A stretch of 64,000 nt of DNA. Origin: Thermosediminibacter litoriperuensis (GTDB taxonomy: Bacteria; Bacillota; Thermosediminibacteria; Thermosediminibacterales; Thermosediminibacteraceae). The stretch spans positions 62,001-126,000 of the forward strand of contig NZ_VNHO01000002.1 in assembly GCF_008124715.1 (NCBI RefSeq). The letters are read 5' to 3'. How positions within the stretch are numbered: the first letter of the stretch is position 1; each line of letters starts with the position of its first letter. Below the pieces are notes generated by a model, which made no database searches, was not told where the DNA came from, and was given only the letters and a program-made list of their open reading frames with translations. The translations under genes were made by a program, and so were the position numbers. Below, piece after piece: positions 1 through 64,000 of the stretch.

Positions 1-507
1 GCCGGTGCCCTTTTTTCGGTGGCAGAGGAAGCCGGAAAGGTGGGAGAAATCAAAGAACAGCTTTCCCTGGTGAGAGACGCTGTCAAAAAATCTGCCGCCT
101 TCAGAGATTTTCTGTACCACCCCGGGATCAAAAGACAGGATAAGAAAAGGATAATCTCTGATGTCTTTTCGGGAATTCTGGACCCGGAGATGATGAACTT
201 TTTTAACCTGGTGATAGACGAGGGCCGGCAGTACTTCCTGGATGACATCTACCGGGAGTACATGGAATATTACCGGCGGTACAGGGCTTACCGCATAGCC
301 AGGGTTACCACTGCAGTGGAGCTTACCTCTGACGAAGAAGAGGATCTCAAGACAAGACTCGAGAAGATATTCGGCAGGAAAGTAGTGGTGGAAAAAGAAG
401 TGGACCCGGCGATAATAGGCGGTATGGTCGTGAGGATAGGTTTTCAGGTAATCGACGGCAGCATCAGGTCGAGGCTTGAGGAATTAAGGGCAATGATGGA
501 AGGGTAA
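1..507 (+). CDS. atpH: F1Fo ATP synthase delta subunit, 5' partial
   Basis: Delta subunit (OSCP-like) of the peripheral stalk linking F1 to Fo at the membrane. The reading frame is open to the first base of the window and reads [14 protein letters not shown], which matches the usual YAxALFxVAEE segment that follows the start by only a few residues. The GTG at 19 is therefore an internal valine, and the true start lies just outside the window. The C-terminal part ([13 protein letters not shown], then a [10 protein letters not shown] ending) is typical of the family. It is first in the visible part of the atp operon, 4 bases before atpA. Confidence 0.95.
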
Positions 508-511
508 AAAA

Positions 512-2101
512 ATGGGGCTGGAACTTTCGGCTGACGAAATAATATCCGTCATAGAGGAAAGGATTCGCGGTTACCGGGAAAAATTGAATATAGAGGAAAC
601 GGGCTACGTGGTCAGCGTCGGCGATGGAATAGCCAGGATATACGGGTTAAAAAGGGCCATGGCTGGCGAGTTGCTGAAGTTTCCCAGCGGTGTCCACGGC
701 ATAGCGATGAACCTGGAAGAAGATTCGGTGGGGTGCGTGCTGCTAGGGCCCGACTCGATGATCAAGGAAGGTGACGAGGTCCGCCTCACTGGAAGGGTAG
801 TAGAAGTGCCCGTGGGCGAGGAAATGCTGGGGCGGGTGGTAAACGCCCTGGGAGATCCCATAGACGGCAAGGGACCGATAAATTCAGGAAAGAAAAGGCC
901 CATAGAATATCCGGCGCCGGGGGTTACCGAACGCAGACCTGTAAACACTCCGCTTATGACAGGGATCAAGGCTATCGATGCCATGATTCCGATAGGCCGC
1001 GGCCAGCGGGAGCTGATAATAGGCGACAGGCAGACCGGTAAGACCGCCATAGCCGTGGATACCATATTAAACCAGAAGGGAAAAGGTGTCTTGTGCGTGT
1101 ATGTGGCCATCGGCCAGAAGAGTTCCACGGTGGCCCGGATCGTTGAGACTATGAGGGAGCATGGGGCTATGGACTACACCGTAGTTGTGGCGGCCACCGC
1201 CAGCGAAACCGCCCCTATACAGTATATAGCTCCCTTCGCCGGCTGCGCCATGGCCGAGGAGTTTATGTACAGCGGCAGAGACGCTCTCATAGTGTACGAC
1301 GATCTTTCAAAGCACGCTATCGCCTACAGGGCCATGTCGCTGCTTTTAAGGAGGCCGCCGGGGCGGGAAGCCTTCCCGGGCGACGTATTTTACCTCCACT
1401 CCCGGCTGCTAGAAAGGTCCGCCTGCCTGAGTAAAAAAATGGGCGGCGGGTCCATGACGGCTTTACCCATAGTGGAGACTCTGGGCGGGGATGTTTCGGC
1501 ATACATTCCGACAAACATAATCTCGATTACCGACGGGCAGATATATCTGGAGCCCGAACTTTTCCACGCCGGTGTAAGACCGGCCGTTAACGCCGGGCTT
1601 TCCGTATCGAGGGTGGGGGGTGCGGCCCAGTTCAAGATAATGAAACAGGTGGCCGGCAGGGTGAGGCTGGACCTGGCCCAGTACAGGGAACTGGCTGCGT
1701 TCGCCCAGTTCGGCATGGAACTGGACAGCGAGACCCGGGCAAGGCTTGCCCGTGGAGAGCGCATCGTCGAGATTTTAAAGCAGAACCAGTACGAGCCTCA
1801 GGAGCTGGAAAGCCAGATACTTTCCCTGTACTCGGTGACCCACGGGTTCCTCGACGATGTGCCCGTGGCTGATGTGAAGCGTTGGGAGAAGGAAATGCTG
1901 GAATACGCAAGATCGGCCCATCCCGAAGTCCTGCAGGAGATAAGGGAAAAAAAGGCTATGGACGACGGGCTGGAAGAAAGGATCCGGGTGCTTCTTGAGG
2001 AATTCAAGAAACGATTCAGTCCCTCCGCGGGGGAATCCCCGGAGGAACTTGACGTGAAAGATCGCGAAAACGAGACGGCGGACCGCCGGCGGGGAAACTA
2101 A
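512..2101 (+). CDS. atpA: F1Fo ATP synthase alpha subunit
   Basis: Non-catalytic nucleotide-binding subunit of F1. The Walker A motif GDRQTGKT lies at about residues 171-178, followed by the conserved alpha-subunit core ([33 protein letters not shown]). At 529 residues it is some 25 longer than usual. The extra length is a charged C-terminal tail after the usual FKKxF ending ([21 protein letters not shown]), which looks like a lineage-specific extension. It lies 4 bases after atpH and 15 bases before atpG in the operon. Confidence 0.97.
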
Positions 2102-2116
2102 AGGGGGGAGTTATTC

Positions 2117-4667
<2,551 letters not shown>

Positions 4668-4722
4668 GAGGAGCGATTGGGGGCAATAATCTTAATGAAT
4701 AACGTATGAGGAGGAGATGTTT

Positions 4723-5469
4723 ATGAAATTTATGAAAATAGTTGTCATAGGACTCATTTTTCTATTAACCGTCCCGGTCGTCTCCCTCAGTATGGCGGAG
4801 GAAGACCTTTTATTGGAGGCCTTTACTGCTACCGGGGCCCGGCCGGAAGCTTTCGATGTGACAGACTGGTCAGTAATTAATAGAAAATTTATGGATTTTT
4901 CAGATATGAAGCATATCACAGAAAAGGTACTCCGGATCTTCGGCGCCGGTGAGAATAATTTCCCCTCGACGCAGGAATCCGACGATATGTACAGAATACT
5001 TACCCTCGAGGGTATGCTGGATGACGATACCCACCTGCGAGTGATAGTGCAGTCGGTAAAACTGCCCGAGGAATATGAAAAGGAACCGCAGACCTACCTG
5101 GTGGTAAATGTTACCGGTAGGGATGTTGGAAAACTAAAGGTCATGAAAAAGAAGGTTATTGAAGCGGTGAACTCCAGCGGCGGGCATTCAAGAATTACCA
5201 CTTGCCTCACCGGGGCATTTTATGGTAAACTTAATCAGACGGATAAGGACAAAATTATCGACAAGATACGCGAAAAGCTTGATATAAAAGAATTCGAAAA
5301 GATGCAGGATCTGGAGACTCAAAGCTTCGTAGGCTACAGCCCGCTTATTTCCGACGGTATCGAAATCATGGGCGAAAATTACAACGTAAACGTCGCCATG
5401 AGGTACAGCCCCGATGACGACAGGACTTATATATGGATGGGGGTACCCGTCATTTCGGTCGAATACTAG
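4723..5469 (+). CDS. ywmB: YwmB family protein (secreted or membrane-anchored)
   Basis: This matches the YwmB family chiefly by its place between atpC and murA, as in Bacillus, and by overall layout: an N-terminal hydrophobic segment (residues about 4-22, [19 protein letters not shown], a probable signal peptide) and a soluble domain containing [18 protein letters not shown]. The molecular function of the family is not established. An ATG at 4717 is also in frame, but AGGAGG at 4709-4714 is only 2 bases from it and 8 bases from the ATG at 4723, so the second is preferred. Confidence 0.75.
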
Positions 5470-5489
5470 AATTTTCGGGGGGAAAAGGA

Positions 5490-6740
5490 TTGTCGAGTTT
5501 TATCATAGAAGGTGGAGAGAGCCTTAAAGGGACCGTTCGGGCCAGCGGTGCCAAAAACGCCGTGCTACCCGTTATGGCTGCGTCGCTGCTGGCGGAGGGC
5601 GAGTGCGTGATCGAAGACGTCCCCGAGCTTGAAGACGTCAGGGTGATGAGGGAGGTACTATCTTCCCTCGGAGCCGGGTGTGAAACAAAAGAGAGTTCGC
5701 TGAAGATAAATCCCGATAATATAGATACCTGTGAGGCCCCTTACGAACTTGTGCGGAAAATGAGGGCTTCTTTTTTGGTAATGGGCCCGTTGCTGGCGAA
5801 ATACGGCAGGGCCAGGATATCCTTGCCCGGCGGCTGTGCTATCGGCAGCCGGCCCATAGACCTGCACCTGAAGGGTTTTAGCGCCCTGGGGGCCGAAATT
5901 GACCTGGGGCACGGTTTTGTAGAAGCCAGATGTGAAAAATTGAAGGGCAACATAATTTACCTGGATTTTCCCAGCGTCGGTGCCACCGAGAACATAATGA
6001 TGGCCGCCGCTCTGGCTGAAGGGCAGACCATCATAGAAAATGCAGCCAAGGAGCCGGAAATAGTGGACCTGGCCAACTTCCTCAATTCCATGGGGGCCCA
6101 CATACGCGGTGCAGGTACCGATATAATAAAGATTGAGGGCGTCAAAAGCCTGAAGGGCATTTCATATACGGTCATACCGGACCGGATTGAGGCGGGTACT
6201 TACCTGATCGCTGGCGCCATTACCAACGGGGACGTGCTGGTGGAAAACGTGGTATCCGAACACCTCAAGCCTCTAATTGCCAAGCTCATCGAATGCGGAG
6301 CGGAGGTGACCGAGGGCGAGGACGGCATAAGGGTCGTGGGGAAGGGCAGGCCCAATCCCGTGGATGTAAAAACCATGCCCTATCCCGGCTTCCCCACCGA
6401 CATGCAGGCCCAGATGATGGCGTATCTGAGCCTTTGCAACGGCAACAGCATGATAATCGAGACCGTTTTCGAAAACCGCTTCATGCACGTGGAGGAATTG
6501 AAGCGCATGGGCGCGAGGATAAGGATAGAGGGAAGGAGCGCCATGATAGAAGGCGTGGAAAAGCTTTCCGGCGCTCCGGTGAAAGCCACCGACCTTCGCG
6601 CCGGGGCGGCCCTCATCCTGGCAGGCCTGGCGGCTGAAGGTACCACCGAAGTTATGAACGCCCAGCACGTGGACAGGGGCTACGAAAACATAGTGGAAAA
6701 ACTGCGTTCCATCGGAGCGAAAATAAAGAGAGCCGAATAA
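5490..6740 (+). CDS. murA: UDP-N-acetylglucosamine 1-carboxyvinyltransferase
   Basis: First committed enzyme of peptidoglycan synthesis: it transfers enolpyruvate from PEP to UDP-GlcNAc in the cytoplasm. The fosfomycin-target cysteine is present in [15 protein letters not shown] (about residue 116), and the [18 protein letters not shown] start and [12 protein letters not shown] segment are typical. The open frame extends upstream to 5433, inside ywmB, but TTG at 5490 follows GGGGGGAAAAGG and gives 416 residues, the usual length. The start opens with the standard [13 protein letters not shown]. Confidence 0.95.
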
Positions 6741-6752
6741 GGCTCTTTTTTT
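6729..6752 (+). terminator. Rho-independent terminator of murA
   Basis: AGAGCC (6729-6734) pairs with GGCTCT (6741-6746) around a 6-base loop, followed by a run of T. The murA stop codon lies in the loop, a compact arrangement that ends the atp-ywmB-murA transcription unit before spoIID. Confidence 0.75.
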
Positions 6753-6817
6753 ATATTGATCATATTCCCGGCATCCCGGAAATAAAATTTTATAAGACAA
6801 AAAGGGGCTGGGATATA

Positions 6818-7822
6818 ATGAGAAACGCCGCGTATTACCTCGTTTTTTTTATATTCTTCGTGGTAATTATCCTCCCTGCCGTTGTGGTGAAGAGCTGCAG
6901 CGACCTTCTGCCGGAAAGGACCGGGGAGCCTGAAAAAGTGGATAAGCCCGGGGGACTGATGGTCTCACTCTATGTGACCTCCAAGAACAGCATTGAGAAA
7001 ATTCCCCTCGAGGAATATGTAAAGGGAGTGGTGGCGGCCGAAATGCCGGCCGGATTTAAAATGGAGGCCCTGAAGGCTCAGGCGGTGGCTGCCAGGACCT
7101 ACGCATATAAAAGGATGAGATCGGCTGGAGGGACCGGTTGCAGTCTGCACCCGGAAGCCGACGTGTGCGACGACCCGACCCACTGCCAGGCCTGGATAAC
7201 AAGGGGAGAGATGCTGAAAAAATGGGGGATATTCGCCTTTTACCACTACTACAGCAAGATCTCTCAGGCGGTGAAAAGCACCGCCGGTATGGTGATCCTT
7301 TACCAGGGCAAGCCCATCGACCCCCTTTTTCACTCCACCAGCGGCGGTAAGACGGAAAATTCCGAGGACGTCTGGGGGAATTTCATCCCTTACCTGCGCA
7401 GCGTAACCAGCCCCGGCGAGGAGACTTCGCCCAGGTTTGTGGCCGTAAAGCAGGTGCCCGTCAACGAGGTTGTTTCAAAACTAAGGCAGAAATGGCCTGA
7501 CATAGTGCTGGATCCCAGAAACCCTGAACGCCAGTGGAAAGTCGTAGAGAGGAGCGAGGGCGGCAGGATTAAAAAAATTCAGATAGGGAACAGGGTGGTC
7601 AACGGCACGGAGATCCGGGAACTGTTCCAGCTCAATTCCACCAACTTCAGGTGGGAGAGGGTCGGGGATAATATAAAATTCACCACCGTGGGTTACGGCC
7701 ACGGCGTGGGTATGAGCCAGTACGGGGCCAACGCCATGGCCGAAAGGGGCGCCAATTATGTCGATATACTGAAGCACTACTATACGGGGGTTGAGGTTAA
7801 AAAGATAGAAGGGCTCAAATAA
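6818..7822 (+). CDS. spoIID: Stage II sporulation protein D (peptidoglycan lytic transglycosylase)
   Basis: Membrane-anchored lytic transglycosylase of the engulfment machinery (DMP complex with SpoIIM and SpoIIP in known species). An N-terminal membrane segment (YYLVFFIFFVVIILPAVVV, residues about 5-23) is followed by the SpoIID domain with the catalytic-region motif VAAEMPAGFKMEALKAQAVA and the C-terminal GYGHGVGMSQYGANAMA. The length (334) is normal. Position after murA and before spoIIQ matches Bacillus. It probably has its own sporulation promoter since a terminator precedes it, but I could not assign one. Confidence 0.94.
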   Translation: MRNAAYYLVFFIFFVVIILPAVVVKSCSDLLPERTGEPEKVDKPGGLMVSLYVTSKNSIEKIPLEEYVKGVVAAEMPAGFKMEALKAQAVAARTYAYKRMRSAGGTGCSLHPEADVCDDPTHCQAWITRGEMLKKWGIFAFYHYYSKISQAVKSTAGMVILYQGKPIDPLFHSTSGGKTENSEDVWGNFIPYLRSVTSPGEETSPRFVAVKQVPVNEVVSKLRQKWPDIVLDPRNPERQWKVVERSEGGRIKKIQIGNRVVNGTEIRELFQLNSTNFRWERVGDNIKFTTVGYGHGVGMSQYGANAMAERGANYVDILKHYYTGVEVKKIEGLK

Positions 7823-7881
7823 ATTATATAAACGACGCATGCATAATGGAGGAAAATTATGGTCATAATATTAACGAGGTG

Positions 7882-8700
7882 ATGCAGATGTTCCGCGTCC
7901 GGCGGCCCATCAGAGAATTTTTCTCCATTATGCAAAAAATGTGGAAGAAAATATCCTTAAAAAGGCTTTTACTCGTGGCATTTCTGGCGGTGCTCTTTAC
8001 AGTAAACGGCGCCTTCTGGTACCTGAGGTTTTTCGGCAAAGGCCCGCAGCAGCCGCAGGATTACTCAGCTCCTAAAGAGTGGGAAATCAATCTGAATGAA
8101 GAAAAAATACCTGATAAGGCCGAAGATGAACAGGAAGTTGAACAGGAGCCTGCGGTGGAACCCGGCAGAGAGTCGGCCGAGCCGGTTCCCGGTTCTCAGG
8201 ATATCCCGCCGGCGGATACCGCTGAGGTGAAGGGCGGCGAAAAAACTGCCGAAGCCGGTGTGGTTGAGGCTTTTGCCGGAAATCCTTCGACAATGGCCAT
8301 GCCCGTGCTGGGAAAAATCATAACGGAGCATTCCTCCGACGGGCTGGTATATTCCAAGACCCTGGAGCAGTGGTGTGTCCATAAAGGCGTGGATATTGCG
8401 GCGGATACTGGCACACCGGTTAAAGCCGCCATGGCCGGAACGGTAGTCGAAGTGCGAAACTCCGATCCAAAGCTGGGTGTGGTCGTCGTAATAGACCATG
8501 GAAACGGCATCAAGACTCTCTACGGTAATCTGATGTCAGACAACCTCGTGCAGAAGGGGAAGCAAGTTAAAAAAGGCGACGTCATAGGGGGCGTCGGTAA
8601 GACGGCCCCCTATGAGATAGAGGATCCTCCCCACCTTCACTTCGAGGTTCTGAAAGGAACCGAGAGCATTGATCCAAGGAACTTTCTCCCCGATCTTTAA
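7882..8700 (+). CDS. spoIIQ: SpoIIQ-like M23 (LytM) peptidase, forespore engulfment protein
   Basis: Forespore membrane protein that forms the channel/ratchet with SpoIIIAH in known sporulators. One membrane helix (LLLVAFLAVLFTVNGAFWYL), an acidic linker, then a C-terminal M23 domain. Zinc-ligand motifs HKGVD and HLHFE are both present, whereas Bacillus SpoIIQ is degenerate; the usual YxHL histidine is replaced (LYGNL). An in-frame ATG at 7846 lacks a ribosome site. The ATGs at 7882 and 7888 follow GAGGTG, and a 7-codon ORF (7859-7882, with GGAGG before it) ends in TGATG at this start, which suggests coupling. Symbol assigned from synteny with spoIID/spoIIID. Confidence 0.85.
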   Translation: MQMFRVRRPIREFFSIMQKMWKKISLKRLLLVAFLAVLFTVNGAFWYLRFFGKGPQQPQDYSAPKEWEINLNEEKIPDKAEDEQEVEQEPAVEPGRESAEPVPGSQDIPPADTAEVKGGEKTAEAGVVEAFAGNPSTMAMPVLGKIITEHSSDGLVYSKTLEQWCVHKGVDIAADTGTPVKAAMAGTVVEVRNSDPKLGVVVVIDHGNGIKTLYGNLMSDNLVQKGKQVKKGDVIGGVGKTAPYEIEDPPHLHFEVLKGTESIDPRNFLPDL

Positions 8701-8716
8701 AAAGCCCCCCTTTAAA

Positions 8717-8752
8717 AAAGCATGGCCCTTAAAGGCCGTGCTTTATTTTTTT
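8717..8752 (+). terminator. Rho-independent terminator after spoIIQ
   Basis: An 11-bp stem (8717-8727 with 8734-8744, one G-U pair) with a 6-base loop is followed by a T-rich run. It separates spoIIQ from spoIIID. Confidence 0.8.
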
Positions 8753-8813
8753 CTTCTAACAAAGTAAATAGCGACATATATATTTAGTAAAAACGGGCTG
8801 AGGGGGAATAAAA

Positions 8814-9062
8814 GTGAGAGATTACATGAGAGAAAGGATTCTGGCAATTGCGTCGTACATAATCGAAACTAAGGCTACCGTAAGGCAGGCCGCTAAAATA
8901 TTCGGTGTCAGCAAGAGTACGGTGCATAAAGACATGACCGAGAGACTTCCCGAGATAAATCCAGAGAAGGCGAAATTGGTAAAGGAGGTGCTGGAATTCA
9001 ACAAGGCCGAGAGGCACATCAGGGGAGGAAGGGCCACCAGAAGGAAGTACCTCAATTGTTAA
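8814..9062 (+). CDS. spoIIID: Stage III sporulation protein D, mother-cell transcription factor
   Basis: Small HTH protein that switches genes on and off in the sigma-E to sigma-K phase of the mother cell. The 82 residues match SpoIIID closely along the whole length: an ETKATVRQAAKIFGVSKSTVHKD helix-turn-helix at about residues 19-41, then ERLPEINPEKAKLVKEVLEFNKAERHIRGGRAT. The GTG start follows GAGGGGGAATAAAA. It is in the conserved place before mbl. Confidence 0.96.
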   Translation: MRDYMRERILAIASYIIETKATVRQAAKIFGVSKSTVHKDMTERLPEINPEKAKLVKEVLEFNKAERHIRGGRATRRKYLNC

Positions 9063-9154
9063 CAAAAATTTGGAAAAAAGAAGGAATTTTTGTATATATG
9101 TAGAATTTATACTTAAGTATCTGTTAAGTTTTGACAGGAGGTTACATAAATTTC

Positions 9155-10153
9155 ATGGATATCGGTATAGACCTCGGAACAGCATCTGTACTAATGTACG
9201 TACGGGGGAAAGGTATCGTCCTCCAGGAACCTTCTGTAGTAGCTTTGGACAAGGATACGGGCAAAGTGCTGGCTGTCGGAGAACAGGCCTGGAAGATGAT
9301 CGGCAGGACTCCCGGTAATATTGTGGCCATAAGGCCCATGCGGGGAGGTGTAATAGCCGATTATACTATAACGGAGCTGATGCTCAAGCATTTTCTGAAC
9401 AAGGTCATTCAGCGAAAACTGTTCCGCCCCAGGGTTATGGTATGCGTGCCCGCGGTGATAACCGAGGTGGAAAAGAGGGCCGTTATCGAGGCGGCGGCCG
9501 CCGCCGGGGCAAGGCAGACCTTCCTCATTGAGGAGCCTGTTGCGGCGGCCATAGGAGCGGGCCTTGATATATCAAAACCGATGGGCAGCATGGTCGTCGA
9601 CATCGGCGGGGGCACCACCGACATCGCCGTGCTTTCCCTGGGAGGAATCGTGTGCGGGACTTCGATAAGGGTAGCGGGAGATATGTTCGACGAAGCCATA
9701 ATAAGGTACGTAAAAAAGGAGTTTAATCTAGCCATCGGAGAGCGCACCGCCGAGGAAGTGAAAATCTCCATAGCTACAGTGTTTCCGGATGCCAGTTCAT
9801 CGGAATCTTTGGAAATCAGGGGCAGGAGCCTCGTCAGCGGGCTCCCCCAGACCATAACAATCAACGCCCGGCAGACATGTGAGGCTCTTCAGGAACCTGT
9901 AGAAAGGATAATCGAAGCTATATTCAGCGTGCTGGAGAGGACACCTCCGGAACTGGCGGCGGATCTCAGCGAGCGGGGCATAATCATGACCGGGGGCGGT
10001 TCTCTGCTGAAAGGTCTCGACAAGCTTATAGCCCACCGGACCAATATCCCGGTTTACATAGCGGAAGACGCCGTTTCCTGTGTCGCCTTGGGAGCCGGCA
10101 AGGCGTTGGAATGCCTTGATATGCTGGGATCTAAAGCCGTTTATAGAAGATGA
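9155..10153 (+). CDS. mbl: MreB/Mbl-family actin-like cell-shape protein
   Basis: Actin-like ATPase that guides lateral wall synthesis beneath the membrane. Phosphate-1 motif DIGIDLGTASV is at the N-terminus, phosphate-2 is VVDIGGGTTDIAVLSLGG, and the adenosine motif is GIIMTGGGSLLKGLD. Location after spoIIID points to the mbl paralogue. The start is uncertain: AGGAGG at 9136-9141 is 13 bases from the ATG at 9155, the TTG at 9131 has no ribosome site, and an in-frame ATA at 9146 lines up better with the start of known Mbl proteins. Confidence 0.93.
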   Translation: MDIGIDLGTASVLMYVRGKGIVLQEPSVVALDKDTGKVLAVGEQAWKMIGRTPGNIVAIRPMRGGVIADYTITELMLKHFLNKVIQRKLFRPRVMVCVPAVITEVEKRAVIEAAAAAGARQTFLIEEPVAAAIGAGLDISKPMGSMVVDIGGGTTDIAVLSLGGIVCGTSIRVAGDMFDEAIIRYVKKEFNLAIGERTAEEVKISIATVFPDASSSESLEIRGRSLVSGLPQTITINARQTCEALQEPVERIIEAIFSVLERTPPELAADLSERGIIMTGGGSLLKGLDKLIAHRTNIPVYIAEDAVSCVALGAGKALECLDMLGSKAVYRR

Positions 10154-10173
10154 GGGGGGAGGTGATAAGTAGT

Positions 10174-10959
10174 ATGATAAGAGGACTTTATACTTCCGCG
10201 TCGGGGATGCTGGTGGAGATGGCAAGGACCGACGTCATCTCCAACAACCTGGCAAATGTGAACACCACGGGGTTTAAAAAGGACAGGGCCGTGTTCAGGG
10301 CTTTTCCGGAGATGAACATCCACCGCTTTGACGATCCTGAACCGGCAGGGGCCGGATTCAAAATCGATCCGGTGCCGTTTATAGGCGCGCTCGGGACGGG
10401 CGCCGTACTGGACGAAATCCACGTGGATTTCACCCAGGGCCGGATAGAAATGACCTCCAACCCTCTGGACCTGGCCATAGAGGATACTGCAGCGGGTGAA
10501 AGATCGTTTTTTGAAATTCAGACGCCGGAGGGAGTCCGCTACACCAGGGACGGCAGCTTTACCATCGATGCCGGCGGATTTCTGGTGACCAGGGAAGGGT
10601 ACTACGTAATGGGCGAGAACGGCCCGGTAAACTTAAAGGAAGGCAGCAAGGTAGTGATAAACACCAGGGGAGAGGTGTATCTTGACGGCCAGCTGGTGGA
10701 CAGGCTCCGAATTGCGGCTTTTCCGGCGGGTTCGCTTCTTGAAAAACAGGGCGATAACCTTTATAGTGCTCAGGAGGGCGTGCCCTTACCGGCCGATGCC
10801 CGGATAATTCAGGGAGCCTTGGAGCGGTCCAATGTAAACGCCGTTTCTGAAATGGTAAGCCTCATATCGGCCTTCAGGGCTTACGAGGCGAATCAGAGGG
10901 TTGTAAAAGCCCACGATGACACGCTGGCTAGCGCTGTAAACGAAATCGCGAGAATATAA
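10174..10959 (+). CDS. flhO: Flagellar rod protein, FlgF/FlgG family (FlhO type)
   Basis: Structural protein of the flagellar rod. The N-terminus MIRGLYTSASGMLVEMARTDVISNNLANVNTTGFKK is the canonical rod/hook motif, and the C-terminus (SNVNAVSEMVSLISAFRAYEANQRVVKAHDDTLASAVNEI) is the matching helix that pairs with it in the assembled rod. The frame extends up to 10150, but the conserved start is the ATG at 10174 after GGGGGGAGGTG. With the next gene it forms the flhO-flhP pair found after mbl in Bacillus. No other flagellar genes are nearby apart from the rod-binding gene. Confidence 0.92.
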   Translation: MIRGLYTSASGMLVEMARTDVISNNLANVNTTGFKKDRAVFRAFPEMNIHRFDDPEPAGAGFKIDPVPFIGALGTGAVLDEIHVDFTQGRIEMTSNPLDLAIEDTAAGERSFFEIQTPEGVRYTRDGSFTIDAGGFLVTREGYYVMGENGPVNLKEGSKVVINTRGEVYLDGQLVDRLRIAAFPAGSLLEKQGDNLYSAQEGVPLPADARIIQGALERSNVNAVSEMVSLISAFRAYEANQRVVKAHDDTLASAVNEIARI

Positions 10960-11039
10960 AATAGGGCCGGACTGCATTGCAGGGGCCCTCCGCTGCTGAA
11001 CGATTGAGGCAGCGAGATTTAATGGGGAGGGATTTTGCC

Positions 11040-11846
11040 ATGATGCGAGCGCTCTGGAGTGCGGGCTCGGGCATGCTTGCCCAGCAGCTCAACGTCGACG
11101 TGATTTCAAATAACCTGGCAAACGTAAACACCACCGGCTACAAAAAAAGCAGGGTGGAGTTTAAGGATCTGCTTTACGAGACCTTACGGAGGCCCGATGT
11201 TTATCAGCCCGGACAGGGGAATCCGGTGGGACTGCAGGTTGGACATGGCGTAAGACCTTCCTCGACTACCCGCTTTTTCACCCAGGGTAACCTCCAGCAG
11301 ACGGGAAATACCTTCGACTTGGCCATCGAGGGGGAAGGCTTTTTCGTGGTGGAAAGGCCCGATGGAAGCCGGGCTTTTACCAGGGATGGATCCTTTAAAT
11401 TATCCATAGACGGGTCCGACAGGTACCTGGTCACGTCTGAAGGATATTACGTGCTCAGCACCGATGAGGATTACATATCGATACCCGAAGACCTCACGGA
11501 TATAAACATATCGGCCGGCGGCACCATAACGGGCCGCGACAGGGACGGCAATATTCAGGAAATTGGAACTATCGCCCTGGCCACATTTTTAAACCCCGAG
11601 GGCCTGCTGGCCGTGGGCAACAACCTCTTTGAGCAGACGGCGGCATCGGGAGAATACCGGCTGAAACAGGACCCCGGCGAACCGGGATTCGGTACCGTGT
11701 TGCAGGGCTTCCTGGAGATGTCCAACGTGCAGGTCGTGGAAGAGATGGTGAATTTAATCGTAGCCCAGAGGGCCTATGAAATAAATACAAAGGCCATCCA
11801 GACCAGCGACGAAATGCTGGGCGAAGCCAATAATCTCAGGAGATAG
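11040..11846 (+). CDS. flhP: Flagellar rod protein, FlgG family (FlhP type)
   Basis: Second rod protein of the pair. It has the same N-terminal motif (LWSAGSGMLAQQLNVDVISNNLANVNTTGYKKSRVEF) and C-terminal helix (SNVQVVEEMVNLIVAQRAYEINTKAIQTSDEML). The central domain AIEGEGFFVVERPDGSRAFTRDGSF is the FlgG-like D1 domain. The open frame begins at 10977, but ATG 11040 (or 11043) follows GGGGAGGG and matches the family start. It is followed closely by the rod-binding gene. Confidence 0.92.
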   Translation: MMRALWSAGSGMLAQQLNVDVISNNLANVNTTGYKKSRVEFKDLLYETLRRPDVYQPGQGNPVGLQVGHGVRPSSTTRFFTQGNLQQTGNTFDLAIEGEGFFVVERPDGSRAFTRDGSFKLSIDGSDRYLVTSEGYYVLSTDEDYISIPEDLTDINISAGGTITGRDRDGNIQEIGTIALATFLNPEGLLAVGNNLFEQTAASGEYRLKQDPGEPGFGTVLQGFLEMSNVQVVEEMVNLIVAQRAYEINTKAIQTSDEMLGEANNLRR

Positions 11847-11859
11847 GAGGTTCTGAGGC

Positions 11860-12138
11860 TTGAAAGTAGAATCCGTAAGCCCCGTCGCTGCGGCCGTTGA
11901 AGCCGAAAGGGCGAAATCCGAATTGAAAAAGGTATGCAAGCAGTTCGAGGCAATCTTTTTGAGATACCTTCTAAAAGAGATGCGAGAGACCGTGCCAAAT
12001 TCGGGATTTCTGGGACACGGCCTGGCTTTCGACATAGCCCGGTCCATGCACGATGACGCACTGGCCGAGGAACTTTCCAGGAATAATGGGATAGGAATTG
12101 CGGAACAATTGTACAGGCAGCTCTCCCGATACGTATAA
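11860..12138 (+). CDS. FlgJ-type rod-binding protein, rod-binding domain only
   Basis: A 92-residue protein consisting of the rod-binding domain seen at the N-terminus of FlgJ (LKKVCKQFEAIFLRYLLKEMRETVP, then GFLGHGLAFDIARSMHDDALAEELSRN). It lacks the muramidase domain that FlgJ of proteobacteria carries. It probably caps or chaperones rod assembly. The TTG start is preceded by AGGAGGTTCTGAGGC. It lies 13 bases after the FlgG-type gene, so the three flagellar genes form one operon. Confidence 0.88.
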   Translation: MKVESVSPVAAAVEAERAKSELKKVCKQFEAIFLRYLLKEMRETVPNSGFLGHGLAFDIARSMHDDALAEELSRNNGIGIAEQLYRQLSRYV

Positions 12139-12162
12139 CGACGGTGAGTAACGGAGGTTTTT

Positions 12163-12585
12163 ATGCTGGGAATAGAAGAAATTCAGAAAATAATACCTCA
12201 TAGATATCCTTTTTTGCTGGTGGACAGGATCCTTGAAATGGAACCCGGCAGGAAGGCCGTAGGAGTCAAAAACGTAACCGCCAACGAGCATTTTTTTGCC
12301 GGGCATTTCCCCGGCAGGCCCATCATGCCCGGCGTGCTGATAGTAGAAGCCCTTGCCCAGGTGGGCGCCTGCGCCATCCTGAGCGCCGAAGAGAACAAAG
12401 GGAAACTCGCCCTTTTTGCCGGTATCGACGGTATGAGGTTCAAAAGACAGGTGGTACCGGGAGATGTGCTCACCCTGGAGGTGGAGATAATAAAGCTCAA
12501 AGGCTCCGTCGGTAAGGGAAAGGCCAGAGCCACCGTCAACGGTGAAACGGCCGCCGAAGGGGAGCTCATGTTCGCCCTGGTTTAA
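12163..12585 (+). CDS. fabZ: 3-hydroxyacyl-[acyl-carrier-protein] dehydratase
   Basis: Hot-dog fold dehydratase of type II fatty acid synthesis, cytoplasmic. The catalytic motif is [19 protein letters not shown], with the active-site histidine at about residue 48 and the conserved glutamate in VEALAQ. The N-terminus ([23 protein letters not shown]) is typical. The 140-residue length is standard, and fabZ also follows the flagellar rod genes in Bacillus. Confidence 0.95.
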
Positions 12586-12606
12586 ATAAAAAGGGCAAAG
12601 ACCGGG

Positions 12607-12674
12607 AAAAATACTCTTAAGGTGAAACGAGGTGGTTTAGACGTGAAACACCCCAAGACCTTAAGAGTATTTTT
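12607..12674. promoter_or_regulatory. Perfect 17-bp inverted repeat enclosing a ribosome site and start codon
   Basis: 12607-12623 and 12658-12674 are exact reverse complements (left arm AAAAATACTCTTAAGGT). The 34-base loop holds GAGGTGG (12629-12635) and the GTG start of the following lipoprotein gene. In RNA this would be a long hairpin presenting or hiding the initiation region. No run of T follows the right arm in a non-coding context, so it is not a normal terminator. Confidence 0.7.
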
Positions 12675-13587
12675 AACGTACGGGCTAATAGTTTCGATTC
12701 TCCTGCTGTGCCTGGCCGTAGCGGCGGGCTGCTCCAGAGGGTCCGCCAAGTCTTCCCCCAAAAGCTCGGATCAGCAAAAAAAGGGGATGTTCGCGCTGAA
12801 GCAGCTGGAGGAAGATGTGGAAAAGCTCATTAAAGAGTTTGAAAAAGACTACCTGGCTTTCCAGGCCCCACCGGGAGGAACTCAAGGAGGCTCCGGGGGT
12901 CAGGGCGGCCAGGGAGCACAGAAAGGCGGCGGGCAGGGGGGAGGACAGCAGAAACAGGGCCAGAATCAAGGCCAGTCTAAAGAGCAAGAGCAGGGGAGCC
13001 AGGGCGGGGGCCAGCAGCAGGGTGGAGGGCAGCAGGATGGGAGTCAGCAACAGGCCGGCAGCCAGCAAAAGCCCGACTGGACTAAATACGAAAAGATGGT
13101 ATTTCTCATCCATTCCCAGTGGAACAATTTCCGGGAAGAAGCCCTGAAAAAAGGGGCGGGAATGGAGATGATCACCGCCTTTAACACTAAACTGAACGAA
13201 CTGACCCAAATGCTGACAAGGCAGGACCTTTACGGCGGCGTGCTGGCAGCCAACGACCTTTATGACAGAACCGTGGCTTTCGGCAGGCTGTTTCAGGGCG
13301 GGCCGGCAATAGGCGTAAAGAGAACATTATATTACACAAGGGATGCGGCGTACAGGGCTCTCAACAATCAGGGTCAGGAAGCTGCCGCCTCGATGGATAG
13401 GGCCCTGCAGGAGTGGGAAATGGGCAAATCGCAGTTGAAAGACAACACGATGGCCAGCAAGGTCGAATTTTCCCTGAAGGAGCTGTCCGAAGCCATCGGA
13501 GCCGGGGATCCCAATCTGATCAAGATGAAGTATCAGATAGCCGAAAAAAATATAAAGGACGCGGAAAAAAGCGTACAGCAGGAATGA
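12643..13587 (+). CDS. Gly/Gln-rich lipoprotein of unknown function
   Basis: Secreted lipoprotein: a signal peptide is followed by lipobox LAVAAGC. After a short helical stretch there is a low-complexity Gly/Gln-rich linker of about 65 residues (runs such as GGQGGQGAQKGGGQGGGQQ), then a helical C-terminal domain of about 170 residues beginning DWTKYEKMVFLIHSQWNNF. I do not recognise the domain. GTG at 12643 follows GAGGTGG at the right distance; an upstream in-frame GTG at 12622 lies in the left arm of the inverted repeat. The linker probably spans the wall. The stop is immediately next to the end of the convergent cblS gene. Confidence 0.8.
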   Translation: MKHPKTLRVFLTYGLIVSILLLCLAVAAGCSRGSAKSSPKSSDQQKKGMFALKQLEEDVEKLIKEFEKDYLAFQAPPGGTQGGSGGQGGQGAQKGGGQGGGQQKQGQNQGQSKEQEQGSQGGGQQQGGGQQDGSQQQAGSQQKPDWTKYEKMVFLIHSQWNNFREEALKKGAGMEMITAFNTKLNELTQMLTRQDLYGGVLAANDLYDRTVAFGRLFQGGPAIGVKRTLYYTRDAAYRALNNQGQEAAASMDRALQEWEMGKSQLKDNTMASKVEFSLKELSEAIGAGDPNLIKMKYQIAEKNIKDAEKSVQQE

Positions 13588-14325
13588 TTAGAAGAGAGTT
13601 CCCAGCCGGAAAACCGGGCTGGGCCCTTTTATGTCCGGCAGCTTCGAGGCGGTAAAAACGACGCATGTAGAAGGTCCCGCCGGTTTTTTCGTATTTACGG
13701 GCGGACAGAGCTCCCACCGCACCGACAGTTCCGACACTCTTGCCAGGTGTTCCACCTCACCCTTTATCCCCCTTGAACCCACCGGAATTATATCGTGCAC
13801 TTCCGGCAGGGAAAGCAGCCGCCTGACGGCACCGGTATCGGCTATATCGGGGTCGTGGAGGCTGACCTCGTTTCCCACCTTTGGAACGCCGAGACAGTAA
13901 ACCCCGTCTCCCGGTTCCGTCCTGCCCATGCGCAGCCCCCCTTCTTTAACGAGGCCGACGGCGGTCACGCCCAGCCCGGTTTGGCAGGTAGGGATGTTCT
14001 TTTCGGTGCTGATGGTGATGGGTATATTAAAGCCCGACGCGCAGAGTTCGTCCATAACGCCCTTCAGCAGGCCCTCACCCGTCGGCGACGGTTCGCTGCA
14101 TATAGTTGCGGTGAGGACCAGGGGATCCGCACCTATCGCCAGCAATTCCATTAGCGTCACCCGGCAGGTGAACCGGCCGGTGATGTAAGGCGGGACCTTC
14201 ACCACATCCCTTTCCTTCTCCCCGATGCCTCCCGCGGAATCGCAGGCCACGGCCAGATAGATTCCGGGCTGAAGCTCCACCAGGGCGACGTCCCTGTTCG
14301 GTGGGGCTATATTTTTATGCGGCAT
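13588..14325 (-). CDS. cblS: Putative alpha-ribazole kinase (CblS, PurM/AIR-synthase-like)
   Basis: An ATP-dependent kinase of the AIR-synthase fold. CblS in Listeria/Geobacillus phosphorylates alpha-ribazole for cobalamin lower-ligand salvage. Seen here: VALVELQPGIYLAVACDSAGGIGEKERDVV near the N-terminus (metal/ATP-site aspartate) and LLAIGADPLVLTATICSEPSPTGEGLL, both PurM-like. The assignment rests on the adjoining ECF transporter gene and the cobalamin riboswitch upstream. The start may be GTG 14334 or ATG 14325; the latter has the better spacing from AAAGGG. It overlaps the end of cblT, so the two genes are coupled. Confidence 0.78.
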   Translation of the reverse strand: MPHKNIAPPNRDVALVELQPGIYLAVACDSAGGIGEKERDVVKVPPYITGRFTCRVTLMELLAIGADPLVLTATICSEPSPTGEGLLKGVMDELCASGFNIPITISTEKNIPTCQTGLGVTAVGLVKEGGLRMGRTEPGDGVYCLGVPKVGNEVSLHDPDIADTGAVRRLLSLPEVHDIIPVGSRGIKGEVEHLARVSELSVRWELCPPVNTKKPAGPSTCVVFTASKLPDIKGPSPVFRLGTLF

Positions 14326-14809
14326 GGTCTTCACCCTTTGTCCTCTGTATGTATCTGTAAAGCAGTGCCGAAGCGGCTACATTCAGGGCCGAGGCCACTA
14401 CTAGAGGAAACACCATAGCCGTGAAAAACCCGGGTCCGAAGCCGGGGATGAGTATGAAACTTGCGGGAGCCAGGATTCCATTCATGAGCGAGGCGGCGAC
14501 CACCGCAAGTATGAGACTCCTTTTGGCCGTCAGGCCGAATACCCAAGCGAAAAATGCCATTTCCGCAGCTATTAAAAGGTGCAGAGGAAGTGACAGCGGG
14601 AAGCCTGCGCTCATACTGGTAAATAAATGGCCCAGGGCGGCGGTGAGAGCTCCGTAACCGGGACCGAGAAAGAGAGCGGCCATGTACCCAGGGGCCGAGT
14701 CAAAGGCCACGGTTCCCGTGGGGCTGGGCACCTTTATGCCTGCTCCCACGAAGCTCAGGGCTATAAACATGGCGGTTAAGGTGAGATCTTTTGTTTTTTG
14801 ACCGATCAT
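14315..14809 (-). CDS. cblT: ECF transporter substrate-binding component, probable alpha-ribazole transporter (CblT)
   Basis: Integral membrane S component with about five or six hydrophobic segments; the N-terminal LTLTAMFIALSFVGAGIKVPSP is typical of S components, which work with a shared energizing EcfA/A'/T module (not in this window). Substrate is inferred: it is directly behind a cobalamin riboswitch and overlaps a CblS-like kinase gene. ATG at 14809 lies 8 bases after AGGAGG; a TTG at 14812 is also possible. A general cobalamin-precursor transporter is the main alternative. Confidence 0.78.
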   Translation of the reverse strand: MIGQKTKDLTLTAMFIALSFVGAGIKVPSPTGTVAFDSAPGYMAALFLGPGYGALTAALGHLFTSMSAGFPLSLPLHLLIAAEMAFFAWVFGLTAKRSLILAVVAASLMNGILAPASFILIPGFGPGFFTAMVFPLVVASALNVAASALLYRYIQRTKGEDHAA

Positions 14810-14897
14810 CAATCATACCTCCTGTCCGAAATTATTCAGGGAATTTCCGGTACGTAAATTAATCGGCAGGTAACGGGCCGGTGCCGGAGCGGTAAAC

Positions 14898-14937
14898 AAA
14901 AAAGCCCACAGTCTAATTTGTAAATTAGACCGTGGAC
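14898..14937 (-). terminator. Riboswitch-controlled terminator upstream of cblT
   Basis: Read on the minus strand, a 16-bp arm (plus 14922-14937) pairs with plus 14904-14919 around a 2-base loop, with one or two mismatches, and is followed by six T (plus 14898-14903). It lies just downstream of the cobalamin aptamer and before the cblT start, as expected for transcriptional attenuation by B12. Confidence 0.85.
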
Positions 14938-14960
14938 TTTACCATCATCCCCGGACGGCT

Positions 14961-15120
14961 ACCTTTCAAGGCAGGTCTCCTGGCTCTGGTTCATCGCCGC
15001 CTTATGCCTTCCCGGTTTCCCAGTGGCATCTTATAAGGCGGCTTCCCATTACAGTGGCGGGACCGCGCCGGACTTTCACCGGACTTCCCTATTCTCCCCG
15101 GAAAGGGGCACCTTGAAGGT
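14961..15120 (-). ncRNA. Cobalamin (B12) riboswitch
   Basis: On the minus strand the conserved core reads AAGTCCGGTGAAAGTCCGGC, then GCGGTCCCGCCACTGTAA, and ends with the B12 box AGCCAGGAGACCTGCC (plus 14971-14986). The P1 stem is formed by plus 14961-14971 and 15111-15120. All parts of the standard aptamer are visible. It should reduce expression of cblT-cblS when adenosylcobalamin is abundant, through the adjacent terminator. Confidence 0.95.
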
Positions 15121-15296
15121 TTCAAATTTTTAGCTGTTCGAAAATAATTATATAACCGTTTACAGCAATCTGTCAACTCTTGTACTTCTGTGGAGACACG
15201 GGTGTATACGTATGCCGCGTTCTGATTTACTATTATCCATGGTTTTACCATTTTCCTTCCGTTCAGGATTAAAATGAAGTTCAAGTGGTAATGGTT

Positions 15297-15336
15297 TCAT
15301 CAAATAATTGAAATTATTTGATGAAATTATTTGATG
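15297..15336. promoter_or_regulatory. Palindrome plus extra half-site upstream of the uxu operon (candidate operator)
   Basis: TCATCAAATAATT (15297-15309) and its exact reverse complement (15312-15324) are separated by two bases. A third copy of the half-site AATTATTTGATG follows at 15325-15336. This three-half-site array is 23 bases before the -35 box of the putative uxuB promoter and could bind the GntR regulator encoded at the operon end or a catabolite regulator. Confidence 0.55.
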
Positions 15337-15358
15337 CGTCCAGAGTGTTAAAAAGTTA

Positions 15359-15389
15359 TTGACAAGCAGCATACTAATATGGTAGTATG
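15359..15389 (+). promoter_or_regulatory. Putative promoter of the hexuronate operon with overlapping inverted repeat
   Basis: TTGACA at 15359-15364 is followed after 18 bases by TAGTAT (15383-15388), a sigma-A-like promoter. CATACTA (15370-15376) and TAGTATG (15383-15389) form a perfect 7-bp inverted repeat across the spacer and -10 box, which is a plausible repressor site. Confidence 0.55.
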
Positions 15390-15442
15390 TAAGTGAAAAT
15401 ATTCAGGCGAGTACAAACAGCCTGAAATACAGGTGATATTAT

Positions 15443-17044
15443 ATGAAACTGAGCATCCATGACCTGAAAAACAAACAAGTCTGGCAAAAAAGGGGATATG
15501 AACTGCCTGCTTTTGACGTTGAGGCAGTCAGAGAGAGGACTCTAAAAGAGCCCATATGGCTTCACTTTGGTGCAGGAAATATATTCAGAGCATTTCCGGC
15601 GGTATTGCAGCAAACTCTTCTTGATAAAGGCTTTTGTGACAAAGGGATAATAGTATGTGAGTCCTTTGATGAAGAAATTATTGAAAAGGCGTATGCTCCT
15701 TTTGATAATTTGAGTTTGCTTGTCACTTTAAAAGCCGATGGAAGCATGGATAAAAAGGTCGTAGCCAGCGTAGTTCATGCAATTCCCGCAAAAGACCACA
15801 TGGATGAGCTTGAAAGGATATTTACATCTCCTTCGCTGCAGATGGTGAGTTTTACTATAACCGAAAAAGGATATTCGCTTACGGACTCTAAGGGAGAATA
15901 TTATCCGGATGTGCTCAGCGACTTTGAGAATCTTCCTGAAGAGCCTAAGAGTCTCATGGGAAAGGTAGCCGCTTTATGTTATAAAAGATATCTGGCGGGA
16001 AAGTTGCCTGTTGCATTGGTAAGTATGGACAACTGCTCCCATAATGGAACAAAGCTTTGTAATGCGGTAAGAACTTTTGCAGATAACTGGGTAAAAAGAG
16101 GATTGGTGGATGCGGGTTTTGCTGATTATATCAACAATCCGCGTCTGGTATCCTTCCCGTGGAGTATGATTGATAAAATAACTCCGCGTCCTTCTGAACG
16201 GGTAAAAGCCGTACTTGAAGCTGACGGCTTTGAGGGTGCTGACATTATACGCACAGCCAAAAATACATATATATCTTCATTTGTAAACGCGGAGCAAACT
16301 GAATATCTGGTAATTGAAGATTCCTTCCCGAATTCAAGACCACCCCTGGAAAAAGCGGGTGTTATATTTACTGACAGGGAAACGGTGGACAAGGTAGAAA
16401 AGATGAAAGTCTGCACCTGTTTGAATCCCCTTCATACAATCCTGGCTGTTTACGGCTGTCTCCTCGGCTATACTTCAATATCAGAAGAAATGAAAGATAA
16501 ACACCTCAAGACTTTTATTCAAAAAGCCGGCTATGAAGAAGGACTGCCGGTAGTGGTTGATCCAGGCATTATAAGACCTGAAGACTTTATAAACGAGGTA
16601 ATTGAAAAACGACTGCCCAATCCTTTTTTACCGGATACTCCGCAGAGGATTGCCTGCGACACGTCGCAAAAAATCCCCGTTCGTTTTGGCGAAACCCTAA
16701 AGGCATATATTGCTTACGGAAAAGATTTATCCACACTGACATATATACCGCTGTTCTTTGCGGGTTGGCTCCGATATCTAATGGGAGTTGACGACGAGGG
16801 GAATCCATTTACATTAAGCCCCGACCCGATGCTTGAAGTTCTGCAGGGGTATGTCAAGGAGATTTCTCTCGGTGATAGAGGCCCCTTTACGGAGATTCTA
16901 AGGCCGATTTTATCCGACAGCAAAATTTTTGGTGTAAATTTATATGAATATGGCATTGCATCAAAGGTTGAGGGCATGTTTGAGGAACTAGTAGCCGGTA
17001 AGGGTGCCGTAAGGAAGACTCTGGAAAAATATATTAACATTTAA
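15443..17044 (+). CDS. uxuB: Mannitol dehydrogenase family protein, probable fructuronate reductase
   Basis: Long-chain polyol dehydrogenase that in this context should interconvert D-fructuronate and D-mannonate with NAD(H). The N-terminal HFGAGNIFRAF is the nucleotide-binding motif, and the central SFPWSMIDKITPRP and VCTCLNPLHTILAVYGCLLGY motifs carry family catalytic residues (the usual K-x4-N-x2-H is read as LNPLHT). The length (533) fits. Assignment to fructuronate reductase rests on linkage to uxuA. Base composition is more AT-rich than the flanking housekeeping genes, suggesting acquisition. Confidence 0.85.
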   Translation: MKLSIHDLKNKQVWQKRGYELPAFDVEAVRERTLKEPIWLHFGAGNIFRAFPAVLQQTLLDKGFCDKGIIVCESFDEEIIEKAYAPFDNLSLLVTLKADGSMDKKVVASVVHAIPAKDHMDELERIFTSPSLQMVSFTITEKGYSLTDSKGEYYPDVLSDFENLPEEPKSLMGKVAALCYKRYLAGKLPVALVSMDNCSHNGTKLCNAVRTFADNWVKRGLVDAGFADYINNPRLVSFPWSMIDKITPRPSERVKAVLEADGFEGADIIRTAKNTYISSFVNAEQTEYLVIEDSFPNSRPPLEKAGVIFTDRETVDKVEKMKVCTCLNPLHTILAVYGCLLGYTSISEEMKDKHLKTFIQKAGYEEGLPVVVDPGIIRPEDFINEVIEKRLPNPFLPDTPQRIACDTSQKIPVRFGETLKAYIAYGKDLSTLTYIPLFFAGWLRYLMGVDDEGNPFTLSPDPMLEVLQGYVKEISLGDRGPFTEILRPILSDSKIFGVNLYEYGIASKVEGMFEELVAGKGAVRKTLEKYINI

Positions 17045-17059
17045 TAGTCTTGTATACTG

Positions 17060-17083
17060 GCCATATGCATATATGCATATGGC
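17060..17083. repeat. 24-bp perfect palindrome between uxuB and the TRAP genes
   Basis: GCCATATGCATA joined directly to its reverse complement. In RNA it would give a stem of about 10 bp with a small loop, with no T run after it. It may stabilise or separate the downstream mRNA for the abundant binding protein, or be an operator. Confidence 0.7.
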
Positions 17084-17110
17084 TGAGATTAATAAAAGGG
17101 GAGGAAAAAA

Positions 17111-18136
17111 ATGAAAAAGATTTTATCGGTAGTGCTGGTGCTTGTAATGGTTCTGGTGGTTATGACGGGATGCTCTGGCGGCTCCAAACCCGAAGGCAAT
17201 GAAAATTCGGCTCCAGCCGATGATGGTAAGGTGTATACGCTGAAAATGTCAACGCAGTTGAATGAAACGCACCCAATGGTAGATGGTTTTAAAGAGCTGG
17301 CAAAAAGAGTTGCCGAAAAGACCGGTGGAAAGCTTGTAATTGAAGTTTATCCCAGCGCACAGCTTGGCTCCGATGAAGATGTAATCGAGCAGGCAATTCA
17401 AGGTGTAAATGTGGCGGTACTCACCGATGGCGGCCGTATGGGAAACTATGTAAAAGAAATGGGTATTATCGGTATGCCTTACTTCGCAGACAGCTATGAA
17501 GATATATTGAAGGTAACACAGAGTGATACATTTAAAGAATGGGAAAAGCAGCTCGCCGAGGAACACGGTATCAGAGTACTTTCTTTCAACTGGTATGACG
17601 GTGCAAGGCATTTCCTTACAAACAAGCCTGTAACAAAACCCGCTGACCTTAACGGTTTAAGAATAAGAACACCGGGTGCACCGGTTTGGTCGGAATCTGT
17701 TAAGGCCATGGGAGCTACACCTGTCTCGATGCCCTGGACGGAGGTTTACCCGGCTATGCAGCAGAAGGCTATTGACGGGGCGGAAGGTCAGCATACTGCT
17801 ACCTATTCATCAAGATTATATGAGGTTCTCAAGTATATAAACAAGACAGCTCATTTCCAGCTTGTTAACGGTATTATTGTAGGCGAAAAGTGGTTTAAAA
17901 CACTACCAGCAGAGTATCAGCAGATTCTACGCGATGAAACAAAGGCGGTTGCTGCTGAAAATGCAAAACTAATTATGAAACTATCTGATGAGTATGAAGC
18001 GAAGATGGTTGAAAAAGGCATGAAAGTTGTCGAGGTTGATATAGAAGCATTCAAGGAAGCGGCCGATAAAGCTTATGATGCCCTGGGGTTCAGGGAACTC
18101 AAGGAAAAGATTTATGCAGAAATCGGCAAAAAATAA
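17111..18136 (+). CDS. dctP: TRAP transporter solute-binding protein, DctP family
   Basis: Extracytoplasmic lipoprotein that captures a carboxylate sugar acid for a TRAP transporter. The signal peptide ends at a lipobox (VVMTGCSGG). The mature part begins YTLKMSTQLNETHPMVDGFKELAKRV and contains the binding-site region DLNGLRIRTPGAPVWSESVKAMGATPVSMPWTEVYPAMQQ, where the arginine of RIRTP normally contacts the substrate carboxylate. Neighbouring uxu genes suggest glucuronate, galacturonate, fructuronate or mannonate as substrate. The ATG follows GGGGAGG. Confidence 0.9.
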   Translation: MKKILSVVLVLVMVLVVMTGCSGGSKPEGNENSAPADDGKVYTLKMSTQLNETHPMVDGFKELAKRVAEKTGGKLVIEVYPSAQLGSDEDVIEQAIQGVNVAVLTDGGRMGNYVKEMGIIGMPYFADSYEDILKVTQSDTFKEWEKQLAEEHGIRVLSFNWYDGARHFLTNKPVTKPADLNGLRIRTPGAPVWSESVKAMGATPVSMPWTEVYPAMQQKAIDGAEGQHTATYSSRLYEVLKYINKTAHFQLVNGIIVGEKWFKTLPAEYQQILRDETKAVAAENAKLIMKLSDEYEAKMVEKGMKVVEVDIEAFKEAADKAYDALGFRELKEKIYAEIGKK

Positions 18137-18151
18137 CTGACGGTGAGAGAG

Positions 18152-18628
18152 ATGAAAGCACTGTATAGATATTTTTGTAAATTTGAGGAGTTAGTGGTTC
18201 AAGTATTTTTGTGCGCTGTTGTATTTTTAGTGTTTTCATCAGCAATATGCCGCACGTTAAAGTTTCCCATTAACTGGGCAATAGATCTTTCCTTATTGCT
18301 CTTCGCCTGGACAGTATTTCTGGGAGCCGATATGGCTCTCAGAAATACCGACCTTGTAAATGTGGATATGATAATAAAACAATTATCACCCGGCGCTCGA
18401 AAGGGACTTTATATACTCTGGCAGATAGTTATACTTGCCTTTCTGGCTTCCCTTGTCTTGTATGGTATACCATTGTCACTGGAAAGTTCAAAGCGTTTAT
18501 TTCAGACATTAGGTATAAGCTACTCCTGGGCTACAATCAGTGTACCGGTGGGATCTTTTCTTATGATGATTTCAACCGGTATAAAGATTTATAAAGCTGC
18601 AAAAACACCTGTAGTTAAAGGGAAGTGA
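18152..18628 (+). CDS. dctQ: TRAP transporter small membrane subunit, DctQ family
   Basis: Four-helix membrane subunit linking DctP to DctM. Hydrophobic segments are at about residues 15-35, 45-65, 85-105 and 125-145; the motif NWAIDLSLLLFAWTVFLGADMALRN is characteristic. ATG 18152 is preceded by GGTGAG; an in-frame GTG at 18143 lacks a ribosome site. It lies 15 bases after dctP and 4 bases before dctM. Confidence 0.88.
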   Translation: MKALYRYFCKFEELVVQVFLCAVVFLVFSSAICRTLKFPINWAIDLSLLLFAWTVFLGADMALRNTDLVNVDMIIKQLSPGARKGLYILWQIVILAFLASLVLYGIPLSLESSKRLFQTLGISYSWATISVPVGSFLMMISTGIKIYKAAKTPVVKGK

Positions 18629-18632
18629 AGTT

Positions 18633-19912
18633 ATGTTACTCGTATTAATAATATTTTTGGGTTTGCTGGCTTTCGGTATGCCTGTGGCCTTTTCCATAGG
18701 TATCTCCGGTGTGACATATTTCCTTACAACACCCGATATACCATTCTCCATAGTTGTTCAACGAGTTGTAGCTTCAACTCAATCTTTTACATTACTCGCA
18801 ATTCCGTTGTTTATATTTGCCGGTAACTTGATGAATAACACAGGTATAACCAAAAAACTCATAAGACTTTCAGATGTGCTTACCGGTCATATGTACGGCA
18901 ACCTGGCCCAGATAAGCGTTGTTCTCAGCACCCTGATGGGGGGCGTATCCGGTTCGGCCACAGCGGATGCTGCGATGGAAACACGAATTCTCGGCCCAGA
19001 AATGCTCAGAAAGGGTTATTCAAGAGGCTACAGTGCGGCAATAAACGGGCTATCCGCTTTAATAACCGCCACAATTCCTCCAAGTATGGGATTGATTATT
19101 TACGGTTCAGTCGGTGAGGTATCGGTGGGCAGGCTTTTTGCCGCAGGTATTGTTCCCGGATTCCTCATGATGGCTGCACTTATGCTGGCTGTATCCATAT
19201 CCGCAAGAAAACGCGGATATTTGCCTGCAAAAGCAAAGCCGGCCTCTTTAAAGGAAATTTTCATTGCCTTTAAAGAAAGTTTCTGGGCACTTATTTTTCC
19301 GGTCATATTAATTGTCGGATACGTTTCGGTGTTTTTACACCTTCCGAAGCCGGTGCCTTTGCCGCAGTTTATGCCATTTTTGTCGGCGCGGTTATATATA
19401 AAGAACTCACATGGGAGTCATTTATGCGGACTTTAAAGGATAGTGCCATGGACATAGGTTCGATAATGCTCATAATTGCATTGTCCGGTATTATTGGTTA
19501 CGGCATTGTATATGACAGAGTACCCCAAAAACTTGCCGAGTTCCTTATTGGCATAACTGCAAATCCCATACTGCTTCAGTTAATAATTGTTGTCTTTCTC
19601 ATGATCGCCGGCATGTTTGTTGAAACTACTGTTTTGGCTTTGCTTCTTACTCCCATATTGCTGCCAGTTGTTACCAGTGTCGGAATAGATCCGGTGCACT
19701 TCGGCGTGCTTATGATGACTGTCGTTACCATGGGAATAATGACACCTCCTCTTGGTGTGGCCCTGTATACGGTATCATCTTTAATGGAATGTTCACCTGA
19801 AGAAACCACAAAGGAAGCTATACCATTTTTTATTGCAATTTTAGCGGTAGTAGGAATAATGATTGCCTTTCCGGATTTAGTTCTTTTCATTCCAAATCTT
19901 ATTTTTGACTAG
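18633..19912 (+). pseudogene. dctM: TRAP transporter large permease DctM, interrupted by a frameshift
   Basis: The membrane ion-coupled permease of the TRAP system, normally a single protein of about 425 residues. Here the first frame (18633-19436) is DctM-like up to about 19315 (ending PVILIVG), after which it is out of frame. The second frame carries on exactly with RFGVFTPSEAGAFAAVYAIFVGAVIYKEL (from about 19321) and runs to 19912. Loss of one base (or 1+3n) near 19313-19320 explains this. The remainder is intact, so it could be a recent mutation or a sequencing error. If real, hexuronate uptake by this system is lost. Confidence 0.88.
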
Positions 19913-19928
19913 TGGAGTGTGATGTTAC

Positions 19929-21008
<1,080 letters not shown>

Positions 21009-21029
21009 AAAAACCAATTTTTGCATTTA

Positions 21030-21058
21030 TTGACGTTTATTGACTTAGTGCTTATAAT
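21030..21058 (+). promoter_or_regulatory. Putative sigma-A promoter of the GntR regulator gene
   Basis: TTGACG (21030-21035), a 17-base spacer and TATAAT (21053-21058), a near-consensus promoter after uxuA. It means the frame upstream of 21093 is not translated and that the regulator can be made independently of the operon. Confidence 0.7.
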
Positions 21059-21092
21059 CTTAATCGAGACACCGGAAAGTGGGTGCAAAATC

Positions 21093-21770
21093 ATGCTTGA
21101 AGTGCTTGAAAGAAATGGAAAAGAAAATGCAAGGGAATATGTAATAAGGGTTTTGCGGCACAACATTATAAATATGAATCTCAAGCCCGGACAGCTTGTG
21201 AGCGAAAATGAAATAGCTGAAATCCTCGGTGTGAGCCGCACACCAGTGAGAGAGGCATTTATAGAGCTTTCCAAATCATCGATGGTCGAGATATATCCTC
21301 AGAAGGGAACGTATATCTCGCGGATTGATATGGAAATGGTAGAGGAATCCCGTTTTGTGCGGTGTGTGCTTGAAAAAGCTGTTGTACAGCTTGCTTGTAA
21401 AATGATTTCCGAGGCCGATATAGTAGCTTTGGAGGAAAATCTGCAGTTACAGAATTCCTGTGTAATTCGCAAAGATTTCAAGCGCCTACTTTCCTTAGAT
21501 AACCATTTTCATGAGCTTTTATTCAAAGCCTGTAATAAAGTGACAACCTATAATCTTATTCAAAGCATGATGTCGCATTTTGACAGGGTGCGTATCCTTA
21601 ACCTTGCAGAAATGGATATGCAAAGGACTGTTAATGACCATAAAGAGATATTACAGGCCATAAAAGACAAAGATGAAAAGACGGCAGCGGATTTAATGGA
21701 GAAGCACCTTACCAGAGTGATTTTTGATCAGACCTACTTAAAAGAAGTACATCCTGAATATTTTAAATAA
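21093..21770 (+). CDS. GntR/FadR-family transcriptional regulator, probable hexuronate regulator
   Basis: N-terminal winged helix at about residues 10-75, with the signature LVSENEIAEILGVSRTPVREAFIELSKSSMVEIYPQKGTYIS. The C-terminal FCD-like ligand domain contains DNHFHELLFKACNK and NDHKEILQAIKDKDEKTAADLMEKHL, with the metal-binding histidines of the family. It probably responds to a uronate or mannonate intermediate and controls the operon from 15443. The ATG at 21093 lies downstream of a good promoter; the ribosome site is weak. Confidence 0.85.
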   Translation: MLEVLERNGKENAREYVIRVLRHNIINMNLKPGQLVSENEIAEILGVSRTPVREAFIELSKSSMVEIYPQKGTYISRIDMEMVEESRFVRCVLEKAVVQLACKMISEADIVALEENLQLQNSCVIRKDFKRLLSLDNHFHELLFKACNKVTTYNLIQSMMSHFDRVRILNLAEMDMQRTVNDHKEILQAIKDKDEKTAADLMEKHLTRVIFDQTYLKEVHPEYFK

Positions 21771-21813
21771 AACCTTTCGGACTTAATAGTACAAAAAATC
21801 CAATTTTCCTTTT

Positions 21814-23205
21814 TTAAGGGGCGGCGGGGATGAAAAAGCTGAAAACCGACCCTTCGCCTTCGCGGCTTTCCACCCAGATCCTGCCGCCGTGGGCTTCCAC
21901 CAGGCCTCTTGTTATGGCCAGGCCCAGCCCCATACCCCCGGTCCTGCGGGAACGGGATTTTTCCGCCCTGTAGAACCTCTCGAAGATGTAAGGGAGGTCT
22001 TCTTTTTTTATGCCGCCGCCGGTGTCTTTCACCCTGAAAACCACCCCTCCTTCGGCCTTTTCTGCGGATAGTTCTATGCTGCCGGAAGACGTGTGCTGCA
22101 GGGCGTTGGCCAGCAGGTTGGTAATTATCTGGACCAGGCGGGTTGGATCCGCGTATACGGCGGGCAGGTTCCGGGGGAGGTTGATGTCAAACCGTACACC
22201 TTTTGCCTCGGCCTTGGTCTTGAAATGGATGAATTTGCCCGCGAGCTCGGCGGGAAAGATCCGGGTTCTGTTCAATTCCAGCTTGCCTGTCTCGGCCAGG
22301 CTGAGATCCGACAGGTCTTTAATGAGGCGGGTCATCCGCGAGACCTCTTCCTGCAGGGAGAGCATCAGAGCGGGCGAGGGCTCCAGCATCCCTTCCTGTA
22401 TGGACTCCAGGGTGCCCTGAATTATGGCTATGGGGGTCCGCAGCTCGTGGGCTATATCGGCGGTGAGGTTCCTGCGCAGCTCCTCGCTTTTTCTGATGCT
22501 CTCGGCCATGGCGTTGAAGTCTTCAGCAAGATCGGCCAGCTCATCACCGGTTTTCAGCGTGATCTGCACATCCCTCTCCCCCCCGGAAAAACGCCTCACG
22601 GCTGCCGAAAGCTGCCTTACCGGTTCCGTCAACCGCCTGGAAACCAGCGCCCCTATTATGAGGGCCAGGCCGAGGCCGAAGGCCACCGAAAAGAGGGAAT
22701 AGGAGGACAAAGTCCTGTAGAAGACGAATTCCAGGCTCCTCTCGGCGGGCCTGAGGGGGGATCTTACGGTGACAAAGCCCACGATTTCACCTTCCGAATA
22801 CACCGGTGCTGTGATGCTGGCGGTCCGCACCTGCCCGTTGAAGCCCGGCGTGGATGCCACTATCCTGCCGGATGCATCGGTTACAATTATATCGTTCTGT
22901 AGTAAAAATATCAGCCCCATGCCGCCCATGGAGCCCGGTCTCATCCCCATGTGGGGGCCGTGCATTCTTCTCATGTAGGATATGTCCTCTAACAGACTCT
23001 GAACGCCCGCCCATCCCGACTGGTCGTATACATCGCCCACGATCCTGCTCACCTGCAGGACTAACTGGGTCCGGTTCTTTCTCACGTAGTCGTTAAACGC
23101 CTTTCTGGTCAGGGAGTAAAAGAACAGGATGGAGAGCGCTGACGTCAGTAGGGATACGGCCACCAGGCTAGCCGTTACGCGAAATCCTATTCCCCTCTTT
23201 CTCAT
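21814..23205 (-). CDS. Sensor histidine kinase (two-component system)
   Basis: Membrane sensor. TM1 at about residues 8-30, an extracytoplasmic loop rich in Met/Gly/His (RRMHGPHMGMRPGSMGGMG), TM2 at about 165-190, HAMP, then the HisKA H-box DIAHELRTPIAIIQ, N-box ITNLLANALQHTSSG and G-boxes DTGGGIKKEDLPYIFERFYR and GMGLGLAITRGLVEAHGG. It overlaps the regulator gene by 4 bases. The Met/His-rich loop hints at metal or redox sensing, which is inference. Its partner is the upstream OmpR-type regulator. Confidence 0.9.
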   Translation of the reverse strand: MRKRGIGFRVTASLVAVSLLTSALSILFFYSLTRKAFNDYVRKNRTQLVLQVSRIVGDVYDQSGWAGVQSLLEDISYMRRMHGPHMGMRPGSMGGMGLIFLLQNDIIVTDASGRIVASTPGFNGQVRTASITAPVYSEGEIVGFVTVRSPLRPAERSLEFVFYRTLSSYSLFSVAFGLGLALIIGALVSRRLTEPVRQLSAAVRRFSGGERDVQITLKTGDELADLAEDFNAMAESIRKSEELRRNLTADIAHELRTPIAIIQGTLESIQEGMLEPSPALMLSLQEEVSRMTRLIKDLSDLSLAETGKLELNRTRIFPAELAGKFIHFKTKAEAKGVRFDINLPRNLPAVYADPTRLVQIITNLLANALQHTSSGSIELSAEKAEGGVVFRVKDTGGGIKKEDLPYIFERFYRAEKSRSRRTGGMGLGLAITRGLVEAHGGRIWVESREGEGSVFSFFIPAAP

Positions 23206-23891
23206 GATAGACCTCCCAGTTTATAACCCGCGCCGTAGACGGTTTTGATGTAACAAGGATTTGAGGGGTTGTCCCCCAGTTTTTTCCTCAGGTTACTGAT
23301 ATGCGTATCTAGGGTTCTTTCGTACCCTTCGTAGTAACCGCCGAGCACCTCTTCCAGTATCCGCAGCCTGGAGACTACAGTTCCCGGGTTGGCCATCAAA
23401 ATCGCCAGTATCCTGAATTCCGTTGGTGTCAGGGAGAGAGGCCGGCCGTTAAGGAAGGCGGTTTTTTCGTTGAGATCCAGCTTTATACCGCCGTATTCCA
23501 GAATAGTGTTTGCCGCCCCGGCGGGCTTGACTCTCCTCAGGACCGCACGGATCCGGGCGGCCAGCTCCCTGAGACTGAAGGGCTTTGTGATGTAGTCATC
23601 GCCGCCCAGCTCTAGGCCCAGCAGCTTGTCCTGTTCTTCTGCCCTGGCGGTCAGGAATATGACGGGAATTTTAATTTTTTCCCGGATGTTTCTCAGGATG
23701 TCGAATCCGGTAACTTCGGGCATCATGATATCCAGCACCGCCAGGTCGAACTTCTGCGTTTCAAGAAGTTTCAGGGCTTCCCCGCCGCTGTCGGCGATGG
23801 TGACGTCAAAACCCTCCTTTTCCAGATAATTTTTTATCAGGTTCAGCAGCTTGACCTCATCGTCTACTACCAGTATCCTGTAACCGCCCAC
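23202..23891 (-). CDS. OmpR-family response regulator
   Basis: Receiver domain with the acidic pair (VVDDE), phosphoacceptor in LAVLDIMMPEVTG at about residue 54 and the conserved lysine in DYITKPF; C-terminal winged helix with LTPTEFRILAILMANPGTVVSRLRILEEV and RTLDTHISNLRKKLGDNPSNPCYIKTVYGAGYKL. It works with the histidine kinase that overlaps its 3' end. A hairpin separates it from the Spy-like gene upstream on the same strand, which is a likely target. Confidence 0.93.
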   Translation of the reverse strand: MGGYRILVVDDEVKLLNLIKNYLEKEGFDVTIADSGGEALKLLETQKFDLAVLDIMMPEVTGFDILRNIREKIKIPVIFLTARAEEQDKLLGLELGGDDYITKPFSLRELAARIRAVLRRVKPAGAANTILEYGGIKLDLNEKTAFLNGRPLSLTPTEFRILAILMANPGTVVSRLRILEEVLGGYYEGYERTLDTHISNLRKKLGDNPSNPCYIKTVYGAGYKLGGLS

Positions 23892-23997
23892 ATCTTCCCT
23901 CCTTGCCCGTACATCAATAGCGCAATTTATTATTTGCCTTAAATAAAGTATAGCATAACTGCAATCAATTTACGAAAAAATATACATAAAAGCCGGA

Positions 23998-24023
23998 GCG
24001 GCCGGTATAACTTCACCGGCCGC
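23998..24023 (-). terminator. Hairpin between the Spy-like gene and the two-component genes
   Basis: GCGGCCGGT (23998-24006) pairs with ACCGGCCGC (24015-24023) around 8 bases. On the minus strand a short T stretch follows (CTTTTATG). It is a likely, possibly partial, terminator after the Spy-like gene. Confidence 0.6.
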
Positions 24024-24048
24024 CCCGTAAGAAAAAGTTCGAGCTCAA

Positions 24049-24555
24049 TTATTGAGTTTTACCGGGATCATATTCCGGACCGAAAAACCGCCCCATTTTG
24101 CCGGGGCCGAAACCGTGGCAGAATCCGGGCCCCATGCCGAAGACCGGCCCCCTGAATCCCCGAAGCTGCGAAAGCTGATCCTCTGTCAGTACATTCTTCA
24201 TTTTTTCGGAATATTCTTTTTTGAGGTTGAACATTTTATCCCTGAGATCTTTCAGTTCTTCGAATTTAGCCTGTACAGCGTCTTGGTCGGGATTTTTAGA
24301 AAAGTAAAGATCCTGCAGCTCAAAATGCTTTTTGTCCATTTCATTTCGAAGTTCGATCATCTTCTGGTAGAACTCTGTTCTTATCTCCTTGAGCCGGCTG
24401 TACTGCTCATCGGTGAGATTCAACTGAGGCAAAGTGGGAGGATTTACACCGGCGGTTCGCTGGCCTCCGGGCCCTGCAGCCATGGCCATGGCTGCAGCTC
24501 CCAGGATAATTACCGCCATTACTCCCAGAGCAACAATTTTTTTAGACACGCGCAT
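24049..24555 (-). CDS. Spy/CpxP-like periplasmic protein
   Basis: Exported protein with a signal peptide ending AMAMAA, then a helical region with LTXXQ-like repeats: LNLTDEQYSRLKEIRTEFYQKMIELRNEM and VLTEDQLSQLRGFRGP, the mark of the Spy/CpxP/heavy-metal-resistance family. The C-terminus is Gly/Met/Phe-rich with Cys and His (GMGPGFCHGFGPGKMGRFFG), a possible metal-binding tail. Upstream of the two-component genes on the same strand, so probably an envelope-stress or metal-stress effector under their control. Confidence 0.82.
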   Translation of the reverse strand: MRVSKKIVALGVMAVIILGAAAMAMAAGPGGQRTAGVNPPTLPQLNLTDEQYSRLKEIRTEFYQKMIELRNEMDKKHFELQDLYFSKNPDQDAVQAKFEELKDLRDKMFNLKKEYSEKMKNVLTEDQLSQLRGFRGPVFGMGPGFCHGFGPGKMGRFFGPEYDPGKTQ

Positions 24556-24736
24556 CCACTCCCTTCATTTTTTCATTGTCTCTAAACTTATTGTAGCCAT
24601 AAAATTTAAGAAACTTATGAGAAGAATCTAAAGAAAATCTTAAGATTAACCTTAATAAACTCAAACCTCCTTAATGCCGGTGTAACGGGAAGGGAACTTA
24701 TATTTTAAGGTCAAAATGCAAAAATTATTAGAGTAA

Positions 24737-24751
24737 GCAAAAATCTTTTGC
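24737..24751. promoter_or_regulatory. GCAAAA-N3-TTTTGC inverted repeat, candidate activator site
   Basis: It lies 42 bases upstream of the sigma-54 promoter. The same 6-3-6 repeat recurs at 27714-27728 between the RocR-like activator and the RocB-like gene. A further GCAAAA half-site is at 24718-24723. It sits inside a larger inverted repeat, ATTAGAGT (24727-24734) with ACTCTAAT (24761-24768). Confidence 0.6.
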
Positions 24752-24792
24752 GGCTTCAAAACTCTAATCGGTTTTTATACCCCGCTGCAGGT

Positions 24793-24809
24793 TTGGCACG
24801 CTTTTTGCT
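24793..24809 (+). promoter_or_regulatory. Sigma-54 (-24/-12) promoter
   Basis: TTGGCACG-CTTT-TTGCT: the GG at 24795-24796 and GC at 24807-24808 are ten bases apart, an essentially perfect RpoN promoter. It should start transcription near 24820, upstream of the GTPase gene at 24856. Confidence 0.9.
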
Positions 24810-24855
24810 TTTAATTTTCGGCTAAAATACAAATTATCAAGGGGAGGGTGTACGG

Positions 24856-26169
24856 ATGAAACGCATCAGGACCATAATAATGGGAGCTGCGGGGCGAGAC
24901 TTTCACGTTTTCAATACCTATTTCAGGGACAACGAGTTATACGAGGTTGTGGCATTTACGGCTACCCAGATACCGAATATCGAGGGAAGGAAATATCCGG
25001 CCGACCTGGCGGGAAGGTTGTATCCCGACGGTATTCCCATATATCCCGAGAGCCGGCTGGAAGAGCTGGTAAAGGAGATGGGAGTCGACCAGGTGATTTT
25101 TGCTTACAGCGACGTATCCCATGAAGAAGTGATGCACAAGGCTTCCCGGGCGCTCAGCGCCGGGGCGGATTTCAGGCTCATGGGACCGAAGAGCACCATG
25201 ATCAAATCGGTGAAACCGGTGGTATCGGTTTGCGCCGTCAGGACGGGCGTGGGAAAGAGCCAGACCACCAGAAGGGTATGCCAGATACTGAAGGATATGG
25301 GAAAGAAAGTAGTGGCTATAAGACATCCTATGCCTTACGGTGACCTCAGCCAGCAGGTGTGCCAGAGGTTCGCCACTTACGAAGACCTGGACCGCCATAA
25401 ATGCACTATCGAAGAAAGGGAAGAATACGAACCCCATATCGATATGGGCATAGTGGTGTATGCAGGCGTGGATTACGGCGTGATCTTGAAGGAGGCGGAG
25501 AAGGAAGCCGACATAATAGTATGGGACGGCGGAAACAACGACTTCCCCTTCTACAACACCGACCTGCACATTGTACTGGTAGATCCCCACAGGCCCGGCC
25601 ATGAAGTAAAATACCACCCGGGAGAAACCAACCTCAGAATGGCCGACGTGGTGGTGATTAACAAGATTGACACTGCTTCCTCCGAGGGAATTGATGCTGT
25701 GCGTAAAAGTATCGAACAGGTGAACCCGGGGGCTCAGGTGGTAGAGGCCGCTTCTCCGATATTTGTGGAAGATCCGGCTAAGATCAAGGGCAAGAGGGTG
25801 CTGGTGGTGGAAGATGGTCCAACGCTCACCCACGGCGAGATGACCTACGGGGCGGGTTACGTGGCTGCCAAGAAGTACGGCGCCGCCGATATAGTGGATC
25901 CCAGGCCGTACGCCGTAGGGAGCATAAAGGACACCTACGCCAAATACACCCACCTTTCGGCGATTCTGCCGGCTATGGGGTATGGAGACATACAGGTGAA
26001 GGAACTTGAGGAAACTATCAACAGAGCCGAGTGTGACACGGTTATAATCGGTACGCCCATCGACCTGACCAGGATAACGAAGCTCAATAAACCCACGGTA
26101 AGAGTCAGGTACAGGTTACAGGAAATCGGTACGCCCACTCTGGAGGATCTGCTCCGGAGGTTCCAGTAA
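24856..26169 (+). CDS. P-loop GTPase of the cyclic 2,3-diphosphoglycerate synthetase family
   Basis: The family includes the methanogen enzyme that cyclises 2,3-diphosphoglycerate. Bacterial members carry the same annotation, but their activity is not established to my knowledge. Seen here: an N-terminal Rossmann-like part (IIMGAAGRDFHVFN), P-loop VRTGVGKSQTTR at about residues 131-142, and an NKID motif (VVVINKIDTASSEGID), both typical of GTPases. Length 437. It is expressed from a sigma-54 promoter, and its neighbours are peptide and amino-acid catabolism genes, suggesting a role there. GGGGAGGGTGT precedes the ATG. Confidence 0.75.
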   Translation: MKRIRTIIMGAAGRDFHVFNTYFRDNELYEVVAFTATQIPNIEGRKYPADLAGRLYPDGIPIYPESRLEELVKEMGVDQVIFAYSDVSHEEVMHKASRALSAGADFRLMGPKSTMIKSVKPVVSVCAVRTGVGKSQTTRRVCQILKDMGKKVVAIRHPMPYGDLSQQVCQRFATYEDLDRHKCTIEEREEYEPHIDMGIVVYAGVDYGVILKEAEKEADIIVWDGGNNDFPFYNTDLHIVLVDPHRPGHEVKYHPGETNLRMADVVVINKIDTASSEGIDAVRKSIEQVNPGAQVVEAASPIFVEDPAKIKGKRVLVVEDGPTLTHGEMTYGAGYVAAKKYGAADIVDPRPYAVGSIKDTYAKYTHLSAILPAMGYGDIQVKELEETINRAECDTVIIGTPIDLTRITKLNKPTVRVRYRLQEIGTPTLEDLLRRFQ

Positions 26170-26177
26170 GTGAATAA

Positions 26178-26209
26178 GGGGCTGTCACCGTAAAGGGACA
26201 GCCCTTTTT
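26178..26209 (+). terminator. Rho-independent terminator after the GTPase gene
   Basis: GGGCTGTC (26179-26186) pairs with GACAGCCC (26197-26204), followed by five T. It lies between convergent genes and may serve both strands. Confidence 0.85.
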
Positions 26210-26220
26210 GGTCATCTCCT

Positions 26221-27648
26221 CTATGACCTGTACAGCTCTTTTGTTATGCCGTATTTTTTCAGGCGGTACTGCAGCGACTGCCTTTTTATTCCCAGCTTTT
26301 CGGCGGCCCTGGTTATGTTGCCGCCGGTGCTTCTTAAAACATCCAGTATCAAATCTTTTTCGTATTCGTCCACCCTGGATTTTACGTCTATTGCAGGATC
26401 GGGCTTTTTCTCTATGTAGTTCTTAAAACCTCCGAAACTGAGGTACTTCAGGTCCCTCACAGAGATATAGCCCCCGTCCACGTAATTCATTACGCCCTCG
26501 ATCACGTGTTCCAGTTCCCTCACGTTTCCCGGCCAGGAGTATTCCCTGAAAATGCTCAGTACCTGCTGGTCTACGCCCTTTACATCCTTGCCGAATTTTG
26601 TGTTGTACTTTTTTATGAAAAAACTTACCAGCTCTTCGATGTCTTCCGGACGTTCCCTTAGCGGGGGAATCTCCACATAGATTACGCTTAGCCTGTAGAA
26701 AAGGTCGCTCCTGAGCCTGCCGCTTTGCAGCAGCTCCGATGGTTTTTCGTTGGTAGTGGCTATTATCCTGACGTCCACCGGGATGTCGAAGGTCGCCCCG
26801 ATCCTCCTGACGACCCCTTCCTGCAGTACTCTGAGCAGCTTGCTCTGCAGCGAAAGACCCATGCAGTTGATTTCGTCCAGGAGCAGCGTGCCGCCGTCGG
26901 CCTGTTCGAACAGCCCCGGTTTGTCTTCGGCGCCGGTAAAACTGCCCTTTGTGGTGCCGAAGAGCAGGGCTTCCAGCAGGGTTTCGGGTAAAGCCGCGCA
27001 GTTCTGGGCTATGAAAGGCCTGTTTTTTCTGGGGCTTCCAGAATGTATGCTCTGGGCGAAGAGTTCCTTGCCGGTGCCGGTCTCGCCGTATATCAGTACC
27101 GAGGAGGTGGTGCCGGCCACCTTTTTCAGGAGCTCTACTATTTCCCTTATCTTTCTGCTGCCGCCAACTATGCTGTCGAAAGAGTATTTCAGCCCGACGT
27201 TTATAGACCGGGGCTTTTTACCTATGAGCTTTTGCTGGAGTTCCAGCACTTTCTGGGAAAGGGCATAAACCTCCGATACATCCCTGGAAATCTCCAGCGC
27301 CCCCAGTACCCGCCCGTTTTCGATGATGGGTATCGTGGTGTTGAGCGTCCTGATCTCCCTGCCCTTGTAGTTCAGGTACTGCTGGTAGCGGTTAAATATC
27401 GGCCGTCCGGTCTCGATGACCTGGTAAATGGTGCTTTCTTCTGGAGTTAGGGATGGAAATACTTCGAGAAGCTTTTTCCCTATTACGTTATTGGATTCCA
27501 GGCCTTCAAAACGGGTCAGGGTCCTGTTGTAGAAAATGATGTTGTAATCCCGGTCGACGATGATGATGCCCTCGTCCAGGGCATCGAAAATCCGCTTTAC
27601 GGTTTCATAGGAGAGAATCTCCTTCAAACGCTTTTGGACCTCATTCAT
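26221..27648 (-). CDS. Sigma-54-dependent activator, RocR-like (PAS-AAA-Fis)
   Basis: Enhancer-binding activator for RpoN. PAS domain at about residues 15-130 (IFDALDEGIIIVDRDYNIIFYNRTL), AAA+ domain with Walker A GETGTGKE (about 188-195), the sigma-54 contact loop GSFTGA in place of the common GAFTGA, Walker B GGTLLLDEI, and a Fis-type HTH (GGNITRAAEKLGIKRQSLQYRLKKYGI). B. subtilis RocR, with the same layout, controls arginine catabolism with RocB, and a RocB-like gene is divergent here. The likely target promoter is at 24793. Confidence 0.9.
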   Translation of the reverse strand: MNEVQKRLKEILSYETVKRIFDALDEGIIIVDRDYNIIFYNRTLTRFEGLESNNVIGKKLLEVFPSLTPEESTIYQVIETGRPIFNRYQQYLNYKGREIRTLNTTIPIIENGRVLGALEISRDVSEVYALSQKVLELQQKLIGKKPRSINVGLKYSFDSIVGGSRKIREIVELLKKVAGTTSSVLIYGETGTGKELFAQSIHSGSPRKNRPFIAQNCAALPETLLEALLFGTTKGSFTGAEDKPGLFEQADGGTLLLDEINCMGLSLQSKLLRVLQEGVVRRIGATFDIPVDVRIIATTNEKPSELLQSGRLRSDLFYRLSVIYVEIPPLRERPEDIEELVSFFIKKYNTKFGKDVKGVDQQVLSIFREYSWPGNVRELEHVIEGVMNYVDGGYISVRDLKYLSFGGFKNYIEKKPDPAIDVKSRVDEYEKDLILDVLRSTGGNITRAAEKLGIKRQSLQYRLKKYGITKELYRS

Positions 27649-27713
27649 TTTTCATCACCACTTATAAGATTTTCTACGGTCAATCCGGGATTCCTTCCGT
27701 GCATAGAAAAACC

Positions 27714-27728
27714 GCAAAAAAATTTTGC
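27714..27728. promoter_or_regulatory. GCAAAA-N3-TTTTGC inverted repeat, second copy
   Basis: Located between the activator gene and the RocB-like gene; identical in both arms to the copy at 24737. A half-site TTTTGC follows at 27740-27745. No sigma-54 promoter with correct GG-N10-GC spacing and consensus was found between here and 27907. Confidence 0.55.
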
Positions 27729-27811
27729 TAAAAAACCGGTTTTGCATAGGAAGTAATTTATTGAATTTTATATATTTTATTAGATCGGAGGAAATTGGGA
27801 ACCTACGTCGA

Positions 27812-27889
27812 ATGCTTGAAAAGGGGAATAATAATGGCGATAGCGGCGACGAGGTTCTTGCAATAGTCCTGAAGACCTTGAAAACATGA
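27812..27889 (+). CDS. Possible small ORF upstream of the RocB-like gene
   Basis: ATG to TGA, 25 codons, ending 17 bases before the next start. The frame is open further upstream (to at least 27746) and reads IRSEEIGNLRRMLEKGNNNGDSGDEVLAIVLKTLKT when continued, which looks protein-like. A GGAGG at 27787 is too far from the ATG. It could be a leader peptide, a small gene with a non-ATG start, or chance. Confidence 0.25.
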   Translation: MLEKGNNNGDSGDEVLAIVLKTLKT

Positions 27890-27906
27890 TACCAGGAGGG
27901 GGTTGG

Positions 27907-29553
27907 ATGTTGGAAAGAGAACTCATCCGGCAGCTCACTGTGGAACTCACCAGAATAAAGAGCATAGTCGGCACCCCGGGAGAAATAAGGGTGGCCGAGA
28001 AAATTTACGATTTTTTAAAAGGCCTTGACTATTACGCGAAACACTCCGATTACCTCATGCTGTCGGATTTAAAGGAAGACGCCCTGGGCAGGAAAAACGT
28101 GATCGCCCTGCTGAAGGGGGAAAAGGGCAATTCCAGGAGGACCGTGATCCTCATAGGGCACATTGACACCGTGGGCGTAGAAGATTACGGAAACATTAGA
28201 GAATACGCCACCGATCCAGAAAGGCTGAAAGCGGTCCTCAGGCAAAAGGAGCTGGATGAAGACACCTTAAAGGACCTGGAGAGCGGGGACTGGCTGTTCG
28301 GCAGGGGGATATTCGACATGAAGGCCGGGGTGGCGACCCATATGGCCCTGATGAAGAAACTTTCGGAAAACGCCGGCCAGCTGGAGGGCAACGTGGTGTT
28401 CCTGGCCGTGCCCGACGAAGAGGGCAATTCCAGCGGCATGCTTTCAGCGGTGGATGAGCTGGTCCGGCTCGCCGAAAGCCACGACCTTGAGTACATGGCC
28501 GCTGTTGACACCGACTACATGGCGCCCCGGTTTCCCGGCGACGACAGGAAGTACATCTATATAGGCACCGTGGGAAAGATACTGCCCTGCTTTTACATAT
28601 ACGGCAAAGAGACCCACGTCGGGCAAGCCTTCGAAGGCCTCGACGCCAACCTGCTGGCTGCAGAAATACTCAAGGAAGTTGACCTGGCCTTCGACCTCTG
28701 CGACGTGGTTGAAAACGAAGCTTCGATCCCGCCTATAAGCCTGAGCCAGCGGGATTTGAAATCCAGGTACTCGGTGCAGACGGTGAACGAAGCCTACCTT
28801 TACTTCAATTACTCCACCCACAGCAGCCAGCCGGATGAGGTGCTGGCCAAACTGAAAGCCAAGGCTGAGAGAGCCTTCAAGAGTGTGCTGGATAAGCTCA
28901 ATGACGAGTACAGGCGCTACTGCCGGGCCGCCGGTATGCCGTACAGGGAGCTGCCGTGGGAGGTACAGGTGCTGACCTTCGAGGAGCTTTATGCCGCCGT
29001 CAGAGCTGAGAAGGGCCACAGTATCGACGAATACCTAAAAAAACTTAAGGAGGAGCTATTGCGGGAAAAACCTGACGACAGAATATACAGCCTGCAGGTG
29101 GTGCGGGAACTGCACCGGCAATGGTCCAACAAGAACCCAGCCGTGATCCTGTTTTTCGCGCCGCCGTATTACCCGCACATTTACGTAAAGGGCGAAAATG
29201 AGAAGGAAAGAAAGCTGCTGGCAGCCGTAAACGAGGCTGTGGCCGGTGCGGACGCCCGGTTCCCCTACAGGTTTGAAATAAAGAAGTTTTACCCGTATAT
29301 TTCGGACCTGAGCTATTTCTCGGTTTCAGAAAAAGTTGAGGCAATCAGCGCCCTGGTAAACAATATGCCGGGGTGGAACGAAATCTACTCGCTGCCTATC
29401 GAGTCCATAAAAAAATTGAACGTACCCGTCGTCAATATAGGCCCTTATGGCAAGGACGCCCATAAATTCACCGAAAGGGTTAACATATCCTATTCCTTCG
29501 AGGTGATGCCGGAAATCCTGGAGAGAACGGTGAAATTATTACTGGAGGGATAA
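27907..29553 (+). CDS. M20-family peptidase, RocB-like
   Basis: Zinc-dependent exopeptidase/deacylase family. Metal and catalytic motifs: GHIDTVG, GIFDMKAGVATHM and VPDEEGNSSGM. The length (548) fits RocB, a protein of arginine utilisation in Bacillus whose exact reaction is not established. ATG at 27886 is in frame but overlaps an upstream ORF stop; ATG 27907 follows GGAGGGGG. It lies 3 bases before the isoaspartyl dipeptidase gene, so the pair probably degrades peptides or acylated amino acids. Confidence 0.85.
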   Translation: MLERELIRQLTVELTRIKSIVGTPGEIRVAEKIYDFLKGLDYYAKHSDYLMLSDLKEDALGRKNVIALLKGEKGNSRRTVILIGHIDTVGVEDYGNIREYATDPERLKAVLRQKELDEDTLKDLESGDWLFGRGIFDMKAGVATHMALMKKLSENAGQLEGNVVFLAVPDEEGNSSGMLSAVDELVRLAESHDLEYMAAVDTDYMAPRFPGDDRKYIYIGTVGKILPCFYIYGKETHVGQAFEGLDANLLAAEILKEVDLAFDLCDVVENEASIPPISLSQRDLKSRYSVQTVNEAYLYFNYSTHSSQPDEVLAKLKAKAERAFKSVLDKLNDEYRRYCRAAGMPYRELPWEVQVLTFEELYAAVRAEKGHSIDEYLKKLKEELLREKPDDRIYSLQVVRELHRQWSNKNPAVILFFAPPYYPHIYVKGENEKERKLLAAVNEAVAGADARFPYRFEIKKFYPYISDLSYFSVSEKVEAISALVNNMPGWNEIYSLPIESIKKLNVPVVNIGPYGKDAHKFTERVNISYSFEVMPEILERTVKLLLEG

Positions 29554-29556
29554 CCT

Positions 29557-30732
29557 GTGATCCACATTAAAGATGCTCATGTCTTTGCTCCGGAAGATAT
29601 GGGAAATTGCGACGTACTTATCGAAGCCGGGAAAATCATATACGTAGGTAAAAGCTGTGAAGTAAGCGGCCCTTTTCAGGTGGAGGTGGTCCACCTGGAA
29701 GGTGCGAATCTTTGCCCCGGGTTTATCGACCAGCACGTCCACATCACGGGCGGAGGCGGTGAAGGAGGTCCGGAGACTTCGACACCGGAAATAAGGCTTT
29801 CCGACCTGACAAGAAACGGTATAACCACGGTGATAGGCTGCCTGGGGACCGACGGAATCACCAGGTCTATGGCAAGGCTTTACAACAAAGCCAGAGCCCT
29901 TGAAATAGAGGGTATTTCGACGTATATATTCACCGGCGCCTACCAGTTCCCTCTTCCCACCCTGACCGGGAGCATCCAGACCGATCTTATCTTTATAGAC
30001 AAGGTGGTGGGGGTGGGAGAAGTGGCCATATCGGACCACCGCTCCTCCCACGCCTCAGCTGCTGAACTTGCCCGCCTGGCGGGTGAGGCCAGGGTGGCGG
30101 CCATGATAGGCAAAAAAGGGGGTAAACTACACCTGCACGTGGGCGACGGTGCCAGAGGCCTTAAAGCCCTTTTCCGCATAGCCGCGTCCACCGACGTGCC
30201 CCTCTCCCAGTTTCAGCCCACCCACCTCAACCGGTGCCGCAGGCTGATGGAAGAATCCATTGAATTCGCCATGGCGGGGGGATACTGCGATTACACCGCA
30301 GGCGAGGATATCCTGGAAGATGACGAGGTGACGGCAGCCCGGGCCATTTACGAGGCGTTAAAGGCGGGTGCACCGGCGCAGAATCTCACCATAAGCTCCG
30401 ACGGCAACGGCAGTATGCCCGTATTTGATTCCTGTAAAAGGCTGGTGGGCATGGGCATAGGTGATGTTTCCGCCCTTTTAAAAAGCCTGAAGGCTATGGT
30501 CTTCAAATACGACATACCTTTTGAAACCGCTCTGGCCACGGTGACAAAAAATCCAGCCGGCATCCACAGGCTGGAGGGCAAAGGCGAGATAAGGGAGGGA
30601 TTCGACGCGGACCTGGTGGTGATGGACGAGAATCTGGAGATCCGGAGCGTTATCGCAAAAGGGAGATGGATGGTCCGAGACGGAAAAGTACAGGTTTTCG
30701 GCACCTTCGAGAAATCGATGTGTGGAAAATAA
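29557..30732 (+). CDS. iadA: Beta-aspartyl (isoaspartyl) dipeptidase
   Basis: Amidohydrolase that cleaves beta-aspartyl dipeptides formed by protein ageing. The metal motif HVHITGGGGEGGPETSTPE is characteristic of IadA; ATVTKNPAGIHRLEGKGEIREGFDADLVVMD near the C-terminus is the usual amidohydrolase end, and TISSDGNGSMP holds the catalytic aspartate region. The GTG start follows GGAGGG. Length 391 is normal. Co-transcribed with the RocB-like gene. Confidence 0.93.
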   Translation: MIHIKDAHVFAPEDMGNCDVLIEAGKIIYVGKSCEVSGPFQVEVVHLEGANLCPGFIDQHVHITGGGGEGGPETSTPEIRLSDLTRNGITTVIGCLGTDGITRSMARLYNKARALEIEGISTYIFTGAYQFPLPTLTGSIQTDLIFIDKVVGVGEVAISDHRSSHASAAELARLAGEARVAAMIGKKGGKLHLHVGDGARGLKALFRIAASTDVPLSQFQPTHLNRCRRLMEESIEFAMAGGYCDYTAGEDILEDDEVTAARAIYEALKAGAPAQNLTISSDGNGSMPVFDSCKRLVGMGIGDVSALLKSLKAMVFKYDIPFETALATVTKNPAGIHRLEGKGEIREGFDADLVVMDENLEIRSVIAKGRWMVRDGKVQVFGTFEKSMCGK

Positions 30733-30762
30733 AAAGCCTGCATCTTATCGGTGCAGGCTTAA
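30733..30762. terminator. Bidirectional terminator between iadA and the niacin transporter gene
   Basis: AAGCCTGCA and TGCAGGCTT pair around a 9-base loop. A T-rich stretch follows on the plus strand and AAAAA precedes it, so it also serves the minus-strand gene that ends at 30759. Confidence 0.8.
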
Positions 30763-31250
30763 TTTCTCACCCTGGATATCGCTCCTGCGAGCACCGTCCT
30801 TGCCAGAAATACGGCTATGGCGCTGTCTATCAGGTGGTGCAGAAACGTTCCGGCGCCTACCAGCACGAAGGCTTTGTAAAGCGTAAAGCCGAAGGGCAGG
30901 ACTACGAGGGATTCTCCAAGGGCGTGTACCGGCGCCGTTATCAAAAGGGCCATTTCAATGGAAGTACCTTGCTGAACCAGCTTCGCTCCGATGTAGCCGA
31001 AGATAACGTGGATGAATGCCCTGGCGGCTACGACCGGCCCCATCATGACGAGAAACCCGGTGGCCGAGCCTAGGCCAACCATTACCGCCACCAGCGGGTT
31101 GATTAAAAAGGCCAGCATGACCGGCACGTGGGAGGCTAGGGTCGCGGAAAAGGGCGGAATATAGATGCGCAGGTACCCGCCGAACGATATGGGAATTACC
31201 AGGGCCAAAGCGGTCAGCAGGGCGCCTGCGACCAGATTTTTTGTGCTCAT
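30759..31250 (-). CDS. niaX: ECF transporter S component, probable niacin transporter (NiaX type)
   Basis: Membrane protein with about five or six helices; LVAGALLTALALVIPISFGGYLRIYIPPFSATLASHVPVMLAFLINPLVAVMVGLGSATG is typical of S components. The niacin assignment comes from the neighbouring NiaR gene and an inverted repeat covering its promoter. It needs the shared ECF energizing module, not present here. The ATG follows GGAGGA. A different B-vitamin substrate is possible. Confidence 0.8.
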   Translation of the reverse strand: MSTKNLVAGALLTALALVIPISFGGYLRIYIPPFSATLASHVPVMLAFLINPLVAVMVGLGSATGFLVMMGPVVAARAFIHVIFGYIGAKLVQQGTSIEMALLITAPVHALGESLVVLPFGFTLYKAFVLVGAGTFLHHLIDSAIAVFLARTVLAGAISRVRN

Positions 31251-31272
31251 AGATGTCCTCCGTTCAATTAGG

Positions 31273-31312
31273 TATCTGTATATATTCTAGTGTATATACA
31301 GATATATGTCAA
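31273..31312 (-). promoter_or_regulatory. Promoter of the niacin transporter gene with overlapping operator
   Basis: On the minus strand TTGACA (plus 31307-31312), 17 bases, TAGAAT (plus 31284-31289). A perfect 12-bp inverted repeat (31273-31284 with 31293-31304, arm TATCTGTATATA) covers the -10 box and the spacer. A repressor bound here, most likely NiaR, would block RNA polymerase. Confidence 0.8.
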
Positions 31313-31366
31313 TATCATTTTGATCTCGTATCCCCGGCCGTGTCCATTTATAAGGGCTGGCGGGAG

Positions 31367-31400
31367 CAAAAAAAGAGGGCGCCCGTGATCCGGGCAACCC
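31367..31400 (-). terminator. Terminator after niaR
   Basis: On the minus strand GGGTTGCCCG...CGGGCGCCC forms an imperfect stem followed by seven T. It separates niaR from the transporter gene, consistent with the separate promoter there. Confidence 0.65.
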
Positions 31401-31409
31401 GTTGTTATT

Positions 31410-31919
31410 TCATTCCAGCAGTATCCCCTTTTTCTTCAGAATTTCACTGGCCTTTTTGATGGAGTCCTCGTTTATTGCCTGAATGGTGTGTAGGTGCACC
31501 CCCTGGGTGAGCTGGGAAAGGAGGGCGGCGTTGTGCTCCTCCATTTTTCTCGTAAAATCCTCCACGTCTTTGGAGTTATTGAGCATGAGCATGCCGTGGA
31601 TTTCGCCGTAAATGGGGTGTTCCACTATCACGTCCACCACCCTGCAGCCGCATTCCACAAAGGTCATGAGCTCCTCGCGCGTTTCTTCCCTGCCGTGGCG
31701 GCACGCCACCTTTTTCGTTATGAAGCCGAGGGGCTCCATTATCATATAGCCCTGGGATGTGGCTATAATATCTTTCCCGGCGGCCCGGAGGACGGCCATA
31801 TCCTGCACGATAATCTGCCGGGTAACGTTAAAAATCCTTGCGAGCTCGCCACCGGAAACCGGTTTCCTCTCCGCTTTAAGGATTTCCACAATTCTTGCCC
31901 TTCTCTCTTCGGCATTCAT
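31410..31919 (-). CDS. niaR: Niacin-responsive repressor NiaR (HTH_11 plus 3H domain)
   Basis: Represses NAD synthesis and niacin uptake genes when nicotinic acid is present. N-terminal winged helix (RRARIVEILKAERKPVSGGELARIFNVTRQIIVQDMAVLRAAG), then the 3H domain, whose conserved histidines appear in ACRHGREE, VEHPIYGEIHG and HLHTIQ. Length 169 is typical. The likely target is the promoter at 31273-31312. Confidence 0.9.
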   Translation of the reverse strand: MNAEERRARIVEILKAERKPVSGGELARIFNVTRQIIVQDMAVLRAAGKDIIATSQGYMIMEPLGFITKKVACRHGREETREELMTFVECGCRVVDVIVEHPIYGEIHGMLMLNNSKDVEDFTRKMEEHNAALLSQLTQGVHLHTIQAINEDSIKKASEILKKKGILLE

Positions 31920-32072
31920 GTTTTTTCACCTCAGTTCTTGCGCTGATTAAATTATATCAAAATTTGCCTGCCGGATAAAATGCTTTGAAAGGAGGAAGTG
32001 GACGTTGGACCTTGATTTTTTTGCGGTAAATGAGATATAATGAAGTAACACTGGAACCCGGAGGGATGTTTT

Positions 32073-32483
32073 ATGAAAACCGCGAAGACCATGTTTATTA
32101 TTCTCCTTGTACTTCTGCTGGTAGTTATATTCATCAACGGATACAGGAAAGACTTCCGGGAACCGGCATCGGGTGATAACAAGCCTGAAGTTATTACTGA
32201 AAGGCCGGGCGAATCAGATGAACTTTCAGAGGATGAGACAGAAAAACCGGAAGAACCCGAGGCTCCCGAAGCTTTAAAAGGCCAGGCGGTTTACATCGGT
32301 CAGATAGACGATAACTCCATCGAAGTCAAGGAAGGGGACAGCTTCCAGGTATACAGGCTGGCACCCGAGATTAAGGACAGGTTTGACAGTTTCAACCTGA
32401 AAGAAAACGACCGGATCCAATTCATGTACTACGTCAATGAGAACAACCAGAGGGTGATGACCGAGCTGAAGAAGATGCCCTGA
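32073..32483 (+). CDS. Membrane-anchored hypothetical protein with acidic linker
   Basis: One N-terminal transmembrane segment (TMFIILLVLLLVVIFINGY, residues about 6-24), an acidic Glu/Pro-rich linker (about 45-70), and a small outer domain of about 65 residues (GQAVYIGQIDDNSIEVKEGDSFQVYRL), which looks like a small beta-barrel and is unrecognised. The ATG follows GGAGGGATG. A hairpin terminator follows, so it is probably monocistronic. Confidence 0.75.
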   Translation: MKTAKTMFIILLVLLLVVIFINGYRKDFREPASGDNKPEVITERPGESDELSEDETEKPEEPEAPEALKGQAVYIGQIDDNSIEVKEGDSFQVYRLAPEIKDRFDSFNLKENDRIQFMYYVNENNQRVMTELKKMP

Positions 32484-32490
32484 CGATGCG

Positions 32491-32515
32491 ACCCCGGCTT
32501 GACGCGGGGGTTTTA
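32491..32515 (+). terminator. Terminator after the acidic-linker protein gene
   Basis: ACCCC pairs with GGGGT around GGCTTGACGC, followed by TTTTAATTTA. Confidence 0.55.
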
Positions 32516-32701
32516 ATTTAAACTGATATAAAAATTTAAGGAGGGCGATTTGGGGAGTCCCGGGGAACTACCGGAGGACTAGGTTTAAATTCCTGCTTTT
32601 TTTAGCCTTTTTATCGCATTGATTGTCCTCTTAACAATCGATAGAATATATATGATGCGGGATATGTTGCCGTAATTTACTGGAAATTGGAGGTTTTCTA
32701 A

Positions 32702-34792
32702 ATGTTGTCTCAAATTATCAAGAGGGATGGAACGATTCAGAAATTCGACAGGGATAAAATAGAAAACGCTATTTTCAAAGCGGCCAGGGCTGTAGGCGGA
32801 AGCGACAGGACCATTGCGCGGCGCCTAACCGACGAAGTAATAAAAATCCTGGAAGAAAGATACCGGGACTCGGTGCCGACGGTGGAAAACGTACAGGATA
32901 TAGTCGAAAAGGTGCTCATCGAAAACGGCCATGCCAGGACGGCAAAAGCGTACATACTGTACCGGAAGCAGCATCAGGACATGCGTGAATTCCGCAAAGT
33001 CTTTCTGGACATAGAGGATACGGTGGACAATTATATAGGCAGGACCGACTGGAGGATCAACGAAAACAGCAATATGGGCTTCTCGTTACAGGGGCTCAAC
33101 AACCACATCTCCAGCGCAGTTATTTCTAAATACTGGCTTAGCAAGATTTACCCTGAAGAGGTTAGAGACGCCCATATCAGCGGAGATTTTCACATCCACG
33201 ACCTGGGGCTCTTATCGGTTTACTGCTGCGGCTGGGACCTGAGGGATCTTTTGCTCTCGGGCTTTACGGGTGTGAAGGGCAAGGTGGCCAGCAAACCACC
33301 TAGGCACTTCAGGTCCGCCCTCGGGCAGATAGTTAATTTCTTTTACACCCTGCAGGGAGAAGCCGCCGGAGCCCAGGCCCTGAGCAACTTCGACACGTAC
33401 CTCGCCCCCTTTATACATTACGACGACCTGAGCTACAAGGAAGTCAAACAGGCGATGCAGGAATTCATATTCAACCTGAACGTTCCGACCAGAGTGGGCT
33501 TCCAGACTCCCTTTGTCAATATTACGCTGGACCTGGTCCCGCCGGAGATAATAGCCAGGGAGCCCGTCATCATCGGCGGCCGGTTTATGGACAGGACTTA
33601 CGGCGAATTTCAGAAAGAAATGGACATGTTGAATATGGCCTTCGCCGAGGTAATGATGGAGGGAGATGCCAACGGCCGGATTTTCACCTTCCCCATCCCA
33701 ACCTACAATATAACAAAGGAGTTCGACTGGGATAACCCTGTTGTGGATAAAATAATGGAGATGACGGCCAAGTACGGCCTGCCCTATTTCTCCAATTTCA
33801 TCAACAGCGACATGAAACCTGAAGATGTGAGGAGTATGTGCTGCCGCCTTCGTCTGGACAACCGTGAGCTTAAAAAGCGCGGCGGCGGGCTCTTCGGCGC
33901 CAACCCCCTGACCGGCTCCATAGGCGTTGTGACGATAAACATGCCCAGGATCGGTTACACCTCTAAGAGCGAAGGCGAATTTTTCGAGAAGCTTTCCCGG
34001 CTCATGGACATCGCCAGGACCAGCCTGGAGATAAAGCGCAAGGTGCTGGAGAGGATGACGAGGGAAGGGCTTTACCCCTACGCCAGATTTTACCTAAGGG
34101 ATGTCTACGAGCGGTTCGGCGCCTACTGGCAGAACCATTTCAACACCATCGGCCTCGTTGGGATGAACGAAGCCCTGAGGAACTTCATGGGGTGCGGCAT
34201 CGAAGACCCGGAGGGCAGGAATTTCGCCCTTAAAGTGCTGGACTTCATGAGGGAAAGGCTTTCCCAGTATCAGGAGGAAACCGGCGAACTTTACAACCTG
34301 GAAGCCACCCCGGCGGAAGGAGCTTCCTACCGGTTGGCGAGAAAGGACAGGGAGATTTTCGGAGAAAAGATCATAACCTGCGGCCAGGACGAGCCCTACT
34401 ACACTAACTCCACCCAGCTTCCGGTGGACTTCACCGATGACGTATTCGCCGCCCTGGACCATCAAGAGGAGCTGCAGTGCAAGTACACCGGCGGCACCGT
34501 TTTCCACATGTTCCTGGGAGAAAAGATGGACAAATCCACCTGCAAGGCTCTGGTGAGAAAAATAGCGGAAAACTACCGCATACCTTATTACACCGTGACG
34601 CCTACGTTTTCGGTATGCGAGGACCATGGCTACATCTCCGGCGAGCACTTCCAGTGCCCTACCTGCGGGCGTGAATGCGAGGTTTACAGCCGGATAGTGG
34701 GCTACTACAGGCCCGTCCAGTGCTGGAACAACGGCAAGAAGGCGGAATTTGCCGACAGAAGGGAATACAGGATATATGCCGTTAATATATGA
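32702..34792 (+). CDS. nrdD: Anaerobic ribonucleoside-triphosphate reductase
   Basis: Glycyl-radical enzyme that makes deoxyribonucleotides without oxygen. N-terminal ATP cone (SQIIKRDGTIQKFDRDKIENAIFKA), catalytic barrel, the zinc-binding CPTCG near the C-terminus, and the glycyl radical region RIVGYYRPVQCWNNGKKAEF. Length 696 is standard. The ATG follows GGAGG. A possible 10-codon ORF with its own AAGGAGG lies upstream at 32550. NrdG overlaps its 3' end. Confidence 0.96.
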   Translation: MLSQIIKRDGTIQKFDRDKIENAIFKAARAVGGSDRTIARRLTDEVIKILEERYRDSVPTVENVQDIVEKVLIENGHARTAKAYILYRKQHQDMREFRKVFLDIEDTVDNYIGRTDWRINENSNMGFSLQGLNNHISSAVISKYWLSKIYPEEVRDAHISGDFHIHDLGLLSVYCCGWDLRDLLLSGFTGVKGKVASKPPRHFRSALGQIVNFFYTLQGEAAGAQALSNFDTYLAPFIHYDDLSYKEVKQAMQEFIFNLNVPTRVGFQTPFVNITLDLVPPEIIAREPVIIGGRFMDRTYGEFQKEMDMLNMAFAEVMMEGDANGRIFTFPIPTYNITKEFDWDNPVVDKIMEMTAKYGLPYFSNFINSDMKPEDVRSMCCRLRLDNRELKKRGGGLFGANPLTGSIGVVTINMPRIGYTSKSEGEFFEKLSRLMDIARTSLEIKRKVLERMTREGLYPYARFYLRDVYERFGAYWQNHFNTIGLVGMNEALRNFMGCGIEDPEGRNFALKVLDFMRERLSQYQEETGELYNLEATPAEGASYRLARKDREIFGEKIITCGQDEPYYTNSTQLPVDFTDDVFAALDHQEELQCKYTGGTVFHMFLGEKMDKSTCKALVRKIAENYRIPYYTVTPTFSVCEDHGYISGEHFQCPTCGRECEVYSRIVGYYRPVQCWNNGKKAEFADRREYRIYAVNI

Positions 34793-35471
34793 TTTTATGC
34801 CGGTATCTGCCGCCGATTACCCGGGCGTTGTGGCGTGTACCGTGTTCCTGCCGGAGTGCAATTTCCGGTGTCCGTACTGCCACAACAGCCCGCTGGTAGC
34901 GGGCAGCCCGAAGGGCAGGGTACCGGAAAGTGTGTTTTTTGAGTATCTGGAACGCAGGAAAAAGTTGATCGACGGTGTGTGTATAACCGGCGGCGAGCCT
35001 ACGCTGTGGAGCGACCTTCCGGAATTTGTCTTAAAGCTCAAAAAAAGGGGATTGAAAGTCAAGCTCGATACCAACGGTTCCAGGCCTGAAATCTTAAAAG
35101 AGCTTTTGAATGAAGGTTTAATCGACTATGTCGCCGTCGACATAAAGACCCGTCCGGAACGTTATGGTATTTTTGCCACCGATGAAAGCCAGATTGCCGG
35201 AGTGAGGGAAAGCGTAGAACTGGTGAGAGCTTCTAAAGTCGACTACGAGTTCAGGACTACGGTGCACGAAAGAATCCACTCGTCCGAAGACTTTGACGCA
35301 ATTGGCCGGTGGCTTTCGGGGGCAAAAAGATACGTGCTCCAGGGATACCGCTTCTCCGAAGGCGTGCTGGATCCGGCATTTTGCGGGAAAAAGCCCTGCG
35401 ACGGCGCACTGCTGGAAAGGGCGAAGGAAAGGCTCCGGGCGAGCTTCGGCGAAGTGGTTATACGAAATTAG
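34776..35471 (+). CDS. nrdG: Anaerobic ribonucleotide reductase activating protein, radical SAM
   Basis: Installs the glycyl radical on NrdD. The radical SAM cluster motif is CNFRCPYCHNS, followed by the GGEPTLW SAM-binding motif. The N-terminus PLIYDFMPVSAADYPGVVACTVFLPECNFRCPYC is typical of this activase type. The open frame begins at 34749; ATG 34776 has AGGA before it and overlaps the nrdD end by 17 bases. Length 231. Confidence 0.92.
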   Translation: MPLIYDFMPVSAADYPGVVACTVFLPECNFRCPYCHNSPLVAGSPKGRVPESVFFEYLERRKKLIDGVCITGGEPTLWSDLPEFVLKLKKRGLKVKLDTNGSRPEILKELLNEGLIDYVAVDIKTRPERYGIFATDESQIAGVRESVELVRASKVDYEFRTTVHERIHSSEDFDAIGRWLSGAKRYVLQGYRFSEGVLDPAFCGKKPCDGALLERAKERLRASFGEVVIRN

Positions 35472-35483
35472 GAGGCGTTGAGT

Positions 35484-35738
35484 ATGCTCACATGCCAGGT
35501 GTCCCTCTTCCCGCTGGGAAGGGAGGATTACGAGAGGGTTGTGCTTAAATCTCTGGAATCCCTCGCGGAGTTTGACGTGGACGTGGATGTAACTCCTTTG
35601 AGTACGCTGATCCGGGGCGATGAAGAAGAGGTCTGGAAGGCGGTGCGGGCCCTTTACGACGCGGGAGCCCGCGAGGGCGGAAAGGTGGTCGTGTTTTTGA
35701 CCCTGACCAACCGCACCGGAGAGACCGGCAGCAGTTAA
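35484..35738 (+). CDS. Small YkoF/MTH1187-like thiamine-binding family protein
   Basis: 84 residues with MLTCQVSLFPLGREDYERVVLKSLESL at the N-terminus, like the Thiamine_BP (DUF77) and YkoF families; those bind thiamine or hydroxymethylpyrimidine. Direct function here is not shown. TTG 35478 is only 2 bases from AGGAGG; ATG 35484 is 8 bases away and preferred. It is 12 bases after nrdG and followed by a terminator. Confidence 0.65.
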   Translation: MLTCQVSLFPLGREDYERVVLKSLESLAEFDVDVDVTPLSTLIRGDEEEVWKAVRALYDAGAREGGKVVVFLTLTNRTGETGSS

Positions 35739-35769
35739 TGTAATTTAAAGCGATAAGTTCAAGAACCTG

Positions 35770-35795
35770 CGGGAGAAGTTTTCTCCCGTTTTTAT
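35770..35795 (+). terminator. Terminator after the thiamine-binding-like gene
   Basis: CGGGAGA (35770-35776) pairs with TCTCCCG (35782-35788), followed by seven T. Confidence 0.85.
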
Positions 35796-35802
35796 TTTCA
35801 TA

Positions 35803-35866
35803 TTGCCGAATGGTTTGGATCTATAGTATAATCTTATTAATCATATATATGTTAGATACATATATA
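35803..35866 (+). promoter_or_regulatory. Promoter and inverted repeat upstream of the PadR gene
   Basis: TTGCCG (35803-35808), 18 bases, TATAAT (35827-35832). Downstream is a 9-bp inverted repeat, TATATATGT (35844-35852) and ACATATATA (35858-35866), containing ATGT-N5-ACAT, reminiscent of PadR-family operators. Autoregulation is likely. Confidence 0.65.
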
Positions 35867-35887
35867 GACTATAGGAGGTATCTTATT

Positions 35888-36289
35888 ATGTGCGGGTGTC
35901 ACGATAGATCCCATCACCGCGGGGGCGAACCGGGATGTCCGGGTTTCAAGATGGAGAAGTTTATGCAGCCCTGTATGCTCCTTCTTCTCTATGAAAAACC
36001 GGCCCACGGCTATGAGCTGATGGAAAAGCTGGCTGAGTTCGGCTTTGGCGGTTATCTGGATCCGGGAGCCGTTTACAGGAACCTCAGGAAAATGGAAGAA
36101 GAGGGCTGGGTTAGGTCCGACTGGGAGACCGGAGAATCCGGCCCTGCCAGAAGGCTTTACACCATAACGCCCGAGGGCGAGGAAGCCATCCATGCCTGGA
36201 CCGTCCACATTATTAACCAGATGGGGAGGCTTAAGGTATTTATCGAAAAATACGAAGGGCTCTTCCGGAAAAAGGAAGACGGAAAGTAG
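35888..36289 (+). CDS. PadR-family regulator with Cys/His-rich N-terminal extension
   Basis: Winged-helix regulator (MQPCMLLLLYEKPAHGYELMEKLAEFGFG, then DPGAVYRNLRKMEEEGWVRSDWETGESGPARRLYTIT). The first 20 residues, MCGCHDRSHHRGGEPGCPG, carry three Cys and three His, a possible metal-binding extension not usual in PadR proteins. The open frame starts at 35810, inside the promoter; ATG 35888 follows TAGGAGGTATC. It is followed at 11 bases by two half-permease genes, whose expression it probably controls. Confidence 0.85.
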   Translation: MCGCHDRSHHRGGEPGCPGFKMEKFMQPCMLLLLYEKPAHGYELMEKLAEFGFGGYLDPGAVYRNLRKMEEEGWVRSDWETGESGPARRLYTITPEGEEAIHAWTVHIINQMGRLKVFIEKYEGLFRKKEDGK

Positions 36290-36300
36290 GGGGGAAGGGT

Positions 36301-36780
36301 TTGTTCACAGCAGTCCTGTATGCGATTTCTATCAGCTTCCTGCTCTTTTCGCTGGCCAGGGATCGCAAAAAGACCAAAACGGCCGTATTGAAGGCATGGA
36401 AGTCCTTCGCCAACCTATTGCCGGCCTTTTTGGGCGTGCTTTCTCTGGTCGGCCTGGTTTTGACTGTGCTGAACCCCGATGTGATTTCCCGGCTCATCGG
36501 AGCCGAGACCGGCTTTAAGGGGATGATGCTCACTTCCGCTATAGGGGCCGTCACCCTGGTACCGGGTTTCGTGGCTTTTCCCCTAGCCGCTTCGCTGCTG
36601 GAAAGGGGGGCGGGTATCATGCAGCTCGCCGTGTTCATCTCCACGCTAATGATGGTGGGCGTGGTTACCCTTCCCCTGGAAATAAGTTATTTCGGGCGGA
36701 AAGAAGCTTTTTTGAGGAATGCAATGGCTTACCTCTTTTCCTTTCTGGTGGCTTTTATCATAGGGATGGTGGTATCATGA
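36301..36780 (+). CDS. Permease half-protein 1 (DUF318/ArsP-like)
   Basis: 159 residues, about four to five hydrophobic segments; AWKSFANLLPAFLGVLSLVGLVLTVLNPDVISRLIGAETGFKGMMLTSAIGAVTLVPGFVAFPLAASLLERGAG resembles one half of the DUF318 (YraQ/ArsP) permeases, which have about eight to ten helices. TTG start after GGGGGGAAGG. It overlaps the next gene by ATGA, so the two halves are translated together and probably form one transporter. Substrate unknown; metal(loid)s or thiols are suggested by the regulator. Confidence 0.75.
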   Translation: MFTAVLYAISISFLLFSLARDRKKTKTAVLKAWKSFANLLPAFLGVLSLVGLVLTVLNPDVISRLIGAETGFKGMMLTSAIGAVTLVPGFVAFPLAASLLERGAGIMQLAVFISTLMMVGVVTLPLEISYFGRKEAFLRNAMAYLFSFLVAFIIGMVVS

Positions 36781-37310
36781 AAAACCTTAAAGCTTACGGA
36801 CTTTTCCTGGCGGTTATCGCTGTTGACCTTGCCATTCTGGTTTATGACAGGGGGCTCGGCGCCAGGATAATCGCCAATACCAGCCGAAATTTTCTTCAGA
36901 TGGCGGGCGTTATCCCACCGATCTTTTTGCTGCTGGGACTGCTGGACGTGTGGGTGCCAAGGGAGACGGTAGTAGGGCTTTTGGGGGAAAAGTCCGGTAT
37001 AAAAGGCGTGCTCCTCAGTGTATTTCTCGGTGCTGCCGCGGCGGGACCCCTGTACGGTGCCTTCCCCGTGGCGGGGGTAATGATCAAAAAGGGAGCCAGG
37101 CTTTCCAACATACTCATCTTCCTGGGGGCCTGGTCGACCCTGAAAATACCCATGTTCCTCTTCGAGATGTCCTCTCTGGGGTATAAGTTTGCGGTGACCA
37201 GGTGGGCTGTGGACGTATTCGGGATAATAATAATGGCCCATCTGATAGAAAGGCTCCTGACCCGGGAGGAAAAGGAGGAAATATACAGGAGGCACGCTGC
37301 GGACTTCTAA
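36777..37310 (+). CDS. Permease half-protein 2 (DUF318/ArsP-like)
   Basis: 177 residues, about four to five hydrophobic segments. NTSRNFLQMAGVIPPIFLLLGLLDVWVPRETVVGLLGEKSGIKGVLLSVFLGAAAAGPLYGAFPVAGVMIKKGA parallels the first half (the G-x-KG-x-L segment and the PLYGAFPVA loop occur at matching places), as expected of a split internal duplication. Start overlaps the stop of the first half. A full-length relative is encoded at 53663-54838. Confidence 0.75.
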   Translation: MKNLKAYGLFLAVIAVDLAILVYDRGLGARIIANTSRNFLQMAGVIPPIFLLLGLLDVWVPRETVVGLLGEKSGIKGVLLSVFLGAAAAGPLYGAFPVAGVMIKKGARLSNILIFLGAWSTLKIPMFLFEMSSLGYKFAVTRWAVDVFGIIIMAHLIERLLTREEKEEIYRRHAADF

Positions 37311-37474
37311 AGATTTTCGGCTCGGTTATCCGGGTTCTTATTTTTTTAGCAGTATAGGGCATATTGAGAATTGAAAAATATACAAAAATGAGTGAAAAAA
37401 TTACCCGTTCGCGGTTGCCTTCCGGAGGTTTTTGCTATAATATAATAGAGACTTTTTTTGGAAGGAAAGTGTTC

Positions 37475-38104
37475 GTGAGGGAATTTTCGGCGGTCATATT
37501 GAACGGGGGGAAGTCTTCCCGAATATCCGTAAAGAATAAAGGCCTCCTGAAGATAGGAGGAATGACCATCCTGCAAAGGATCATTGCTGTGCTGGAGCCG
37601 CTATTCCAGGACATCCTGGTTATATCCAACTCCCCCGGGGAAATCGATTATCTCGAAGGCCGCTGCCGTATATTCCGGGATGAAGTGGAGGGGCTGGGCC
37701 CTCTGGGGGGCATATACACCGGCCTTAAGAAAATGGAGAACCGGGCCGGGTTTTTCGTGGCCTGCGACATGCCCTTTTTGAGCGCAGAGCTCATAAATAT
37801 GCTGCTCGACGCCTCCGGGGGCTTTGACGCGGTATGCCCCCGGTACCGAGGGCTGATCGAACCCCTTCACGCCGTTTACAGCAAAAACTGCATCGATGCC
37901 ATTGAGGTCCTTATTGAAAAGGGAAGCTCCGTTCGGGTGAGGGACCTGTTCGATATGGTAAATACCCGGTATGTTGATATAGATAAAGAAAAAATCCGCC
38001 TTGGATTTTTTAACATAAATACTAGGGAAGACTATGAAAGGGCGCTGCTGTTGGAAAAGGATTCAACTCCGGGTGAACCGGTTTTAAAGGGGGGTTATCC
38101 ATGA
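37475..38104 (+). CDS. mobA: MobA-like nucleotidyltransferase (molybdenum cofactor guanylyltransferase)
   Basis: Adds GMP to molybdopterin in known homologues. The nucleotide-binding signature is AVILNGGKSSRISVKNKGLL, followed by GPLGGIYTGLKKM and the metal-binding FVACDMPFLS. The open frame starts at 37364, but GTG 37475 (9 bases after GGAAGG) gives the standard opening; GTG 37469 is an alternative. Length 209. No other molybdenum genes are in the window. The stop overlaps the antiporter start (ATGA). Confidence 0.85.
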   Translation: MREFSAVILNGGKSSRISVKNKGLLKIGGMTILQRIIAVLEPLFQDILVISNSPGEIDYLEGRCRIFRDEVEGLGPLGGIYTGLKKMENRAGFFVACDMPFLSAELINMLLDASGGFDAVCPRYRGLIEPLHAVYSKNCIDAIEVLIEKGSSVRVRDLFDMVNTRYVDIDKEKIRLGFFNINTREDYERALLLEKDSTPGEPVLKGGYP

Positions 38105-39276
38105 CTTTACTGGAACTTGCCGTAATACTGGGGATATCCAGGATCGGCGGCTACCTGGCCGCAAGATTCAACCAGGTGAACGTGCTGGGCCAGATCATTG
38201 CCGGCCTTCTTATAGGACCTTCGGCCTTGGGCCTGGTCCACTCCGAGCACGTGCTGGAGTTCATGGCCGAAATAGGTGTAATTCTTTTAATGTTCCTGGC
38301 AGGCCTCGAGACCGACACGTCGGAGCTCATCGCGTCGGGATTATCGTCCACGGTCATTGCCGCCGGAGGGGTTGTATTGCCCTTCGCTGCAGGTGTCTGG
38401 GCCGGGCTCGTCGGTGGGGTTACCCTGCCCGAGGCCCTGTTTTTAGGGACCATGCTGACGGCCACCTCGGTCAGTATAACGGTGCAGGCCCTGAGAGAAA
38501 TGGGAAAGCTGAACTCAAAAGAGGGTATAGCAATTTTGGCTGCGGCGGTGATCGACGATGTGATAGGTATAATCCTCCTTACATTTATAATCGGCTACGT
38601 TTCCGGAGGAGCCAGCATCCTGCCGCTGATGGAGAAAATAGGCGTATTCGCGGTCTCGGTAGCTGTCCTGGCATTCCTGCTTCACCGGTACGGTGAGCGC
38701 ATAATAGAGATAATGAAACCGGGGACCAGGCTCATAACCTTCGCCCTGGTGCTGTGCTTCAGCGTGGCTTACTTCGCGGAGAAGGCCGACATTGCCGCCA
38801 TCACCGGTGCTTACATAGCGGGCCTGATTTTCTCGAACTACGATGCGAAAGAAAAAATTGTCCGCGGTGTAGAAGAAATGGCCTATCTCTTTTTCACACC
38901 GATATTTTTCGTCAGTATAGGGCTGAAGGCTGACGTCAGGGCCATGCTGGGCGGTATTGGCTTCAGCCTTCTCATAATAGCCGTTGCTGTGCTCGGCAAG
39001 ATTTTTGGGTGCGGGCTCATGGCAAAGCTGGTGGGATTCAGCTGGAGGGAGGGCTTTACGGTAGGCGCGGGCATGGTGCCCAGGGGAGAGGTGGCCCTTA
39101 TCATCGTCAACCTGGGCCTGAAAAGGGGTATCGTATCTCAGAGGATTTTCACCGCTTCCGTGCTGATGGTTCTGGTCACCACCCTGGTGGCTCCGCCGCT
39201 TTTAAAGCTGCTTTTCCACAGCGCAGAAAATATTGAGGGGAGTGAAGGCGATGTATCTCATGGTAATAATCCTTAA
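38101..39276 (+). CDS. Cation:proton antiporter, CPA2 (KefB/NapA-like)
   Basis: Membrane antiporter with about 12-13 helices. GQIIAGLLIGPSALGLV is the typical N-terminal motif, TATSVSITVQALREMGK and AAAVIDDVIGIILL contain the ion-binding Asp pair (DD), and GMVPRGEVALII is the C-terminal family motif. It has no C-terminal TrkA domain. The following PII-like gene overlaps it by 26 bases, so the two are coupled. Na+ or K+ specificity cannot be told from the sequence. Confidence 0.9.
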   Translation: MTLLELAVILGISRIGGYLAARFNQVNVLGQIIAGLLIGPSALGLVHSEHVLEFMAEIGVILLMFLAGLETDTSELIASGLSSTVIAAGGVVLPFAAGVWAGLVGGVTLPEALFLGTMLTATSVSITVQALREMGKLNSKEGIAILAAAVIDDVIGIILLTFIIGYVSGGASILPLMEKIGVFAVSVAVLAFLLHRYGERIIEIMKPGTRLITFALVLCFSVAYFAEKADIAAITGAYIAGLIFSNYDAKEKIVRGVEEMAYLFFTPIFFVSIGLKADVRAMLGGIGFSLLIIAVAVLGKIFGCGLMAKLVGFSWREGFTVGAGMVPRGEVALIIVNLGLKRGIVSQRIFTASVLMVLVTTLVAPPLLKLLFHSAENIEGSEGDVSHGNNP

Positions 39277-39619
39277 CCGGCCCGAACTTTTAAAAAAGCT
39301 CCTGACGGTGATGAAAAAGAACGGGGCCAAGGGGGCCACGGTGCTGGACTCCATGGGGCAGGGCGCTATTATGAAAAGTTTTGAAGAGGACAGACCCATG
39401 ATCGCCAGCATTAAAAAATTGAAAGAAGATGGACTTTTCGTGAATAAGACCATCCTTTCGGTTATAGAGGATAAGAAAAAGCTCCAGGACATAGCCGATG
39501 CCGTGGAGAGGGAGATAGGCAGTTTCGCTGAAGACAGCTCAATGGGAATAATGTTTTCCGTGCCCCTCAATATGGTGAGAGGCGGCAAACTCGGCCGTTA
39601 CGACGGAGAATTAGAATGA
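39251..39619 (+). CDS. PII-like (GlnB-fold) regulatory protein
   Basis: 122 residues resembling the P-II fold: YLMVIILNRPELLKKLLTVMKKNGAKGATVLDSMGQGA, then a variable loop, then KTILSVIEDKKKLQDIADAVEREIGSF. The T-loop region lacks the uridylylation tyrosine context of GlnB. Family members often bind adenyl nucleotides and gate a transporter. ATG 39251 lies inside the end of the antiporter gene, so the antiporter is the obvious partner. Partner and ligand are inference. Confidence 0.75.
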   Translation: MYLMVIILNRPELLKKLLTVMKKNGAKGATVLDSMGQGAIMKSFEEDRPMIASIKKLKEDGLFVNKTILSVIEDKKKLQDIADAVEREIGSFAEDSSMGIMFSVPLNMVRGGKLGRYDGELE

Positions 39620-39635
39620 GAAAAGGGGGCTAAAG

Positions 39636-40403
39636 ATGCAGTCGGGATTTGCGACAAAAAGGGTCATAATAGGGTCCGATGGGTTTAAAAAAGTGGTCGA
39701 TATCGCTTCGCCGAACAAAATAGGGCTGCCCAACGGTCATATAGATTCGACGCTGCTTGCGGACGTAAGCCCGGGGGGCAGTTTTGAGGTGAACGGCGCG
39801 GTTTACCACGTGCTGACCTGCGACATGTTCGATTACGTGATGTACTACCTGAAGCGCCGCACCCAGATCGTGTATCCCAAAGAGGGAGCTTATATACTCA
39901 TGCGCCTCGACGTCTCTCCGGGCAAGCGGGTGGGGGAAGCCGGCACCGGCTCTGGAGCCTTCACTGTGTGCCTTTCCAGGGCTGTGGGCCCCGAGGGCAG
40001 GGTGTACACCTACGAGCAGCGGGAGGAGTTTCATAAGCTCGCCGAGAAGAACATCAGGGGCTTTTCTGAATTCGATAACGTGGTGATGCGCAACAAATCC
40101 ATCACTGAGGGAATAGAGGAAAGGGACCTGGATGCCTTTTTCCTGGACGTGAGAGAACCGTGGGAGGTCATGGCCGAAGTCAGGAAAGCGCTCAAACCCG
40201 CCGGCCACCTGGGGATCCTGGTTCCGACGGCGAACCAGGTTTCGGAGACCATGAGCTCCCTGAATCAAAACGGCTTTTACATCTCCGAAGTCGTTGAAAT
40301 CATGATGCGGAAGTACAAGCTGGTCCCGGAAAGGCTGAGACCCGAGGACCTTATGATAGGCCATACCGGCTACCTGATTTTTGCAAGAAAACTGGGAGAG
40401 TAA
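39636..40403 (+). CDS. trmI: tRNA (adenine-58-N1)-methyltransferase
   Basis: Methylates A58 of the T loop with SAM, important for tRNA stability in thermophiles. N-terminal small domain, then class I methyltransferase motifs: GKRVGEAGTGSGAFTVCLSRAVGPEGRVYTYE (SAM site, about residues 95-125), DAFFLDVREPWEVMAEV (motif IV) and GHLGILVPTANQVSETM. Length 255 fits. It begins 16 bases after the PII-like gene. Confidence 0.92.
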   Translation: MQSGFATKRVIIGSDGFKKVVDIASPNKIGLPNGHIDSTLLADVSPGGSFEVNGAVYHVLTCDMFDYVMYYLKRRTQIVYPKEGAYILMRLDVSPGKRVGEAGTGSGAFTVCLSRAVGPEGRVYTYEQREEFHKLAEKNIRGFSEFDNVVMRNKSITEGIEERDLDAFFLDVREPWEVMAEVRKALKPAGHLGILVPTANQVSETMSSLNQNGFYISEVVEIMMRKYKLVPERLRPEDLMIGHTGYLIFARKLGE

Positions 40404-40424
40404 AAGGCTTCGACCGGCCTTTTA
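40402..40424 (+). terminator. Terminator after trmI
   Basis: AAAAGGC (40402-40408) pairs with GCCTTTT (40417-40423), followed by ATT and T-rich sequence. Confidence 0.65.
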
Positions 40425-40453
40425 TTCTCCTTTTTATCCGCCCAACCATTCCC

Positions 40454-40726
40454 TTAACTATATCCTCTTATCAGCCTGGGTTTTTCCTTAGGTGATTCGT
40501 AAAGGTAAATGGAATCAAATTCGATGCCGGTCTTTTCGACGGCGTCGATTAAAGTCCGTTCAACGGTGTTGGTCACCTTTGCGGCCACACCGCAGCTGGA
40601 GCTGATTTCACGGGGTACCGGCACCAGCTGAAAAGATATACCGGTGCCCTTCATTCTTGACTCGAACCGCAGCGCGTGGTGGACCGACGGAAAAGTTATC
40701 ATAAAAAAAGGGTACTTATCGATCAT
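40454..40726 (-). CDS. DUF3343 protein, putative Se/S carrier
   Basis: 90 residues. PSVHHALRFESRMKGTGISFQLVPVPREISSSCGVAA matches DUF3343, a small family proposed to carry selenium or sulfur on the SSCG cysteine. Location next to selD agrees with this. It is transcribed away from selD, with a 348-base intergenic region between them. Role in selenium metabolism is inference from family and neighbourhood. Confidence 0.8.
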   Translation of the reverse strand: MIDKYPFFMITFPSVHHALRFESRMKGTGISFQLVPVPREISSSCGVAAKVTNTVERTLIDAVEKTGIEFDSIYLYESPKEKPRLIRGYS

Positions 40727-41074
40727 ACAGTTCTACCTCGATATCCTCAAAATAAATTCGCCGCTGAATTTATTATCTCCACATTGTACCCGGAATTTTT
40801 TGCAAGCCGGGTGTTCTCTTTCACTAACAATTGTACAATACTATTTAGATGGAACGCATTTGAAATGTAAATACAAATCAATGATTTCTATAGATTATAT
40901 CTATAATATTATCCATATCACGGCATCCGGTTAGTACAATCAAACACGGAACAAGATGTCCGATTGAGCTTTCTACAAGTTTGTATTATAATCTTCTTAA
41001 AGCGCGGCATATTGCCGGATTTTCGGCTGTTTTACAGCTAATTATTTTAGATTAGACCCCGGGGAGGTGAACCC
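40727..41074. other. Intergenic region between the DUF3343 gene and selD
   Basis: AT-rich, no convincing ORF. It must hold the minus-strand promoter of the DUF3343 gene. Towards selD it contains TTGAGC (40964-40969), 17 bases, TATAAT (40987-40992), a good sigma-A promoter, then an 82-base leader to the GTG start. Confidence 0.6.
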
Positions 41075-42112
41075 GTGGAAAAGATAAAACTGACCGAGCT
41101 CACCTGCAGTTCCGGCTGAGCGGCCAAGCTTTCGCCTTCGGCGCTGTCGCAGGTCCTGCGGCACTTACCCGTAATAAAGCACGAAAACCTGCTGGTGGGC
41201 CTTGAAACTTCCGACGACGCGGCGGTTTATAAAATAAACGAGGAGCTGGCCGTTATTCATACGGTGGACTTTTTCACCCCGGTGGTGGACGACCCCTACC
41301 TCTTCGGGCAGATAGCCGCCTGCAACGCCCTGAGCGACATATACGCCATGGGGGGAAGGCCCCTGCTGGCACTGAATATCGTGGGCTTTCCCGAAGAGCT
41401 GGTGGAGGATGTACTGCCTCTGGTGATGAAGGGCGGTGCCGACAAGGTGATCGAAGCCGGGGCTATAATAGCAGGAGGCCATTCCATAAAGACTCCTGAG
41501 CCGGTATACGGCCTTTCGGTGCTGGGCGCGGTGCATCCCGCCGGTGTACTTACCAATGCCGGGGCCAAACCCGGAGACGTTATAGTTCTTACGAAACCCC
41601 TGGGGACAGGCGTATTCACTACCGCCGCCAAGACCGGAATGGCTGATAGCCGGATTGAAAGAGAAGCGCTTGAGACCATGAGTACCCTCAATAAAGCTGC
41701 TTCGGAAGCCGCCGTCCAGGTGGGCGTAAACGCTGTAACCGACATAACGGGCTTCGGGCTCCTGGGCCACGCGTATGAGATGGCTGCGGCTTCTCAGGTA
41801 ACCATTAAAATAAAGGTGGAAAAAGTTCCGGTTATTCCGGGAATATTCGAATACGCCGCTATGGGACTTTTGCCGGGGGGCCTCTACGCTAACCGGAAGT
41901 ACCTGGCGGATAAGGTTGTTCTCCCGGAAAATATCAGGGAAGAACTGGCCGATGTTCTTTTCGACCCCCAGACGTCGGGAGGCCTTTTGATATCCTGTCC
42001 GGAACAGAAAGCCGCCGTCCTGATGGAAGAACTTAAAAACAATGGCGTAAAATGGGCGTCGATTATAGGCCGGGTTGAAGAAAAATCTGGTAGGGATATA
42101 ATAGTGGAGTGA
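41075..42112 (+). CDS. selD: Selenide, water dikinase, a selenoprotein (in-frame TGA = Sec15)
   Basis: Makes selenophosphate for selenocysteine and selenouridine. GTG 41075 follows GGGGAGGTGA. The frame reads MEKIKLTELTCSSG, then TGA (41117-41119), then AAKLSPSALSQVL; the TGA falls at the active-site position that is Cys or Sec in SelD (CxxG-Sec/Cys-AAK). An ordinary gene call would start at 41195 and lose the catalytic N-terminus. Downstream motifs (VDFFTPVVDDPYLFGQIAACNALSDIYAMGG, TDITGFGLLGHAYEM) are standard. Length 345 with Sec. A stem-loop just after the TGA (TCGCCTTCGGCG) could be part of a SECIS. Confidence 0.94.
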
Positions 42113-42114
42113 AA

Positions 42115-42153
42115 AATGGGTTATACTTTTATAAAAGGTAACCCATTTTTTTT
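42115..42153 (+). terminator. Terminator after selD
   Basis: AATGGGTTA (42115-42123) pairs with TAACCCATT (42139-42147), followed by a T run. Confidence 0.85.
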
Positions 42154-42211
42154 ATTTTCTTAAATCAATATAATATGGTAAAATAAAAGTGAGGACGGGA
42201 GGTGAAGACGA

Positions 42212-42808
42212 TTGCTCAAATATATACTTGCGGGAATCATAAGTTACTTAATAGGATCCATATCCTCCGCCCACCTGATCTGCAAAAAATACTACGGTAT
42301 CGATATAAGGAAATACGGCAGCGGCAACCCGGGTGCCACCAATGTGTTCAGGGTGGTTGGCGGCAGGGCCGCGGTAGCAGTGTATGCGGCCGACTTTCTG
42401 AAAGGATTTCTCGTTGCTGCGCTGGCTAAATTAATAGGAGGCGACACACTGGCGCTTTTCAGCGGCCTTTTCGTCATTGTTGGTCACGACTGGTCTTTAT
42501 TCCTCAACTTCAACGGCGGCAAGGGCATAGCTACCAGCATGGGGGTTGTAATTGCCCTGGCTCCTAAGGCGGCACTGTTTTCCTTTATGGTGGGAGCAGC
42601 TGCGATACTGCTGACGAGATACGTGTCCCTGGGGTCCGTTGTCGGTAGTGCATTCTTCCCTTTATTCCTTGTGATTTTCCGTTACCCGGCCAAATACATA
42701 GCGTACGGCGTAATAATAGCTGCGATAGCCATTTACAGGCACAGGACCAATATAAAAAGGTTGATTGCGGGCAAGGAGCATAAGCTGGGCGAGAAAATCA
42801 GGCCTTAA
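42212..42808 (+). CDS. plsY: Acyl-phosphate:glycerol-3-phosphate acyltransferase
   Basis: Membrane enzyme that acylates glycerol-3-phosphate for phospholipid synthesis. Conserved motifs: GSISSAHLICKKYYGIDIRKYGSGNPGATNVFRV, GHDWSLFLNFNGGKGIATSMGV, and RHRTNIKRLIAGKEHK at the end. Five or so hydrophobic segments. TTG start after GGGAGGTGAAGACGA. Next to the glp genes, it shares their metabolite, but transcription of glpP is from its own promoter. Confidence 0.94.
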   Translation: MLKYILAGIISYLIGSISSAHLICKKYYGIDIRKYGSGNPGATNVFRVVGGRAAVAVYAADFLKGFLVAALAKLIGGDTLALFSGLFVIVGHDWSLFLNFNGGKGIATSMGVVIALAPKAALFSFMVGAAAILLTRYVSLGSVVGSAFFPLFLVIFRYPAKYIAYGVIIAAIAIYRHRTNIKRLIAGKEHKLGEKIRP

Positions 42809-42936
42809 GAATTGTGCGAAAATATATTTAAAAATGACCGAAAATATAAAATATCTGGTTTTTATAGTAATATTTAGTGCAATTCGGAATCAAATTTATT
42901 GGACGAAGGTTATGTGAAGATCTAATATAATTTGGT

Positions 42937-42975
42937 AAAAAGTATCCACCGTATTTTGTAAGCTTGATACTTTTT
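42937..42975. promoter_or_regulatory. Inverted repeat upstream of the glpP promoter (candidate activator site)
   Basis: AAAAAGTATC (42937-42946) and GATACTTTTT (42966-42975), 19 bases apart, 36 bases before the -24 element. It could be the binding site of the sigma-54 activator or, less likely, a weak plsY terminator. Confidence 0.45.
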
Positions 42976-43009
42976 CCCAACAAACTCGTCAATTACTGGG
43001 ACTTGCCTG

Positions 43010-43025
43010 CTGGCACAAATTTTGC
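43010..43025 (+). promoter_or_regulatory. Sigma-54 promoter upstream of glpP
   Basis: CTGGCACA-AATT-TTGC, with GG and GC exactly ten bases apart; a near-perfect -24/-12 promoter. Similar to the one upstream of dhaK at 51096. Confidence 0.88.
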
Positions 43026-43090
43026 AATTAAAAATAAACAGAAAAAGAAAGAATTTTATTTAGATTAACCCTAAATCGGGAGTGAAACCG

Positions 43091-43657
43091 TTGAGAGATA
43101 TACTGGCTGACCTGAAGGCCTACCCGATTATAGCGGCGATTAGGGATATTGATGCTGTAGACCTGGCCCTGGATAAACCCGTCAGGTGCATATTCATGCT
43201 TGCAGGCGATATCCTCAATATTAAATATCCTGTCACCCACATAAAAAAGGCGCGAAAAAGGGTTTTTCTTCACATGGATTTGCTGGAAGGCGTGAGCAAG
43301 GACGCCGCCGGCTTGAGATACGTGTCTGAAGAGATAAGGCCCGACGGGATAATTACGACCAGGAGTAATTTGATTTCTTCGGCGAAGAGCGAGGGCATTT
43401 TTGCCATTCAGCGGGCGTTTTTCCTCGACAGCCAGGCCGTTGACACCGCCGTCCGCACCATACGGCAGGTAGACCCCGACGCGGTAGAGATTTTACCGGG
43501 AGTAATACCGAAGATCATAAAGAGGTTACACGAAAACGTCAATCACCTGTTGATAGCCGGAGGCCTAATCGAGGACAAAAAAGAGGTGAACGATGCTCTG
43601 GAAGCCGGAGCTTGGGCCGTATCCGTCAGTAGGGAGGACCTTTGGGATGCCTTCTAA
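43091..43657 (+). CDS. glpP: Glycerol-3-phosphate-responsive antiterminator
   Basis: RNA-binding protein that, with glycerol-3-phosphate, lets transcription pass terminators before glp genes. YPIIAAIRDIDAVDLALDKPVRCIFMLAGDI at the N-terminus, VFLHMDLLEGVSKDAAGLRYV, RPDGIITTRSNLISSAKSEGIFAIQRAFFLDSQAV and DAVEILPGVIPKII are all characteristic of this TIM-barrel family. The GTG at 43082 overlaps its own GGGAG; TTG at 43091 is 8 bases from it and preferred. Transcribed from a sigma-54 promoter. Confidence 0.92.
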   Translation: MRDILADLKAYPIIAAIRDIDAVDLALDKPVRCIFMLAGDILNIKYPVTHIKKARKRVFLHMDLLEGVSKDAAGLRYVSEEIRPDGIITTRSNLISSAKSEGIFAIQRAFFLDSQAVDTAVRTIRQVDPDAVEILPGVIPKIIKRLHENVNHLLIAGGLIEDKKEVNDALEAGAWAVSVSREDLWDAF

Positions 43658-43692
43658 AAAGCAATAGTTGGAAGACGGGGGACTCGGAGAGC

Positions 43693-43747
43693 TGGAGAAG
43701 TCCTCCCGGAAGGTAATAAATTTGCCTTTTCCGGGAGGGTTTTTATT
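43693..43747 (+). terminator. Terminator upstream of the glycerol transport genes, candidate GlpP target
   Basis: CCTCCCGGAA and TTCCGGGAGG form a 10-bp stem followed by TTTTTATTT. TGGAGAAG (43693-43700) directly precedes the stem, and the same 8 bases precede the terminator at 46162. An alternative pairing of GGGGGAC upstream with GTCCTCC would break the terminator. Confidence 0.75.
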
Positions 43748-43818
43748 TAAGCAGGGGAGGTGATAAAAAACACGACCGGTCTTTTTCACAAGAAGATTTT
43801 AATGGGAGGGGTTAAAGA

Positions 43819-44216
43819 ATGAATTTGAGGCGTATTCTCATGGGCATGTGCACGGGGGCCTTTGTAGGCTTCGGAGTATTTACCATATGGCCCTCAAGCC
43901 TGGCCCGGTGGAACTGGCTGGGCGGCTGGCTCGCGGCTGGAATCATAATAACGACGGGCTGGCTGGTAAATCACTATGCCGGCAGTATACCCAACAAGGG
44001 CGGCGGCGCTTGGGTGGATATGGCTCTGTCGGTATGGCTTTCGGCCCTGCTCGGCGGGACCGTAGTGCTCGACCCGGTAAAGGGCCTTGTCAGGGGAGCT
44101 TACGGTATCTTACACGGTGCCAACTTGGGCGGTGCACTGATGACCATATTCCTGCAGCTCGTCGGGGCGACGCTGGCCGGATATCTCCTATACGCTGCGA
44201 GAAGGAGTGATGTGTA

Positions 44217-44217
<1 letters not shown>
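43819..44217 (+). CDS. Small membrane protein, putative glycerol transporter subunit 1
   Basis: 132 residues, four hydrophobic segments (GMCTGAFVGFGVFTIWP, WLGGWLAAGIIITTGWLVNHY, MALSVWLSALLGGTVVL, GALMTIFLQLVGATLAGYLLY). It is paired with the next gene and lies directly before glpK, where glpF would be expected; no glpF is present. Comparable pairs in Listeria (Lin0367/Lin0368-like) are annotated as putative glycerol transporter subunits. Function here is inferred from context. GGGAGGGG precedes the ATG. Confidence 0.72.
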
Positions 44218-46092
<1,875 letters not shown>

Positions 46093-46151
46093 TCGATTTT
46101 TTGTCGAAGTACTACTACAGTAAAAGATAAATTGCTGTTAGAAAGTTGTGG

Positions 46152-46200
46152 TGGAGAAGAGGAGAACCACACCTTTAGGTGTGGTTCTCTTTACTTTTTT
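46152..46200 (+). terminator. Terminator between glpK and the glycerol-3-phosphate dehydrogenase gene, candidate GlpP target
   Basis: GAGAACCACACC (46162-46173), TTTA loop, GGTGTGGTTCTC (46178-46189), then a T-rich run; a perfect 12-bp stem. TGGAGAAG (46152-46159) precedes it, and GTGGT/ACCAC could form an alternative structure. In Bacillus, GlpP relieves termination at an equivalent place before glpD. Confidence 0.85.
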
Positions 46201-46230
46201 AGGGGTCATCAATTTAAGGAGGTCAATCAA

Positions 46231-47700
46231 ATGGTAGATGTGGTTATAATAGGCGGGGGTGTCGTGGGATGCATGATCGCCCGTGAATTGTCCCGGTACC
46301 AGCTGAAGACTGTACTGCTGGAAAAGGAAGACGATGTGGCGAGCGGCACCAGCAAGGCCAACAGCGCCATAATCCACGCCGGCTACGATGCAAAGCCCGG
46401 TACCCTGAAGGCCAAGTTAAATGTGAGGGGCAACCCTCTTTTTGACAAAATTTGCAGCGAGCTTGATGTACCCTTTAAGAGGATAGGTTCTCTCGTGGTT
46501 GCTTTAAACGAGGAAGAGGTCAAGGTGCTGGAAGAATTGCTGCAAAGGGGGAAGACCAACGGCGTTCCCGGCCTCGAGATTATAAACCGGGAAAAGCTGA
46601 TGGAAATGGAACCCAATATCAGCAGGGAGGCCCGGGCGGCGCTTTATGCGCCGACGGCAGGCATCGTATGCCCCTACGAGCTGACGATTGCCCTGGCGGA
46701 AAATGCCAGCCGGAACGGGGTGGAAATAAAGCTGAATTCCCCGGTCCTGAGTATAGGGGTAGAAAACGGGGAAGTGCTGGCCGTCAGGACCCCGGGAGAA
46801 ACTATTTACACCCGGTATGTTGTGAACGCCGCGGGCCTTTTCGCCGACGAGATATCGAGAATGGCGGGGGCGGAAGACTACCGCATAACGCCGCGAAAAG
46901 GCGAATACCTGATCTTCGACAGAAGGTTCGGGGGTATCGTAAACACAGCAATATTCCCAACGCCTACAAAAATATCCAAGGGCATTCTCGTATGCCCTAC
47001 GGTTGACGGCAACTTTTTCATCGGCCCCAATTCCAACGATGTCCGGGAAAAGGACGACGTGGCAGTTACACAGCAGGGGATTGAAGAAATAATAAAAAGC
47101 GCCCGCAAGCTAGTGCCCGAACTGCCCCTGAAGCACGTCATCGCCTCCTTTGCCGGGTTGAGAGCCGTGTCTAATACCGATGACTTCGTTATAGGGGCCT
47201 CGAAGAAAGTCAAGGGCTTTATCAACGTCGGAGGCATCCAGTCGCCAGGGCTCTCCTCCGCACCAGCCATCGCCGAAATGGTTGTCGGTATTTTGAAGGA
47301 AGAGGGATTGGAGCTAAAAGAAAAGAGCGACTATAATCCTGAAAGACCGCAAATTTTCAAATTCCGCCGTCTCAGCTGCCAAGAAAAAAGGGAGCTGATA
47401 AGGCGAAATCCGGCCTACGGCCGCGTGATCTGCCGGTGCGAGACGGTGACCGAAGGGGAAATAATCGATGCAATCAGAAGGCCGGTGGGTGCCCGGAGCC
47501 TGGACGCCGTAAAGCGCCGTACCAGGGCCGGGATGGGTAGGTGCCAGGGGGGTTTTTGTTCGCCCAGAGTGGTGGAAATCCTGGCCAGGGAGCTCGGTAT
47601 AGACCCCCTGGAAGTAACCAAATGCGGCAGCGGTTCTGAAATATTGAGGGGAAGGACGAAAGAATTTATTGAGACTGGTGGTGTTACCGGTGCAAAATAG
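46231..47700 (+). CDS. glpA: FAD-dependent glycerol-3-phosphate dehydrogenase, GlpA-like, with BFD-type [2Fe-2S] domain
   Basis: Oxidises glycerol-3-phosphate to DHAP. FAD-binding N-terminus VDVVIIGGGVVGCMIARELSRY, the DAO domain motif ASGTSKANSAIIHAGYDAKPGTLKAKLNV, and a C-terminal BFD-like region with four cysteines (RCETVTEGEIIDA... GRCQGGFCSPRV). The open frame begins at 46132 inside the terminator; ATG 46231 follows AAGGAGG. It overlaps the next gene. Family-based assignment; anaerobic use via a membrane or soluble partner is inferred. Confidence 0.88.
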   Translation: MVDVVIIGGGVVGCMIARELSRYQLKTVLLEKEDDVASGTSKANSAIIHAGYDAKPGTLKAKLNVRGNPLFDKICSELDVPFKRIGSLVVALNEEEVKVLEELLQRGKTNGVPGLEIINREKLMEMEPNISREARAALYAPTAGIVCPYELTIALAENASRNGVEIKLNSPVLSIGVENGEVLAVRTPGETIYTRYVVNAAGLFADEISRMAGAEDYRITPRKGEYLIFDRRFGGIVNTAIFPTPTKISKGILVCPTVDGNFFIGPNSNDVREKDDVAVTQQGIEEIIKSARKLVPELPLKHVIASFAGLRAVSNTDDFVIGASKKVKGFINVGGIQSPGLSSAPAIAEMVVGILKEEGLELKEKSDYNPERPQIFKFRRLSCQEKRELIRRNPAYGRVICRCETVTEGEIIDAIRRPVGARSLDAVKRRTRAGMGRCQGGFCSPRVVEILARELGIDPLEVTKCGSGSEILRGRTKEFIETGGVTGAK

Positions 47701-48967
47701 AGAGCTTGTCATAATCGGTGGAGGACCCGCAGGGCTGTCAGCTGCTGTGGAAGCCCGCAGGCTGGGGATAAAGGATGTGCTCGTCATAGACAGGGAATCG
47801 GAGCCGGGTGGGATATTGAAGCAATGCATTCATACCGGGTTCGGACTGCACGTCTTCAAGGAGGAGCTTACCGGCCCCGAGTACGCGGAGCGCTTTATAG
47901 AACAAGCCGAAAACCTTGGCGTGGAAATCATGCTGAACACTATGGTGATAGAGCTCACAGCGGACAGGCGCATAGTGGCGGTTAACAGCCGGGAAGGGCT
48001 GATAGAAATCCAGGCGAAGGCGGTCATCCTTGCTATGGGATGCAGGGAGAGGACCAGGGGCGCCATCAACATTCCGGGTTTCCGGCCGGCGGGTATTTTT
48101 ACCGCAGGCACTGCGCAGCGGTTTGTCAACATCGAAGGCTATATGCCTGGGCGGGAAATAGTCATCCTGGGCTCGGGAGATATAGGGCTGATAATGGCAA
48201 GGCGCCTCACCCTAGAGGGAGCCAAGGTCCGGTGCGTCGTAGAGATAATGCCCTACTCCAACGGCCTCACGAGGAACATCGTGCAGTGCCTGGAGGATTA
48301 CGGCATTCCCTTGCTCTTAAAGCACACGGTTGTCAACATCCACGGTAGAAAAAGGGTAGAAGGGGTTACCATCGCCGAAGTCGACGACGACATGAAGCCA
48401 ATCATGGAGACCGCGAAATTTGTTCCCTGCGATACGCTGCTTTTGTCTGTCGGCCTGATACCGGAAAACGAGCTTTCAAGGCTGGCGGATATAGAAATAG
48501 ACGAGGTCACCGGAGGTCCGGTGGTAAACCAGCGGATGGAGACATCGGTCCCCGGCATTTTTGCCTGCGGCAACGTGCTGCACGTCCACGACCTGGTGGA
48601 TTACGTCACCCAGGAAGCGGTGTCGGCTGCGAGGGGAGCCGCCTCGTACCTGGCCGACGGAGGCAAAAAATACAAGCACATACCCGTTTCTCCGGGGAAT
48701 GGACTGAGATACGTGCTGCCCCAGAGAATAAACGTAGACGCAATGCCGGAGGAAAGGCAGAACTTCTTTATGCGAAGCGTCAGACCCATGGCGAAGGCAA
48801 GGCTCTTCGTAGAATCGGAAAGGGGTGTAATAAAATCAAGCGTGTTGAGGTACGTCAAGCCCAGCGAGATGATAAGCATCCAGCTGGATCGCGATGAAAT
48901 GAGGGGGATTAAAATGTTAAACTTCAGCCTTCGGGAGGAAGGTGACAGCGTTGAGCGCGGCGAATGA
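47690..48967 (+). CDS. NAD(P)/FAD-dependent oxidoreductase of the glycerol-3-phosphate module
   Basis: Pyridine-nucleotide-disulfide-type flavoprotein. GxGxxG motifs: ELVIIGGGPAGLSAAVEARRLGIKDVLVIDRE near the N-terminus and EIVILGSGDIGLIMARRLTLEGAKV in the middle; SVPGIFACGNVLHVHDLVDYV near the end closes the FAD site. It takes the place of GlpB and is found beside GlpA-like and DUF1667 genes in many anaerobes. It may pass electrons to NAD or quinone. GTG 47690 is the likely start; the frame is open from 47669. Confidence 0.82.
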   Translation: MQNRELVIIGGGPAGLSAAVEARRLGIKDVLVIDRESEPGGILKQCIHTGFGLHVFKEELTGPEYAERFIEQAENLGVEIMLNTMVIELTADRRIVAVNSREGLIEIQAKAVILAMGCRERTRGAINIPGFRPAGIFTAGTAQRFVNIEGYMPGREIVILGSGDIGLIMARRLTLEGAKVRCVVEIMPYSNGLTRNIVQCLEDYGIPLLLKHTVVNIHGRKRVEGVTIAEVDDDMKPIMETAKFVPCDTLLLSVGLIPENELSRLADIEIDEVTGGPVVNQRMETSVPGIFACGNVLHVHDLVDYVTQEAVSAARGAASYLADGGKKYKHIPVSPGNGLRYVLPQRINVDAMPEERQNFFMRSVRPMAKARLFVESERGVIKSSVLRYVKPSEMISIQLDRDEMRGIKMLNFSLREEGDSVERGE

Positions 48968-49316
48968 GGAAAGGACGGTAACCTGTATAGTGTGCCCCAG
49001 CGGGTGCAGGATTAAGGTGGGCATAGAAGGGAGTGAAATAGTCCGGATCAGCGGTAACCAGTGTAAGAGGGGTGCCGATTACGCCAGGGCTGAAGTCACT
49101 CAGCCCATGAGGGTGCTGACCACCACGGTACGGCTGGAAGACGGCCGGCTGCTGCCTGTGAAGACGGCGAGCCCTATACCGAAGGTCCTGCTCTTTGACG
49201 CCGTAAAGGAATTGAGCGGCGTGAGGGTAAAAGCGCCGGTAAAAATCGGCCAGGTGATTTACTCCAACGTGGCCGGTACCGGCGTCGATGTGGTGACTAC
49301 CCGGAGCTGGAACTAA
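48942..49316 (+). CDS. DUF1667 protein of the glycerol-3-phosphate module
   Basis: 124 residues. RTVTCIVCPSGCRIKVGIEGSEIVRISGNQCKRGADYARAEVTQPMRVLTTTVRL is the DUF1667 signature, with four cysteines (CxxCxxxC and a fourth) suitable for a metal or iron-sulfur centre. It always travels with the two flavoproteins upstream, so it is probably a redox subunit. Start GTG 48942 or TTG 48951 is uncertain. It overlaps the preceding gene by 26 bases. Confidence 0.85.
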   Translation: MTALSAANEERTVTCIVCPSGCRIKVGIEGSEIVRISGNQCKRGADYARAEVTQPMRVLTTTVRLEDGRLLPVKTASPIPKVLLFDAVKELSGVRVKAPVKIGQVIYSNVAGTGVDVVTTRSWN

Positions 49317-49329
49317 AATACCGGCGGTG

Positions 49330-51015
49330 ATGAGTGTGTTAAAAAAGGAGGTCCTTTTTAAAAACAGGAAAGGTCTCCATATCAGGGCGGCCGCTATGCT
49401 GGTCCAGAAGGCCCATGAGATGCAAAAGGAGCTGGACGCCAGTCTTTTTGTCAGGAATCCGAGAGGCCACGAAGTGCCGGCGACGGCTCTTATGGCCCTT
49501 TATTCCTTGCACATTAAACCGGGGGATAAGATTACGGTGCTGGCAAGCGGCGCCGGTGCGGGTGCCGCGCTGGATAGATTTTCGAGGCTGCTGGAAGGAG
49601 ATTTAATGCCAAAAAACATCGAGGAGAATGATAAAATAGACTCCATACTTGAAGAAAACGCCCTGACATCCGACGTAATCCTGGACAGCATAACCGACGG
49701 CCTCATAGTGGTAGACGCGGACTGCACCGTAACGGTATTTAACAGAGCGGCGGAAGAAATTACCGGGATCCCCCAGGCGCTGGCAGTGGGAAAAAATCTT
49801 AACTTCCTGCTGCCGGGAACCGGGATAGAGAAGGTACTGGCCGGCGGAAGGGGCGAGTACGAAAAGAAAAAGATCTTCAACGGCCGGCCGGTGATAGCCG
49901 ACCTGGCTCCGATAAAAATAGAGAAGAAAATAGTAGGGGGAGTCATAATCTTTCAGGACATTTCCCGCATGGAGAGGCTTTTAAGGGAAATGAAGGACTT
50001 CAACGAAGCCGTGGCTCGGGCCGAATACCTGGAAGAAGAGCTCATAAGGAGTAAAAAGCTCGACAGGGCCTTCGATGAGATAGTCGGCAGGAGCGGAAAA
50101 CTATTGGATGCTCTAGCTGTGGCTTCTAAAGCCGCCGCAACGACTTCCACGGTTCTTATCAGGGGAGAAAGCGGTACCGGCAAGGAACTGGTGGCCAGGG
50201 CAATCCACAGTGCCAGCAAGAGAAAGAACGGCCCGTTCGTTCGGGTGAATTGTCCGGCCATTCCCCAGACGCTCTTGGAGAGCGAGCTCTTCGGCCACGA
50301 GAGAGGTGCTTTCACCGGAGCGCTGTACCAAAAGATAGGCAAGTTCGAACTGGCCAACGGAGGGACGATTTTCCTGGACGAGATCGGTGAAATGGGCAAG
50401 GACATGCAGACCAAACTTTTAAGGGTACTGCAGGAAAAGGAGTTTGAGAGGGTAGGAGGAAACCAGACCATAAAGGTGGATGTCAGGATCATCGCAGCCA
50501 CCAACAGGAACCTCGAGGAAATGGTAAAAAGGGGAGAATTCAGGGAAGACCTCTATTACAGGCTCAACGTTGTACCAATTTTCCTGCCCAGCCTCAGGGA
50601 GAGGAAAGAGGATATACCTCTTCTGGCGGAACATTTTAGGGAAAAACTATCAACGGTGCTGGGAAAAAATGTGACCACCATAACGCCCGGGGCCATGAGG
50701 TGCCTGATGAATTACGATTGGCCCGGGAACGCAAGGGAGCTCGAAAACATCATCGAAAGGGCCATCAACCTCACCGATGACGGAGAAATCGACGTGGACG
50801 ACCTGCCTTCGTATATAAGCGGGCGGGAGACCGGGGACTCCGGCCACCTTATAAACTTGAGCGGAGATGGGGAAATGGCACCCTATGAGGAATACGAAAA
50901 GGAGATTATCAGAAAGGCCTTAAAAAAGTACAGGAGCTTCAACGCTGCGGCCAAAGTGCTGGGCATCACCCACAAGACCGTTGCCGCCAAAGCCCGGAAG
51001 TACGGTCTGGTATGA
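49330..51015 (+). CDS. Sigma-54-dependent activator with N-terminal HPr domain (HPr-PAS-AAA-HTH)
   Basis: Residues 1-90 resemble the PTS phosphocarrier HPr: FKNRKGLHIRAAAMLVQKA has the phosphorylatable His (about residue 17) and the Arg, but Ala for the usual Pro; the regulatory Ser46 position is Ala by eye. A PAS domain follows (SDVILDSITDGLIVVDADCTVTVFNRAAEEITG), then AAA+ with Walker A GESGTGKE (about 279), intact GAFTGA (about 327) and a Fis-type HTH (FNAAAKVLGITHKTVAAKARKYGL). It precedes dhaKLM, which has a sigma-54 promoter, and is likely its activator. Confidence 0.9.
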   Translation: MSVLKKEVLFKNRKGLHIRAAAMLVQKAHEMQKELDASLFVRNPRGHEVPATALMALYSLHIKPGDKITVLASGAGAGAALDRFSRLLEGDLMPKNIEENDKIDSILEENALTSDVILDSITDGLIVVDADCTVTVFNRAAEEITGIPQALAVGKNLNFLLPGTGIEKVLAGGRGEYEKKKIFNGRPVIADLAPIKIEKKIVGGVIIFQDISRMERLLREMKDFNEAVARAEYLEEELIRSKKLDRAFDEIVGRSGKLLDALAVASKAAATTSTVLIRGESGTGKELVARAIHSASKRKNGPFVRVNCPAIPQTLLESELFGHERGAFTGALYQKIGKFELANGGTIFLDEIGEMGKDMQTKLLRVLQEKEFERVGGNQTIKVDVRIIAATNRNLEEMVKRGEFREDLYYRLNVVPIFLPSLRERKEDIPLLAEHFREKLSTVLGKNVTTITPGAMRCLMNYDWPGNARELENIIERAINLTDDGEIDVDDLPSYISGRETGDSGHLINLSGDGEMAPYEEYEKEIIRKALKKYRSFNAAAKVLGITHKTVAAKARKYGLV

Positions 51016-51053
51016 GGGTTGGTAAAAAATATCAACGCCGGAAGAATGCCGGA

Positions 51054-51095
51054 CGGATAACCCTGCGGAATGAGCCCGCGGGGTTATCCGTTTTA
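51054..51095 (+). terminator. Terminator after the HPr-sigma54 activator gene
   Basis: CGGATAACCC...GGGTTATCCG forms a long stem (with CCCGC/GCGGG interior) followed by TTTTATT. It isolates the regulator transcript from the dhaK sigma-54 promoter. Confidence 0.85.
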
Positions 51096-51111
51096 TTGGC
51101 ATGAGTTTTGC
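51096..51111 (+). promoter_or_regulatory. Sigma-54 promoter upstream of dhaK
   Basis: TTGGCATG-AGTT-TTGC, GG and GC ten bases apart. It is directly between the regulator's terminator and the dhaK ribosome site. Confidence 0.88.
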
Positions 51112-51148
51112 AAAATAAATTTATATCATAATCGTGGAGGTGGATCGG

Positions 51149-52147
51149 ATGAAAAAATTAATCAACAATCCCGAAACCGTCGTGGAGGAAATGCTGGAGG
51201 GCATGGTCAGGGCCTTCCCGCAGTACGTGAGAAAGCTTGAAGGGTACAATGTGATAGTGCGGGCCGACGCCCCGGTAAAGGGGAAGGTGGCGCTGGTTTC
51301 CGGCGGAGGCAGCGGTCACGAGCCTTCCCACGCCGGATACGTGGGCAGGGGAATGCTGGACGCCGGCGTTGCTGGCGCCGTGTTTACTTCCCCCACCCCT
51401 GATCAGATCTTCGAGGCGATAAAAGCCGTCGACGGCGGGGCCGGGGTGCTGCTGATAATAAAAAACTATACCGGAGATGTAATGAATTTTGAGATGGCCA
51501 GGGAAATGGCGCAAATGGAGGGTATACAGGTTGCCAGCGTCACGGTTAACGATGACGTGGCGGTGGAAAACAGCACCTACACGGTTGGCAGGAGAGGTAT
51601 AGCCGGCACGGTCTTCGTGCATAAGATCGCCGGTGCCAAAGCCCAGGCCGGCGGAATGCTGGAAGAAGTTAAGGCGGTGGCCGAGAAGGTCATCAAAAAT
51701 GTGCGCAGCATGGGTATGGCCCTGACGCCGTGCATTGTACCAGCCGCCGGGAAACCCAATTTTACTTTAAGCGAGGATGAAATGGAAATAGGTATGGGTA
51801 TCCATGGCGAGCCCGGGACCATGAGGACGAAACTCATGAAGGCCAATGAGGTTGTAGATCACCTCATGTCGAAAATCCTCGCCGACCTGCCGGTGGAGTC
51901 GGGAGACGAAGTAGCTGTAATGGTGAACGGTCTGGGCGGCACCCCGCTCATGGAGCTCCTCATTCTGAACAGGAAGGCGAGCCAAATCCTTGAAGATAAA
52001 GGCATAAAAGTGTACCGCACCTATGTGGGAGAATTTATGACATCCCTGGAGATGGCAGGGGCATCCATCACGCTCCTAAAACTGGACGACGAACTCAAAT
52101 CCCTGCTGGATGCACCTGCCGACACTCCCGCTTTCAAACAATTATAA
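51149..52147 (+). CDS. dhaK: PTS-dependent dihydroxyacetone kinase, DhaK subunit
   Basis: Binds dihydroxyacetone covalently through a histidine. GGGSGHEPSHAGYVGRGMLDAGVAG is the substrate-site motif; EMEIGMGIHGEPGTMR carries the hemiaminal-forming His. Length 332 is standard. ATG 51149 follows GGAGGTGG; the frame is open from 51134. First gene of the dhaKLM operon. Confidence 0.95.
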   Translation: MKKLINNPETVVEEMLEGMVRAFPQYVRKLEGYNVIVRADAPVKGKVALVSGGGSGHEPSHAGYVGRGMLDAGVAGAVFTSPTPDQIFEAIKAVDGGAGVLLIIKNYTGDVMNFEMAREMAQMEGIQVASVTVNDDVAVENSTYTVGRRGIAGTVFVHKIAGAKAQAGGMLEEVKAVAEKVIKNVRSMGMALTPCIVPAAGKPNFTLSEDEMEIGMGIHGEPGTMRTKLMKANEVVDHLMSKILADLPVESGDEVAVMVNGLGGTPLMELLILNRKASQILEDKGIKVYRTYVGEFMTSLEMAGASITLLKLDDELKSLLDAPADTPAFKQL

Positions 52148-52169
52148 ATACTCGAGAGGAGCTATAAAA

Positions 52170-52808
52170 ATGGCGGTGGATTCAGCAAAACTCATCGACA
52201 TAATCAAGGTCATCGCTGATAAAATAACCGAAAACAGGGAATACCTCACCCAACTTGACTCGGCCATAGGGGACGCCGACCACGGCATAAATATGAGTAA
52301 GGGGTTCAGGGCTGTGGTTGAAAAGATATCGGATATGGGGGAAAAGGACTGCGGTACCATACTGAAGACCGTAGGTATGACGCTGGTCTCCACCGTCGGT
52401 GGAGCCTCCGGTCCGCTTTACGGTACCGCCTTCATGAGAGCGGGGCAGGCGGTGGCCGGAAAGAACGAACTGGATTTCAACGACCTTGTTTCCCTGATGG
52501 AAGCAGCCCTGGAAGGCATAAAATACCGCGGTAAAGCAGAGAGGGGAGAAAAGACCATAGTGGACGCTCTGGAACCCGCGGTAGAAGCTCTGAAACTGCG
52601 CCGCGAAGAAGGCCTCGAGACCGCACTGCGGGATGCGGTGGAAGAAGCAAAAAAAGGTATGGAATACACCAAGGATATAATAGCCAGAAAAGGAAGGGCC
52701 AGCTACCTGGGGGAGAGAAGTCTGGGCCACCAGGACCCCGGCGCCACTTCCTGTTATATAATGCTGGAAGCCATGGCCGCCCGGCTCCTGGACGGCAAGA
52801 AATCCTGA
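52170..52808 (+). CDS. dhaL: PTS-dependent dihydroxyacetone kinase, DhaL (ADP-binding) subunit
   Basis: Carries the ADP that is phosphorylated by DhaM and passes the phosphate to DHA on DhaK. LDSAIGDADHGINMSKGF contains the Mg/ADP-binding aspartates (GDxDHG), VGGASGPLYGTAF and SYLGERSLGHQDPGATS are typical. Length 212. ATG 52170 follows GAGAGGAGC; the frame begins further upstream at 52110, inside dhaK. Confidence 0.95.
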   Translation: MAVDSAKLIDIIKVIADKITENREYLTQLDSAIGDADHGINMSKGFRAVVEKISDMGEKDCGTILKTVGMTLVSTVGGASGPLYGTAFMRAGQAVAGKNELDFNDLVSLMEAALEGIKYRGKAERGEKTIVDALEPAVEALKLRREEGLETALRDAVEEAKKGMEYTKDIIARKGRASYLGERSLGHQDPGATSCYIMLEAMAARLLDGKKS

Positions 52809-52821
52809 AGGGGGCGGTTCT

Positions 52822-53217
52822 ATGGTGGGGATAGTGCTCGTATCCCACAGCCCCCGGATAGCCGAAGGGACGCTGGACCTTGTCAGGCAGATGGTGGGCG
52901 ATAAAGTGCCCATTGAAATTGCCGCCGGTACGGCCGACGGCAGGCTGGGCACCGACGCCGCGGTGATAGAGGAAAAGATCAGGAAAGTCCACGGCGGAGA
53001 CGGGGTGCTGGTGATGGTGGACCTGGGCAGTGCAGTGTTGAGCGCCGAATTCGCCATAGAAAACCTGGGGGAATCGCTCGGATCGGCGACGGTTATAGCC
53101 GATGCGCCCTTTGTGGAAGGCACGGTGGCGGCAGCCATTGAGGCAAGTTTCGGCAAGAGCCTGGATGAGGTCAGAGCTGCGGCCGAGGGTGTAAAGGCGT
53201 ACAGCAAGCTGGGTTGA
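52822..53217 (+). CDS. dhaM: PTS-dependent dihydroxyacetone kinase phosphotransferase, DhaM (EIIA domain)
   Basis: 131 residues with only the mannose-type EIIA domain: GIVLVSHSPRIAEGTLDLVRQM has the phosphorylated His (VSHS), and GGDGVLVMVDLGSAVLSAEFA is characteristic. Some DhaM proteins have added HPr and EI-like domains; this one does not, so it must take phosphate from a separate HPr, none of which is encoded here except the domain in the activator. Confidence 0.93.
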   Translation: MVGIVLVSHSPRIAEGTLDLVRQMVGDKVPIEIAAGTADGRLGTDAAVIEEKIRKVHGGDGVLVMVDLGSAVLSAEFAIENLGESLGSATVIADAPFVEGTVAAAIEASFGKSLDEVRAAAEGVKAYSKLG

Positions 53218-53260
53218 GACTTTTCATTACGATAAGATCTGCCTTTGCAGAGCGCAAGAA

Positions 53261-53306
53261 AAAGAGGCGGATTGTCAATATGAAGGTCCGCCTCTTTGTT
53301 TTTTTA
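53261..53306. terminator. Bidirectional terminator between dhaM and the CXXC protein gene
   Basis: AAAGAGGCGGA (53261-53271) and TCCGCCTCTTT (53287-53297) pair; a T run follows on the plus strand and A-rich sequence precedes it for the minus strand. Confidence 0.85.
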
Positions 53307-53543
53307 AACATACTGTTGAAGGATTTCTTTTATCTCATCTTTTGATGCGACCTTGCCCGCAACCTTGACCTCGCCGTTAACAACGAGTCCGGGGGTGAAC
53401 ATTATGTCGTATTCCAAAATTTTGTTTATATCCTGTACCTTCTCGATATCTGCGGTAATACCGAGTTCCTTAAGAGCTTCCCTCGTATTTTGTTCAAGAG
53501 CCTTGCATTTGGGGCAGCCTTTACCGAGAATTTTAATTTCCAT
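53304..53543 (-). CDS. Small thioredoxin-fold redox-active disulfide protein
   Basis: 79 residues, MEIKILGKGCPKCKALEQNTREALKELGI with a CPKC active site, the single thioredoxin-like fold of the redox-active disulfide protein 2 family. It is in an operon with the permease and the ArsR regulator upstream on this strand, where such proteins usually occur. Between the permease and this gene is an 8-bp inverted repeat (53589-53596 with 53613-53620), possibly an mRNA processing or stability hairpin. Confidence 0.9.
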   Translation of the reverse strand: MEIKILGKGCPKCKALEQNTREALKELGITADIEKVQDINKILEYDIMFTPGLVVNGEVKVAGKVASKDEIKEILQQYV

Positions 53544-53662
53544 AATTTAACCTCCCTAGTCAATTAAAGATTTTATCCTTTCCTTATATGCCGGCCTCGC
53601 TATTCTATCACCGGCCGGCAGCGGTATCAATAATTTGGTGCGGCTTTTGCGCCGGCGTTATT

Positions 53663-54838
53663 TTATAAGAAGATGGCGCCGAATATATAGCCCGCCAATG
53701 TGGCCATGATGATTACAAGAGAGACGTACGTGATGGTTTTTTTCAGGCCGAGTACGCTGTTTATAACCAGCATATTGGGGAGGCTCAGAGCAGGGCCGGC
53801 CAGCAGCAGAGCAAGGGCGGGACCCTGGCCCATACCGGAACCTAAAAGCCCCTGGAGTATGGGAACTTCGGTGAGGGTGGCGAAATACATGAAGGCTCCC
53901 ACGACCGACGCCAGCAAATTGGCGAAAAGGGAATTTCCGCCGACCATCAAGGCAATGTAACGGGCCGGTATTATACCCGCATCGACGTCCGGGCGCCCCA
54001 TGAGAAAACCTGCCACGAGCACCCCGCCGAAGAGCAGCGGCGTTATCTGCTTTATAAAGTCCCAGGTCGAGTCAACCCAGGAAACCAGCTCTTCCTTTTT
54101 AAACCAGCGGTATAAAATCAGCGTAAGGCTGGCCATAAGCGCGGCTGTAATGTACCATTTTACGGCGTAAACCGAGCTGAAGAAGCCCACCGGCTGTGCG
54201 GGCTTTCCCCATGCGGCGAAGATGAGGATGAGGACGAGGTTTGTAAAATAGATTATTTCCTGATACAGAGTCCTTCCTTCTTCCTGGTCCGAAGAGCCGA
54301 TGAGTCCAATCTTGCTGGTCCTCTCTTTGTCTTCTTTGCCAAACAATAACTCCATAATTAAACCGATAACTACCGCAAAAGTAATTGCCCCGAGAGCCCG
54401 GGCGATCCCCAGCTTCCACCCCAGAATCCGGGCTGTCATTATTATGGCGAGCACGTTGATGGCCGGGCCCGAGTAAAGGAAAGCAACCGCCGGCCCTATT
54501 CCGGCGCCTCTCTTATATATTCCGGCGAAAAGGGGCAACACAGTACAGGAGCATACAGCCAGGATAGTGCCTGAAACTGAAGCTACTGCGTATGAGAGCC
54601 ATTTTTTTGCTTCTCTGCCGAAGTACTTTATAACCGCAGCCTGGGAGATGAAATTGGCTATGGCGCCGGCTATGAAGAGGGCCGGGACAAGGCAAGTCAG
54701 CACGTGGAGCCTGGCGTAGTCCTGGAGCATGTAAAGGGATTCAATCACAGCACCAGTGAATCTCGAGTTTGAAAGGGGCATGTAATACGCGAATAAAAAT
54801 ACGCCGACAATCAAAGATAGTTTCTGCCATTCCTTCAT
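53663..54838 (-). CDS. Permease, DUF318/ArsP (YraQ) family
   Basis: 391 residues, about ten hydrophobic segments. GREAKKWLSYAVASVSGTILAVCSCTVLPLFAGIYKRGAGIGPAVAFLYSGPAINVLAI is the family signature, with its CSCTVLPLF cysteine pair. The related ArsP exports organoarsenicals, but the substrate of this protein is unknown. It overlaps the ArsR gene by ATGA and is followed by the CXXC protein gene. Its two halves correspond to the split pair at 36301-37310. Confidence 0.85.
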   Translation of the reverse strand: MKEWQKLSLIVGVFLFAYYMPLSNSRFTGAVIESLYMLQDYARLHVLTCLVPALFIAGAIANFISQAAVIKYFGREAKKWLSYAVASVSGTILAVCSCTVLPLFAGIYKRGAGIGPAVAFLYSGPAINVLAIIMTARILGWKLGIARALGAITFAVVIGLIMELLFGKEDKERTSKIGLIGSSDQEEGRTLYQEIIYFTNLVLILIFAAWGKPAQPVGFFSSVYAVKWYITAALMASLTLILYRWFKKEELVSWVDSTWDFIKQITPLLFGGVLVAGFLMGRPDVDAGIIPARYIALMVGGNSLFANLLASVVGAFMYFATLTEVPILQGLLGSGMGQGPALALLLAGPALSLPNMLVINSVLGLKKTITYVSLVIIMATLAGYIFGAIFL

Positions 54839-55167
54839 CTTAACATCTCCTTCCCGTTTATAAAACTGTACCTGCTTTTTAGATCCGCTTCCAGAACCTC
54901 ATCAGCGCATTTGAGAAAGTTGACGACACAGGGCATTCTGACTTTATAATTAACCGTCAGGCCCTGTTTTCTGCTTTCTATAATTCCCACGTTCTTCAAA
55001 ACGGCCAGGTGCTTGGAAACCGCCGGCTGGTCGATATTCAATTTATCTGCGATATTGCAGACGCACATTTCACCGTACGTTGCAAGAATCTCGAGGATTC
55101 TCAACCTCGTAGGATGGGCTAGGGCTTTGAATATTGCTGCATACATATCGTATATATCATTGGGCAT
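54835..55167 (-). CDS. ArsR-family transcriptional regulator
   Basis: Winged-helix repressor. KALAHPTRLRILEILATYGEMCVCNIADKLNIDQPAVSKHLAVLKNVGIIESRKQGLTVNYKV is complete. The CVC in the recognition-side helix matches the As(III)/Sb(III)-sensing ELCVCDL motif, and further cysteines lie in MPCVVNFLKC. It controls the permease, which it overlaps. ATG 55167 follows GAGGAGG; the frame is open from 55185. Metalloid response is inferred from the cysteines. Confidence 0.9.
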   Translation of the reverse strand: MPNDIYDMYAAIFKALAHPTRLRILEILATYGEMCVCNIADKLNIDQPAVSKHLAVLKNVGIIESRKQGLTVNYKVRMPCVVNFLKCADEVLEADLKSRYSFINGKEMLR

Positions 55168-55286
55168 ATGAAGAAACCTCCTCACTGGAAAATTTATTAT
55201 ATTCCTATATTAGCATAGAGGCATAAAAATATCAAGACAAATAAAGTTTATTGCCGGAAACCGAGGGCTACCGCCAAATAAATATA

Positions 55287-55318
55287 AACCAAAGCCCCCG
55301 CCTTTATAAGGCGAGGGC
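55287..55318 (-). terminator. Terminator after hydF
   Basis: On the minus strand AAGCCCTCGCC pairs with GGCGGGGGCTT, followed by T-rich sequence. Confidence 0.75.
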
Positions 55319-55322
55319 TTCC

Positions 55323-56567
55323 TTAAGACTCCGGCGAAAGCAGCGAAGCGGCTTCCGGAAATGGCTCCAGAGCTCTTTCCAGTATGCCCGTGGCGTAGGC
55401 GATAAAAACGCCGTAGTTCACCACCGGGATGCCCCTTCGCTTTAAGAGTGAAAGCCTGTAAAGCATCTCTTTTCTGTTCACCATGCATCCGCCGCAGTGG
55501 ATCACCAGTTTGAATTCGTCCAGGTTTTCCGGAAAAACGAATCCGCTGGACCACGTGTACTCTACGTCGAAGCCCAGGAGCTGCTTCAACCACCGGGGGA
55601 TTTTCACCGTGCCTATGTCGTCCTTCTGCCTGTGGTGGGTACAGGCCTCGGCGATGAGCACCCTGTCGCCGGGCTTCAGGTTTTTTACGGCCTTCACGCC
55701 CTCCACGAGCTGCGCCAGGTCACCTTTGTAGCGCGCAAAAAGTATCGAGAAGGAGGTCATGGGCACGTCCCGGGGTATGTCCTGGGCTACCCGGGCAAAA
55801 GCCTGGGAATCGGTTACGACTATGCGAGGTTTCTTTGAAAGATTTTTCAGGGTCTCCTTAAGCTCGGTTTCTTTAGTGACGACGGCTATAGCGCTGTGGT
55901 CCAGCACGTCCCTGATCGTCTGCTGCTGGGGAAGGATGAGCCTGCCCTTGGGTGCCGCCTTGTCGATGGGCACCACCAGCACCACGATGTCGCCCGGGGC
56001 GATGAGGTCGCCGATGAGGGGACGCTCCGTAAAGCTCGAAGGAGCTTTGTTTATTATCTCCCGCTTGAGTTCTTCGATACCCTGCTTTTTCAGGGCGGAC
56101 ACTTCTATGAGCTTCAGGTCCAGCCGTTTTTCCCAGCTTTTCTTTTCTACGGACGTGTACCCTGCGACGTCGCTCTTGTTTACAACCCCCACTACGGGTA
56201 TGTTTTTCTCCCTGATCCTGCCCAGGATTTCCAGGTCGAAGCTGGTGACTCCCGCCTCGCCGTCTATGATCAGGACGGCCAGGTCGGTCTTATTCAGCAC
56301 CTGGTGGGTCTTCTTCACCCGGAGTTCCCCGAGCTCGCCTTCGTCGTCGATACCCGCGGTGTCGATAATGACGACGGGCCCGATGGGGAGGAGCTCCATA
56401 GCCTTAAAGACCGGGTCGGTGGTGGTGCCGGCTACAGGGGATACCAGGGCTATGTCCTGGTTGGTGATGGCGTTTATGAGGCTGGACTTGCCTGCGTTTC
56501 TGCGGCCGAAGATAGCGATGTGAAGCCTGCTGGCCAGCGGGGTGTCGTTGAGGGTGCTGCCCTGCAA
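55323..56567 (-). CDS. hydF: [FeFe]-hydrogenase maturation GTPase HydF
   Basis: Scaffold GTPase that carries the di-iron precursor of the H-cluster. GTPase motifs: GRRNAGKSSLINAI (P-loop), DTAGIDDEGELGE and NKSD. The C-terminal cluster ligands are in CTHHRQKDDIGT and HCGGCMVNRKEML, the characteristic CxH...HCxxC. Length 414 fits. No HydE, HydG or hydrogenase is in the window, but the gene indicates an [FeFe]-hydrogenase in the genome. Confidence 0.95.
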   Translation of the reverse strand: MQGSTLNDTPLASRLHIAIFGRRNAGKSSLINAITNQDIALVSPVAGTTTDPVFKAMELLPIGPVVIIDTAGIDDEGELGELRVKKTHQVLNKTDLAVLIIDGEAGVTSFDLEILGRIREKNIPVVGVVNKSDVAGYTSVEKKSWEKRLDLKLIEVSALKKQGIEELKREIINKAPSSFTERPLIGDLIAPGDIVVLVVPIDKAAPKGRLILPQQQTIRDVLDHSAIAVVTKETELKETLKNLSKKPRIVVTDSQAFARVAQDIPRDVPMTSFSILFARYKGDLAQLVEGVKAVKNLKPGDRVLIAEACTHHRQKDDIGTVKIPRWLKQLLGFDVEYTWSSGFVFPENLDEFKLVIHCGGCMVNRKEMLYRLSLLKRRGIPVVNYGVFIAYATGILERALEPFPEAASLLSPES

Positions 56568-56723
56568 TTTATATCATCCTCTCCCGTATTATATATTATA
56601 AGGTTATTTATTTTTCAAAGCTGCCTGTAGGTTAATTATATCACATATTGAGAAGCGGGCGCATAAATGATATTATCATAGTAAGCTGCGATCTGTAATT
56701 TTCTGGAGAAGGGGGGGGTAAGA

Positions 56724-57578
56724 TTGAAGAGGTTTCTGATTTTGCTCCTTGCGGCTTTATTCCTGCTTCCAGCTTTCGCCCTGGCAAACGGTGGCGATAT
56801 GGTACAGCTGGGCGGTGATGTGGTGATAGGACCCGGTCAGGTGTTGGACGGCGACGCCGTGGCGATTATGGGCAGCGTAATTGTTAATGGAAAGGTTTTG
56901 GGCGACGCTGTGGCAGTCATGGGTGACGTGGTCGTTAACGGAACAGTGGAAGGCGGCGTTACAGCTGTGGGCGGTAGGGTCGTAATCGGAGAAAACGGCA
57001 GAGTGCTGGGCAAGATAAGCCAGGTCGGCGCAGCCGGCAGCATCGGTGAGATGTTGAGAAATCTGGGGAAGTACCAATTTTACCGGAATGACGGAATGGT
57101 GGGCCGCCCCTTTATGCCTCGATTTGCCGTTTTCAATCTTGTGCGCTTCCTGGGTATTGCAGCCCTCGGAGCCCTGACCGTAGTGCTGTTTCCCAACAGC
57201 GTGCTGATAGCAGCGGAAGCCGTGGATAAAGGCACCGGGCGCAAGTTTCTGATAGGGCTCGCCTTGTTGCTGCTGATGCCGGTAGTCGCGGTACTTCTCG
57301 CGCTCACGCTCATAGGGATCCCCTTAATACCCGTTGCCATACTATTGATGGCTGCCGCCGGTTTTTTCGGCTACCTGGGGATAAGCGTATTCCTGGGGAG
57401 AAAGCTGAACGATCATCTGCGCGTGAATTCCGGTCTTTTTACGGAATACATTCTGGGAGCTCTTGTGCTCTGGCTTGTACAGCTGATCCCCTTCGCCGGG
57501 AGAATAATTTCATTGGCGGTTCTCATACTGTCCCTGGGCATCACCACCGAAACCAGATTCGGCACGAAGCAGGCGTAA
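56724..57578 (+). CDS. Bactofilin-like beta-repeat protein with C-terminal membrane domain
   Basis: Signal peptide (LILLLAALFLLPAFALA), then a repeated GD/VxG pattern (GDVVIGPGQVLDGDAVAIMGSVIVNGKVLGDAVAVMGDVVVNGTVEGGVTAVGGRVVI), like the right-handed beta-helix of polymer-forming bactofilins, followed by about four hydrophobic segments from residue 135. The function is unknown; the repeat would sit outside the membrane. GGAGAAGGGGGGGG precedes the start; an upstream TTG or ATG variation is possible. Confidence 0.75.
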   Translation: MKRFLILLLAALFLLPAFALANGGDMVQLGGDVVIGPGQVLDGDAVAIMGSVIVNGKVLGDAVAVMGDVVVNGTVEGGVTAVGGRVVIGENGRVLGKISQVGAAGSIGEMLRNLGKYQFYRNDGMVGRPFMPRFAVFNLVRFLGIAALGALTVVLFPNSVLIAAEAVDKGTGRKFLIGLALLLLMPVVAVLLALTLIGIPLIPVAILLMAAAGFFGYLGISVFLGRKLNDHLRVNSGLFTEYILGALVLWLVQLIPFAGRIISLAVLILSLGITTETRFGTKQA

Positions 57579-57676
57579 AAATTTTGTTAAAAATATTGAA
57601 AAGCCCTGCCGAAAAATATATTTATTTTTAATAACATGTTATAATATTGAGTAGATCACGGCCATGAGGTGGAAAG

Positions 57677-58498
57677 ATGTATTTACAGCTTTATGAGCTT
57701 TTCAAGGGCTTCCGGTTGATGGACCTTCTCGATATAGCCATTGTGGCTTACGTATCTTTCAAGGCCATACAGCTCATCCGCGGCACGCGGGCGGTCCAGC
57801 TTTTAAGAGGCCTGGTCGTATTCGTGGTATTTACCAAAGTGAGCGAATGGCTCGGCCTTTACACAATAAACTGGCTGTTGAAGAACGCCATGACCGTCGG
57901 TGTCATAGCGCTTCTCGTCGTATTCCAGCCGGAGCTGCGGAGAGCCCTGGAACAGCTGGGCAGGAGCAGGTTTTTTGCAAGCCCGCTATTAGGCCTTGGA
58001 GAAGAGGAACTGAACTGGCTCATCGATAACCTGGCCGAGGCCGCCGAGGAGCTTTCAAAGAACAGGATAGGTGCGCTCATGGTGCTGGAAAGGCAGACCG
58101 GCCTCAACGAGTATATCGAGACCGGCGTCAAGATAGGGGGTTATGTGACCGCCGAACTTCTGATAAACATCTTCATACCCAATACCCCCCTTCACGACGG
58201 AGCCGTTATAATACGCAACGACAAGATAATGGCTGCGGGCTGCTATCTTCCCCTGACGGAAAACCCCAACCTCAGCAAGGAGCTGGGTACCAGGCACAGG
58301 GCGGCTCTGGGCGTTACGGAGCAGTCCGACGCCGTGGCTATAATAGTCTCGGAGGAGACCGGCGTAATTTCTGTGGCCAGGGAAGGTAAGCTGACCCGCT
58401 ACTTAGACGTCAAGACCCTGAAGAACATGCTGAAAGAAGTTTACCAACTGAACGAGAAAAAACCAAACCTCTTGTATTGGAGGAGATTAAATGGGTAG
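57677..58498 (+). CDS. cdaA: Diadenylate cyclase CdaA
   Basis: Makes cyclic di-AMP, the second messenger of potassium and wall homeostasis. Three N-terminal membrane helices, then the DAC domain: LIDNLAEAAEELSKNRIGALMVLERQTGL, FIPNTPLHDGAVIIRNDKIMAAGCYLPL (DGA) and GTRHRAALGVTEQSDAVAIIVSEETG (RHR). Length 273 is normal. It overlaps cdaR by 8 bases. Confidence 0.96.
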   Translation: MYLQLYELFKGFRLMDLLDIAIVAYVSFKAIQLIRGTRAVQLLRGLVVFVVFTKVSEWLGLYTINWLLKNAMTVGVIALLVVFQPELRRALEQLGRSRFFASPLLGLGEEELNWLIDNLAEAAEELSKNRIGALMVLERQTGLNEYIETGVKIGGYVTAELLINIFIPNTPLHDGAVIIRNDKIMAAGCYLPLTENPNLSKELGTRHRAALGVTEQSDAVAIIVSEETGVISVAREGKLTRYLDVKTLKNMLKEVYQLNEKKPNLLYWRRLNG

Positions 58499-59711
58499 GT
58501 ATTTCTCCAGCGACGCGGCCTTGAAGGTAATATCCGTGCTGGTGGCCCTGGTCATGTGGATGTATGTGATGAACGAGCAGAATCCGCAGGTAACCTATGT
58601 GATCAGGGACGTGCCCGTGCAGCTGAAATACCTGGACGATTCAAAGCTCGCCCTGAAGGACCCTACCCAGCAGTATTTCGTAAACGTCAAGGTCAGGGCA
58701 AGGCGCAGCATAATAACAGGCCTTAAGGCTGAGGATATTGTGGCGGAAGCAAACCTCCGGGGGCGGATAGAGGGTGAAAACCTGCTGCCCGTCAGCGTGA
58801 ACGTGCCTGCGGGCGTGGAATTGCTGGACTTTTCCCCCAGGGAGATCATGGTGGTCCTGGACGCGGTCGTTGAGGAGCAGATGCCGGTATACGTGGATGT
58901 CAAGGGAGTGCCCGCCGAAGGTTTTGCCGCCAGGACGCCTGTAGCGACACCTCAGGCCGTGCTGGTGAAGGGCCCCAGGACTCTGGTAAATTCTATCAGG
59001 AGGGCCGTGGTGGAACTGGATGTCACGGGGAAAAACGGCGTGGTCACCGCCACCCTGCCCGTGAGGGTCGTGGATGCAAAGGGGAACGAACAGAGAGGAG
59101 TTACCTTCAGGCCCGACATGGTGGAGGTTACCGTGCCCATAGTGCCCGTATCCACGGTGACCGTAAGGCCCGACCTCAGGGGCCAGCCCCTGGAAGGGTT
59201 TGTAGTAAGAGAAGTGAGGGTTGAGCCGTCGGTGGTTATGATTACCGGCAACAGCGACGCCCTCAAAAATATAAGGGAAATTTCTACAGAACCCGTAAAC
59301 ATAAGCGGCCTTGCCAGAAGCATTGCCGCCGACGCCGAATTGCAGATGCCCCGGGGGATACTGCCCTTCGATGAAGCCCTGAAGAAGGTGAAGGTCGTGG
59401 TGGAAATCGAGAGGGTCCAGTCCCGCACCGTAAGCTTCAGCAGCAGCGATATAAGCTTCCGGAACCTGGGCGAGGGATTAACAGCCGTACCCGAAGAGGG
59501 ACAATTCGTGTTGACAGTCAGAGGGCCGGAGAGTATTATAAATAAAGCGGATAAAAATTCAGTGGAAATATACGCCGACGCTTCGGGACTCGGAGAGGGC
59601 GAATATTCTCTCAGGATCAGGGCTGAAGTACCCGAACCCTATCAGGTAATAAGAATAGAGCCCGAAAACGTAAAGGTAACGATACAAAAAGACTATAGGG
59701 CTGGATTATAA
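58491..59711 (+). CDS. cdaR: CdaA regulator CdaR (YbbR-domain protein)
   Basis: Membrane-anchored regulator of CdaA. One N-terminal helix (AALKVISVLVALVMWMYVMNEQNP), then about four YbbR repeats of roughly 90 residues, each beginning like VPVYVDVKGVPAEGF and containing PxxVxVxGP (PQAVLVKGPRTLVNSI). The ATG start lies inside the end of cdaA. Order cdaA-cdaR-glmM is the standard. Confidence 0.93.
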   Translation: MGRYFSSDAALKVISVLVALVMWMYVMNEQNPQVTYVIRDVPVQLKYLDDSKLALKDPTQQYFVNVKVRARRSIITGLKAEDIVAEANLRGRIEGENLLPVSVNVPAGVELLDFSPREIMVVLDAVVEEQMPVYVDVKGVPAEGFAARTPVATPQAVLVKGPRTLVNSIRRAVVELDVTGKNGVVTATLPVRVVDAKGNEQRGVTFRPDMVEVTVPIVPVSTVTVRPDLRGQPLEGFVVREVRVEPSVVMITGNSDALKNIREISTEPVNISGLARSIAADAELQMPRGILPFDEALKKVKVVVEIERVQSRTVSFSSSDISFRNLGEGLTAVPEEGQFVLTVRGPESIINKADKNSVEIYADASGLGEGEYSLRIRAEVPEPYQVIRIEPENVKVTIQKDYRAGL

Positions 59712-59743
59712 AAACAGCCATACCATGGGAGAGGAGATAGCAC

Positions 59744-61084
59744 ATGACGGAAAGGCTTTTTGGCACCGACGGAGTAAGGGGAATAGCCAATAAGGAACTG
59801 ACGCCGTTACTTGCTTATCATCTGGGAAGAGCGGGGGCTTACGTGCTCTCTGAAACCCATGATAAACCCACGGTAGTGGTGGGCAGGGACACCCGCATAT
59901 CCGGGGATATGCTGGAATCGGCCCTCATAGCCGGTATATGTTCTGTGGGAGCCAACGTGCTCAGGGTGGGGGTAATGCCGACTCCCGCCGTAGCTTTTTT
60001 AACCCGCCATTTCAGAGCCGACGCCGGTGTGGTCATTTCCGCGTCCCACAACCCCGTGGAGTACAACGGCATAAAGTTTTTCAACGGCGAGGGCTTCAAG
60101 CTGCCCGACGCCATGGAGGACGAGATCGAGGCCCTGGTGAAGAACCCCGACGGCCGTATACAAAACCCCACGGGGCCGGCCGTGGGCAGGGTCGTGACCG
60201 AGGACGGCCTGCGCCCCTACGCCGATTTTATAAAATCCGCAGCGGGGACGGATTTCAAGGGCCTCAAGATAGCCATCGACTGCGCCAACGGGGCTGCATA
60301 CCGGGTGGCTCCGCTGGTGTTCCGCGAGCTGGGGGCTGAGGTCTTCGTGATAAACGACCGCCCCGACGGCTGCAACATCAACGTCAACTGCGGCTCCACC
60401 AACCCCGAGGTCATATCCCGGTTTGTGAGGGAAGTAGGGGCCGACGTGGGCCTATCCTTTGACGGCGACGCCGACCGGCTTATCGCTGTAGACGAAAAGG
60501 GCCAGGTAGTCGACGGCGACCACATCATGGCCGTATGCGCCGAATACATGAACCGCAAAGGGCTGCTGAAAAACGGCACCGTTGTCGCTACCGTAATGAG
60601 CAACATGGGCTTTGAGGTCGCCCTCAAAAAGGCCGGAATAAAGACGGTGAGGGCCAAAGTGGGTGACCGCTACGTGCTGGAGGAAATGTTAAGGGGAGGC
60701 TACAATTTAGGCGGCGAGCAGTCGGGCCACATAATCTTCCTCGACCACAACACCACCGGGGACGGCCTCCTTACCGCCGTAAAGCTGCTTTCGGTGATGG
60801 TGCAGGAAGCAAAGCCCCTCTCCGAGTTAAGGAGTATAATGAAGGTTTATCCCCAGATCCTGGTAAACGTGAAGGTAATGGATAAAACCGGGTACGGCAA
60901 AAGCCAGAGGATTAAGGAGGCGGTCGAAGAAGCCGAAGCCCTGCTGGGCGAAAACGGCCGTGTCGTGGTGCGCCCCTCTGGGACCGAACCCCTTATCCGG
61001 GTCATGGTGGAGGGAGAGGAAGAGCAGGTCATAAAAGATCTGGCCGACCGGCTGGCCGAAGTGATAAGAAAGGAACTGTCTTAA
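59744..61084 (+). CDS. glmM: Phosphoglucosamine mutase
   Basis: Interconverts glucosamine-6-P and glucosamine-1-P. LFGTDGVRGIANKELTP at the start, the phosphoserine motif GVVISASHNPVEYNGIKFF (active Ser at about residue 100), metal loop SFDGDADRLI, and phosphate-binding RPSGTEPLIRVM. Length 446. GAGAGGAGAT precedes the ATG. CdaA activity is controlled by GlmM binding in other Firmicutes. Confidence 0.96.
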   Translation: MTERLFGTDGVRGIANKELTPLLAYHLGRAGAYVLSETHDKPTVVVGRDTRISGDMLESALIAGICSVGANVLRVGVMPTPAVAFLTRHFRADAGVVISASHNPVEYNGIKFFNGEGFKLPDAMEDEIEALVKNPDGRIQNPTGPAVGRVVTEDGLRPYADFIKSAAGTDFKGLKIAIDCANGAAYRVAPLVFRELGAEVFVINDRPDGCNINVNCGSTNPEVISRFVREVGADVGLSFDGDADRLIAVDEKGQVVDGDHIMAVCAEYMNRKGLLKNGTVVATVMSNMGFEVALKKAGIKTVRAKVGDRYVLEEMLRGGYNLGGEQSGHIIFLDHNTTGDGLLTAVKLLSVMVQEAKPLSELRSIMKVYPQILVNVKVMDKTGYGKSQRIKEAVEEAEALLGENGRVVVRPSGTEPLIRVMVEGEEEQVIKDLADRLAEVIRKELS

Positions 61085-61207
61085 GATGCGACCATTTTAA
61101 GGAGGTGATGGGGTCGAAAGGAGCCGCTCGACACGGGGAAAAACAGCGGGAGGGGGTATGAGACCACAAAGGAGTCTATGAGTATGAGTATTTCAACTAA
61201 CCGAAAA
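61085..61207 (+). other. Leader region before the glmS ribozyme, with a possible 17-codon ORF
   Basis: AAGGAGGTGAT (61099-61109) is a full complement of the 16S 3' end and overlaps ATG 61108, which starts a short ORF ending at TGA 61161. The spacing is too short for good initiation, so translation is doubtful. Otherwise I see no gene. Confidence 0.35.
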
Positions 61208-61355
61208 AGCGCCTGAGCTCCCGGATAGCTTCTTCGGGAGCTGACGAGGATGGGGTTTATCGAGTTTTCGGCGGATGCCCCACGGTGAACTGCCACCGTA
61301 AGAGGCCTACAAAACCGGCGAGCGATCGCTGGGACAAAGGGGCCTTCAGCAGAAT
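61200..61355 (+). ncRNA. glmS ribozyme (GlcN6P-activated self-cleaving RNA)
   Basis: The core reads AGCGCCTGAGCTCCC, a hairpin arm, then GGGAGCTGACGAGGATGG, GGTTTATCGAGTTTTCGGCG and GATGCCCCACGG, matching the glmS ribozyme closely. Cleavage is expected between A61208 and G61209 when glucosamine-6-phosphate binds, leading to decay of the downstream glmS mRNA. The 3' pseudoknot part runs to about 61355. Confidence 0.95.
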
Positions 61356-61439
61356 TAAGATGGTTTGAAATAACCAGCTTTAAAGGCCGTTATTGATCGA
61401 ACCTTGAAAATACAACAGGAGAAAGGCAGGAAGAGACTT

Positions 61440-63269
61440 ATGTGCGGAATTGTCGGCTATGTGGGAGACAGGGAAGCCGCTCCCGTTCTGATAGATGGGT
61501 TGAAAAGGCTGGAATACAGGGGTTACGATTCGGCGGGCATCGCCGTATACAACTCCCACAGCATGAAAGTGGTGAAGAGCGAGGGCAAGATAAAGGTCCT
61601 GGAAGACAAGATAGGGGGGGCTTATCCGGAAGGCCGCATGGGTATAGGGCACACCCGCTGGGCCACCCACGGCAGGCCGTCCGACGTCAACGCCCATCCC
61701 CACGGCGACTGCTCCGGGGATTTCATAGTGGTGCACAACGGCATCATCGAGAACTTCCAGGAGCTCAAGGAATGGCTCGAATCCCAGGGCCATAAATTCG
61801 AATCCGAGACCGATACGGAAGTCGTGCCCCATCTGATAGAGCACTTCTACGATGGAGACCTGTTTCGTGCAGTGAGGATGGCGGTAAACAAGCTTGAAGG
61901 CTCCTTCGCCCTCGGAGTGATTTCCTGCAGGGAGCCGGGGACCCTGGTGGCTGCAAGGAAGTCCAGCCCCCTCATTGTCGGCCTCGGCAACAGAGAAAAT
62001 TTCGTGGCATCGGATATACCGGCCATACTCCAGTATACCCGCAACGTCTATATCCTCGAGGACGGCGAGATGGCCAGGATTACCAAGGACAGCGTCGAGA
62101 TTACGGACTTTGAAGGGAACCTGGTAACTAAAGAGATATTCCAGGTCAAGTGGGACGCCGTCGCCGCCGAAAAGGGCGGTTACGCCCACTTCATGCTGAA
62201 GGAGATCCACGAACAGCCGAGGGCCCTGCGGGATACCATGACCGGCAGGCTTTACCCCGATAAGGGCGAGGTCCGCCTGGACGACATAAAGATAACGAAA
62301 GAAGAACTGGAGAGCCTGAAGAAGGTATTCATAGTGGCCTGCGGCACCGCCTACCACGCCGGCGTCGTGGGCAAGTATGTGATTGAAAAGCTCGCCCGCA
62401 TACCGGTGGAGGTTGACCTGGCATCGGAATTCCGCTACAGGGAGCCCATGGTCGGCAAAGACACGCTGGTGATAATAATCAGCCAATCCGGGGAAACCGC
62501 CGACACGCTGGCGGCCCTGCGCGAATCCAAAAATCTGGGCGCCAGGGTGCTGGCAATAACCAACGTGGTGGGCAGCTCCGTTTCCCGGGAGGCCGACGAC
62601 GTGCTCTACACCTGGGCCGGCCCCGAAATCGCCGTGGCTTCCACCAAGGCGTACAGCACCCAGCTCGTAGCCCTGAACCTGATAGCCCTCCACTTTGCAA
62701 AACTCCTCGGAACCGTTTCCGGCGAGGAATTTAAGGAAATCGGGCTGGCCATGAAAAAGCTGCCCGACCAGGCGAAGGCCATCCTGGATGCTGAAGACGG
62801 GATCAAGCAGATGGCCGAAAGGTATGCGGACAGAGAACATATCTTCTACATCGGCCGGGGCATGGACTACGCGGTGGCCATGGAAGGGGCCCTGAAGCTT
62901 AAGGAAATCTCCTACATCCACGCCGAGGCCTATGCCGCCGGCGAACTGAAGCACGGCACCCTGGCCCTCATAACCGAAGGAGTACCCGTGATATCCCTGG
63001 TAACCCAGGAACACCTCTATGAAAAGACCCTGAGCAACATAAAGGAGGTCAAAGCCAGGGACGCAGCGGTGATAGCCCTGGCCAACGAGGGCAACGAAGA
63101 GATCGCAAAATCGGTGGACCACGTCATATACATCCCCAAGACCCACCCAATGCTCACGCCGGTGCTGGCTGTAATGCCCCTGCAGCTCTTCGCCTACTAC
63201 GCTGCGGTGGCCAGAGGCTGCGACGTGGATAAACCCAGGAATCTAGCCAAGAGCGTGACGGTGGAGTAG
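61440..63269 (+). CDS. glmS: Glutamine-fructose-6-phosphate aminotransferase
   Basis: Makes glucosamine-6-phosphate from fructose-6-P and glutamine, first step to UDP-GlcNAc. After Met the N-terminal Cys nucleophile (CGIVGYVGDREAAPVLIDGLKRLEYRGYDSAGIA), then GHTRWATHGRPSDVNAHPH, then two SIS domains (CGTAYHAGVVGKYVIEKLARIPVEV, SQSGETADTLAALRE) and the C-terminal KSVTVE. ATG 61440 is required by the Cys; the open frame begins at 61404. Length 609. Preceded by the glmS ribozyme. Confidence 0.97.
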   Translation: MCGIVGYVGDREAAPVLIDGLKRLEYRGYDSAGIAVYNSHSMKVVKSEGKIKVLEDKIGGAYPEGRMGIGHTRWATHGRPSDVNAHPHGDCSGDFIVVHNGIIENFQELKEWLESQGHKFESETDTEVVPHLIEHFYDGDLFRAVRMAVNKLEGSFALGVISCREPGTLVAARKSSPLIVGLGNRENFVASDIPAILQYTRNVYILEDGEMARITKDSVEITDFEGNLVTKEIFQVKWDAVAAEKGGYAHFMLKEIHEQPRALRDTMTGRLYPDKGEVRLDDIKITKEELESLKKVFIVACGTAYHAGVVGKYVIEKLARIPVEVDLASEFRYREPMVGKDTLVIIISQSGETADTLAALRESKNLGARVLAITNVVGSSVSREADDVLYTWAGPEIAVASTKAYSTQLVALNLIALHFAKLLGTVSGEEFKEIGLAMKKLPDQAKAILDAEDGIKQMAERYADREHIFYIGRGMDYAVAMEGALKLKEISYIHAEAYAAGELKHGTLALITEGVPVISLVTQEHLYEKTLSNIKEVKARDAAVIALANEGNEEIAKSVDHVIYIPKTHPMLTPVLAVMPLQLFAYYAAVARGCDVDKPRNLAKSVTVE

Positions 63270-63282
63270 GGCAGAGAATAGG

Positions 63283-63460
63283 GAAGGGATAAGTGTATTT
63301 TTCATTTATTCCTCTCACCCATGCAAAAAAAGTGATTCCAAGTAGGAAGGGATAAGGGAAAAGGATAAATGAAGGGATAAGGATAAAGGGTAAAGGAATA
63401 AGGAAAGGGATAAGTGAAAGGCCTTGAAAATAGAAGCCTGACATCACTTATCCCTTTTTT
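63283..63460 (+). repeat. Degenerate GGGATAAG repeat with terminal hairpin
   Basis: GGGATAAG, GGATAAA and similar words recur about ten times between 63283 and 63418. At the end, AAAGGGATAAGTGA (63404-63417) pairs with TCACTTATCCCTTT (63444-63457), a perfect 14-bp stem with a 26-base loop followed by T, so it probably serves as the glmS terminator. Confidence 0.6.
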
Positions 63461-63860
63461 CCTTAAGCCATGATCCTGCCCCTTTGGAACAACTTTTTTC
63501 ATACAAATTAGAGTAGTATTCGGAAAATAATAGGAAAAATAATACTGATTTACGGAAAAACTTTATTACCTCCCATAAAATCCCAGGTAGATTTTATGCG
63601 GGTTGGAGGGAAGGGAAATGGAAAGGGTTTTTTTTAAATTAACATAGTTAGGGGCAAGGAAAAAAGGGAGAAGGATCAAGTTTGGAAATTATTTTTGGCT
63701 GAAGTTTTTCCGTGAAAAATAAAGTCGTTCCGTAAGGTGAAAAAAGTTTTTTCATTAATGTTAGTAAAAAATGAGATAGTCTTTGGGAAATAACTTATTT
63801 GAAGAAATCTAAACTTTTGTTATATTTATATTTAGATTTGTGAAAGAGGAGGGGCTGGAA
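63461..63860. other. AT-rich intergenic region with no recognisable gene
   Basis: About 400 bases, strongly AT-rich, unlike the flanking operon. A possible hairpin is CATAAAATC...GATTTTATG (63577-63599). No convincing coding frame. It may hold the promoter of the next gene. Confidence 0.5.
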
Positions 63861-64000
63861 ATGGATCGGAAGATAGCTTTTATCAAGGACTGCATGAGAG
63901 ATTGTCATATTATTGATAAAGAAACATTGAAAGAAAAAGTCATTGATGTTATCAATAAAAACAATGATTATATAAGTCAACTTGAGGATGGAGATACTGG
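63861..64000 (+). CDS. Hypothetical protein, cut by the window end
   Basis: ATG 63861 follows AGAGGAGGGGC. The visible 46 codons read MDRKIAFIKDCMRDCHIIDKETLKEKVIDVINKNND and onward, acidic/basic and probably helical. Codon use is AT-rich, unlike glmS. I do not recognise the family; the rest of the gene is outside the window. Confidence 0.6.
   Translation, partial: MDRKIAFIKDCMRDCHIIDKETLKEKVIDVINKNNDYISQLEDGDT

Follow-up and report, generated by a model that had tools for sequence, protein, structure and literature searches.

A PadR-family regulator with a cysteine-rich N-terminal tail and two half-size DUF318 permeases form a candidate metal(loid)-responsive efflux unit in Thermosediminibacter litoriperuensis

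The window analysed here is a 64,000-nt stretch of the genome of Thermosediminibacter litoriperuensis, a heat-loving anaerobe. Three same-strand genes at positions 35888-37310 encode a PadR-family regulator, half-permease 1 and half-permease 2, the two permease genes being joined by a 4-nt overlap (ATGA) (Table 1). PadR and both half-permease genes constitute one predicted transcription unit with hairpins on both sides, the upstream of which divides it from nrdD-nrdG-thiamine-binding-like genes. The promoter-like site, the two terminator-like hairpins and the conserved operator, found nowhere else in the genome, agree with the initial annotation, which had described a self-contained regulator and transporter unit. 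Directly downstream, at 37364-38104, lies a MobA-like molybdenum cofactor gene, as is also the case at loci L038 and L054.

Table 1 Features of the PadR-permease unit and of the full-length relative, in window positions
Feature	Position	Strand	Remarks
Terminator-like hairpin	35769..35789	+	Consensus scan, 9-pair stem and T run; near chance frequency
Sigma-70-type promoter-like site TTGCCG-N18-TATAAT	35803..35832	+	10/12 consensus matches; near chance frequency
Putative operator, perfect inverted repeat TATATATGT-TAGAT-ACATATATA	35844..35866	.	Palindrome scan
Cys/His-rich N-terminal extension, residues 1-29	35888..35974	+	Cys2, Cys4, Cys17, Cys29; conserved in orthologues
PadR-family regulator, 133 aa	35888..36289	+	Pfam PadR E=3.9e-18, residues 30-102
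Half-permease 1, 159 aa, TTG start, no Cys	36301..36780	+	ArsP_1 below cut-off; homologous to half-permease 2
Half-permease 2, 177 aa, no Cys	36777..37310	+	Pfam ArsP_1 above cut-off; orthologues
Terminator-like hairpin 3' of the unit	37319..37336	+	Consensus scan; near chance frequency
ArsE/MTH895-family thioredoxin-like protein	53304-53543	-	Next after the full-length permease
Full-length DUF318 permease with CSC motif	53663-54838	-	SO_0444/SaoE-like, below cut-off
ArsR with CVC	54835-55185	-	Adjoins the full-length DUF318 permease

The regulator, the sole PadR match in the whole genome, scored 65.6 bits against PF03551 (Pfam cut-off 27). A longer in-frame ORF from 35810 was rejected in favour of the start at 35888, because the latter is closely preceded by a GGAGGT ribosome site and the longer frame would overlap both promoter and operator. 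Neither of two equivalog cut-offs was reached, with 73.8 bits vs 139.35 for PhaQ (TIGR02719) and 30 bits vs 140 for the Rv3488 family (NF053635), and the closest solved sequence is TM0937 (2esh). A plasmid search with PadR returned distant PadRs only (<60% identity). Members of the PadR group were detected under a strict cut-off in 111 of the 398 Bacillota genomes sampled. PadR proteins are known chiefly as drug and phenolic-acid repressors. The window protein has in common with LmrR, bcPadR1/2, TM0937 and Rv3488 the PadR domain, a small size and an inverted repeat with ATG/CAT half-sites, but differs from all of them in its Cys/His N-terminal extension and in Cys29.

The Cys/His-rich N-terminus reported in the initial annotation is real: the sequence begins MCGCHDRSHHRGGEPGCPGFKMEKFMQPC, and all four cysteines of the protein fall within residues 2-29. 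The annotation had also named a lack of conservation among orthologues as the finding that would count against it, and the Cys-rich extension proved to be conserved in Bacillota orthologues, which approximately follow the pattern MC..C/CxC..RMERFxQPC with His in between. In a survey of 60 further Bacillota PadR loci, 31 of which have the permease pair no more than three genes away, Cys29 was present in all 31 permease-linked PadRs vs 22 of the 29 without a nearby permease. At least two cysteines precede Cys29 in 26/31 permease-linked proteins vs 13/29 others (Fisher p=0.0026), a count inflated by nine Moorella loci that represent one genus and one lineage; with these dropped, the figures are 17/22 vs 13/29. 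Some PadRs of the group have just 0-1 N-terminal Cys. Given how many of the unlinked PadRs carry Cys29 or at least two cysteines upstream of it, the tail is conserved with the permease but is not exclusive to permease-linked PadRs. In Moorella, a separate gene convergent with PadR encodes a Cys/His-rich peptide of 64-76 aa (L058:4751-4945 and L061:4755-4985), which starts with MCGCH in one species, like the window PadR tail, and shows weak similarity to DUF5320.

The core of the putative operator, TATATG-N7-CATATA, occupies 35846-35864, close behind the -10 element, and most orthologous PadR genes have it in exact form 35-88 bp upstream of their start codon. Its spacer varies among orthologues, and positions in the flanking arms change in a matched way at several loci. 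This conserved predicted operator is a dyad whose half-sites resemble the canonical ATGT/ACAT motif of the PadR family, while in the window version, read as ATGT-N5-ACAT, the spacer falls short of the 8-10 nt described for LmrR (PMC3506622). Sites with at least 11 of 12 matches were observed at 12 of 18 PadR-plus-permease loci, with an exact match at 10 and with two same-genome duplicates among the 18, vs 1 of 61 permease loci without PadR (p=4e-9). In the wider set they were observed at 12/31 permease-linked PadRs and 8/29 other PadRs, and the operator therefore goes with the PadR branch and not with the permease. Exactly one TATATG-N7-CATATA site exists in this genome (G000), with none for the reversed control; five family genomes each have one site, always at the PadR gene, and matches elsewhere in the order are at about the level of the reversed control. 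As the operator is conserved at PadR-plus-permease loci, nearly absent from those without PadR and present only once in this genome, the repressor is probably local and autoregulatory. A wider regulon was rejected: the looser pattern ATATG-N7-CATAT gave 3 sites in the genome vs 7 for the reversed control, and the two additional sites, in a flagellar gene (C1) and near a methyltransferase cluster (C5), were regarded as chance matches because the control had more.

In genome G008 (L042), one deletion took the promoter, the operator and most of PadR, including the DNA-binding domain, and joined the upstream DNA to the last ~36 PadR codons 5' of half-permease 1, with the permeases kept. At L069, where no PadR was seen in the vicinity, a perfect operator-like site precedes half-permease 1 by 246 bp; as a contig edge is close, the regulator may be missing or elsewhere.

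The ArsP/DUF318/UPF0718 permeases (PF03773; TC 2.A.119) include the ArsP methylarsenite exporter and the NCBIfam SO_0444 Cu/Zn and SaoE families. Half-permease 2 reached 51.3 bits against PF03773 (cut-off 32.3) and half-permease 1 only 24.5, but an alignment of the two halves spans 153 columns (E=1.5e-16), and a weaker one links each of them to one repeat of full-length DUF318 permeases; the two overlapping half-permease genes of DUF318/ArsP type described in the initial annotation are thereby confirmed. Half 2 was far below the cut-off of the SO_0444 Cu/Zn exporter family (NF033936; 15.3 vs 300). Although the halves correspond by homology to one repeat each of these permeases, the common form has two repeats in one chain and a Cys-Ser-Cys (CSC) in repeat 1, whereas the window halves are encoded as one repeat per gene, are nearly always paired in relatives and contain no cysteine. 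An analysis of ArsP repeats described members with 4+4 TMS and also mentions a single-repeat topology (PMC7176098).

Half-permease 2 has matches in 18 of 22 genomes of the order (some of these being full-length relatives), at least 568 confirmed relatives were found in a scan of the genome collection, and orthologues of half-permease 1 occur throughout Bacillota. Named hosts include Fervidicola, Moorella, Desulfosporosinus, Sporomusa, Acetobacterium and Clostridium, and metagenome bins labelled Mesotoga, Treponema and Brocadia are also among the hosts. Among the best 80 of the at least 568 relatives, a set chosen by half 2 only, half 1 is adjacent and directly upstream in 78 loci and fused in none, the two exceptions being a contig edge and a pair ~165 nt apart. 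A frameshift or a broken permease was rejected because of this conserved adjacency and the absence of fusions. The description of a permease 'split in two' holds insofar as there are two genes, which are better seen as a conserved pair of half-size homologues than as the fragments of a single gene. The best tree joins the two halves (support 100), but the AU test does not reject the tree expected from fission of a full-length gene (p=0.15). At L046, L047 and L120, the pair is preceded by a small cupin-like gene (judged by eye) instead of a regulator. Among the papers searched, we found none linking PadR with DUF318 or describing a PadR with two half-permeases, in keeping with the earlier impression of an undescribed layout, but the layout is widespread and not unique to this organism; the unit is conserved, probably self-regulated, and present in many anaerobic bacteria.

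In AlphaFold2 models (pLDDT 91.9 and 85.4), the two halves have their helices in the same order; a fold search of both models against PDB gave no match at E<=0.001, and no relative of either half was detected among solved structures. That each half could be modelled confidently alone would suit independent homodimeric transporters, or one transporter and one regulatory protein, with no heterodimer formed whatever the substrate. This alternative concerns assembly only and can be combined with any reading of the substrate; it is rather unlikely given the pairing, with overlapping genes, in nearly all loci and the repeat homology to a single-chain permease.

With respect to substrate, the window itself contains an ArsR-permease-ArsE cassette (53304-55185) built on a full-length DUF318 permease. 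The PadR unit resembles this cassette and ars operons in combining a regulator with a DUF318-family permease and in the overlapping types of neighbourhood; unlike them, its regulator is a PadR and its permease is made of two genes. The ArsR with a CVC site, which had been taken to make a metal-linked role more credible, is indeed present beside the full-length relative, but it is weaker evidence on the substrate than it looked, because the CSC of that relative, like any other cysteine, is missing from both halves. Co-location with ars genes is absent immediately around the window copy and clear in Moorella, where PadR is divergent from the half-permease pair inside an arsenic island. The island contains ACR3 (464.6 bits, cut-off 282.8), ArsC (206.6, cut-off 174.3), a metalloregulator-type ArsR with CVC, a heavy-metal P-type ATPase and a full-length, SaoE/SO_0444-like DUF318 permease (below cut-off).

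Across the 80 loci, the immediate neighbours of the split permeases include ArsR (10/80), thioredoxin-like, ArsE-type Thioredoxin_3 proteins (7/80) and NifX-like proteins (5/80). In a control made of genes farther out at these loci, each of the three families stayed at <2/80; as this control excluded full-length permeases, the ArsP_1 neighbour count is not comparable. Several of the ArsRs neighbouring relatives have a CVC-type site, and DUF2703 proteins occur near the unit in three lineages. Metal(loid) and thiol genes are thus found near relatives, in support of the initial annotation, but relatives or their neighbours also include a MOT1 molybdate transporter, a chromate transporter, SBP_bac_11 and MobA as well as sulfur-related genes (DsrE and the cysteine desulfurase family).

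Metal(loid) efflux, with arsenic as an example, is favoured over other substrates on account of the Moorella arsenic island, the ArsR, Thioredoxin_3 and NifX-like neighbours and DUF2703, despite contrary signs. Against a simple arsenic reading stand the Cys-free halves without CSC and the molybdate, chromate and sulfur genes near some relatives; further points against a metal(loid) operon are the PadRs with no more than one N-terminal cysteine, the lack of any ACR3 in this genome and the origin of the Moorella loci from a single genus. The best explanation, about as likely as not, is an autoregulated, metal(loid)-responsive efflux operon for the sensing and export of thiophilic metal(loid)s, with the Cys-rich N-terminus, the operator and the G008 deletion also counting in its favour.

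Such a unit would work like a metalloregulated efflux operon. A PadR dimer bound at the palindrome, a short way downstream of the -10 element, would block transcription of its own gene and of both half-permeases. The inducer would be thiophilic, with trivalent arsenicals or antimonials and soft metals as the likeliest ions; by binding the N-terminal thiols (Cys2/Cys4, Cys17 and Cys29, with the His cluster) beside helix 1 of the winged helix, it would release the repressor. The half-permeases, each corresponding to one repeat of an ArsP/DUF318 permease, would be translationally coupled and would assemble into a heterodimeric exporter.

The same thiols might instead serve as a redox, persulfide or Fe-S sensor, with the permease pair moving sulfur or selenium species. 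The Cys-free halves, the mostly anaerobic named hosts and the thioredoxin-like, DsrE, cysteine-desulfurase/selenocysteine-lyase-like and Se/S carrier domains next to relatives are all consistent with this, but the strongest single context, that of Moorella, is arsenic-specific (ACR3 and ArsC) and several neighbouring ArsRs have the CVC-type site, and we consider a sulfur-related role unlikely. The handling of oxyanions (molybdate, tungstate or chromate, for instance), with a structural role for the Cys site, appears more doubtful still. It could draw on the MobA-like gene downstream in the window and in L038/L054, on MOT1 beside PadR in Moorella and on the chromate transporter and SBP_bac_11 beside relatives; however, mobA lies beyond a terminator-like hairpin, no Mo gene is among the listed neighbours at most PadR-plus-permease loci, and the SBP_bac_11-linked PadRs are mostly distant and lack Cys29 and most N-terminal cysteines. 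PadRs of the wider group adjoin SBP_bac_11 solute-binding proteins at L251, L255, L256, L262, L263 and L218, with a chromate-transporter gene also at L256; the distant ones among them are without the Cys tail, which suggests a separate oxyanion-linked branch. Ordinary PadR regulation of drug or stress efflux, with a hydrophobic ligand in the PadR core and an incidental Cys tail, is the least probable reading, as the tail and Cys29 track with the permease and the transporter lies outside known drug-pump families, even though multidrug transporters are often under PadR control and the half-sites are close to canonical (PMC3506622).

Returning to metal(loid) efflux as the preferred reading, a broader and more tentative proposal, which may well not hold in full, is that these proteins form an undescribed class of metalloregulators within the PadR family, widespread and with an N-terminal Cys/His tail as the sensor of thiophilic metal(loid)s; the exporter under their control would be a heterodimeric form of DUF318 encoded by two genes. 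If true, a Cys-tailed PadR branch that shares a conserved operator would amount to an additional class of metalloregulator, and the permease family, with half-size pairs that abound in anaerobes, would gain a testable inducer assay.
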